From Planctomyces sp. SH-PL62 (GTDB lineage Bacteria > Planctomycetota > Planctomycetia > Planctomycetales > Planctomycetaceae), in the NCBI GenBank assembly GCA_945893075.1, contig CAMDDX010000031.1, positions 1 to 36,032 on the forward strand: a stretch of 36,032 bases of DNA, given 5' to 3'. The position numbers were made by a program, and so were the translations under genes. The notes below the pieces were generated by a model. The model saw nothing but the letters and a program-made list of their open reading frames with translations. It searched no databases and was not told where the DNA came from. Shown here in pieces: positions 1-36,032 of the stretch (position 1 is its first letter; each line of letters starts with the position of its first letter).

Positions 1-1
1 T

Positions 2-139
2 CAGACTACGTTTGAACGCATCTCCCGCGAGTTGCGTTCGCTCGGCTTCCGCTGCGTGACGCTCGACCTGGAAGGCTTCCGGTCGGGCAACCTCAACGCA
101 CTGGTGCCGCTGGAGACTCTGCGAACGAACGCCGGGTGA
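2..139 (+). CDS. larE: LarE C-terminus (partial), ATP-dependent sacrificial sulfur transferase
   Basis: Only the last 45 codons are present; the frame is open from the left edge and ends at TGA 137-139. The segment LGFRCVTLDLEGFRSGNLN matches the conserved tail of LarE, the PP-loop enzyme that donates its own cysteine sulfur to make the nickel-pincer cofactor of lactate racemase and related enzymes. The catalytic N-terminal half lies outside the window, so activity cannot be judged. The following DUF1559 gene starts 21 bp downstream on the same strand with its own ribosome binding site. Identification rests on this short but characteristic tail. Confidence 0.8.
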   Translation, partial: QTTFERISRELRSLGFRCVTLDLEGFRSGNLNALVPLETLRTNAG

Positions 140-160
140 GCGACTTCGGAGGTTGTCTTC

Positions 161-1159
161 ATGCAACGTCCCACGCACGTCCGCTGGTGTTCTCGATTCG
201 GTATGTCTCGTGTTGAGGCGGTGGTCACGATCGGCCTCATCGGGTTTCTGATCACGATGCTCGTGCCAGCGGTGCAAAGTCTGCGCGGACCAAGTCGGCG
301 GATGGAATGTCAAAATAACCTGAAGCAGATTGCGTTGGCGGTCATCGGTTACGCCTCGGCGAACGGCGGCCACATTCCACTTTTGGACGACGGCCAATTC
401 GGTTGGCCGGTGCCTTTGCTGCCGTATTTGGATCAAGCAGCCCTTCATCGAGCGTTGCAGGAAGACCCGCTCTTGGTGGAGACGGAGTCGCGCGCACTGG
501 GAACGCCGTTGCAGATCCACATCAAAGTCCTGACGTGTCCCGTGGACCCGTCCAAAACCGGAAAACATGTTGGCTTGAGTTATGTCGCAAATGCCGGCTG
601 GGGGCGATTTCTTGCCGACGCCAAGACGGAAGCGGTTAGTGAGTCTCGTCCGCATTCAGTCGACGTCGATTGGGATCGTGACGGGAACGTGACTGAAGAC
701 GAGCGCTTGCTGACTCGTGCGACGGGGCTGTTTTGGCGAGCGCACGAGGACGGCTTTCAACTCACATTGGATAACGTCGCCGACGGGGACGGCCAAACCA
801 ACACGATGCTGTTCACAGAGAATACGAACGCTCGGAATTGGCTGTCACGAGAGACGTTTGACATCGGCTTCGTGGTTGAACTGGATCGAATCACGTTTGA
901 GCCGAGCCAAGATGGCCGCGCCGGCTTGAACGTGAAGTCGGCGAATCTCGGTTCCTTTGCGATTCAGCCCAAACCTCGCGTGCAGCCTGGCCGTTCGCCC
1001 GTTCCGAGTTCACAACACACGGGATACTTCAACGTCGCTTTTGCTGACGGCCGAGTCGAGCACGTCAACGTCAACATCGCTCCACGAGTTTATCTCGCGT
1101 CGATGACATGGAACGGTGGCCGACATGGTGAAGACCCGAAGCGGCATTACGATCCGTAG
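161..1159 (+). CDS. DUF1559 domain protein, prepilin-like N-terminus, with an EF-hand-like loop
   Basis: 332 residues. GGAGG (148-152) lies 8 bp before the ATG. The N-terminus has a type IV prepilin processing site, G14 followed by MSRVE and a hydrophobic helix (residues 21-38), then C50-Q-N-N-L-K-Q as usual for the family. The H-x9-DG motif is at H286 to G297 (HTGYFNVAFADG). These proteins form very large paralogous families in Planctomycetes and are thought to be exported, pseudopilin-like surface proteins; exact roles are unknown. Residues 170-181 (DWDRDGNVTEDE) fit a calcium-binding EF-hand loop, D at 1, 3 and 5 and E at 12, which is not a standard part of the domain. It converges with the reductase gene ending at 1178. 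Confidence 0.93.
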   Translation: MQRPTHVRWCSRFGMSRVEAVVTIGLIGFLITMLVPAVQSLRGPSRRMECQNNLKQIALAVIGYASANGGHIPLLDDGQFGWPVPLLPYLDQAALHRALQEDPLLVETESRALGTPLQIHIKVLTCPVDPSKTGKHVGLSYVANAGWGRFLADAKTEAVSESRPHSVDVDWDRDGNVTEDERLLTRATGLFWRAHEDGFQLTLDNVADGDGQTNTMLFTENTNARNWLSRETFDIGFVVELDRITFEPSQDGRAGLNVKSANLGSFAIQPKPRVQPGRSPVPSSQHTGYFNVAFADGRVEHVNVNIAPRVYLASMTWNGGRHGEDPKRHYDP

Positions 1160-1177
1160 GACGAAATGAATTCGGTG

Positions 1178-2338
1178 CTACGGTTCGGCAGTGATCTTCT
1201 CGCGTTTGGCGACCGGCTTATCTCGCCAGCGGAAGTCCATCGCCATTGCTTTGGCGGAGAGCATGTCGAGCAGGTCGCGGTCCATTGTGGGACACGGCAG
1301 ATGCGGACAGGCGGCGTTGAGATTGCTGGTGTCGAATTCGGGATCGTCGCGCCAGTAGGAACTGTAGACCCGGATTTGTTCGTAGAAGAGTTGCTCGATC
1401 TCGGTGGGGTTGTCGAGAGGCTTGCCGTAGCCGCTGAACTCAGTCCCTTTGAAGGCGTAGGCATGTTCGAGCACGTCGCGGATCATCTCGGCGGAGACAC
1501 GTTCGCGTGGAGTCAGGTGGTAGGTCTGACCGTGATGCTGGGGATGCGAGACCAAGTACGAAATGACTTCAGAGACCCAATCGACGGGGATGAAATTCTT
1601 CGTCTCGGTGCCGTCGAGCGAGATGCGAGTTTTCTTATCACCGGTCCCAATCGAGTTGGTCCCGGCCATGCCCATGGACGAGACCAGTGTGTGAGCCAGT
1701 TCGAGGCAGGCATAGAAGCCGTGGAACGTTGAAGTGAAACCGGTCTCCGAATCGCCGACGATGATCGCGGGGCGATAGATCGTGGGCGGACTGAGGAAAT
1801 CGGCGGCGCGGACCAATTTCTCGGCCGCCATTTTGCTCTCTTCGTAGGGGTTGCTCATCTGCTGGCCGACGTCGAGATCGTTCTCCATGATCCGGCCGGT
1901 TCGCAGTCCCGCGACGTAGGCGGTTGAGACGTGATGGAAGTCACGGATGCCCGTTTCGCGGCACAGGTCGAGGGCGTGCTGCGTCCCTTTGATGTTGGAG
2001 CGGTACGGTTCGCTGTCTTCGCTGGTGGCGACGAAGCTCAAGCTGGCGGCGTTGTGGAGAATGCTGTCGCAGTTCTGATCGACCCAATGCCGAGCGTCTG
2101 TGTCGAGGCCGAGGAACGGTTCGCAGATATCCCCTTCGAGAACGTACGGACGGGGCAGCTCCTGTTCGAGGAAGTCTTCCCAAGTTCCCATCAAGCTCTC
2201 GATGCGGTCCGCTCCCGATTGGCGACGGCTGCCGCGGACGAGGACGGCCACTGGCACGTCAGCCAGCAACAAGTCCTTCAGCAGGTAGCGTCCCAGCAGG
2301 CCGGTCGCTCCGGTCAGCAAAATGTGATAGCGCATCAT
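1178..2338 (-). CDS. NAD(P)-dependent reductase of the extended SDR / thioester-reductase-like type
   Basis: 386 residues from the first ATG of an ATG-ATG pair at 2338/2335; the frame stays open upstream to 2398 but those 20 residues are Ser/His-rich and do not look like protein. The Rossmann motif TGATGLLG lies within the first 15 residues (HILLTGATGLLGRYLL) and the active-site Tyr-x3-Lys is in NPYEESKMAAEKL, after a STAYVAG serine region. The overall pattern resembles the NAD-binding_4 (male-sterility / thioester reductase) group acting on acyl or sugar substrates; the substrate is not visible. It follows the exporter gene on the same strand, 287 bp downstream, so co-transcription is possible but not shown. 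No clear Shine-Dalgarno sequence precedes the start. Confidence 0.85.
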   Translation of the reverse strand: MMRYHILLTGATGLLGRYLLKDLLLADVPVAVLVRGSRRQSGADRIESLMGTWEDFLEQELPRPYVLEGDICEPFLGLDTDARHWVDQNCDSILHNAASLSFVATSEDSEPYRSNIKGTQHALDLCRETGIRDFHHVSTAYVAGLRTGRIMENDLDVGQQMSNPYEESKMAAEKLVRAADFLSPPTIYRPAIIVGDSETGFTSTFHGFYACLELAHTLVSSMGMAGTNSIGTGDKKTRISLDGTETKNFIPVDWVSEVISYLVSHPQHHGQTYHLTPRERVSAEMIRDVLEHAYAFKGTEFSGYGKPLDNPTEIEQLFYEQIRVYSSYWRDDPEFDTSNLNAACPHLPCPTMDRDLLDMLSAKAMAMDFRWRDKPVAKREKITAEP

Positions 2339-2625
2339 GTGTGGTGTAGATGACGAAGAAAGGCAGGAGGAACTGGCGGTGTGATGTCTTCTTCCCATCG
2401 ACGGCCCGACGTAATTCCAGGGCCGCCCGCCCGCTTAGGAGTTTAGTCGGTAAATGAGGATTCACAACCAAGTTCTTCGGAGCGCACGGCCGGAAACATC
2501 AGAGTCGAATCCGGTCTTCCAATCGACAGACAGAACCGGCAGGGTCACAGCAATCGGCCAGTCACAGCAGTCCGCGCACCCGATGGGCCGAGCCGAATCC
2601 CGCAACACGGAATTCCGGAAGCAGG

Positions 2626-4857
2626 CTATGCCATCGGATCTTCCTCGGTCGCGTGGAAGATTCGCAGTCCGTTTCGAGTTCGCAGCCATTGCCAGAAATG
2701 CGGGCCCTGCAGTGGCACGCTGCTCAGCGGCCGAGCCTTCACGGCCAACTCGGCCAATCGTTTGGTATGGAAGAAGCCCAGGAGGCAGGGGAGCAACACC
2801 AAGTCTCCGAATTGAGTGGCGAGCAATGTGGCGGCCATCAGCCAGCCGAATTGAGCGGTTGGACCGAAGCTGCTGAAGGTCAGCGCTAACATGGCGATGG
2901 CCATGATCATCGTCGAGTTGAAAATCGGAGGTCCGGTTTTCAAGTGCGCCTCACGAGTGGCTTGTGCTCGACAACCGCATTCCTTGAACGTCGCGTCGTA
3001 GCACACGAGGAAATGGAACGCTCCATCGACAGCGATGCCCATCGCGATGCTGCCGGACATCATCATGCCGATATCCACCGGGCAGTCGATCCAGCCCAGG
3101 AAACCAAACACGACCGCAATGGGCGCGAGGTTCGGCAACATCCCGATGAAGCCCGCTTTCACGGATCGCAGTGCGATGATGAAGACCACCATGATCGACC
3201 AAAACGCCCACACGAACGACGACAGGAAGCCCGCGTAAATGTCTTGCTGAGCCTGTTCGATGAGCGGCGCGATGCCCGTGAATGTGATCGGCGCATCGCC
3301 GACCAGTTCTCGGAGTTCCTGAAAAGTTTGGTCCTGCTGTCCGCGCTGGTCCGCGCGGATGTGAGCCGAGATCCGCCAGTACTGCTCGCCGCCGGCGAGA
3401 AAATCATTGTCCGATTGCCGTTTCTGAGCGCGACCGAGCAGTTGGGTCAATTCCAAGCCGGTCGGCATCTCTTTCGGGAAGAGCGTCGACAACGACATCG
3501 TGTGGACGATGCCGGGATGCGCTGCGATCTTCTGTTCTAATTCTTGAACGTAGCGCAACCGCGCGACGAACGGCAGGCTCGCCAGTTCGGGTGTCCGGCC
3601 GAAATCGACGGTCGCTTCGATCGTGTCCGTGTTCGTGAGATCTTGCTGCAAGCGTTGCACATCGCGCAGCACGATGTTGTCTTTGGGAAAGAATCCGAGC
3701 GGCTCGAGGTGCGAACGGAGCCAGATCGAGCCGATTCCAAAGCAAAGGACGGTCACTGCTCCGACCGCCACCACCTGGCGGCTGCGGACGAGCAACCAAT
3801 CCGCGACCTGCTCGAACCAGCGATGCGAACTGTTGGAGATGCTGCGGTGCGGCGGACAGACCGCGATCACGGCCGGAGTCAGTAACGCTCCGACCAGAAA
3901 GGCCATCACGGAACCCAGCGCTCCCGCTCCGCCGAACTGACGCACCGGAATGAAATTGCTCGCACAAAGCGACCACATCCCGATGGCCCCGGTGAACGCT
4001 GCCAGAAAGCAGGGCCAGAAGGCCGCCCGAAACGCGGTTCCGATGCGATCCGGATGAGCTGGGTCCACCCCTTCGTAGTAGTGCAAGACGTGAACCGAGA
4101 CCTCCAGCGTGAAGACCATCACCATGACCGGCAGTGCGTCGAGCACGAAGTTCATTTCGCCGCCGCAGAATCGCAGGATCGCGACAGTCCCCTGAATCGC
4201 GAAGACCGTGAGTCCCATAATCATGCCGGTCAACGGCCAATCACGGAGTTGGTAGTAGACCAAGCCCGCGCAGATCGCGAGCGAGATTATGAAGAACACT
4301 TTGTTGTTTTCGCGACCACCCAAGCGGTTGAGTTCGGCAATGACCACCGGCGCGCCCGCGAGGTTGACCGACTGACCATCCAGTTGGCAGTACTTCAAGA
4401 CTTCGCGAATGTCGGCCACGGTGCCGGCTCGATCGCGAATCCCATGCTCCGACAACATCACGACGGTCCCGATCCGCTTGCCGTCGCGGGCGACAAAGAG
4501 TCCGCTCAGTCGTTGGGCGATGTCTTCGTCTTTCACGCTGAGTTCGCGCATCACCTCGCGCATGCGTTGCGGGGTCCAGCAGTGACGCACGCCGGGTTGC
4601 CGTTCGACTCGTCCGGCGATGCTTTCGATCAACCCGTCGCCGAGTTTGGCATCGAGGCCGATGAGGATCACTTCCTCCGCCCCGAAGCGAGTCTTGAATT
4701 CTTCGTAGGTTTGTCGAACCTCGGAGTTCTCCGGGAGCCAGGCTTCGATGTCGTTATTCGACGGGATCGCTTCGGCATAGAAGTGAAAGACCGGCAACGC
4801 CGCCAAAGACAGCAGCAACATTCGCAAGCCGTACTTCTGGTAGAACGTCGAGAGCAT
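2626..4857 (-). CDS. RND-superfamily / MMPL-type exporter, Patched-like
   Basis: 743 residues from ATG 4857. The frame is open upstream to a GTG at 4992, but that 45-residue extension is Arg/Pro-rich and precedes the natural start of the first membrane helix. Layout is two repeats: helix, a large periplasmic loop, then five or six helices, seen twice (LLLSLAALPVFHFY ... GLVYYQLRDWPLTGM ... FALGIGS-type second half ... VWAFWSIMVVFIIAL). The motif GSIAMGIAVDGAFHFL in the second half is typical of RND sterol/lipid exporters. Such proteins use proton flux to move lipids or hydrophobic compounds across the inner membrane. Three 16-bp operator-like repeats lie about 135 bp upstream of the ATG, suggesting local repressor control. 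Substrate unknown. Confidence 0.88.
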   Translation of the reverse strand: MLSTFYQKYGLRMLLLSLAALPVFHFYAEAIPSNNDIEAWLPENSEVRQTYEEFKTRFGAEEVILIGLDAKLGDGLIESIAGRVERQPGVRHCWTPQRMREVMRELSVKDEDIAQRLSGLFVARDGKRIGTVVMLSEHGIRDRAGTVADIREVLKYCQLDGQSVNLAGAPVVIAELNRLGGRENNKVFFIISLAICAGLVYYQLRDWPLTGMIMGLTVFAIQGTVAILRFCGGEMNFVLDALPVMVMVFTLEVSVHVLHYYEGVDPAHPDRIGTAFRAAFWPCFLAAFTGAIGMWSLCASNFIPVRQFGGAGALGSVMAFLVGALLTPAVIAVCPPHRSISNSSHRWFEQVADWLLVRSRQVVAVGAVTVLCFGIGSIWLRSHLEPLGFFPKDNIVLRDVQRLQQDLTNTDTIEATVDFGRTPELASLPFVARLRYVQELEQKIAAHPGIVHTMSLSTLFPKEMPTGLELTQLLGRAQKRQSDNDFLAGGEQYWRISAHIRADQRGQQDQTFQELRELVGDAPITFTGIAPLIEQAQQDIYAGFLSSFVWAFWSIMVVFIIALRSVKAGFIGMLPNLAPIAVVFGFLGWIDCPVDIGMMMSGSIAMGIAVDGAFHFLVCYDATFKECGCRAQATREAHLKTGPPIFNSTMIMAIAMLALTFSSFGPTAQFGWLMAATLLATQFGDLVLLPCLLGFFHTKRLAELAVKARPLSSVPLQGPHFWQWLRTRNGLRIFHATEEDPMA

Positions 4858-4992
4858 GATGCGGCCAGATGGGGCGGTGGGGCGTCCGGGGAATGCGTGC
4901 TCGACCGCGCGGGCGAACGGCACCTTGACTGTTCGACACAAGCCAACTCTGCCGGAAAGGCTCGCCTCAGGCGCAAGACGGGCGTGTTGCAC

Positions 4993-5036
4993 TGTGTTTA
5001 TCGAAAACAGTGTTTATCGAACACAGTGTCTATCGA
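4993..5036 (-). promoter_or_regulatory. Three 16-bp operator-like direct repeats (iterons) upstream of the exporter
   Basis: The 11-bp core GTGTTTATCGA (plus strand) starts at 4994, 5010 and 5026, an exact 16-bp period, with one substitution (T to C) in the third copy. Read in the direction of the exporter gene, the units are TCGATAGACACTGTGT, TCGATAAACACTGTTT and TCGATAAACACAGTGC. The middle unit contains the odd-centred dyad AAACAcTGTTT, the size and symmetry of a TetR-family half-site pair. Three units on nearly 1.5 helical turns spacing, placed upstream of an RND pump, fit a repressor operator. No regulator gene is adjacent. Confidence 0.55.
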
Positions 5037-5196
5037 GCCGTTTCAGCCGCGCTCCCAAGGTGTTTCCCCGCCGTTTGCCTCGGCCACACAAGAAACAGAG
5101 TCGCCCCCAAGCAACATCGGAATAGTCTCACCGGTCTTCGGAACCGGACGAGCGAAAAGCCCGACGGGAAATTCCGAAACTCGGAAAGTTTTCTCA

Positions 5197-5260
5197 TGAG
5201 CCGCAGGGCGCTAGCCCCGGTTTGTCGCGACCGAACCGGACGCTAGCGCGTTCCGGCTCA
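5197..5260. repeat. Paired-hairpin dispersed repeat (GAGCCGCAGGGCGCTAGCCCC type)
   Basis: Inverted arms TGAGCCGCAGGGCGCTAGCC... and ...CGCTAGCGCGTTCCGGCTCA enclose about 10 bp. Each arm also has its own small stem (GGGCgctaGCCC in the left arm, ACGCTAGCGCGT in the right). From memory, very similar sequences are scattered through planctomycete genomes; that is recall, not a search. It lies just past the 3' end of the PilZ-like gene, between it and the exporter promoter region, where it could also stop transcription. Confidence 0.75.
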
Positions 5261-5297
5261 GATCGCATAACGAACTCTCACAAAACTGCTGTGAGCG

Positions 5298-5651
5298 TTA
5301 CTCGTTGTCGGCAAGTTTGCTGAGGAATCGTGCGCCGCTCATGAACATGCCGTTGTCGGCAGGGCGGCACCATTCGATGGCGACGCGGTAGCGATACTCG
5401 CGCGTGTCGCTGGCCATCTTGACGGTCGCATCACCGACCGACACCGAACCCCGGTGCAACAGTCCGATGCCGTAGCGGCTGATTTCGCGAGTCATCGCCG
5501 GCACGACCGAGCCACGCGCCGTGACGACTTCTGCCGGGACCGACAGCTCAAGGCGTTCGGCCGAGCGTTCGATCGTCGGATCAACCTTTTCGATGCTTTC
5601 CAAGACTGCGTGCAAATCTTGCAATGTGGGGCGGCTCCAGGGGTCGGCCAT
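5298..5651 (-). CDS. PilZ-like domain protein
   Basis: 117 residues, ATG to TAA. After an N-terminal helix (LQDLHAVLESIEKVDP) comes a beta-rich stretch with TREISRYGIGLLHRG and RYRVAIEWC, which follows the PilZ fold pattern. PilZ domains bind cyclic di-GMP through RxxxR and [D/N]xSxxG. Here the second motif reads ExSxxG (EISRYG) and no clear RxxxR precedes it, so nucleotide binding may be lost or weak. This could link c-di-GMP levels to motility or surface functions, but the neighbours (exporter, lipoprotein) do not settle a role. The 231 bp upstream (5652-5882) contain no gene I can support. Confidence 0.7.
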   Translation of the reverse strand: MADPWSRPTLQDLHAVLESIEKVDPTIERSAERLELSVPAEVVTARGSVVPAMTREISRYGIGLLHRGSVSVGDATVKMASDTREYRYRVAIEWCRPADNGMFMSGARFLSKLADNE

Positions 5652-5882
5652 TTCGTCACTCCGGCATTCGCTGAGGTTTCAGAAAGAATCGCCGAGCGGT
5701 CCAGCCGCTCCAGCCGGACAACTATAGGTCAGCTTTGCGAGGCGCGAGTTGGACGGTCGCCAAATTTTTCTGAGATGCGATTGCCGAAGCCCGACCAAAT
5801 CAGTGACCCCGGCCGGGTGATTTTCGAGTTGCCGTTCCCCTTATGCCGAATGGATCAACCCTGCGGCCATTGCGCCGGATGA

Positions 5883-7652
5883 TTAAGAGTGGCTGCCCGC
5901 TGACGGCGAACGCGGATTCTGAATCGGAGCGGCAGTCATTTCCGTCCGGCGTCGCAAGGCAAACCCGATCCCGACGGCCGAGATCATCGCGCTCAAAACC
6001 AGCAGCGTCCGTTTCCAGCCCCGTGTCCCGGACGGGGTCTCGGCGACGCCGATGGCCGGAGCGAGTTCAGCCATGTCTGGCGGAGCCGGTGCAATTCCCG
6101 CAGCGAATTCGAGCGACGCCAATTGGGGGCCGGTCTCCGCATCCGACTCGACCTTCAGCGACGGCAAGCCGCCTAAATCGTCAGCCGCGCTCGACGGAGC
6201 GTAGTCAGCGGTCGTCAGGCCAGACGAGTTCTCTGCGTCCGACAAGGCTTGCAGAGAAATCTGCCCCGCAGGTCGGGCTCGATTCAGTGACGTTCCGGGA
6301 GCGATTTCGATATTCGCGCCGGAATTGGAATTGATCCGACCCGCCGCACCGTTGTTGTTGTTTGTTCCGGTGGGACTCGACGAACTCCGTTGAAACCGAG
6401 ACGGCAGATTGTTCGTGTCGATGATCAATTCGCCATTGAGCACCGCTCCCTGAGACTTCGCCGGAGACGCGAATTCATCGAGGCTCGCCGGACTGAAATG
6501 ACTTTTGGATACGGGCACACTGTTGGGACGGGTGGTAGCTCGCGGAGCGGGAGCGACTGGCTCTTGTTCCGGTTCTGCCAATTCATCGCGTTCCAGGTCG
6601 CGCCGCCATTGATTGGCCGTTTGCTGCACGCTTTGCCGCCGGTCGATGACTTCCTGGCCGGCGACGGTCTTGGCGGCGTCGGCTGTACGTTTCACGGTCG
6701 GCAGGCTGGCACGAGTCTTCTCCTTCGCTGGTGCCACTCGCGGACTTGGTTCTGCGATCGTGAGCGAGTCGGCCTCCTGCTCGTCAACATCGTCGAGAAA
6801 CTTTTGTTGGATGGTCGCAGCGGTCGGTGTCGTCCGCCGCTCCCGCGACGGAGTTGCGGCTTTCTTCAAAGCCGCACTCTTTTGGGCGGCGAGAGCCTTC
6901 GCTTCGGCGAGAGCTTTCGCTTCCGCGCGTTCTTCCGCCTCTTCCGCCAGTTCGTCTTCCAGGCCCAGGTCGAGGTCTTCGTCATCGAAGTTGACGTTCG
7001 CGACTTTGTCGCTCGGACGTTTGGTGTTCGACGAACTAACCACCGTCTTCTTGAACGGGTCTTCGTCGGCCGGTTTGGCTTTCGCCGTGGTCACCGGTTT
7101 CGTCACTAATTTTTTGGCGTTGGTTTTCGGCGCGGAGGGGCTGGTCTCCGGCAACTCGTCATCAAACAACGAATCATTGAGCAAGTCTGTCACGGGCCGT
7201 TTGCTTGTGTCGGGTCGAGCGAACTGCGGTTGCTCGGCCGGCTTCGCGGGCTTGGACTGAGCAGAGGTGGTCTTGGTCTTATTAGAACGGGATTTCTTGA
7301 GTTCTTCGTCGACCTGTTTGCGAATCGCCAACGCACGCTCGGTGTCATCGTTCGAGGGCTTGCGAATCGAATCGCTCGGCTTCGCTTTGGCTTTCGTCTT
7401 GGGTTCGCTCTTGGCGACCCGCTCATCGTCGTCGTCGACTCGGCGATAGTCGGACTCCGGGCGAACCTTCTTCTTATTGATGAACTTGCCCTTGTCCTTG
7501 TCGGCGAGCTCCTGTTTGTCCGCGTGCGAATCGCGGTCTTTCTTGGAGAACAGCCGGGGACCAGCGTGGCATCCCAGGAAAGAAGTTCCCATGAGGACGG
7601 CCAACCCTACGACGGCGGCCTGACGTCTCGACGCGCGTTTGAATCCGTTCAC
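5883..7652 (-). CDS. Putative lipoprotein with a long disordered Lys/Ala/Pro-rich chain and C-terminal membrane helix
   Basis: 589 residues from GTG 7652, chosen because AGGAAG lies about 7 bp upstream and it leaves a compact signal peptide; an ATG at 7712 in the same frame would add 20 residues. The start reads VNGFKRASRR, a hydrophobic core, then FLGC as a lipobox-like site (Cys 28), although phenylalanine at -3 is atypical. Residues 30 to about 550 are low complexity, rich in K, A, D, E, P and T, with Lys/Glu-Ala coiled stretches near the middle. A hydrophobic helix (RTLLVLSAMISAVGIGFALRRR) sits near the C-terminus. It would span from one membrane surface to another. No enzymatic domain is visible; function unknown. 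Confidence 0.7.
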   Translation of the reverse strand: MNGFKRASRRQAAVVGLAVLMGTSFLGCHAGPRLFSKKDRDSHADKQELADKDKGKFINKKKVRPESDYRRVDDDDERVAKSEPKTKAKAKPSDSIRKPSNDDTERALAIRKQVDEELKKSRSNKTKTTSAQSKPAKPAEQPQFARPDTSKRPVTDLLNDSLFDDELPETSPSAPKTNAKKLVTKPVTTAKAKPADEDPFKKTVVSSSNTKRPSDKVANVNFDDEDLDLGLEDELAEEAEERAEAKALAEAKALAAQKSAALKKAATPSRERRTTPTAATIQQKFLDDVDEQEADSLTIAEPSPRVAPAKEKTRASLPTVKRTADAAKTVAGQEVIDRRQSVQQTANQWRRDLERDELAEPEQEPVAPAPRATTRPNSVPVSKSHFSPASLDEFASPAKSQGAVLNGELIIDTNNLPSRFQRSSSSPTGTNNNNGAAGRINSNSGANIEIAPGTSLNRARPAGQISLQALSDAENSSGLTTADYAPSSAADDLGGLPSLKVESDAETGPQLASLEFAAGIAPAPPDMAELAPAIGVAETPSGTRGWKRTLLVLSAMISAVGIGFALRRRTEMTAAPIQNPRSPSAGSHS

Positions 7653-7863
7653 GGCGTACTTCCTGCGGTTCGATGTTCGTGATGACTCCGGTTCCGTCCG
7701 GAGTTCAGTCATCTCGTTCCATCGACCCCACGCCAGACAACCCCTTAACCAGCTTGTCCAAGCTGTGAAGCCTTAACGAATTGGCAGACGCGACGCAGGT
7801 TGCCGAGTTTGACAGGCAGGCGTCTTACCTCGTCAACACCGCAATGTTCGTCGGGACGCGAGC

Positions 7864-7898
7864 AAAGTAGACGAGTCACTCCGTGACTCGTCTACTTT
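7864..7898. repeat. Perfect 16-bp inverted repeat, CACTCCGTG-core hairpin, terminator-like
   Basis: Arms AAAGTAGACGAGTCAC (7864-7879) and GTGACTCGTCTACTTT (7883-7898) pair perfectly around a TCC loop. It overlaps the stop codon of the SDR gene at 7897 on the minus strand, and the terminal TTT in either direction makes it look like a compact terminator. The GTAGAC arm plus CACTCCGTG core recurs at 15588 and, with GTAGCC arms, at 31050, so it is also a dispersed repeat. Confidence 0.8.
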
Positions 7899-8679
7899 AC
7901 ATCTCGCCGCTGCCCCGGTTTGACCACCAAGGCAGACTCACGCCGCCATCGATGGTCAGCGTGCTGCCGGTCATGTAGTCAGCATCGTCAGACAGGACAT
8001 AGCTGACCGCTTTCGCGATCTCGTCGGGTTGCCCCATGCGGCCCCACGGCAGCTTTTGACCGCCGACCTCAATTTGTTCTTCGCTGAAGAACTTTCGCTC
8101 ACCCGGCGTGTCGATCCAGCCGGGGTGGACGATGTTGACTCGGATGCGCTTCGCCGCGAGCTCAATCGCCGCCGTCCGAGCCATGTGGTCAATCGCCGCT
8201 TTGGCCATGTTGTAGGCCATCGCCGTCGGGATCGGGATCACCGCGTGCGGCGAACTAACCACCACGATCGAGCCGCGCGTCCCTTGCTTCAACATCTGCT
8301 GAGCCGACGCACGCACGCCGTAAAACGCACCCCACATCGAGACGTCGATCGTCCGCTTGAAGCCAGCCATGTCCGCCTCGACCATCAACTGACGATCGCT
8401 GTAAGCAGCGTTCGAAACGAACAAATCGAGACTCCCGAAAGTGCTGGCCGTCTTCGCGACCATCTCTTCGACCGCCGCCTGATCCGCCACATCGGCCTTT
8501 AAGAGCAGAGCTTTCTGGCCGGTCTTCTCAATCTCGTGAGCGACCTCTTCCGCTTGGTCGAGATGCGAGCGGTAATTGATAGCGACGTTCGCCCCCTGTT
8601 TCGCCAACTCGATCGCGATCGCGCGACCAATGCCCAGCGAAGCTCCGGTGATCAATGCGTTACGGCCTGCAAATATCAT
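7897..8679 (-). CDS. SDR-family oxidoreductase (glucose 1-dehydrogenase / FabG-like)
   Basis: 260 residues, the normal size for a classical short-chain dehydrogenase. Cofactor motif TGASLGIG is at residues 11-18, NAA at 90-92, catalytic serine in VVVSSPHAV (142/143), and Tyr156-x3-Lys160 in AYNMAKAAI. The C-terminal YMTGSTLTIDGGVSLPWW is standard. NYRS after beta-2 (residues 35-38) suggests NADP(H) preference, with Arg37 near the 2'-phosphate. It reduces or oxidises a carbonyl/alcohol pair; the substrate is not identifiable. It lies 110 bp downstream of the Fe-S carrier gene on the same strand and ends inside a perfect hairpin. Confidence 0.92.
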   Translation of the reverse strand: MIFAGRNALITGASLGIGRAIAIELAKQGANVAINYRSHLDQAEEVAHEIEKTGQKALLLKADVADQAAVEEMVAKTASTFGSLDLFVSNAAYSDRQLMVEADMAGFKRTIDVSMWGAFYGVRASAQQMLKQGTRGSIVVVSSPHAVIPIPTAMAYNMAKAAIDHMARTAAIELAAKRIRVNIVHPGWIDTPGERKFFSEEQIEVGGQKLPWGRMGQPDEIAKAVSYVLSDDADYMTGSTLTIDGGVSLPWWSNRGSGEM

Positions 8680-8789
8680 GAGAGATTCCCTGTGCGAAGT
8701 ACTCAGACTGAACGGTCGCGAAAGGAAATCAGCCGACCAAGAGAGTTCGGCCGGCTGATGGATTCATCAATACTGACGAGGAAGGTTTG

Positions 8790-9194
8790 CTACACCGAGA
8801 AGCTGCTGCCGCAGCCGCAGGACTTCTTGGCATTCGGGTTTTCAAAGGTGAAGCCACGGCGTTCGATGCCGTCGTAGAAGTCAATCACGGTTCCTTCAAG
8901 GAACATCGCGCTCTTGCGATCGACGGCGACTCGCAGACCGTGCTGATTGGTGACGACGTCGTTCATCTCATCGCACTTGTCGTCGAAGCCCAGGCTGTAC
9001 GAGAACCCGCTGCATCCGCCGCCAGCGACGCCGATTCGCAAGACGGTGGATTCGGGCAGGTTTTTCTCGGTCAGCACACGGTTCATCTCGCCGACGGCCT
9101 TCTCGGTTATGATGACGACGGAAGCAACGGAAGTGGTGGAGTCAGCCGAACCGGCGGAACACGCAGAGGGCGAAGTCATCGTGCAGGAGGACAT
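8790..9194 (-). CDS. A-type iron-sulfur carrier protein (IscA/ErpA/HesB family)
   Basis: 134 residues from ATG 9194, selected because AAGGA lies 10 bp upstream; a longer reading to 9248 has no such site. After a Ser/Thr/Cys-rich N-terminal tail of about 25 residues comes the HesB-like fold ([15 protein letters not shown]...). The three conserved cysteines are present: [15 protein letters not shown] and the C-terminal CGC of [12 protein letters not shown]. These proteins bind [2Fe-2S] or [4Fe-4S] clusters and hand them to apo-enzymes; the IlvD/Edd-type dehydratase elsewhere in this window would be one possible client. The N-terminal tail is longer than in E. coli ErpA. Divergent from the YhaM-like gene. 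Confidence 0.92.
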
Positions 9195-9399
9195 GGTTTG
9201 GAAATTCCTTGTGGAAAAGGGTCGTGGGAAGTCCTTCGAGCCGAGCATCCATGCGGCTCAAGTGGTTGCAGAGTATAGCAGGCGATCTTCCGGCGAAAAC
9301 TGAGTTTTCGCAAGTTCGTCTGTGAAAACTCTTCCCCGCCCGCTTCGGTGCCGGTTCACCGGTTGATAAAGTGGCCTGACTTCCCACGAGAGACACTCC

Positions 9400-10476
9400 A
9401 TGCAAGCACAACTTCCGTTTGATTCTCGCGAACCGCAAATCAGCCGCTTGAGCGACCTGCAACCCAAGCAGTCGGCCGATTGTTTCGTGCTCCTGGCGAA
9501 CAAAGAGAAGGCGAAGACCCGCGACGGCAAGCCGTACTATCGGGTCACGCTCCGCGACGCGAAGCGAGCCACCACCAGCATGATCTGGAGCGACTCCACG
9601 TTCTTCCTGGAATGCGACACAACCTGGCAGTCGGGTCAGTTCTACAAAGTCCGCGGGCGCTATCAGGAAACCGACTTCGGCCCGCAGTTCGACCTCGAAA
9701 AGATCCGCCCTGTCGAATCCGGCGATGAAGCTCAAGGCTTTCGCACCGGCGATCTCGTGCCGGCCACGCGGTTCAATGTCGAAGAGATGTTCACGGAACT
9801 CATTTCGATCGCTTCACAGCAAATCACGGAAGTCCCGCTCCGAGCGCTGGTGATTGGCCTGCTCATGGAGCATCAGCACGACATCCGCCAAATCGCCGCC
9901 GCGTCGAAGAATCACCACGCCTTCACCGGCGGATTCTTGGAGCACGTCTTATCGGTGACTCGTCTGGCGATGCAGTTCGCCGACAAATACGCCGACTATT
10001 ACCCCGACATGCACCCGCCTCTGAGCAAGTCACTCGTCGCCGCCGGAGCGATCCTGCACGACATCGGGAAAATCCACGAACTGAAGTACGCCCCGTCCGG
10101 CTCAACCTACACCGCCGCCGGACGGCTGGTCGGTCACATTTTCATCGGCCGCGACATGATTCGCGACAAGGCTCATTCAATCCCCGACCTCAATCCGGAA
10201 ACGTTGCTGCGACTCGAACACATCATCATCTCGCACCAGTCGCTGCCAGAATGGGGCTCGCCGATTCCGCCAAGCACACCCGAAGCGTTGCTGGTCGCCG
10301 AAGCCGATAACCTGGATGCGAAATTCCATGAACTCGCCGCCGCCTTGATGATTCCGCCGACACCCGGCGAAGAATTCACCACTCGCGACAACCCGCTCCG
10401 CCGAAGTATCTTTCGCGGGTTGGCTGACAACGGGTCGGCTCAATCTCCCTCGAAAGTCCAAGCCAAGCCAGAGTGA
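9400..10476 (+). CDS. YhaM-like 3'-5' exoribonuclease (OB-fold plus HD domain)
   Basis: 358 residues. Residues 1-110 form an OB-fold nucleic-acid-binding module (SADCFVLLANKEKAKTRDGK, YYRVTLRDAK). The HD phosphohydrolase domain follows: HHAFTGGFLEHVLSV supplies metal-binding histidines, AGAILHDIGKIHEL is the HD pair, and LRLEHIIISHQS a later histidine. This is the domain order of Bacillus YhaM, which trims RNA (and DNA) from the 3' end. The length is slightly above the usual ~315 because of a C-terminal tail. The stop overlaps the next gene's GTG by 4 bp, so the pair is likely translationally coupled. No strong ribosome binding site is seen. Confidence 0.9.
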   Translation: MQAQLPFDSREPQISRLSDLQPKQSADCFVLLANKEKAKTRDGKPYYRVTLRDAKRATTSMIWSDSTFFLECDTTWQSGQFYKVRGRYQETDFGPQFDLEKIRPVESGDEAQGFRTGDLVPATRFNVEEMFTELISIASQQITEVPLRALVIGLLMEHQHDIRQIAAASKNHHAFTGGFLEHVLSVTRLAMQFADKYADYYPDMHPPLSKSLVAAGAILHDIGKIHELKYAPSGSTYTAAGRLVGHIFIGRDMIRDKAHSIPDLNPETLLRLEHIIISHQSLPEWGSPIPPSTPEALLVAEADNLDAKFHELAAALMIPPTPGEEFTTRDNPLRRSIFRGLADNGSAQSPSKVQAKPE

Positions 10477-11138
10477 ATGCCATGATCACGCTGCCCGCTC
10501 CTGCAACCGCCAGCCGCGCCGAGCCGCTGCCTCAGCAACGATTTGTCGTTCGGCAATCGTCGTGGCAGACATACCAGACGGTGTTGAAAGCGTTCGAGGA
10601 CAGCCCCGTTCGAGTCACTTTTGATCGCGGAGCATTGGAACTCATGTCGCCATCAGGTCCACACGAACGACTCAAGAAATTACTCGACCGCCTGATCTCC
10701 GCCGCCGCCGAGGAGCTAGAGATTCCGCTGCGGAGCCAAGGTTCGACGACCTTCTCGCGGGAAGAATTGAATCGTGGGCTGGAACCGGACGAGTGTTATT
10801 ACATCGAACATGAACCCGACGTGCGTGACCGTGATGACGTTGGCTCGGACGACCCGCCGCCGGATCTGGCCGTTGAGGTCGAAGTGTCGCGGACGGCCCT
10901 CGATCGCATGGGCATCTACGCCGATTTGGGAGTTCCCGAAGTTTGGCGCTTGAGTGGCACGGATCTCGTCATGCTGCGATTGGACGAATCGGGCAACTAT
11001 CAAGAAGTGGATCGCAGCGAAATCTTCCCACAGATCCCTCGATCCGTTTTCACCGAGTTGCTGGACCGCCGCTTTGAAACCACAGAGCTGAAACTTGTCG
11101 GCGATTTCCGGAGATGGATTCAGGACAACATCTCGTAG
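10473..11138 (+). CDS. Uma2-family protein (DUF820, PD-(D/E)xK-like fold)
   Basis: 221 residues from GTG 10473, which overlaps the previous stop as GTGA; an ATG at 10482 is the alternative. Family signatures are visible: VTFDRGALELMSPSGPHERL, then PPPDLAVEVEVS (catalytic-type D...ExE) and DLGVPEVWRL. Uma2 proteins have a restriction-endonuclease-like fold, are abundant in cyanobacteria and planctomycetes, and mostly lack assigned functions. The overlap with a YhaM-type nuclease gene suggests the two are made in fixed ratio. The GTAGCC paired-hairpin element follows directly. Confidence 0.9.
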   Translation: MNAMITLPAPATASRAEPLPQQRFVVRQSSWQTYQTVLKAFEDSPVRVTFDRGALELMSPSGPHERLKKLLDRLISAAAEELEIPLRSQGSTTFSREELNRGLEPDECYYIEHEPDVRDRDDVGSDDPPPDLAVEVEVSRTALDRMGIYADLGVPEVWRLSGTDLVMLRLDESGNYQEVDRSEIFPQIPRSVFTELLDRRFETTELKLVGDFRRWIQDNIS

Positions 11139-11168
11139 CCTCGCTGGCTTCGTGGGCACGTTCGCTTC

Positions 11169-11232
11169 GTAGCCACGTTCGCCAGAACGTGGGTTCCGCA
11201 CCAATCGCCCACGCTCTGGCGAGCGTGGCTAC
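11169..11232. repeat. Paired-hairpin element, GTAGCCACG family, copy 1
   Basis: Left arm 11169-11193 and right arm 11208-11232 are 25-bp inverted copies with two differences. Each arm is itself a hairpin: CCACGTTCgccaGAACGTGG on the left and CCACGCTCtggcGAGCGTGG on the right. The two differences between arms are a matched pair within the inner stem, so both inner hairpins remain perfect. A degenerate partial copy (GTAGCCTCGCTGGC...) lies at about 11135-11168. It separates the Uma2 gene from hisD; the same arms recur at 22078. Confidence 0.85.
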
Positions 11233-11250
11233 TGAGTCTCCGCCGTGAAC

Positions 11251-12603
11251 ATGACTACGATCGACTGCACAACGAACAGCGCGGAGAAGTTGTTTGAAGC
11301 ACTTCGTCAAAAGCTCTCGCCGCGCGGAGACGTGGTCTCCGAAGCCGGCCGCCAGCGAACCATCGCACTCTTCGGCGAGCCGCTCACACCACAGCAAGTC
11401 GTCGAACGCATCTGCGGGGAAGTCCGACAGGGCGGATTGCCGGTCGTGTTGGACTACACGAAGAAGCTCGATCGCAAAGAGCTGACTCGCGAAACGCTCC
11501 GAGTTTCTCCGGCCGAATTCGATGCCGCCTTCGCATCAGCCGATCCGGAGTTTTTGAAGACCCTCAGCCGCATCCGCGACAACGTCGTCGAGTTTCAAAC
11601 GAAGCTGCTGAACCAAACGATCTCGTTGACGAAGCGCGACGGCGACGCACGCATCGAACTGCGGCAGCGATACCTGCCGCTCAAGCGAGTCGGCATCTGC
11701 ATCCCCGGCGGTGCGGCGGCGTATCCATCAACATTGCTGATGACCGCCGTTCCGGCTCAGGTCGCTGGAGTGAAAGAGATTGCCGTCGTCGCGCCACCGA
11801 CCGAGTTCGGCAGTTACAACCGCGACTTGCTCGCCACCTGCAAGCTGCTCGGCATCACCGAGGTCTATCGCATCGGTGGAGCACAAGCGGTCGCCGCGCT
11901 GGCCTTCGGAGTCGAAGGCTTGCCGCGAGTCGACAAGATCGTCGGTCCCGGCAACTTGTTCGTCGCGCTCGCCAAGAAGTTCGTCTACGGCGAAGTGGAC
12001 ATCGACAGCATCGCCGGCCCCAGCGAAGTCGTCGTGCTCGCTGATGCGACTGCGAGAGCCGACTTCATTGCTAGTGATCTCATCTCGCAAGCCGAACACA
12101 GTCCCGGATCGGGCGTGCTCATCACTTGGCACGCCCCGCTGATTGCCGCCGTGCAAGACGAACTCACGAAGCAACTCGCGCGACTGCCTCGCGGCGATCT
12201 CGCGCGGACAAGCCTCGAAGACTACGGAGCGTTGATCCTTGCGAAAGACGCCGACGATGCTTGCCGGCTGTCCGACTTACTGGCGACCGAGCACTTGCAC
12301 ATCTCAACCGCCGATCCCGAAGCGATCCTCGCCAAGGTGCAAAACGCCGGAGCGATCTTTCTCGGCCATCACACGCCGGTCGCGGTTGGCGATTACGTCG
12401 CCGGCCCATCGCATGTCTTGCCGACGGGCGGGACGGCTCGGTTTGCGAACGGCCTCTGCGCGAACGATTTTTTGAAACGATCTTCGGTCATCTCATACAA
12501 CGCCACCGCGCTGGCGAACGCCGCAGACGACATCCGCCGCATGGCGTCCGTTGAGGGACTGACCGCACACAGCGCGAGCGTCGATCTCCGGTTGAAGAAA
12601 TAG
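11251..12603 (+). CDS. hisD: Histidinol dehydrogenase
   Basis: 450 residues from ATG 11251; an in-frame GTG at 11245 is equally possible, and neither has a clear ribosome binding site because a hairpin repeat sits directly upstream. HisD oxidises L-histidinol to L-histidine in two NAD-dependent steps with a zinc ion. Hallmarks: LKRVGICIPGGAAAYPSTLL, YRIGGAQAVAALAFG, VDKIVGPGNLFVALAKK, DSIAGPSEVVVLAD, ISQAEHSPGS, EHLHIST, and VGDYVAGPSHVLPTGGTAR. Length and motif order are complete. No other histidine genes lie within the window, so hisD stands alone here. Confidence 0.97.
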   Translation: MTTIDCTTNSAEKLFEALRQKLSPRGDVVSEAGRQRTIALFGEPLTPQQVVERICGEVRQGGLPVVLDYTKKLDRKELTRETLRVSPAEFDAAFASADPEFLKTLSRIRDNVVEFQTKLLNQTISLTKRDGDARIELRQRYLPLKRVGICIPGGAAAYPSTLLMTAVPAQVAGVKEIAVVAPPTEFGSYNRDLLATCKLLGITEVYRIGGAQAVAALAFGVEGLPRVDKIVGPGNLFVALAKKFVYGEVDIDSIAGPSEVVVLADATARADFIASDLISQAEHSPGSGVLITWHAPLIAAVQDELTKQLARLPRGDLARTSLEDYGALILAKDADDACRLSDLLATEHLHISTADPEAILAKVQNAGAIFLGHHTPVAVGDYVAGPSHVLPTGGTARFANGLCANDFLKRSSVISYNATALANAADDIRRMASVEGLTAHSASVDLRLKK

Positions 12604-12700
12604 TTGGACGTTCGAAACAGAGTCAGTGGATGTTTCGAATCGTCCGAGGGCTGAAGCCCAACGGCGAGAGTCTCACTTCAGCGCGAACGCATTTCGGCGA

Positions 12701-12867
12701 CCCTGGAGTGCGGTGGCTCGACACCGCCCTCCATACATTTGGAATGAAAATGTTGATAGCTCCAACAACGAGGTTGTCCAGTCAACTCTGATGCTCGCGC
12801 TGTTTGGACTCTGTGCGTCGAGGTTCCATTCGAATGGAGGGCTGCGTCGAGCCGCAGCACTCCAGGG
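12701..12867. repeat. Paired-hairpin element with 34-bp arms and compensatory differences
   Basis: Arms 12701-12734 (CCCTGGAGTGCGGTGGCTCG...) and 12834-12867 (...GAGCCGCAGCACTCCAGGG) are inverted copies with four differences. Those four fall as two pairs inside an inner stem: one arm has GCGGTG-GCTCGA-CACCGC, the other (reverse complement) GCTGCG-GCTCGA-CGCAGC. Both inner stems stay perfect. The 99 bp between the arms are AT-richer and contain no recognisable gene. Confidence 0.8.
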
Positions 12868-12870
12868 CGG

Positions 12871-12975
12871 CGCTGTTCGCGGGTCTCCCGACCCCGCACA
12901 TGAACGACCGCAAGTCTTCGGGGGAGACCTGTGGTCCAGCGAAGCGGTGGGGTCGGGAGACACGCGCCGAGCGCG
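12871..12975. repeat. Nested-hairpin element, GGTCTCCCGACC family, copy 1 (diverged)
   Basis: Outer arms GCGGGTCTCCCGACCCCGC (about 12879-12897) and GGGGTCGGGAGACACGCGCC (about 12949-12968) are imperfect inverted copies. Between them is a second pair, GACCGCAAGTCTTC and GGAGACCTGTGGTC. The same nested order of outer and inner arms is seen, better preserved, at 17821-17951, and a single outer arm occurs inside coding DNA at 15213. Confidence 0.75.
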
Positions 12976-13124
12976 GTTGTGCCGAACTCCGTTCGCCGGA
13001 ATTCCGCCGTGAGCCGCCCGTCAGGCTGAGATAGCCGCAGGCGGGATGGCCGATACAATCCCAGCCGATCGCTCGCCCCGGCTGGGGAACGCCGGGATTG
13101 CGAGCAGCCAAGATGGAGTCGAAC

Positions 13125-16100
13125 ATGCCTCAAGACGCTGCGTGGCTTCCGTCCGAAATCGCGGAACAATTGACCGAGTTGAAGTCGTGGGTCCGCTGGC
13201 AATGGCTGCTGCGTGGCGCGGGTCGAGTCGGCCTGATCGCGTCGCTCGGTTTGGCCGGGGCGTTTATTGCGGACTATCGGTATGACTTGGCTCCGACGAC
13301 GCGGATTGCGGTGTTGTCGAGCGTTTTGGGTGTGACATTGTTGGCCTTCTTGGCTTGGGTGGTTGTGCCGCTCTGCCGACGGATCGGTTGGGCGGAACTG
13401 GCGGCGATGGCGGATAAGGCGAATCCGCGCTGGGAGGGAGCGCTCACATCGGCGGTGGAATTGTTTGATCCGAACCAGCCGGATGGATTCAAAGGCTCGC
13501 CGGTGATGCGCGAGATGTTGCTCAAGCAAACGCGGCAACGCGTTGATGAACTGGATCTTGAAGAAGTCGTCTCGTCGCGGAAGGCGTGGTCGTCAGTGCG
13601 ATGGGGACTCGCGTCCTGTGTCCTGCTGGCGATTCCGGTGTTCGTCGCGCCGAGCATGTATCGCCAACTCTGGCAGCGATTCCTGATGCCGTGGGGCAAC
13701 TGGGGCACGGCCGGAGCGTGGGTCGTCAACGTCGAGAATGGCGACCGGATCATTGCTCGCGGCAGCGATGTCGAACTGCTGGCGACAGCCGAACGCGACG
13801 GGCAAACCGAGCCGCTGAAGTCGCTGTCACTCGAATGGCGAGACTCAGTCGGCACGACGGATCGCCGAGGGATGCTGTTCGATGAAGCTCGCAAGAGTTA
13901 TGTCGCGCTGGTGCCGCATGTCATGCGCGATTTCGATTTCCGCATCGCGGTCGAGCGACAGAAAACGCGAGACTACAAAGTCCAAGTCGTCGAACCGCCC
14001 GTCGTCACGAAGATCCGGCTCGATGTCGAGCCACCCGCCTACGCCGGTTGGCCCGCACAGTCGCTCGACGGCGCGATCGGTGCGATCAAGGTCTTCGAGA
14101 AGAGCCGGTTGAAGTTCACGCTCGAATTCAACAAGCCGGTCGAGACCGCTCAGCTTGTCTGGCGGCAACACGGCGATGCGAACAAGCCACTGGAACTGGC
14201 CAAGTCGAAGCAGACCGCGACGCTTGAAGTGACCGCTGATCCCAGCGTCGCCGGGCCGTTCCTGTTTGCGCTTCAAGACATCCACAAACTGCCGAACAAC
14301 GACACCGTGCCGCGTGAATTGGTTGTCGTTACTGATGAAGCTCCGAAGCTGACGGTCAAAGGGGATCACAGTTCCGAAGCTCGGCCGGATGACGTCTTGC
14401 CGATCGACGTGACCGCGTCAGACGACGTCGGCCTGGGCACGTTGGAACTGCACTTCACGATCGAAAACAATCCGCGCGAGCCGATCTCCGTCGAAGCGGT
14501 CCGCGGCCAGAAAAGCTGCGAGCATCGCTTCACGCTCGACCTGAGCCAGCTCAAAGTCGAGCACAATCAGTGGCTGAACTATCGGGTGCGCATCACCGAC
14601 GAACGCCCCGAACCCGGCCCGCACGAAGTTTGGTCCGAACCGCGAGTCCTCCGCATCAGCAAGAAGGCCGCGCCGCCAGGTGCCGACGAACTCGCCAAGT
14701 CGCACGAGCAACTCCGCGACGAACTCAACAACCTCCGTCGCGACGTCGCCGCCAAAGCGAACGAGATTCAAGATCTTCGCAAAGAGGCCGCACAAGAGAA
14801 TCGCAAACAGGACGATGCTCGTGATGCCGAACGGGTCGCTCAGCTTCAAAAGCAACTGCATCAACTTACCGAGCGAGCCGAGCAACTCGCCCAGCAATTG
14901 TCGCGAGACCCGCTGTTCCACGAACTCGGCAAGAAGGCCGAGCAGATTGCTCAGAACGAACTCAAGAAAGCCGAAGCCGAAGTCCAACAATCTCGCGGCG
15001 AAGCCGACCAACAACTCAACAAAGAACAGCTCGACCATCTGAATCAAGCCGAGCAGCAACTCGATCGCGCCGCCGAGCAACTGACCGAACTCAAAAAACC
15101 ATTCGACCAACTCGCCGACTTGCAGAAAGATTTGCTCGAACTCCGCCGTCTCTCCCGCCAAGCCGAACAACTCGCCAACCGCGCCGATGAACTTGCCAAG
15201 AACGATGACAACGCTCGGCGCGGGTCTCCCGACCCCGCCGCAGACCAACCCGACGCGCCAGCGAGGGACGGAATTGACGCCAAGGACGAAAAGAAAGCCG
15301 CCACCGAAGCCGCCAAAACCGAACAGGAAAAACAACAACTTGCCGATCAACAAAAGCAGCTCGCCGACTCGCTCAACGATCTCTTGAAACGCCGCCCAGA
15401 ACTCCTCGCCGCCGCGCAGCGCGATCAACTCGATCAACTCGGCGAACTCGCCAAAGAAGCTCGCGAACTCGCTGAGCAACAGAAAGAACTCGCCGAAGCG
15501 CTTCGCCAACAACAAGCTGCCGCATCCGAACGGAATGCCGAACTCGCCGAAAAGCAACAAGACCTCCAACAACGAGCCGAAGCCCAAGTAGACCGGTCAC
15601 TCCGTGACCGGAAAGCCGATGAGCCGACGGCCGACAAGCCTGCGACTCCCGAAGCACTGAAAGACGCGGTCGCGGCGTTGAAGCAAGGCGACCTCGCCGA
15701 AGCTCAGAAGCAACAGCAGCAAGCCGCCAACGAACTCGACCATCTCGCCGCCGAGTTGCAGCAGGCGAAAGCGGATCAATCGCCGCTCGCGAAGGCCGCA
15801 CGCGAGTTGGCCAATGAGCAGAAGAAGCTCGCCGACAAAGCGGCCGAGGCGAACAAGTCCGACAACGCCGAACAGCGTCAGCAAGCCGCTGAGCAATTGA
15901 AACGAGATCAAGCTGCGCTCAATGAACGCATCGAGAATCTTCCGGCCAACAAAGACAACCAGCCGGCCGACGCCGCGAAGAACGATCCCGCTGATCCAAA
16001 AGCTGACAAACCGAACGGCGACGCGAAGCCCGGTGATGCCGCAGCGAAACCGAATCCCGCTCAAGCCGCCCGACAAGAAGCGGAGAAACGCGCGGAGCAA

Positions 16101-16754
16101 GCCGAACAAGCACTCGCCGACGGCAATCTCGAAAAAGCTGCGCAAGAACAACGTCGCGCCGAGCAAGCCTTGCAAGACCTCGCCAAGCAAGCCGCGCAGC
16201 CTGATGTCGCTCGGACGCCCTCGGCCGAGCAGCCGAAACGCTCGGACGAGGGCGTCCAAGCTACGGAACCACTCGCACAGCTTGCCGAAGAACAACGGCA
16301 ACTCGCGAAAGAGGTCGCGCAAGCTCTGAACGAGCAGCGCGGAGAACAGCCGCAACCGAACGCCGCTCAACTTCCCGCCGAGAACGAGCAGGCCAACGCG
16401 AAGAACGCCGGTGAGCAACCAAAGGCCGGTGAGCAACCAAAGGCCGGTGAGCAACCAAAGGCTGGTGAGCAACCAAAGGCTGGTGAGCAACCAAAGGCTG
16501 GTGAGCAACCGAAGGCCGGTGAGCAACCGAAGGCCGGTGAGCAACCGAAGGCCGGTGAGCAACCGAAGGCCGGTGAGCAACCGAAGGCGGGTGAGCAACC
16601 GCAGGTGGCTCAGCAAGTTCGTGAAGCACAGCAAGCTCAGAAGGAACTTGCACAACAAGCTCAGGAACTTCAGAAGCAAGTCGAGCAGGAGTTGGGCAAA
16701 GATTCCGCTGAGGCGAAACAGTCGCAACAGACCGCTCGACTGTGCGAGTCCTGA
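13125..16754 (+). CDS. Giant DUF4175-like membrane/coiled-coil protein, N-terminal part ending at an in-frame TGA
   Basis: 1209 residues from ATG 13125, preferred because GGAG lies 6 bp upstream; the frame is open to TTG 13098. Two membrane helices near residues 25-75 and a third near 155-175 are followed by beta-rich domains (to about residue 520, e.g. LDVEPPAYAGWP, VTASDDVGLGTLELHF) and then some 690 residues of Q/E/A/K-rich coiled coil. In Planctomycetes such proteins usually sit with MoxR/BatA-type genes and are taken to be envelope proteins. The coiled coil contains several dispersed repeats read in frame and an 11-copy KAGEQP tract. It stops at TGA 16752-16754, yet the same frame continues as the same kind of protein to 17807, so the gene appears interrupted. 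Confidence 0.8.
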   Translation: MPQDAAWLPSEIAEQLTELKSWVRWQWLLRGAGRVGLIASLGLAGAFIADYRYDLAPTTRIAVLSSVLGVTLLAFLAWVVVPLCRRIGWAELAAMADKANPRWEGALTSAVELFDPNQPDGFKGSPVMREMLLKQTRQRVDELDLEEVVSSRKAWSSVRWGLASCVLLAIPVFVAPSMYRQLWQRFLMPWGNWGTAGAWVVNVENGDRIIARGSDVELLATAERDGQTEPLKSLSLEWRDSVGTTDRRGMLFDEARKSYVALVPHVMRDFDFRIAVERQKTRDYKVQVVEPPVVTKIRLDVEPPAYAGWPAQSLDGAIGAIKVFEKSRLKFTLEFNKPVETAQLVWRQHGDANKPLELAKSKQTATLEVTADPSVAGPFLFALQDIHKLPNNDTVPRELVVVTDEAPKLTVKGDHSSEARPDDVLPIDVTASDDVGLGTLELHFTIENNPREPISVEAVRGQKSCEHRFTLDLSQLKVEHNQWLNYRVRITDERPEPGPHEVWSEPRVLRISKKAAPPGADELAKSHEQLRDELNNLRRDVAAKANEIQDLRKEAAQENRKQDDARDAERVAQLQKQLHQLTERAEQLAQQLSRDPLFHELGKKAEQIAQNELKKAEAEVQQSRGEADQQLNKEQLDHLNQAEQQLDRAAEQLTELKKPFDQLADLQKDLLELRRLSRQAEQLANRADELAKNDDNARRGSPDPAADQPDAPARDGIDAKDEKKAATEAAKTEQEKQQLADQQKQLADSLNDLLKRRPELLAAAQRDQLDQLGELAKEARELAEQQKELAEALRQQQAAASERNAELAEKQQDLQQRAEAQVDRSLRDRKADEPTADKPATPEALKDAVAALKQGDLAEAQKQQQQAANELDHLAAELQQAKADQSPLAKAARELANEQKKLADKAAEANKSDNAEQRQQAAEQLKRDQAALNERIENLPANKDNQPADAAKNDPADPKADKPNGDAKPGDAAAKPNPAQAARQEAEKRAEQAEQALADGNLEKAAQEQRRAEQALQDLAKQAAQPDVARTPSAEQPKRSDEGVQATEPLAQLAEEQRQLAKEVAQALNEQRGEQPQPNAAQLPAENEQANAKNAGEQPKAGEQPKAGEQPKAGEQPKAGEQPKAGEQPKAGEQPKAGEQPKAGEQPKAGEQPKAGEQPQVAQQVREAQQAQKELAQQAQELQKQVEQELGKDSAEAKQSQQTARLCES
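15213..15275. repeat. Repeat arm embedded in coding sequence (GGTCTCCCGACC family)
   Basis: 15213-15240 (GCTCGGCGCGGGTCTCCCGA...) matches the left outer arm of the element at 17821, immediately followed by AACCCGACGCGCCAGCGAGG (15247-15266), which I also recall as a common planctomycete repeat motif. Both are translated in frame as a Gly/Pro/Arg-rich patch (ARRGSPDPAADQPDAPARDG) that breaks the heptad-like coiled coil on either side. Only one arm is present, so it is a half element. Confidence 0.65.
15588..15611. repeat. CACTCCGTG-core mini-hairpin inside the coiled-coil gene
   Basis: GTAGACCGGTCACTCCGTGA begins here; stem CCGGTCAC / GTGACCGG (15593-15600 and 15604-15611) around TCC. It shares the GTAGAC arm start and TCC loop with the intergenic hairpin at 7864 and is read in frame as VDRSLRDRK, an odd patch within Q/E/A-rich sequence. 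Confidence 0.65.
16209..16264. repeat. Paired-hairpin element (GGACGCCCTCG family) inside the coiled-coil gene
   Basis: 18-bp arms GGACGCCCTCGGCCGAGC (16213-16230) and GCTCGGACGAGGGCGTCC (16240-16257) with one mismatch, ending in AAGCTAC. It is translated in frame as ARTPSAEQPKRSDEGVQATE, unlike the surrounding coiled coil. Similar elements are, from memory, intergenic in other planctomycetes. Confidence 0.65.
16410..16607 (+). repeat. 18-bp coding tandem repeat, 11 copies (GEQPKA)
   Basis: GGTGAGCAACC recurs every 18 bp from 16410 to 16590, eleven times. The wobble variants are ordered in blocks (CAAAGGCC, then CAAAGGCT, then CGAAGGCC), and the last two copies end in GCGG or CAGGTGG. This block order is what slippage or unequal exchange leaves behind. 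It encodes a hydrophilic spacer and is likely length-variable between strains. Confidence 0.95.
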
Positions 16755-16829
16755 AGGGGGAAAGTATCTTCTGGCCAGTTTGGTCAGGCTTCACAATCCG
16801 GACAACAAGCCGCTCAATCCGCTCAGCAA

Positions 16830-17807
16830 TTGGCTGGGCAATTGCAGAACAACCCGCGCGCGAATCCCGAACTCGCACAGCAAGCGAAAGACCTTGCGGA
16901 GAAGCAACAGCAAGTCGCGCAGCAGATGGAACAGCTCGGCCAACAACCGGGTGCCGCTAGTGCCGCGCAGCAACAACGTCAGCAAGAATTGAATGACGCT
17001 GCCGGACAACTCGGTCAGCAATTGGCCGAGTCTCAGAACAAGCTCGGCCAGCAACCGCTCAACCTGCCGCAACCTGCCGAAGGAGCGAAGCAAGCGGGTC
17101 AAGAAGCGGCGAACAGTCAGCAGAAGATGGAAGCCGCGAAGCAGGCGTCACAACAAGGCAACGCCAATCAAGCCGCTCAAGCCGCCGAGCAAGCGGCCGA
17201 GAATTTGCAGAAGGCGGCTGAGCAAGCTCAAGTCGCGGCTGAGCAGAATCGGCCTCCGCAATCGCCGGTCCCGCGCGGTGTCGGTGAAGAAGTGGCCGAC
17301 GCGGCGCAACGCTTGAATCAAGCGGCTGAAGCTCAGCCCAACAAGGACGGTCAACCGATGCCGGACGCGCAACCGGGACAATCCGGCAAGCCGGGTGACG
17401 AAGGATCGAAAGAGGGACAGACTCCAGATTCTCCGTTCGCACAATTGGCTCAGCGTCTGCGTGAAGTATCTCGCGCGCTGTCGGACGCTGCGAATCAAGC
17501 GGCTCCGCAGCCATCGCCAGCGGGACAACCGCAGCCTGACCAGCCAGCGAATGAACCGCAGTTGGCTCAAGGTGGCGGAGGTAATGGTCAAGGCAATGGC
17601 GAACAAGATCGCGGCGAGAACCTCAGCGACTTGCCAGCACAGGTCAAGAAAATGACTGGCCGCAACTGGGGCCAGTTGTCGAGCAAGCTCAAGACCGAGA
17701 TGTCGCAGCAAGCCAAGCATCAAGCACACGGCGACTACAGCAAGCTCATCAAGCTGTACTTCCAAGAGATCGCCAAGACGCAACCGGATGCGGAGGGGAA
17801 GCGATGA
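16830..17807 (+). pseudogene. C-terminal part of the giant coiled-coil protein, separated by in-frame TGA
   Basis: This stretch is in the same frame as the preceding part, and the codons right after TGA 16752-16754 (from about 16780) already read as Q/A-rich coiled coil. The first available start at 16830 is a TTG with no ribosome binding site, so independent translation is doubtful. The end contains the compact motif KMTGRNWGQLSSKLKTEM ... YSKLIKLYFQEIAKTQP, which looks like the conserved C-terminus of this family. The TGA 17805-17807 overlaps the next ATG as ATGA. With the stop, this conserved end and the coupling to the next gene would be lost unless read through. A sequencing error is an alternative. 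Confidence 0.7.
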
Positions 17808-19120
17808 AGGTGTCTTGGCAGCGCTCGGCGCGGGTCTCCCGATCCCGCCGAAAATATGGACCGCAGGTCTCCTTGGATGGAGAGCGGCTTACGAAATCTG
17901 GAGACCTTCGGTCAGCTCAGGCGGCGGGGTCGGGAGACCCACGCCGAGCGCACGCCTGCCCGGCTGATGGCCGATGGCTGATGGCTGATGGCCGTGATCC
18001 TGTCTCTGAAGTTGAAGTAAGTTGGGATAACAGCCATCAGCTTTCAGCCATCCGCCATCGGCCGGAGGAAAGGCAGCGAAGATTTGCTTGGCAACTGTTG
18101 TTGGTGTGTTGTGTGGGCCTGTTGGGAATCGATAACAAACTTTCTCGTGCCGACGAACGCACCGAACGAGAGAAGCAGATCGACGTGGCGATTTCGAAGG
18201 CGCTCGGTCATCTCGCGAAGCGGCAGCTTCCCAGCGGGGCGTGGGCACTCGATCAATTTGGCGAACAGACTTCCTCGACATCGCTGGCCGTGATGGCGTT
18301 CCTCGCGGCCGGGCATGTGCCGGGTGAGGGACTGTATGACCTGCAAATTCAACGCGGAATTCGCTGGGTGCTCGACCAGCAGCAAGCCAATGGAATGCTG
18401 ATCGGCGCGAGGGGCCACGGGCCGATGTACTCGCATGGCATCAGCACGCTGATGCTGGCCGAGGTCGCAGGCATGACCGACGACGCGCTTTCCGAACGTT
18501 GCCGAGATGCGTTGAAGAAGGCCGTGCGTCTGATTCTGTCGGCGCAGGCGGTTCGCAAAGACCGCGGCAGCCAGGGAGGCTGGCGATATCACCCCACCAG
18601 CAACGACAGCGACTTGAGCGTCACCGGCTGGCAACTGCTCGCGCTGCGAGCGGCCAAGAATCTCGGCTGCGATGTCCCCGCCGAGCAGATCGACGAGGCG
18701 GTCGAATACGTCAAGCGCTGCTCGTTCCGCAATCGCGGCTTCGGCTATCAACCCAACAGCGGTTCGTCGCCGACGCGCGCCGGAACCGGCATCCTCTGTC
18801 TGGAAATCTGCGGAGTCCATCACTCGCCCGAAACGCTCGGTGCCGCCGACTACCTGCTGCAAGACCCGCTGCGCGCCGATCAAGAATGGTTTTTCTACGG
18901 CGTCTATTACTGCACGGTCGGCATGTACCAAGTCGGCGGCAAGCCGTGGGAACAAAGCAAAGGCCACCTGATCCCGCTGCTGCTGAATCTACAGGCCGAA
19001 GACGGCAGTTGGTCCGGCCGCCAAGGCCAGGAACGGGGACTCGGCACGGTCTACGCGACGAGCCTCGCGGTGTTGGCTCTGTCGGTCGAGTACCAATACC
19101 TGCCGATCTATCAGCGATAG
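17804..19120 (+). CDS. Secreted squalene-cyclase/prenyltransferase-fold repeat protein with repeat-encoded N-terminal insert
   Basis: 438 residues, start fixed by the ATGA overlap with the previous stop. Residues 1-6 (MKVSWQ) are followed by about 85 residues encoded wholly by two palindromic repeats (17821-17951 and 17961-18064), and only then by a typical signal peptide core (residues 97-108, WQLLLVCCVGLLG). Mature protein: alpha/alpha-toroid repeats with QxxxGxW-like motifs (RQLPSGAWALDQFGEQTSST, QAEDGSWSG), common partner of the DUF4175-like gene in planctomycetes. It lacks the DxDD catalytic motif of hopene cyclases, so it is probably a binding or structural protein. A signal peptide starting at residue 92 may not work. 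Confidence 0.85.
   Translation: MKVSWQRSARVSRSRRKYGPQVSLDGERLTKSGDLRSAQAAGSGDPRRAHACPADGRWLMADGRDPVSEVEVSWDNSHQLSAIRHRPEERQRRFAWQLLLVCCVGLLGIDNKLSRADERTEREKQIDVAISKALGHLAKRQLPSGAWALDQFGEQTSSTSLAVMAFLAAGHVPGEGLYDLQIQRGIRWVLDQQQANGMLIGARGHGPMYSHGISTLMLAEVAGMTDDALSERCRDALKKAVRLILSAQAVRKDRGSQGGWRYHPTSNDSDLSVTGWQLLALRAAKNLGCDVPAEQIDEAVEYVKRCSFRNRGFGYQPNSGSSPTRAGTGILCLEICGVHHSPETLGAADYLLQDPLRADQEWFFYGVYYCTVGMYQVGGKPWEQSKGHLIPLLLNLQAEDGSWSGRQGQERGLGTVYATSLAVLALSVEYQYLPIYQR
17821..17951. repeat. Nested-hairpin element, GGTCTCCCGACC family, copy 2 (best preserved)
   Basis: Outer 30-bp arms 17821-17850 (GCGCTCGGCGCGGGTCTCCC...) and 17922-17951 (...GGGAGACCCACGCCGAGCGC) differ at two positions. Inner 14-bp arms GACCGCAGGTCTCC (17859-17872) and GGAGACCTTCGGTC (17900-17913) differ at one. 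The whole element is inside the reading frame of the cyclase-fold gene, six codons after its ATG. Confidence 0.88.
17961..18064. repeat. GGCTGATGGC palindromic repeat
   Basis: Left side has three GGC(T/C)GATGG units (17962-17993); the right side (18031-18063) is an imperfect inverted copy (CAGCCATCAGCTTTCAGCCA...). It abuts the GGTCTCCCGACC element and completes the insert between codon 7 and the signal peptide of the cyclase-fold gene. A related GATAACGGCTTTCGGC stretch occurs at 22424-22465. Confidence 0.7.
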
Positions 19121-19139
19121 TTGGAGTGCAACCGCAACG

Positions 19140-20858
19140 ATGAGAAGCCAACAATGGTTTGCTGGTCGTGAAGAACTGGCCTTTCAAAATCGCTCTGCGC
19201 TGAGGTCGATGGGATTGAACCCGGATGACTTCGTCGGCAAGCCGGTGATCGGCATCGCGAACAGTTGGAGCGACCTCAACAACTGCAACGCGAACTTGCG
19301 TGACTTGGCCGAGGCGGTGAAGCGCGGCGTGTTGCTCGAAGGGGGGCTGCCGCTGGAGTTCCCGACGATCTCTCTGGGTGAAGAGTTCATGAAGCCGTCG
19401 GCGATGCTGTATCGCAACTTGATGGCGATGGACGTCGAAGAAACTCTGCGAGCCAATCCGATCGACGGCGTCGTGCTGCTGTGTAACTGCGACAAGACGA
19501 CACCGGCGCAACTCATGGCGGCGGCGAGCGCGGACTTGCCGGCGATTCAACTCAATGGCGGCCCGCGCGCGATCAGTCATTTTCACGGTGAGCCGATTGG
19601 ATCGGGGACCGATCTGTGGCGGTACTCGGACGAACGCCGGGCAGGACGGTTGTCGGATGCCGATTGGCGGGAACTCGAAGCGTGTTACGGCTGCGGCGTC
19701 GGCGCGTGCAACACGATGGGGACCGCCTCGACGATGACGTCGCTGTCGGAAGCGCTGGGCATGATGTTGCCGGGGACGGCCAGCATTCCGGCGACGGATG
19801 CTCGACGAATGCAGGCCGCGACGGCAACCGGACGGCGCATCGTGCAGATGGTTCGCGAAGACTTGCGCCCGTCAAAGATTCTCACGGCGGCGGCGTTCGA
19901 TAATGCGATCCGAGCGTTGTTGGCGCTGGGCGGTTCGACCAACGCGGTCGTGCATTTGATCGCAATGGCCGGCCGGCGCAACATCCGACTGCCGCTGTCG
20001 CGGTTTGACGAACTCGCGCGGACGACGCCGTTTCTCGTCAACTTGATGCCGTCGGGGCAGCACTTGATGGATCGGTTTTACGCGGCGGGCGGTTTGCCTG
20101 CGGTGCTGGCGGAGATTCGCGATCTGCTGAATCTCGACTGCCTGACCGTCACCGGTCGGACAGTGGGCGAGAACATCGCTCGCGCTCGCAGCTTTGATCG
20201 GGAGGTGATCTGCTCTCGCGAAAAACCGCTGGCCGAGAACGGCGCACTGGCGGTGTTGACCGGAAACCTGGCACCGCGTGGAGCGGTCATCAAAGTGTCG
20301 GCGGCATCACCGAAGCTGATGCGGCACCGCGGCTGCGCAGTTGTATTTTGCGACTACGAAGACCTGCTTGCACGAATCAACGATCCGGCGCTGCCGGTTG
20401 ATGCCGACAGCGTGCTCGTGTTGCAGAACGCTGGACCGAAAGGCGTGCCCGGCTTTCCTGAGTGGGGGAGCATTCCGATCCCGACGAAGCTCTTGCAGGC
20501 CGGTGTCACCGATGTCGTGCGGATCAGCGATTCGCGCATGAGTGGCACGGCGTTCGGCACGGTCGTGCTGCACGTCGCTCCGGAAGCGGCGGCGGGAGGG
20601 CTGATTGGTTTGGTGCAAGACGGCGATGTGATTGAGTTGGATGTCGCGTCGCGTCGTCTGCAACTGCTGGTGGACGATGCCGAGTTGTCTCGCCGTCGAG
20701 CGGCTTGGCAGCCTCGGCCGATCAAGCATCTGCGCGGGTATCCTCGGCTCTACATGGACCATGTTCTGCAAGCGGACGAAGGTTGCGACTTCGATTTCCT
20801 GCGGCCGGCGAACGACGCTGAATTGGAGTTCGTGCAACCGGTGGTGGGGCGGTCGTGA
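19140..20858 (+). CDS. IlvD/Edd-family dehydratase, sugar-acid (L-arabinonate dehydratase-like) branch
   Basis: 572 residues. Enzymes of this family use a [2Fe-2S] cluster and Mg2+ to dehydrate sugar acids or dihydroxy acids. The cluster cysteines are at 49 (LNNCNA), 117 (LCNCDKTTP) and 190 (CGVGACNTMG). Their spacing (68 and 73) equals that of Cys60/128/201 as I recall them for Rhizobium L-arabinonate dehydratase. The catalytic-serine loop SDSRMSGTAFG (Ser468) is intact. The opening RSQQWFAGREELAF and 572-residue length also favour the sugar-acid branch over biosynthetic IlvD or phosphogluconate Edd. Exact substrate is not proven; no sugar transporter or aldolase gene is adjacent. It starts 19 bp after the cyclase-fold gene. 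Confidence 0.88.
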   Translation: MRSQQWFAGREELAFQNRSALRSMGLNPDDFVGKPVIGIANSWSDLNNCNANLRDLAEAVKRGVLLEGGLPLEFPTISLGEEFMKPSAMLYRNLMAMDVEETLRANPIDGVVLLCNCDKTTPAQLMAAASADLPAIQLNGGPRAISHFHGEPIGSGTDLWRYSDERRAGRLSDADWRELEACYGCGVGACNTMGTASTMTSLSEALGMMLPGTASIPATDARRMQAATATGRRIVQMVREDLRPSKILTAAAFDNAIRALLALGGSTNAVVHLIAMAGRRNIRLPLSRFDELARTTPFLVNLMPSGQHLMDRFYAAGGLPAVLAEIRDLLNLDCLTVTGRTVGENIARARSFDREVICSREKPLAENGALAVLTGNLAPRGAVIKVSAASPKLMRHRGCAVVFCDYEDLLARINDPALPVDADSVLVLQNAGPKGVPGFPEWGSIPIPTKLLQAGVTDVVRISDSRMSGTAFGTVVLHVAPEAAAGGLIGLVQDGDVIELDVASRRLQLLVDDAELSRRRAAWQPRPIKHLRGYPRLYMDHVLQADEGCDFDFLRPANDAELEFVQPVVGRS

Positions 20859-20866
20859 GAGTAGCA

Positions 20867-20946
20867 GTACCGCGACCGTCAGGGAGTGGCCCGGTCGGAA
20901 TGTTGTGAAGCGTTCGTGGCGGGCCGCTCCCTGACGGTCGCGGTAC
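20867..20946. repeat. 27-bp-arm inverted repeat in a convergent gene gap, terminator-like
   Basis: GTACCGCGACCGTCAGGGAG... (20867-20893) pairs with ...CTCCCTGACGGTCGCGGTAC (20920-20946), one mismatch, 26-bp loop. It fills the 93 bp between two convergent stops (20858 and 20952). There is no T-tract, so if it ends transcription it does so as a bulky hairpin. Unlike the other families, I see no obvious hairpin inside each arm. Confidence 0.85.
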
Positions 20947-20951
20947 GGTTA

Positions 20952-22067
20952 TCACCGCTCTCGTAACGGCACGAACGTACGCGGCGGTGGGCCGGTGTAG
21001 TTGGCTCGTGGCGCGATCAGCCGGTTGTCCCGTTGCTGTTCGAGGACGTGGGCCGACCAGCCAGCCACGCGAGCGATGACGAACAGCGGCGTGAAGAGTT
21101 CCGCATCGAAGCCGAGCATTCGGTACAGCCGCGCAATCGGCCAATCGACGTTCGGACGGAGTTGCTTGTGCAACCACATCGCGGCTTCGATCGCTGCAGC
21201 GATTTCTTCGAGTCGGTGTTGCTCGTCGGTCGTGGCGAGTTCGCGGCAGATGTCTTTCAGCACGACCGCTCGCGGATCAGGACGGTCGCGATAGACGCGA
21301 TGGCCGAATCCGGCGAGGCGGCGCTTCTTGGCGATAGCGTCGCGCACGAACTTGTCCGCTCGTGCCGGCGAATCGACCGCGAGCAGCACGTCGAGGACAT
21401 CTTCGTTGGCTCCGCCATGCAGCGGGCCTTTGAGTGCTCCGACAGCGGCGGTCACGGCGGAATGCAAATCCGATCCGGTCGAGGCGACGATTCGTGCGGT
21501 GAAGGTCGACGTGTTGAATTCGAGATCGGCGTAACAGATCAATGATTGATCGAGTGCTCGCTCGTCGCGCGCGGTCGGGACGCGGCCGGTCAGCAGCGAC
21601 AACAAGTTACCAGCGAAACTCAGCTCCGGGTCGGAATCGATCAGTTCCAGTCCGCGAGTCAACCGCTGGCGAGCGGCAATCAGAACCGGAACCTGTCCGA
21701 GTAGTCGAATCGCTTTGCCGAGACTGGCGGTGTCGTCGGTCTCGTTGGGTTGTTCGTCGAAGTGAGCGAGCGCGCTGATGGCAGTGCGGAGCGCATCCAT
21801 CGGAGCGACGTGCAGCGGCAGCTCTTCCAAAAGTTGCAGAATCGCCGGCGGGACTTCGGCGGCTTCGGCGAGGATCGCTCGGAAATCGGCGAGCTGTTCG
21901 TGGGTGGGCAGTTCGCCGTGCAGCAACAGGTAGGCAACTTCGGAGTAGGTCGCTTGTCTCACAAGATCTTCAATTGCGAAACCGCGAAGGTGCAAGCCGT
22001 GGTCGAGCGTGCTGATGGCGGTCTCGCCGACGATGAGTCCGTCTAATCCTGCGGCTGGTTTTTTCAT
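20952..22067 (-). CDS. Citrate synthase / 2-methylcitrate synthase family
   Basis: 371 residues from ATG 22067. The frame is open to 22160, but those 31 residues are encoded by the GTAGCC repeat and are excluded. The enzyme condenses acetyl-CoA (or propionyl-CoA) with oxaloacetate. Catalytic residues are in place: His217 (KGPLHGGANEDV), His256 (AGFGHRVYRDRPDP) and Asp308 (RPNVDWP). The short length and N-terminus MKKPAAGLDGLIVGETAIS match the small, dimer-type citrate synthases of Gram-positives and archaea rather than E. coli GltA. Methylcitrate synthase cannot be excluded. slyX lies upstream on the same strand with a paired-hairpin element between. Confidence 0.93.
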   Translation of the reverse strand: MKKPAAGLDGLIVGETAISTLDHGLHLRGFAIEDLVRQATYSEVAYLLLHGELPTHEQLADFRAILAEAAEVPPAILQLLEELPLHVAPMDALRTAISALAHFDEQPNETDDTASLGKAIRLLGQVPVLIAARQRLTRGLELIDSDPELSFAGNLLSLLTGRVPTARDERALDQSLICYADLEFNTSTFTARIVASTGSDLHSAVTAAVGALKGPLHGGANEDVLDVLLAVDSPARADKFVRDAIAKKRRLAGFGHRVYRDRPDPRAVVLKDICRELATTDEQHRLEEIAAAIEAAMWLHKQLRPNVDWPIARLYRMLGFDAELFTPLFVIARVAGWSAHVLEQQRDNRLIAPRANYTGPPPRTFVPLRER

Positions 22068-22077
22068 GGCGATCGTC

Positions 22078-22142
22078 GTAGCCACGTTCGCCAGAACGTG
22101 GGTTGGCTTGGCGATTCCCCACGCTCTGGCGAGCGTGGCTAC
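22078..22142. repeat. Paired-hairpin element, GTAGCCACG family, copy 2
   Basis: Left arm 22078-22102 and right arm 22118-22142 are identical, base for base and in the same order, to the arms at 11169, including the matched differences between arms; only the 15-bp spacer differs. It lies between the slyX stop and the citrate synthase start, 10 bp upstream of the latter's ATG, where the native leader would be expected. Confidence 0.88.
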
Positions 22143-22156
22143 CTCCACATCGGCGA

Positions 22157-22375
22157 TCAATAGTGCGGTGGCTTCTCGTCCTGCGGGTCGCGGACTTCCG
22201 GGTCTTCGGTGAGCGTGACGATTCGCGTGCTGAGTTTTGCGACTTCGGTTTTCAGGCCGTCAATCTCCGCCTGTTGCCGGAAGACGACTTGGCTGAGTTG
22301 CTCGAAATCGTGTTGCAGATGAGTCAGCAGGAGTTCGACGTTGACGACTCGATCGTCGGTGGTGGGAGCGGGCAT
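22157..22375 (-). CDS. slyX: SlyX family protein
   Basis: 72 residues. The family pattern is clear: a helical coiled coil (VELLLTHLQHDFEQLSQVV, RQQAEIDGLKTEVAKL) and the hallmark end PPHY. SlyX proteins are small, soluble, probably dimeric coiled coils of unknown biochemical role, named for proximity to the slyD prolyl isomerase gene in E. coli. Here the partner is citrate synthase, 90 bp downstream on the same strand. The stop lies next to a GTAGCC repeat. Confidence 0.85.
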   Translation of the reverse strand: MPAPTTDDRVVNVELLLTHLQHDFEQLSQVVFRQQAEIDGLKTEVAKLSTRIVTLTEDPEVRDPQDEKPPHY

Positions 22376-22470
22376 GGGATTTCAAATTTCAGATTTCAAA
22401 TCTCAAAAAAGTGAGATAACGGCTTTCGGCATTCGGCGATCGGCTTTCGGCCGGGCATGGTAGGCGGCGC
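22376..22470. repeat. Low-complexity repeat tract upstream of slyX
   Basis: ATTTCAAATTTCAGATTTCA and a second tract GATAACGGCTTTCGGCATTC, followed by CGGCTTTCGGCC. Both look like tandem, slippage-prone dispersed repeats; the second resembles the right side of the repeat at 18031. No gene is present. Confidence 0.45.
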
Positions 22471-22533
22471 GGGTGGAAACTCAAGCAGCGGTTGCGATAC
22501 GCTCGCGGTGCCGTTTTCACAAGGAGTTTGCTG

Positions 22534-24030
22534 ATGCGTTGTGGTAGGCCGCTGGTTCGTGCGTGGTTTGTGTTGCTGCTGATCTGTGGCGGGGCTGCTG
22601 CGGATGACAAACTTCCGCGTTGGCAGTTTCAATTGAGCTTTCCGAAAGAGGTCCGAGCCGAGCCGTACTCTGGCCGAGTTGTGTTGTACTTCAGTCAGAC
22701 TCGGCCGCAGCCGCGCGAGCGACTGAGTTGGTTTACCCCGGAAATTCTTATCGGGCACGATGTGACCGACTGGAAGCCGGGCGATGCGTTGGTCATCGAC
22801 AGCCACAAGCCGGACGAAACGACGACGTGTCCGAAACCGGTCGATCAGCTCAATCTGGCTGGTTGGAAAGTCCAAGCGGTCGCGCGGTTCAATTCGTGGG
22901 AGCGGAAGGTCGGCGACGGCGCGGGCAATGGATTCTCGCCGGTGGCGATCGTGCCGAGCGCGGCGGGCACGATCGACTTGCCAATCACTCAGTTGATCCC
23001 CGAACGCAAGTTTCCGGAGAACGATTGGTGCAAGCTGCTGCGCGTGCGCTCGAAGTTGCTCAGCGATTTCCATAACCGGGATGTCTTCCTGCAAGCCGCC
23101 GTGTTGCTGCCGGCGAGTTATCTCAAGCAGCCGGAGCGAAAGTATCCGGTCATCTTCACGATCCCCGGTTTCGGCGGCACTCACTTTGACGGCGTGCGGG
23201 CTGAACCGATCAACGAGCAGAACGAGGGAGGGGTCGAGTTCATTCGGCTGATGCTCGATCCGAGTTGCCCACTGGGGCATCACGTCTTCGCGGACTCGGC
23301 GAACAACGGGCCGTGGGGCACGGCGCTGGTCAAGGAATTGATTCCAGAACTCGACAAGCAGTATCGGACAGACGCTCGGCCGCAGGGGCGGTTTCTCACC
23401 GGCCATTCGTCGGGCGGTTGGTCAAGCTTGTGGTTGATGGTCTCGCATCCCGACGACTTCGCCGGGACTTGGAGCACGTCGCCGGACCCGGTCACGTTCG
23501 AGGACTTTCAATACATCAACATGTACGCCGCTGGCGAGAACATGTACGCCGATCGCGCCGGCCAGCGTCGCCCGATCGCGCGACGCGGACAACAGGTGCT
23601 GTTGTGGTATCGCGACTTCGATGTGATGGAAGAAGCCCTCGGCCCCGGTGGCCAGCTTCACAGTTTTGAGGCGGCCTTCAGCCCGCGCAGTCCCGATGGC
23701 AAGCCGGAGCGCGTGTGGGATCGCCAGACGGGAGAGGTCAACACCGAGGCGGCGAAGTGGTGGGAAGCTTACGACATTCGGCTGGTCCTCGAACGCAACT
23801 GGCCGACGCTCGGCCCGAAGCTGCGCGGCAAGCTGCACGTCCACATGGGCGATCTCGACACGTTCTATCTCGAAGGTGCGACGCGGTTGCTCGGTGCGAG
23901 TTTGAAGAAGCTCGACAGCGACGCGGTCGTCGAGATGCACGCCGGCCACGATCACGGCAGCATTTTGAATCCGCAATTCATGGGTCGTCTGCGGGCGGAA
24001 ATGGTCGCGAAGTATCTGTCGGTGAAGTGA
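22534..24030 (+). CDS. Secreted esterase-like alpha/beta hydrolase
   Basis: 498 residues from ATG 22534, with AAGGAG 7 bp upstream; the frame is open further upstream. The signal peptide is RPLVRAWFVLLLICGGAAAD with likely cleavage after AAA. A beta-rich N-terminal region (to about 190) precedes the hydrolase domain with VIFTIPGFGGTHFDG and the nucleophile elbow GHSSGG, Ser292. A likely catalytic histidine is in AGHDHGS near the C-terminus. It resembles the esterase D / tributyrin-type group, probably acting outside the inner membrane on a polysaccharide or small ester. It precedes the methyltransferase gene by 23 bp. Confidence 0.88.
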   Translation: MRCGRPLVRAWFVLLLICGGAAADDKLPRWQFQLSFPKEVRAEPYSGRVVLYFSQTRPQPRERLSWFTPEILIGHDVTDWKPGDALVIDSHKPDETTTCPKPVDQLNLAGWKVQAVARFNSWERKVGDGAGNGFSPVAIVPSAAGTIDLPITQLIPERKFPENDWCKLLRVRSKLLSDFHNRDVFLQAAVLLPASYLKQPERKYPVIFTIPGFGGTHFDGVRAEPINEQNEGGVEFIRLMLDPSCPLGHHVFADSANNGPWGTALVKELIPELDKQYRTDARPQGRFLTGHSSGGWSSLWLMVSHPDDFAGTWSTSPDPVTFEDFQYINMYAAGENMYADRAGQRRPIARRGQQVLLWYRDFDVMEEALGPGGQLHSFEAAFSPRSPDGKPERVWDRQTGEVNTEAAKWWEAYDIRLVLERNWPTLGPKLRGKLHVHMGDLDTFYLEGATRLLGASLKKLDSDAVVEMHAGHDHGSILNPQFMGRLRAEMVAKYLSVK

Positions 24031-24053
24031 AACCACGCTCGCAAGGAAAACTT

Positions 24054-25100
24054 ATGTCTGATGTGCCACTGACTCCGCCGACCACCGATCCGACGCCGAT
24101 CTTCGAGTTCTTTCGCGGAGCGCATGCGACCGAGTTGCTCACGGCCGCGGTCGTCGAGTTTGATTTGTTTCGCCGGCTCGCCGAGCAACCGCAATCCTTC
24201 GATGGCCTGCGAGCCGAGATTGGTCTGCAACGCCGGCCGGCGGTGGTGTTGCTCACCGCTCTGCGAGCGATGGGGCTGATCACAACGGAGTCCAGTGGCC
24301 GGTTGACGCTGACTTCGCTCAGCCGCGAGCACTTGCTGCCGCGATCGGAATTCGACGTCAGCGGGTACGTGGCATTGGCCGGCAACAGCCCCGGCGTGCA
24401 TGAAATGATCGAGCGGCTGAAAACAAATCGGCCGGCAGGATCGGCGGACAAAGAACAAGGGACCGCGTTCATCTATCGCGAAGGAACCGAATCGGCGATG
24501 GAAGCGGAAGTCTCCGCGCGATTCCTCACATTGTCGTTGGCGGGCCGAGCGAAGAACGTCGCGCCGGTGTTGGCCGAGCGTGTGTCTCTGGAGGGAGTGC
24601 AGACGTTGTTGGATGTCGGCGGCGGTTCGGGGATCTACAGCATCGCTTGGTTGCGACGACATCCGGCGTTGCGAGCGATCGTGTGGGATCGGCCGGAGGT
24701 GCTCAAGGTCGCTCGCGAGATGGCCGAGCACTACGGCGTGGCGGATCGACTCGACTGCGTCCCCGGCGACATGTTCGTCGATCTGGTGCCGCAGGCGGAT
24801 GTCGTGCTCTTGTCGAACATCCTCCACGATTGGGACGAGCCGGAATGTCGAACGCTAGTCGCACGTTGTGCCGCCGCACTTTCGCCGGGCGGGCGGTTGC
24901 TGATTCACGACGTGCTGCTCAACGACGATCACAGCGGTCCGCTGCCGATCGCGCTGTATTCGGCGTCGTTGTTCTCGCTCACCGAAGGCCGAGCATATGC
25001 GGCTCGCGAGTTTCAAGCGTGGCTGGTCGAAGCTGGGCTGCAACTGCTGCCCATCACTCCCACGCTGGTCCATTGCGCGGTGATCGGCGGCAAAAAATGA
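24054..25100 (+). CDS. SAM-dependent O-methyltransferase (Methyltransf_2 type)
   Basis: 348 residues from ATG 24054, preceded by AAGGAAA. The frame is open well upstream through the esterase gene, which is a shadow. An N-terminal winged-helix dimerisation domain (EFFRGAHATELLTAAVVEFD, GLRAEIGLQRRPAVVLLTAL) is followed by the SAM-binding motif LLDVGGGSGIYSIAW and the family's HDWDEPECRTL, whose His is the usual catalytic base in plant-type O-methyltransferases. Homologues methylate hydroxyl groups of aromatics, quinones or antibiotics; the substrate is unknown. It is likely co-transcribed with the esterase (23-bp gap). Confidence 0.9.
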   Translation: MSDVPLTPPTTDPTPIFEFFRGAHATELLTAAVVEFDLFRRLAEQPQSFDGLRAEIGLQRRPAVVLLTALRAMGLITTESSGRLTLTSLSREHLLPRSEFDVSGYVALAGNSPGVHEMIERLKTNRPAGSADKEQGTAFIYREGTESAMEAEVSARFLTLSLAGRAKNVAPVLAERVSLEGVQTLLDVGGGSGIYSIAWLRRHPALRAIVWDRPEVLKVAREMAEHYGVADRLDCVPGDMFVDLVPQADVVLLSNILHDWDEPECRTLVARCAAALSPGGRLLIHDVLLNDDHSGPLPIALYSASLFSLTEGRAYAAREFQAWLVEAGLQLLPITPTLVHCAVIGGKK

Positions 25101-25122
25101 CTCGCGGGCCTGGAGACGACGA

Positions 25123-25812
25123 TCAATCGTCTCGTGAGTTCACGGCTCCGCTGAATCGAAAGAGGTAGTACGCCAGCGTGAGCATGGATTGCAGCGTCGC
25201 CGCGACGTAGGTCCAGCCGGCGGCGTTGAGCACGTTTCGCACGGCCAGCGCACCTTCTGCGTCAACAATGTTGAGTTGACCGAGTAGCCGTTTGGCGCGG
25301 TTGCTGGCATCGAACTCGACCGGCAGATTGATGAGCTGAAACACGACGGTGAGCGCAAAGGCGGCAATCCCGATCAAAATGAGTTTCGGACTGCCCATGA
25401 CGAACCCCAGGATGAGCAGAATCGAAAAGGCCGTCCCCCCGAACTGAGCGGCAGGAACGGCAGCATTTCTGATGATGAGCGGTGCGTAATGGTTCGCGTG
25501 TTGAATCGCGTGGCCGGCTTCGTGGGCGGCGATGCCGACGGCGGTGGCGGTGTGACTTTCGTAAACCTCCGGGCTGAGCCGCAGCACGCGCGAGCTGGGG
25601 TCGTAGTGGTCCGACAGCCAACCGCTGGCGACTTCTACGCCGACCTCGTGGCAGCCGGAGTTGTCGAGGATGTGTCGCGCGGCGGCGGCTCCGCTGAGCG
25701 GTGCGGAGACTTGCATGCCGTGGTGGTACGCGGATTTGACTCGCCACTGTGCCCACAGCATCAAGACGATCGCGGGGGCGGCAAACACGAAGTAGAGCGG
25801 ATCGAAAAACAT
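25123..25812 (-). CDS. Membrane zinc metallopeptidase, YugP family
   Basis: 229 residues from ATG 25812, with GAGGA about 6 bp upstream; an ATG at 25824 would add MRTI. HEAGHAIQ at residues 97-104 is the zincin-type HExxH (His97, Glu98, His101). The N-terminal helix (FVFAAPAIVLMLWAQ), then SAPLSGAAAARHILD, and two more helices (FGGTAFSILLILGFVM, KLILIGIAAFALTVVFQL) make a membrane-bound peptidase with the active site near the membrane. The conserved EFDASNRAKRLL follows. Such proteins are widespread but the substrates are unknown. It converges with the methyltransferase gene. Confidence 0.92.
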   Translation of the reverse strand: MFFDPLYFVFAAPAIVLMLWAQWRVKSAYHHGMQVSAPLSGAAAARHILDNSGCHEVGVEVASGWLSDHYDPSSRVLRLSPEVYESHTATAVGIAAHEAGHAIQHANHYAPLIIRNAAVPAAQFGGTAFSILLILGFVMGSPKLILIGIAAFALTVVFQLINLPVEFDASNRAKRLLGQLNIVDAEGALAVRNVLNAAGWTYVAATLQSMLTLAYYLFRFSGAVNSRDD

Positions 25813-26230
25813 GATTGTCCTCATTCATTGGGAAGTCACGTCTCGGTCGCTCGGTTTTCTGTTGTGAGTCGATCGAGACGTGCGGCAGAGTCTACGCAAA
25901 CGGCGGGTTGTTCGCTGAGTGATCTGTGTTCTTGTTCGGCTTGCCGTCTAATTCGTCGTCAGGGGGACGACCGTTGATGCTCTTGGATGTCAGAGTTGAT
26001 TGCGACGACATGGCAACGGCGCCGTGACTCGTGCTTCTGTCAGATCTGTTTGGCGATTTCTGGCCGAAACTGCCGCTCATTGTGGAATGTTTCCTCATCA
26101 TCGAAAGAATTCACAGTCTTGGCACCGTGTCTGCGTAACGAACACTTTCGAGCAGACACAAACGAACGGACTTCCCGGAACACTCAAACCAATTCCCTCC
26201 GTCGTTCTGCAAATCAAAAGGAGTCTGGCC
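25813..26230. other. 418-bp divergent gap with a sigma-54-like site
   Basis: Separates the minus-strand metallopeptidase from the plus-strand Gly/Tyr-rich gene. The only structured signals I see are the sigma-54-like promoter at 26119-26134 and the AAGGAG ribosome binding site at 26218-26223. A possible 39-codon minus-strand reading frame (about 25892-26011) lacks a ribosome binding site and is not annotated. Confidence 0.6.
26119..26134 (+). promoter_or_regulatory. Candidate sigma-54 promoter (-24/-12)
   Basis: TTGGCACCGTGTCTGC: TGGCAC, five bases, then CTGC, against the known consensus TGGCAC-N5-TTGC, so one mismatch. The invariant GG and GC doublets are 12 bp centre to centre as required. 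It lies 97 bp before the ATG of the Gly/Tyr-rich gene, giving a leader of about 85 bases. Not proven; a single match of this quality can occur by chance. Confidence 0.45.
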
Positions 26231-26587
26231 ATGAAAAAGTTGATTCTTCTCGCGGTGTTGGCGGTCGGTGCGTTGATCCTGGGGACGACTTCGGAAGCGA
26301 AGGCGGACCACTGGAATAGCTGTGGTCAAAGCTACGGTGGTGGCTACGGTGGTGGCTACGGAGGTGGCTACGGAGGTGGCTACGGTGGTGGCTACAGCTA
26401 CCAGCCCACCTATTACGCTCCGGTCTACGGCAATAGCTACGGGTACGGCTATCCGTCGTCCAGTTTCTCGTACGGTCGTCCGGGCCTGAGCATCTCGATT
26501 GGCTCTGGCTATCGAGGCTATAGCTCCGGCAGCTATGGCGGATACGGTGGCTACGGAGGTGGTGGGCATCACCATCACCACCGCTAA
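26231..26587 (+). CDS. Small secreted Gly/Tyr-rich protein with histidine tail
   Basis: 118 residues; AAGGAG 7 bp before the ATG. A clean signal peptide (KKLILLAVLAVGALILGTTS) with probable cleavage at EAKA-D is followed by HWNSCGQSYGGG and five GGGY units coded by a 12-bp tandem repeat, then a Tyr/Ser/Pro-rich middle, a second Gly/Tyr part (GGYGGYGGGG) and the tail HHHHHR. Similar Gly/Tyr-rich small exported proteins occur in many planctomycetes without known role; the His tail could bind metal and the tyrosines could be cross-linked. A strong terminator follows. One cysteine in the mature part. Confidence 0.85.
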   Translation: MKKLILLAVLAVGALILGTTSEAKADHWNSCGQSYGGGYGGGYGGGYGGGYGGGYSYQPTYYAPVYGNSYGYGYPSSSFSYGRPGLSISIGSGYRGYSSGSYGGYGGYGGGGHHHHHR

Positions 26588-26649
26588 TCTCACCAGATCG
26601 TGGACGGCATCGCCGACCAATCGGGATTGTTCGAGATCCAAAACAAAAA

Positions 26650-26684
26650 CCCAGCCCAGAATGAATTCTGGGCCGGGTTTTTTT
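26650..26684. terminator. Bidirectional rho-independent terminator
   Basis: Stem CCCAGCCCAGAAT (26650-26662) / ATTCTGGGCCGGG (26665-26677) with one G-U pair, followed by seven T on the plus strand and preceded by five A, which become T on the minus strand. It sits between the convergent Gly/Tyr-rich gene (stop 26587) and the bL37-like gene (stop 26713), and can serve both. Confidence 0.93.
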
Positions 26685-26712
26685 CGTCAGTTGTTCGAGC
26701 GAACGCCGCCGC

Positions 26713-26811
26713 TTACAGCTTCGGCTTGCCGCGCAGTTTGCGGCGAGTGTGACCACTACAGGGGCGCTTACCGTGGTTCGCCTTCGTGATCTTGCGATTG
26801 TTCTTGGCCAT
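26713..26811 (-). CDS. 32-residue bL37-like ribosomal protein
   Basis: ATG 26811 to TAA 26713, preceded by GAGGA 7 bp upstream. The protein starts MAKNNRKITKANHGKRPCSG and ends KPKL; 13 of 32 residues are Lys or Arg. The motif ANHGKRP (residues 11-17) is the same as the core I recall of bL37, the tiny mycobacterial large-subunit protein, although the C-terminal part here is longer and different. Role would be in the large ribosomal subunit. It lies 48 bp downstream of fliJ on the same strand and ends at a strong terminator. Alternatively a planctomycete-specific ribosomal peptide; the match is by memory. Confidence 0.7.
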   Translation of the reverse strand: MAKNNRKITKANHGKRPCSGHTRRKLRGKPKL

Positions 26812-26859
26812 GTTATTTCCTCAATTTGGAATTCGTGGTAGTTGAATGGGTGCGGGAAT

Positions 26860-27312
26860 CTAGTCGGAACGCTTCCAGATGCAAAGCGAGGCGGCGATAT
26901 CCAACGGAGTTTGTTCGTCCTGACGTCGCTGAGCCTGCCGGTGGGCGGAATCGAGCCGATCTTGTAGACGTCGCAAGACGTCCGCCTCCGCGTCTTTGGC
27001 GGCCGCATTGGCCTGAGCCTGGTGGATGACGGCGTCGGCGGCAACCTGCTGACGGAGAAGATCGGTTCTCTGAGACCGCAAGTCGTCCCGAACTTGGCGA
27101 ATCTGTCGCAGGCGTTCCGAATCCAATCGTTCGGCGTGGCGACTATGCTGCTGAGCTTGACCCAGACTTGAGATCATGGCCTCAACGCTGGTGGCTGCAT
27201 CGCGGATCTGCGTGGCCGCTTGCAGGCTTTGAGCAAGCGATTGCAGCGCGGCGTCACGGCGATATTCGCGGACGCGCTGCAACGCAGCCAACCAAGGCGG
27301 GGACGACGACAT
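26860..27312 (-). CDS. fliJ: FliJ-like flagellar export chaperone
   Basis: 150 residues from ATG 27312; longer readings upstream are shadow of fliI. Almost all helical and charged, two long antiparallel coiled-coil helices (residues 5-75 and 80-140), as in FliJ, which joins FliI-FliH at the export gate and helps unfold substrates. There is no sharp sequence motif; the call rests on size (typical ~147), coiled-coil pattern and position right after fliI, with a 23-bp gap. Sequence similarity alone would be weak. Confidence 0.78.
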   Translation of the reverse strand: MSSSPPWLAALQRVREYRRDAALQSLAQSLQAATQIRDAATSVEAMISSLGQAQQHSRHAERLDSERLRQIRQVRDDLRSQRTDLLRQQVAADAVIHQAQANAAAKDAEADVLRRLQDRLDSAHRQAQRRQDEQTPLDIAASLCIWKRSD

Positions 27313-27335
27313 CTCGAAGTTTCCGATCGGAGATT

Positions 27336-28640
27336 TCAAGAGAGTTGGCCAACAAGTAGTCGCAGCCAAGCCAGTGTGTCTGGAAGTTTCGTCGGCAGGT
27401 CGAGCGACTGCTGGAGGAACTCGGTCCAGCGAAGCCGTTCGCGGATGGCGGCATCGACCAGCGGATGAGAACCGGATTGATAGGCACCCACCGAGATCAT
27501 GTCTTCGTGATGGCGGTACGCGGCGAGGACTCGTTTCAACTGGTCGGCGGTGGCTCGATGCTGAGTCGAAGTGACGTCGGGCATCACGCGGCTGATGCTG
27601 GCGAGCACGTCGAGCGCGGGCCAATGAGCTTGCTCGGCGAGTCGCCGCGACAAGACCCAGTGGCCGTCGAGCAGACCACGGACCGCGTCGGCGATCGGTT
27701 CGTTGAAGTCATCGCCGTCGACGAGGACCGTGTAGAGGCCGGTGATGCTGCCGGACTCCGAGTAGCCGGTCCGTTCGACGAGCTTCGGCAAAACACTGAA
27801 GACGCTGGGTGGAAAGCCGCGAGCGGCGGGAGGTTCCCCAGCGGCGAAGCCGACTTCGCGTTGAGCGTGTGCGAATCGAGTCAGCGAATCGACCAGCAGC
27901 AGCACATCGCGGCCTTGATCGCGGAAGAACTCGGCGACGGTCGTGCCGAAGTGAGCGGCTCGCAGGCGAAGCGTCGGTGCTTCATCGCCTGTCGCGACGA
28001 TGACCACGCTGCGACTCAGGCCGTCAGGACCGAGAGACTTTTCGAGGAACTCGCGCACCTCGCGGCCGCGTTCACCGACGAGCACGACGACGTTGACGTC
28101 CGCTTGGCTGCCGCGTGCGATCTGGCCGAGCAACGTACTCTTGCCGACGCCGCTGCCGGCGAAGAGTCCGACGCGCTGCCCTTTTCCGCAGGTCAGCAGA
28201 GCGTCGATTGCGCGAATGCCGGTGCCGAGCGGTTCGGAAATTCGTGGCCGACTCATCGACGCGGGCGGTGCGCCGTACAACGCACGTCGATGTGGCAGCG
28301 CGGGTTTGTCGCCGTCATCGAGAATCTCGCCGCGAGCGTTGAAGACTCGACCGAGCATCTGTTCGCCGACGCGAACTTGCGGAGCGGAGTTTCGCAGCGA
28401 GACCGAATCGCCTCGACGCAGTCCGGCAATGTCACCGAGCGGAAGAAGCAGAGTTTCTTGATCGCGAAAGCCGACGACCTCCGCTTCGGCGAGTCGTTGT
28501 GGTCCACGATGAACTCGGCACAGCGCCCCGATCGGTACGGGAAGCCCTGCAGCGGCGATCGTCAGGCCGCTCAGCCTTGTCACACGGCCGGTCAGTCCGA
28601 CGGGGATGATTTCCGAAACTCGTTCGGCGAACGCGAGCAT
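27336..28640 (-). CDS. fliI: FliI flagellar export ATPase
   Basis: 434 residues from ATG 28640. Upstream ATGs (28652 and beyond) fall in a palindromic repeat. F1-beta-like rotary ATPase: Walker A AGSGVGKST at 161-169, GERGREVREFLE, ATGDEAPTLRLRAAHF, Walker B DVLLLVDSLTRFAHAQRE, and GSITGLYTVLVDGDDFNEP. FliI hydrolyses ATP to assist export of flagellar rod, hook and filament proteins, with FliH and FliJ. The family could also include a type III secretion ATPase, but the fliF/H/I/J order says flagellar. Its ribosome binding region is occupied by the palindrome at 28650, an oddity. Confidence 0.95.
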   Translation of the reverse strand: MLAFAERVSEIIPVGLTGRVTRLSGLTIAAAGLPVPIGALCRVHRGPQRLAEAEVVGFRDQETLLLPLGDIAGLRRGDSVSLRNSAPQVRVGEQMLGRVFNARGEILDDGDKPALPHRRALYGAPPASMSRPRISEPLGTGIRAIDALLTCGKGQRVGLFAGSGVGKSTLLGQIARGSQADVNVVVLVGERGREVREFLEKSLGPDGLSRSVVIVATGDEAPTLRLRAAHFGTTVAEFFRDQGRDVLLLVDSLTRFAHAQREVGFAAGEPPAARGFPPSVFSVLPKLVERTGYSESGSITGLYTVLVDGDDFNEPIADAVRGLLDGHWVLSRRLAEQAHWPALDVLASISRVMPDVTSTQHRATADQLKRVLAAYRHHEDMISVGAYQSGSHPLVDAAIRERLRWTEFLQQSLDLPTKLPDTLAWLRLLVGQLS

Positions 28641-28649
28641 TGATGGAAT

Positions 28650-28699
28650 CATTCCTCTGGCCCCATTCGTCTGGCCAAAGGAATGGGGCCAGAGGAATG
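28650..28699. repeat. 19-bp-arm palindrome between fliH and fliI
   Basis: CATTCCTCTGGCCCCATTC (28650-28668) and GAATGGGGCCAGAGGAATG (28681-28699) are exact inverted copies with a 12-bp loop that contains CTGGCCA. It lies 10 bp upstream of the fliI ATG (28640) and 13 bp downstream of the fliH stop, so it covers the place of the native ribosome binding site; AGAGGA on the minus strand within the arm is the only candidate. Confidence 0.88.
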
Positions 28700-28711
28700 G
28701 GGACAAGGTGG

Positions 28712-29299
28712 TCATTGCAGGAGGAGTTCGTCGGCGATGCGTTGCGTGAGAACTTCGCGTCGCGCATCGATCTGTCCGTTTGCGGTTTCAACGATGCAGT
28801 CACCGCGTGTGAGAGAATCGTCGGCTACAAATTCGAGTGTCGCGCAGGCTTCGGTGTGCAGAGACGCGGCGGCGGACGTGACAAGCTCAGCGTCGGCGGG
28901 GTGGAGGCGGACGCTCAGGTGATCCGCGCCGACGGACCATTCGAGTGCGGAGCGAACCAAGTCGATCACGGCTTCGGGATGAGTGGTCAATGTGCGCTGG
29001 AGGAGACGCTCGGCGATCGCGACACCGAGCCGAATTGTCTCTGTCTGGCACTGGTCGAGCCAGCGGTCTCGTTGGGCGTGCAACTGTTCGGTGGCGGCGT
29101 GCAGCACGGCGAGTGCCGACTGCATGCGCGGATCGACTCGTGAGTCTGCACGGTGAGGCTCACCGGCTGGCAATAACAACGGTTCAAAATCAGACGCCGC
29201 GAATCGCGAGTGACGTATTTCGGACAAGTCACTGAAGACCACTCGGCGAGCGGAAGCGTTGTCGGCGTCGGCTTTGAGAATTCGTGCGGCGGTGGTCAT
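28712..29299 (-). CDS. fliH: FliH-like flagellar export stator/regulator
   Basis: 195 residues; ATG 29299 overlaps the FliF stop by 4 bp (ATGA), so the pair is translationally coupled. After a Ala/Ser-rich N-terminus, the charged helix (ALAVLHAATEQLHAQRDRWL) and the conserved VAIAERLLQRTLTTHPEAVI ... VRLHPADAEL ... GDCIVETANGQIDARREV follow the FliH/V-ATPase E subunit pattern. FliH dimer binds FliI and holds it at the basal body. Standard size for a short FliH. Confidence 0.88.
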   Translation of the reverse strand: MTTAARILKADADNASARRVVFSDLSEIRHSRFAASDFEPLLLPAGEPHRADSRVDPRMQSALAVLHAATEQLHAQRDRWLDQCQTETIRLGVAIAERLLQRTLTTHPEAVIDLVRSALEWSVGADHLSVRLHPADAELVTSAAASLHTEACATLEFVADDSLTRGDCIVETANGQIDARREVLTQRIADELLLQ

Positions 29300-31029
29300 G
29301 CGAAGACCCTCTGCGTCGGAGTTTCGGGGAGCAGATGGGCGATGCGGTTGGTGGGTTCGTGGATCGTGATCGTTTCGGTCGGAGGAGCCATGCGTTGGCA
29401 GACGGAGCGGGCGATGTCCGCAACGAGTTCGTCGTGGACTTCGCCGAGCGATTTGAGGCGGCGAATCAAGTCGGTCTGCAAGGAAGACGGGAATCGCGAC
29501 AGACAGGCCGAGGCGAGTCGTGTCGAAAAGCGAGTCAACAAGACCGCGATGGCTTGCGGACGCTCTTGCCGCAGCGCGTCTCCCAGCGTCTGCGGATCGA
29601 GTTGTTGCAGGCGAGCCAGGTCGGTGAGCGGTTCGATTGGAGTTGGTGGTGCGCTGAACGTGTCGATCGCCTCGTGAGCGAATGGCGAATGTCCGCTGAG
29701 GGATTCGGCATTCAAAGACGGGTGATCCGTGGAACGATCGTTCGGAAGGCTGGTGCCTTCCGCTTGCCGCCGACGGGTGGCGACCGCGAGGCAAAGAACG
29801 GCGAGGAATCCGCAGACAACGTGTGGCCAGGCGGCGAACGGTGTGAACAGCGGCGTCGCCGCCGTGTTGACGGCGCGAGGTTCGATCGACAGTTCGGCGA
29901 GTGTGGCGTCGGGCGGCAACAGGTTCTGCACGAGTTGTCGCAATCGAGCATACTCCGCATCGCAGAGTTCCTCGAAGTGTTTGTGGCGATGTTCGGCGGA
30001 CAGCGATTGTTGGACGACCTGGGCCTCGAACGAGGTTTGCGGAATTTGAACGGTGATGTGCCATCCGTAGGAACTGGCGGAGTCAGTCGTCTCTGACAGC
30101 GGCGGTGCGTCGTGATCAATGGCGGTGAACGGCGAGAACTCGACGAGGTTGTCGGGAGCATCCGTCGTCCAGACGACCGTTGAGCCGAAGGTAGGTTTGG
30201 CCGCGATGTGGTGCGTCTTCGCGACGTGTACTTCCACGAGCTTGGCCTGCACGGTCGCGTCCGGGATGTGTGCGAGTGCGGCGGCGATTCGCGATTCGAG
30301 TTGTCGGGCGAGTCGCTCTTGTTGGCGGCGGCGTTGTTCGACGATCAGTTGTTCGGAGTCGTTGGAGACCGTGAGGCCGGTCGATTGGTCGAGCACGACG
30401 ATATCCTTCGCGCTGAGGTCCGGGATCATGCCGGCGACGGCGGCGCGGAGTGACCGTGCGAGTTCGGGGGTGAGGTCGTGTCCGTCGCGCGGCAGGACGT
30501 TGATCGTGGCGGTGACTTTGGTGTGGCTCGCGAAGGCGGAGCGACCTTTGCCGCGTGCCCAAATCACGTCGGCGTCGGCGATGGCTGGGATGGCCTTCAG
30601 GTGTCGCCGCAAAGTGGCGCGAAGGTCGTTGTCTTTGATTTGCTCAAGCTGCTCGTGGCTGGTGAAGAGATTGGCCTTGGCGATGGATGGACCTCGTTCG
30701 TCTCCGGAGTCGCTGTCGTCTCGTTGCGATTTGGGAAGCGCGGCGGTGTACCGAGCGATGTCCGCCGACGGAACGAGCAATTTGTGAGCATCGCGGCGAA
30801 ACGATTTGAGTCCGGCTTGTCGCCAAGCGGATTGAATGGCGGCGAGTTCCGAAGATTTGAATTCGCGGCCATCCGCGATTGGCTGCCAACTTTCAGACGA
30901 GCGGTTCAGCAGAAAATAAAACCCGACCGCGCTGGCGATGAGTACGGCGACCATCGCGATGCGTTGGCCGCGAGCGAGTCGCTGCCAACGATCAACGAGT
31001 GGGGCCGCGTGTCGTCGCAATTCGTCCAT
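29296..31029 (-). CDS. fliF: FliF MS-ring protein fused to a FliG middle-domain-like segment
   Basis: 577 residues. TM1 at 24-41 (AMVAVLIASAVGFYFLL) and TM2 at 402-418 (VVCGFLAVLCLAVA) bracket the ring-building periplasmic part (e.g. ADVIWARGKGRSAF, TATINVLPRDGHDLT, AGMIPDLSAKDIVVLDQSTG). In normal FliF, a short cytoplasmic tail after TM2 binds FliG. Here residues 467-548 read like FliG_M: LARLQQLDPQTLGDAL RQERPQAIAVLLTRF, then RLASACLSRFPSSLQTDLI and RRLKSLGEVHDELVADIA, with ERPQ in place of the EHPQ motif. The FliG torque (C-terminal) domain is absent. No separate fliG lies between fliF and fliH, its normal place. It is coupled to fliH by ATGA. Confidence 0.9.
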   Translation of the reverse strand: MDELRRHAAPLVDRWQRLARGQRIAMVAVLIASAVGFYFLLNRSSESWQPIADGREFKSSELAAIQSAWRQAGLKSFRRDAHKLLVPSADIARYTAALPKSQRDDSDSGDERGPSIAKANLFTSHEQLEQIKDNDLRATLRRHLKAIPAIADADVIWARGKGRSAFASHTKVTATINVLPRDGHDLTPELARSLRAAVAGMIPDLSAKDIVVLDQSTGLTVSNDSEQLIVEQRRRQQERLARQLESRIAAALAHIPDATVQAKLVEVHVAKTHHIAAKPTFGSTVVWTTDAPDNLVEFSPFTAIDHDAPPLSETTDSASSYGWHITVQIPQTSFEAQVVQQSLSAEHRHKHFEELCDAEYARLRQLVQNLLPPDATLAELSIEPRAVNTAATPLFTPFAAWPHVVCGFLAVLCLAVATRRRQAEGTSLPNDRSTDHPSLNAESLSGHSPFAHEAIDTFSAPPTPIEPLTDLARLQQLDPQTLGDALRQERPQAIAVLLTRFSTRLASACLSRFPSSLQTDLIRRLKSLGEVHDELVADIARSVCQRMAPPTETITIHEPTNRIAHLLPETPTQRVFA

Positions 31030-31049
31030 GAACGCGCTGCCCTGGAATT

Positions 31050-31137
31050 AGTAGCCGGCACACTCCGTGTGCCGAGTGTCAGTCTTTGGACATCACAGCC
31101 GCGAACCGCAGTCGGCACACGGAGTGTGCCGGCTACT
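31050..31137. repeat. Perfect 26-bp-arm paired hairpin, CACTCCGTG core, upstream of fliF
   Basis: AGTAGCCGGCACACTCCGTG... (31050-31075) and ...CACGGAGTGTGCCGGCTACT (31112-31137) are exact inverted copies; each arm is a hairpin GGCACAC-TCC-GTGTGCC. It fills the 109 bp between the regulator stop (31139) and the fliF ATG (31029), so fliF has little else as leader. The GTAG arm start and TCC loop are shared with 7864 and 15588. Confidence 0.9.
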
Positions 31138-31138
31138 T

Positions 31139-32620
31139 TTACGCTGCTTTCAGATTCGATCCCGGCCCGCCGCGCGGGGGGTAGCCGTATTCGCGGAGCT
31201 TGCCGGAGAGGGTGCGGAGGCCGATGTCGAGCGAGCTGGCGGTCTTCTCGCGGTTGCCGCCGCAGCGCGTGAACGTGGTTTCGATGAGTTGTCGCTCCAT
31301 GTCGGCGAGCGTCATGCGTGGGATCTCGTTTCCTTCGATGACTTCGGACTTGGCGAGCCACGGCCGCAGCATGTCGGCGGTGATGTCGTTCCCTTTGGCG
31401 AGGATCGCGGTGTTTCGCAAGACTGTGTACAGCTCGCAGAGGTTGCCGGGCCAGAGGTGTTCCTTGAGACCTTCCAGCGCGTTGCGGGTCAATCGCGGAC
31501 GCGGCTGATCTTCCTGGAGTGCCCAGCGGATGAAGAATTGTTCGGCCAGCGGAGCGATGTCTTCGGGGCGTTCGCGGACGGGCGGCACGAGCAGCCGTTC
31601 GGCGTTCAATCCGCGGACGAGGATTTCCAGGCCGAGCGTTTGCCGAGTCGGCAGATCAAAGTTCTGATGCGTCGAGGCGATGATACGGACGATCGAGCGA
31701 TGCCGGCCTTGTGATCCGTCGGCCAGCTCTTGTTGCCGAGCGACGAAGCGGCAGAGCGGCTTTTGCAACGCGACCGGAAACTCGTCGAACTCGTCGAGGA
31801 ACAGCGTCCCGCCCGCGGGGCGAGTCGGTGTGTCGAGCGGCAGCGTGGCAACCTCGGTGTCGCAGACATCGACACAAAGCAAGTCGTTGAGTTGTTCCAG
31901 CGTGAGCGAGCGGCTGTGAACTCGGACGAACGGCTGCGCCGATCGCGAACAGGCATCGTGGATCGCGTTGGCCAGCAGACTGGTTCCCGTACCGGTTTCG
32001 CCGCAGATCAGGACCGGCGTGTCGCACGCGGCGGCGGAGTCGACGGACTCGAACAGCTTCAACATGCGCGGGCTGCCGCCGAGCACTTCGCGCAGCGAAT
32101 GCGTCTGCGTCTGCGATTGCGGATGCGCGGCGTGTTGTTGTGATCGTTGTGATTCGGCGTGGCGAATCGCCATCTTGATGATGGACTGCAACGCCGCGGT
32201 GGAGAATTCGTGATGGTCGAGCATCGTCAGCCGCGCGGCGATGTCTTCGGAACGCAACCCGACGGGGAGCGAATGACCGTCATTCGCGGCAGAGATCAAC
32301 AACAACTGCGTACAACCGCTGTTGCCCAGCAGTGCGGCGGAGAAGTCGCGGATCGGTCGCGAGCCGCTGTCGGAATTGGCGGCGGCGTGCAAAGTCTCGT
32401 CATCGATGATGACCAGAGACGTTGGTTCGCGGAGCAACAGCGTCGCGGCCTGATCTAAAGGGCGGTTCGATTCGGTGGAGAGCATGTTTCCCCCCGCCTG
32501 TTCGATCGCAATCCGGACCGTCGGATTGGAAACGCACAGCAACACGCGAGGAGTGGCGGGGAGTCGGCCGGCGACTGCTGCCGTGGATGAAAAGTCGGGA
32601 CGGAGGGGGCTGGAGTACAT
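31139..32620 (-). CDS. Degenerate NtrC-type AAA+ regulator (FlrC/FleR-like), lacking GAFTGA and Walker A Lys
   Basis: 493 residues. N-terminal receiver-like domain (25-155) has no typical phospho-acceptor context (SLVIIDDETL). The AAA+ domain has Walker A as GETGTGTS (207-214), with Thr213 where Lys is invariant, and Walker B LFLDEFDEF intact. The ESELFGHEKGAFTGA loop that contacts sigma-54 is missing: LEQLNDLLCVDVCDTEV runs directly into the Walker B strand. Sensor II/late part HLWPGNLCELYTVLRNTAIL and the C-terminal HTH (GGNREKTASSLDIGLRTLSG) are normal. Likely a flagellar-gene DNA-binding regulator that does not activate sigma-54 polymerase by the usual mechanism. Position upstream of fliF supports the link to flagella. 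Confidence 0.85.
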   Translation of the reverse strand: MYSSPLRPDFSSTAAVAGRLPATPRVLLCVSNPTVRIAIEQAGGNMLSTESNRPLDQAATLLLREPTSLVIIDDETLHAAANSDSGSRPIRDFSAALLGNSGCTQLLLISAANDGHSLPVGLRSEDIAARLTMLDHHEFSTAALQSIIKMAIRHAESQRSQQHAAHPQSQTQTHSLREVLGGSPRMLKLFESVDSAAACDTPVLICGETGTGTSLLANAIHDACSRSAQPFVRVHSRSLTLEQLNDLLCVDVCDTEVATLPLDTPTRPAGGTLFLDEFDEFPVALQKPLCRFVARQQELADGSQGRHRSIVRIIASTHQNFDLPTRQTLGLEILVRGLNAERLLVPPVRERPEDIAPLAEQFFIRWALQEDQPRPRLTRNALEGLKEHLWPGNLCELYTVLRNTAILAKGNDITADMLRPWLAKSEVIEGNEIPRMTLADMERQLIETTFTRCGGNREKTASSLDIGLRTLSGKLREYGYPPRGGPGSNLKAA

Positions 32621-32835
32621 GGCATGGTCCCTGAAAAAATGGACGAAGGTTTCGACAGGCGAATGCCGTCACGAAGGGAGTGCAGGGAAGCTGACTCGAG
32701 TGGGGTGGGTGATGGGGAGAGGCGGCCGCGCGACGAAGTCAATTTCGGCACACGACTGGGAGGGAAGCCCGGAACGGGCGGAAGGGAGAGGGCAGATGGG
32801 ACGCTGAATTGAGCCAGAGCCAAGTCAGCGGGCGA

Positions 32836-32865
32836 GTGATAGACCGAAACGCAAAAACGTGTCAA
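32836..32865 (-). promoter_or_regulatory. Candidate sigma-70 promoter for the AAA+ regulator
   Basis: On the minus strand, TTGACA (32865-32860) is a perfect -35 box and TATCAC (32841-32836) a fair -10 box, 18 bp apart. The transcript would start near 32828 and carry a leader of about 210 bases to the ATG at 32620. Not tested; no better pair was seen in the gap. Confidence 0.45.
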
Positions 32866-32944
32866 TTCGATTTCGGCAATTTTCGCGTGGCCGTAGGACG
32901 GGCACGGGTGAAGATGGCCCAAACCCCACCGAAGATTGTCTCGT

Positions 32945-33181
32945 TGGTATCTACGCAACTTTAAGCCGCAGGCGATTCATGGCCAGATGCGGATGCAACG
33001 GGCGATAACGAGCATTTCCGCAGGCGTCCCATTCGCTGCCTCCTTAAATTCGCTGTCGATTTCTCATTCCCGACTAAGATTCGACAGCGAATTTAAGGAG
33101 GCAGCGAATGTCAGATTGAGAAACTCGCTCCACCCGACAAACATTGACCAGAGCCTCGATCATCGAGTTGTGTAGATACCA
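32945..33181. mobile_element. MITE-like element: 16-bp terminal inverted repeats around a perfect 30-bp hairpin
   Basis: Ends TGGTATCTACGCAACT (32945-32960) and AGTTGTGTAGATACCA (33166-33181) pair with one mismatch. Inside, CATTCGCTGCCTCCTTAAAT... (33030-33059) and its exact 30-bp inverse (33081-33110) flank a 21-bp loop. No target-site duplication could be seen at the borders and the element has no reading frame of its own. It may be mobilised in trans; the two-level inverted structure resembles the other paired hairpins here but with true outer ends. Confidence 0.7.
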
Positions 33182-33226
33182 CCGCGGCAAGCTCGGTGAG
33201 GTTTGCGAATATCGCTGGTTCGAGGG

Positions 33227-33646
33227 CTAATTCTCGGAGAACCGCAGCACGGGGCGTAAGCACCGAAAGAGTTGGCTGTAATCTTCATCGGCCTCGGACT
33301 TCAACAGGTATCCCGCCACGTATTTCGAGTTGGTGACCAGTCGGTCGTAGTCGCTGTTCGAGGTCGTGAGCACGAACACGACGGTGTCTTTCAAATGAGC
33401 ATCACGGCGCAGTTCATCCAGAAACTCGATGCCGTTCATGCGGGGCAGATTCAAGTCCAGCAGAATCACGCACGGTTGCTCAATCGCCGATTGATCCTCG
33501 CCGTGCAGCATCCGCAGTGCGGCCACGCCATCCGCAGCAACGTGCAGCGGGTTGGCGATATTCCGCCAAGCGAACAACCGCCGAAGCGCTTCGACATCCA
33601 CCTCGTCATCTTCGATGAGCAGGATCGAGGGCATTGCGTCAGACAT
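33227..33646 (-). CDS. Single-domain response regulator (Rcp1-like)
   Basis: 139 residues from ATG 33646, with AAGGAG 8 bp upstream. All receiver residues are present: Asp13/Asp14 (IEDDEVD), Asp64 (ILLDLNLPRMNG) as phospho-acceptor, Thr94/95 (VLTTS) and Lys116 (GYLLKSE). There is no output domain, as in Rcp1 and CheY-like relays. Its start overlaps the histidine kinase stop by 8 bp, so it is the cognate partner and is translated together with it. The downstream target is not in the window. Confidence 0.95.
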   Translation of the reverse strand: MSDAMPSILLIEDDEVDVEALRRLFAWRNIANPLHVAADGVAALRMLHGEDQSAIEQPCVILLDLNLPRMNGIEFLDELRRDAHLKDTVVFVLTTSNSDYDRLVTNSKYVAGYLLKSEADEDYSQLFRCLRPVLRFSEN

Positions 33647-35882
33647 GGCTGTCTCTCCTTTCTCGCACAGGCGAAACCGAATTCGGCCAGGTGAATCGAA
33701 AGGCGGTTCCGCGACCGCTGTGGGATTCGACGGTGACTTGGCCACCTTGGCGCTCGACGACTTTTTTGACCACGGCCAATCCGATGCCGCTGCCTTCCAC
33801 TTCGTCGCGCGGTTTCAGTGTCTGGAACATGCGAAAGATACGATCATGATACTCAGCCGGAATTCCGGGTCCATCGTCTCGGATAGTAAATTCCACTAGA
33901 CGGCCCTGATTTGACGCCGAGACTTCAATGCGTCCCTCGGCCCGATCGTGATGCTTGATGGCATTGTCGATCAGATTCCGAAAGACCAATTCCAGCGGTG
34001 TTTTGTAAGTAGTGAGCTGCGGCATGCCGTTGGCGACAGTGACCACAAATCCCGCTGGCGGCGTCAGGAGTTCGACCACCGAGCGAACCAGGGGTCCGGT
34101 CTGGATCGTCATCACATCTCCCATTTGTTGTCCGGCGCGCGAGTATTGCAGCAGGTCGTCCAGCAGGCGTTCGAGCCGCGCGACCCGCTGCCGCAACTTC
34201 CGCAGATGGTCGCGTGAGGCTTCCGACAGCGAATCCTTGGCGTCTTCGGCGATCCATTTCGACAAGTTGTCGATGCCGCGCAACGGTGCCTTGAGGTCAT
34301 GCGAAGCAATGTAGGCGAAGTCGTCTAGCTCTTGGTTGCTGCGTTCCAATTCCTGAGCTTGTCGCCGCAAATCTTCTGCATCCCGCTTGAGCTGTGTGAT
34401 GTCCTGCACCTGTCCAACAAAGTGCAACGGCTGTCCGTTCGCATCAACCACCATCGTGACGTTGAGCAACGCCCACATCACTTCGCCATCGGCACGCACG
34501 TAACGCTTTTCCGTTTGATACGTTCGTCGCTGGCCAGTTAAGAATTCTGACAGCGAAGCTTCGTCGCGCGGCAAGTCGTCCGGATGCGTGACCTCGCGAA
34601 TGTGCATCCCCTTCAATTGCTCGAACGTGTAGCCGATCATCCGGCAGTAAGCGGCGTTGACGCGCACGAAGCGGCCGCGCAGATCCACCAAGTCCATGCC
34701 GATCGGCGAGTCATCGAACGCCGCGCTGAAATGCAGTTCGCTTTCACGCAGTGCCGCTTCCGCCTGCTTGATCGCGGTGATATCCAGATGCGATCCCGCG
34801 ATCCGCATGGGCCGGCCCGATGAGTCGCGCAGCGCCACGCCGCGCGACAACACCCAGCGGAACAGGCCGTCCTTGTGACGCAGGCGATGCTCCGACTCAT
34901 AGAAATCCGATTTTCCCGCCAAATGATCGCGCAACGTGGCCAAAGCGCGACTGTGATCTTCCGGATGAATTCGGCTCTCCCAGACTTCAAGGCCGGACGG
35001 AAGCTCGTGGTCCTGGTAGCCCAACATGCTCTTCCAACGCGGCGAGAGATACACCTCGTTGGCCAGCAGATTCCAGTCCCAGATACCAGCGTCGGTGCCG
35101 CGAATGACCAGCTTGAGTTGTTCCTGTGCGCGAGTTCGTTCCGCGATGACAGCCACCAGGACGAGAGTCGTCACCACGGCAACAACCTGGAAGACTTGAA
35201 CGGCGAGCATCTGCACGGTCACCAAGCCGTCGCTCGTGGCGAATGGCCCACGCCCTTGCGCCGTAAACCAGACCGCCACAACCGACACGGCCAGAGTAGT
35301 TGTCGAACCTCCCCACAACCCGAACCGCAACGCAGCCCACAACAGAAAAGGAAACAGCGCATACGCTCCGATGAGATGCCGACCGCTCAGCCCGGTGGTC
35401 CGCCCAAAGACCAGCAGTGCCACCCCCAAGGCAAGCACCAGCAGCGCGACGGCCTCCAGTCTACGCACGCGCGGCAGCAGCCGGACTTCCAACGCGCCGG
35501 TAGTGCTCCAGGCAATCACCAACGGAGTCACGAGCAACCCACCCAGCAAATCGGCCACCATCCAAACTCGCCACACGGGCCAAAAACCCGGCTCAGGTGA
35601 TCCGAGTGTCACCAACGCCGCTCCGAGCAAACCGCCACTCACACACGCGGGGATCGCGGCCACCGCCACAAAGCCAAAGACCTCCTTCAAGCGGCTGAGC
35701 GTGACCGGCGTTCCGGCGTAGCGCATCAAAGCCGACGCCGCCAGCCACGATTCCACGCCGTTCGCGAACGCGAACCCCAGACTGGTCACGAACAGATTCC
35801 CCGCCCACAGATTGGCGATGAAATTCGCAACGCAGCCGCTCGCCAGCAGACATCCCCAGTCGCGGCGAGCTCGCACGACCAT
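33639..35882 (-). CDS. Histidine kinase: truncated MASE1, two PAS domains, HisKA, HATPase
   Basis: 747 residues from ATG 35882 (GTG 35885 also possible). Order: MASE1-type membrane part (1-265), PAS 1 (IRGTDAGIWDWNLLANEVYL), PAS 2 (AAFDDSPIGMDLVDLRG), HisKA with FAYIASHDLKAPLRG, and HATPase boxes NLIDNAIKH, IRDDGPGIP, FRMFQTL, GSGIGLAVVKK. The MASE1 part begins at RARRDWGCLLASGCVANFIA, the region that normally follows the WPPAG helix, so the first membrane segments are missing. Just upstream lies the end of an ISAs1-like element, which explains the loss. Kinase half intact; sensing and membrane insertion uncertain. Overlaps the response regulator. Confidence 0.88.
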   Translation of the reverse strand: MVVRARRDWGCLLASGCVANFIANLWAGNLFVTSLGFAFANGVESWLAASALMRYAGTPVTLSRLKEVFGFVAVAAIPACVSGGLLGAALVTLGSPEPGFWPVWRVWMVADLLGGLLVTPLVIAWSTTGALEVRLLPRVRRLEAVALLVLALGVALLVFGRTTGLSGRHLIGAYALFPFLLWAALRFGLWGGSTTTLAVSVVAVWFTAQGRGPFATSDGLVTVQMLAVQVFQVVAVVTTLVLVAVIAERTRAQEQLKLVIRGTDAGIWDWNLLANEVYLSPRWKSMLGYQDHELPSGLEVWESRIHPEDHSRALATLRDHLAGKSDFYESEHRLRHKDGLFRWVLSRGVALRDSSGRPMRIAGSHLDITAIKQAEAALRESELHFSAAFDDSPIGMDLVDLRGRFVRVNAAYCRMIGYTFEQLKGMHIREVTHPDDLPRDEASLSEFLTGQRRTYQTEKRYVRADGEVMWALLNVTMVVDANGQPLHFVGQVQDITQLKRDAEDLRRQAQELERSNQELDDFAYIASHDLKAPLRGIDNLSKWIAEDAKDSLSEASRDHLRKLRQRVARLERLLDDLLQYSRAGQQMGDVMTIQTGPLVRSVVELLTPPAGFVVTVANGMPQLTTYKTPLELVFRNLIDNAIKHHDRAEGRIEVSASNQGRLVEFTIRDDGPGIPAEYHDRIFRMFQTLKPRDEVEGSGIGLAVVKKVVERQGGQVTVESHSGRGTAFRFTWPNSVSPVRERRDSHV

Positions 35883-35887
35883 CACCC

Positions 35888-36032
35888 CACGGCCAGCGCG
35901 TATCAAAGTTGTTGACCTGTGAGGACTTCCGCGAGGAAGTCGTCGTTCCAGCCGGCGATTTGCATCTTGCCTCGCAGACTTTCTTTGAGCGGATGATGCT
36001 TGAGTCGCGTGATGGCAAAGCGTCGTAGCCAA
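35888..36032 (-). mobile_element. Right end of an ISAs1-like insertion sequence (partial)
   Basis: Contains the end of a transposase gene and a short non-coding border. A plausible IS terminus is CACGGCCAGCGCG (35888-35900), which resembles the CAGGGC start of ISAs1-family ends; the border is not certain to the base because the left end lies beyond the window. Insertion falls inside the 5' part of the histidine kinase gene. Confidence 0.6.
35903..36031 (-). CDS. ISAs1-family transposase, C-terminal end (partial)
   Basis: Last 42 codons; TGA at 35903-35905. WLRRFAITRLKHHPLKESLR continues with GKMQIAGWNDDFLAEVLTG. It matches the ending of ISAs1/H-repeat transposases as I recall them (RKMRKAAMDRNYLASVLAG in the E. 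coli H-repeat). The DDE catalytic residues are outside the window. Transcribed toward the interrupted kinase gene, so read-through could express the truncated kinase. Confidence 0.7.
   Translation of the reverse strand, partial: WLRRFAITRLKHHPLKESLRGKMQIAGWNDDFLAEVLTGQQL

Follow-up and report, generated by a model that had tools for sequence, protein, structure and literature searches.

Introduction

The amino-terminal domain of the switch protein FliG (FliG_N) holds the MS-ring protein FliF, and its middle and carboxy-terminal domains (FliG_M and FliG_C) both contact FliM (PMC4768692). FliF and FliG have been joined covalently in artificial fusions in Salmonella (PMC4768692) and Vibrio (PMC11481574), and the Salmonella fusions are reported still to assemble and rotate (PMC4768692). 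The closest natural counterpart is described in the Chlamydiaceae, bacteria not thought to be flagellated, whose FliF has two membrane helices and a FliG middle domain at its end (Bergeron 2016, PMC4768692). A motility-free intermediate was described in the Myxococcales by Abby and Rocha in 2012, whose main text names the Planctomycetes once, in a list of flagellated phyla (PMC3459982). Among the titles and abstract openings of open-licence papers listed in our literature search, none concerned a planctomycete FliF-FliG fusion or a motorless flagellar set.

In this study, we analysed the flagellar genes of a planctomycete genome (G000, the focal genome) starting from one entire contig of 36,032 bases (G000:C31), which is the whole stretch of DNA referred to here as the window. 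Its fliF gene ends in a segment that encodes FliG_M, and we compared this gene, its neighbours and the remaining flagellar genes of the focal genome with those of members of the same genus and of other genera.

Results

A FliF protein that ends in the middle domain of FliG

The FliF encoded in the window has the features of an MS-ring protein, with YscJ_FliF ring domains that sit between two membrane helices and fold matches to MS-ring structures (Table 1). The positions of the two hydrophobic helices predict that the FliG part of the protein is located in the cytoplasm. A sequence-only reading of the locus had proposed a FliG_M pattern after the second of these helices, without the FliG_C torque domain, and both proposals were confirmed by hmmscan searches with Pfam profiles. 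FliG_M scored 45.3 bits against a curated gathering cut-off of 25, and over the same stretch FliG_C reached an E-value of only 0.033, under its cut-off. FliG_M is the only one of the three FliG domains in this protein, as neither FliG_N (PF14842) nor FliG_C had a match above cut-off anywhere in its 577 residues. NCBIfam profiles gave partial matches, below their full-length cut-offs, to FliG at residues 471-546 (1.6e-10) and to FliF at residues 12-255 (1.3e-6).

A model of the tail, whose underlying alignment contained real FliG rows, had pLDDT values above 90 across the FliG_M domain. It superposed at 1.7-1.8 Å on the FliG of 4fq0, 4qrm_D and 8wiw, FliG-FliM and C-ring structures among them, with modest E-values (best 3.8e-4); the match to 4fq0_C, the FliG of a FliG-FliM structure, had an rmsd of 1.8, a TM score of 0.84 by target length and an E-value of 5.9e-4. 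A model of the whole FliF made from the 12 genus rows alone had a pLDDT of 61, which calls for caution, and matched MS-ring structures as well as 4fq0_C (E 2.7e-3). In addition, a profile of the tail with 38 relatives, real FliGs included, found 12 PDB sequences, every one of which carries the name of FliG, of a flagellar motor switch protein or of a construct of FliF and FliG.

Every one of the 12 genus genomes contains the fused reading frame, which ends about 30 residues past FliG_M in a conserved NRIAHL tail, with N561, R562, I563, H565 and L566 invariant in the 12 genomes and A564 nearly so. The tetrapeptide that corresponds to EHPQ of FliG, which we take to have a role in binding FliM, is ERPQ in 11 of the genomes and ERSQ in the other. 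FliG_M is under purifying selection, with a mean dN/dS of 0.13 over 45 pairs among 10 of the 12 genomes; the YscJ core had a mean of 0.12 and the linker one of 0.56.

Table 1. Features of the fliF-fliG_M fusion gene and adjoining genes in the window (residue numbers refer to the 577-aa fusion protein).
Feature	Coordinates	Strand	Evidence
Sigma-54 activator upstream of fliF	31139..32620	-	PF00158 3.2e-20; matched in 11/11 genus fliF loci
fliF-fliG_M fusion gene, 577 aa	29296..31029	-	Pfam, both parts over cut-off; architecture same in 12/12 genus genomes
First transmembrane helix, residues 24-42	30904..30960	-	Hydropathy; helix in whole-FliF model
YscJ_FliF ring domains, residues 59-218	30376..30855	-	PF01514 E 6.2e-13; Foldseek matches to MS-ring structures
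Second transmembrane helix, residues 398-416	29782..29838	-	Hydropathy
Variable cytoplasmic linker, about residues 417-466	29632..29781	-	Mean dN/dS 0.56 (residues 419-466); pLDDT <50
FliG middle-domain segment, residues 467-548 (Pfam core 479-545)	29386..29631	-	PF14841 E 1e-11; model pLDDT >90; FliG_M fold matches; mean dN/dS 0.13
ERPQ, residues 489-492, counterpart of FliG EHPQ	29554..29565	-	Alignment; E, R, Q in 12/12 and P in 11/12 genus genomes
C-terminal tail and stop, NRIAHL motif, no FliG_C after	29296..29385	-	Alignment; dN/dS 0.24 (residues 549-577)
fliH (4-base overlap with fliF stop)	28712..29299	-	PF02108 E 9.4e-23
fliI export ATPase	27336..28640	-	PF00006 6.6e-85; T3SS_ATPase_C 1.4e-19; FliI/YscN subfamily TIGR01026 over cut-off
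Small coiled-coil-like protein in fliJ position, 150 aa	26860..27312	-	Position only

Neighbouring genes

The gene order passes from fliF straight to fliH, as had been read from the sequence, and since fliH begins within the fliF stop there is no room for fliG at its usual place. The frame in the fliJ position had no NCBIfam match, and a longer 254-aa frame there had no Pfam match. A search of the window for sigma-54 promoters of the -24/-12 type returned 8 matches when 16 are expected by chance. The sigma-28 consensus had 0 matches in the focal genome and also 0 in the flagellated controls G012, G024 and G033, and hence was uninformative.

Two further genes recur beside the fli genes in the genus. 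One is a Gly/Tyr-rich frame with a signal-peptide-like stretch and a His-rich end (26000-26587, plus strand), which is convergent with the fli genes and was found at 9 of 11 genus fliF loci. The other (25123-25824, minus strand) encodes a conserved membrane protein with a HEAGH motif that adjoins the fli genes in 8 of 11 genus loci; it had no NCBIfam match and is perhaps a zinc peptidase. Across genera, the genes common to the neighbourhoods of these loci are flagellar export, C-ring and regulatory genes, and no new shared neighbour near the motorless loci (defined below) was recognised as an axial part, a substrate or an outer conduit.

Spread of FliG_M, FliG_C and the fusion

In the focal genome, FliG_M (PF14841) had one match, which is the FliF fusion, and FliG_C (PF01706) had none, although any single absence from this assembly, which is 92.9% complete and in 484 contigs, carries little weight. 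Of 14 control genomes, four gave a match, and these were the same four with both profiles; among 119 genomes, comprising the focal genome and its relatives, FliG_M was found in 100 and FliG_C in 97. Within the genus, no FliG_C was found in nine of the 12 genomes, which are 87-99% complete. The other three (G001, G003 and G005) have FliG_C in a separate frame of 342-354 aa and also match rod/hook and flagellin profiles, that is, they have a second set of flagellar genes. The sequence-only reading had offered as one possibility that FliF captured the M domain of FliG while the torque domain is encoded elsewhere. The capture is upheld by these results, and an encoded torque domain was found neither in the focal genome nor in the nine genus genomes.

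Eleven loci of other genera had matches to FliF and FliG_C in one frame, and in nine of these FliG_M was matched too. In G012, fliF and fliG are adjacent but separate genes, an arrangement from which it follows that, for a fusion to form, FliG_N and the boundary between the two genes must be lost.

Other FliG arrangements were also encountered. A separate FliG of 207 aa (L062:5483-6106, plus strand) has the N and M domains without the torque domain and overlaps the end of fliF, and G069 has a similar frame of 206 aa that is known by its FliG_M match only; these represent a second route to the loss of FliG_C. The long-frame FliGs of family f2 (L057, L058 and L061) were considered as fusions and rejected, since the FliF of L057 lies in a different frame and L058 and L061 had no FliF match within the FliG frame. 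Their FliG matches comprise N and C parts and no middle part, and FlhB at these loci is also without an NPxH motif. G008 has the fusion and flagellar genes yet no separate FliG, and G033 has a flagellar set by four other markers yet no FliG match; assembly gaps are perhaps the reason in both. Four genomes (G001, G039, G047 and G051) have the fused FliF set beside a second flagellar set. The FlhA of this second set groups in a different clade, and its separate FliG belongs to a more divergent type (in G039 judged on score only).

Motility markers go unmatched and export genes are kept

The Pfam profiles MotB_plug, Flg_bb_rod, Flagellin_N and FliE served as motility markers, with MotB as the stator marker. 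None of these matched in the focal genome or in the seven other genus members that are without a second flagellar set, with the reservation that very divergent axial proteins would escape Pfam searches. Among 31 genomes tested, which were picked after the FliG results, all four markers were missing in 20, all four were present in 10, and G003 had rod and flagellin only. The 20 genomes, referred to here as motorless, are the focal genome, the seven other genus members, G017, G020, G041, G048, G057, G066, G067, G090, G014, G069, G030 and G038, the last four being those in which no fusion was seen. A fused FliF without a separate FliG_C occurred in 17 of the tested genomes, and all of these except G008 are among the motorless ones (16 of 17).

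FlhA was matched in all 20 motorless genomes and FliMN_C in 17, with none in G030, G038 and G048, and a link to the C-ring is thus not universal among them. The flagellar-type export apparatus of the focal genome is complete (FlhA, FlhB, FliP, FliQ, FliR, FliH and FliI), with FlhB lacking its C-terminal domain. The genes of the system are spread over four contigs: the window; C113, with FlhA, FlhF- and FlhG-like genes and a FliA-type sigma factor; C101, with FliP, FliQ, FliR, FlhB and a fusion of FliN to FliO; and C20, with FliM. The focal FlhA scored 751.7 bits as FlhA versus 559.1 as SctV, below both NCBIfam cut-offs. Each of the eight genus members having only the fused system has one FHIPEP gene, and therefore gives no sign of a separate injectisome, SctV being the only injectisome gene considered.

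Conservation and loss within the retained proteins

Fused and separate FliGs were aligned to one profile built from separate FliGs, and torque residues are cited in what we take to be E. coli numbering. R281 was present in all 22 distinct separate FliGs versus two of the 11 fused FliG_C domains, and the residue at D288 was acidic in 22/22 separate FliGs versus 0/11 fused ones. The position of D289 was acidic in 20/22 versus 2/11, and at K264 the separate FliGs had K in 20 of 22 and the fused domains K or R in two of 11. The HPQ motif was kept in six of the nine fusions with both domains aligned, the remaining three having EPPQ, EDPQ and EPID. The FliM homologues of 14 motorless genomes retain an N-terminus like Lxx[ST]E..L[LF], a motif that presumably resembles the CheY-binding one, and LLGG is present in 12 of the 14, being missing in G014 and G069.

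The focal FlhB (L112:200-1012, minus strand) is cut before the NPTH autocleavage domain, with a PF01312 match that stops at position 243 of 335 and no NPxH. This motif was found in none of nine complete motorless FlhB copies (G000, G002, G009, G011, G067, G041, G090, G057 and G051), and the other FlhB copy of G051 does carry it. On contig C101 of the focal genome, FliN (SpoA) and FliO are joined in a single polypeptide of about 362 aa (L112:3173-4261, minus strand). The same fusion was found in seven of the eight genus loci examined, the eighth (G007) matching neither part, and FliN and FliO are separate frames in seven other genomes.

History of the fusion and of motility loss

A tree of 71 FlhA copies had a clade of 21, a clade of 48 and two further copies. 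The clade of 21 contains the second copies of G001, G008, G039, G047 and G051; in G001, G039 and G047 this copy is on the same contig as rod or flagellin genes, and in G051, which is one contig, it is within about 15 kb of rod and flagellin genes. In genomes with two sets, the FlhA copy belonging to the fusion was assigned by clade and not by linkage. The clade of 48 mixes motile and motorless planctomycete sets, and the focal FlhA is placed among the FlhAs of planctomycete flagella.

On the tree of the 48 copies, the motorless label, carried by 25 rows, needs 7 changes, of which well-supported branches force at least 3, when most of the 23 unlabelled rows are counted as motile from a separate FliG or by default, without a motility-gene search. 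The motorless rows formed one group in 0 of 200 bootstrap trees, and a constraint uniting the 24 motorless-labelled rows of the family was rejected (AU p 7.5e-87). These results suggest that motility was likely lost repeatedly; a tree restricted to rows tested for motility genes (19 motorless and 3 motile) needs 1 change only. The fused state (22 fused copies versus 17 with a separate full-length FliG) needs 6 changes, or 5 after removal of 8 ambiguous copies (31 rows), and relatives with a separate complete FliG are interspersed among the fused ones. The FlhA tree therefore makes more than one origin of the fusion within the family probable.

Discussion

We consider that the system to which the fused FliF belongs is a stationary, motorless type III export apparatus derived from a native planctomycete flagellum, and give this reading a probability of roughly 0.73. 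In flagella, FliG_C meets the stator. In the apparatus we propose, the joint between FliF and FliG_N would have been replaced by a peptide bond, with the FliM-holding middle domain retained and the torque domain dropped. FliG_N would be unneeded because FliF is fused directly to FliG_M, FliG_C would be of no use because the stator is absent, and the FlhB switch would likewise be of no use because rod and hook are absent. FliM and FliN would be kept so that FliH-FliI can be held beneath the gate of FlhA, FlhB and FliPQR. Motif conservation on both sides, ERPQ in the fusion and LLGG in FliM, is consistent with binding of FliM by the fused FliG_M, and in the genus the C-ring may have a covalent link to a membrane protein at each end, through FliF-FliG_M and FliN-FliO. 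We infer that the gene products assemble into one machine and that this machine would export proteins, most likely across the inner membrane, and perhaps no further, because no axial part is known.

The best-surviving alternative, which we regard as unlikely, is that the flagellum was lost and that its remaining genes are decaying and no longer functional. The loss of motility genes and the erosion of FliG_C and of the FlhB C-terminal domain do resemble decay, and no substrate is known. However, a relic would not be expected from a fusion kept throughout the genus, from mean dN/dS values of 0.12-0.13 in the FliF and FliG_M cores, from export and C-ring genes that recur across genera, or from the persistence of the fused set beside a second flagellar set in four genomes.

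The Planctomycetota and the chlamydial phylum are relatives. FliF-FliG_M, FlhA and FliI could be a Chlamydia-like module that came down from a shared ancestor and acts as an accessory to a separate injectisome. C. pneumoniae is described as having FliI, FlhA and FliF (PMC2830194), and the FliF of Chlamydiaceae, which are not considered to be flagellated, shares the FliG_M ending (PMC4768692). We nevertheless find a shared module improbable. The focal genome has FliP, FliQ, FliR, FlhB, FliM and FliN of its own and a single FHIPEP gene, with no sign of a second SctV (the only injectisome gene considered), and the separate complete FliGs among fused relatives in the FlhA tree argue for a later fusion within planctomycetes.

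The sequence-only reading had raised, as its other possibility, a flagellum with a redesigned rotor. Such a flagellum would still rotate, with FliM or another protein taking up torque in place of FliG_C. Its appeal lies in the kept FliM with its conserved CheY-binding-like motif, the FlhF- and FlhG-like GTPase/ATPase genes, the FliA-type sigma factor and the sigma-54 activator. This reading is doubtful in the extreme, however, as eight of eight genus members without a second set had no MotB, rod/hook, flagellin or FliE match, the FlhB switch domain is missing, and those relatives that retain FliG_C have already lost its torque residues. Similarly slight is the chance that a torque domain, or an entire fliG, is present and escaped detection because of gaps in the assembly or sequence divergence: the focal assembly is incomplete and the FliG_C of G090 scores only 5.8e-7, so that a more divergent one could drop below threshold, but nine of 12 genus members gave no match at 87-99% completeness, the other three have it in a separate frame in genomes with further flagellar genes, and the FliF frame closes with a conserved tail, which fliH overlaps.

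Beyond the single export apparatus, these results may indicate that the Planctomycetota repeatedly converted their native flagellum to a distinct non-flagellar type III class, which would be motorless, rodless and without the FlhB substrate switch, with a C-ring that in the genus is membrane-tied at both ends, with living intermediates and, in some lineages, with a second, different flagellum. We regard the odds for and against this wider proposal as evenly balanced. The passage from flagellum to secretion machine is usually argued from end products, and here related genera present stages: separate FliF and FliG; a near-canonical FliG fused to FliF with its torque residues partly gone; a degenerate FliG_C; and FliG_M alone. 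The case would divide the C-ring into a part needed for export, which holds FliM and FliN and so the ATPase, versus a part for motility only. It is also a warning that fliF, flhA, fliM and fliP in a planctomycete genome are no proof of swimming.

Comparison with known systems

Profile and fold both identify the FliF tail as FliG_M, with ERPQ at the position of EHPQ; the tail differs from FliG in being covalently part of FliF, with no FliG_N or FliG_C above cut-off. The artificial Salmonella and Vibrio fusions share the covalent joint between the MS-ring protein and FliG (PMC4768692, PMC11481574), but they are laboratory-made and those of Salmonella can rotate, whereas the planctomycete fusion is natural and without the torque domain. 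As in non-flagellar type III secretion systems and the Myxococcales intermediate, as these are described in PMC3459982, an export apparatus derived from the flagellum is found minus motility parts. Unlike the FlhA counterpart of the non-flagellar systems, the focal FlhA is closer to FlhA than to SctV and is placed among planctomycete flagellar FlhAs.

The fusion of FliF to FliG_M is already known from the Chlamydiaceae (PMC4768692); what is new is a whole motorless set, its intermediates and signs of multiple fusion origins. Compared by description, the Chlamydiaceae FliF has a length of about 330 aa and a reduced periplasmic region (PMC4768692), whereas the FliF described here is 577 aa with YscJ_FliF ring domains. 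Chlamydia, again by description, has an injectisome, whereas the planctomycete genome encodes FliM, FliN and a gate set of its own, with only one FHIPEP gene. To the chlamydial case, the planctomycete one therefore adds a full gate, FliM, FliN and intermediate architectures.
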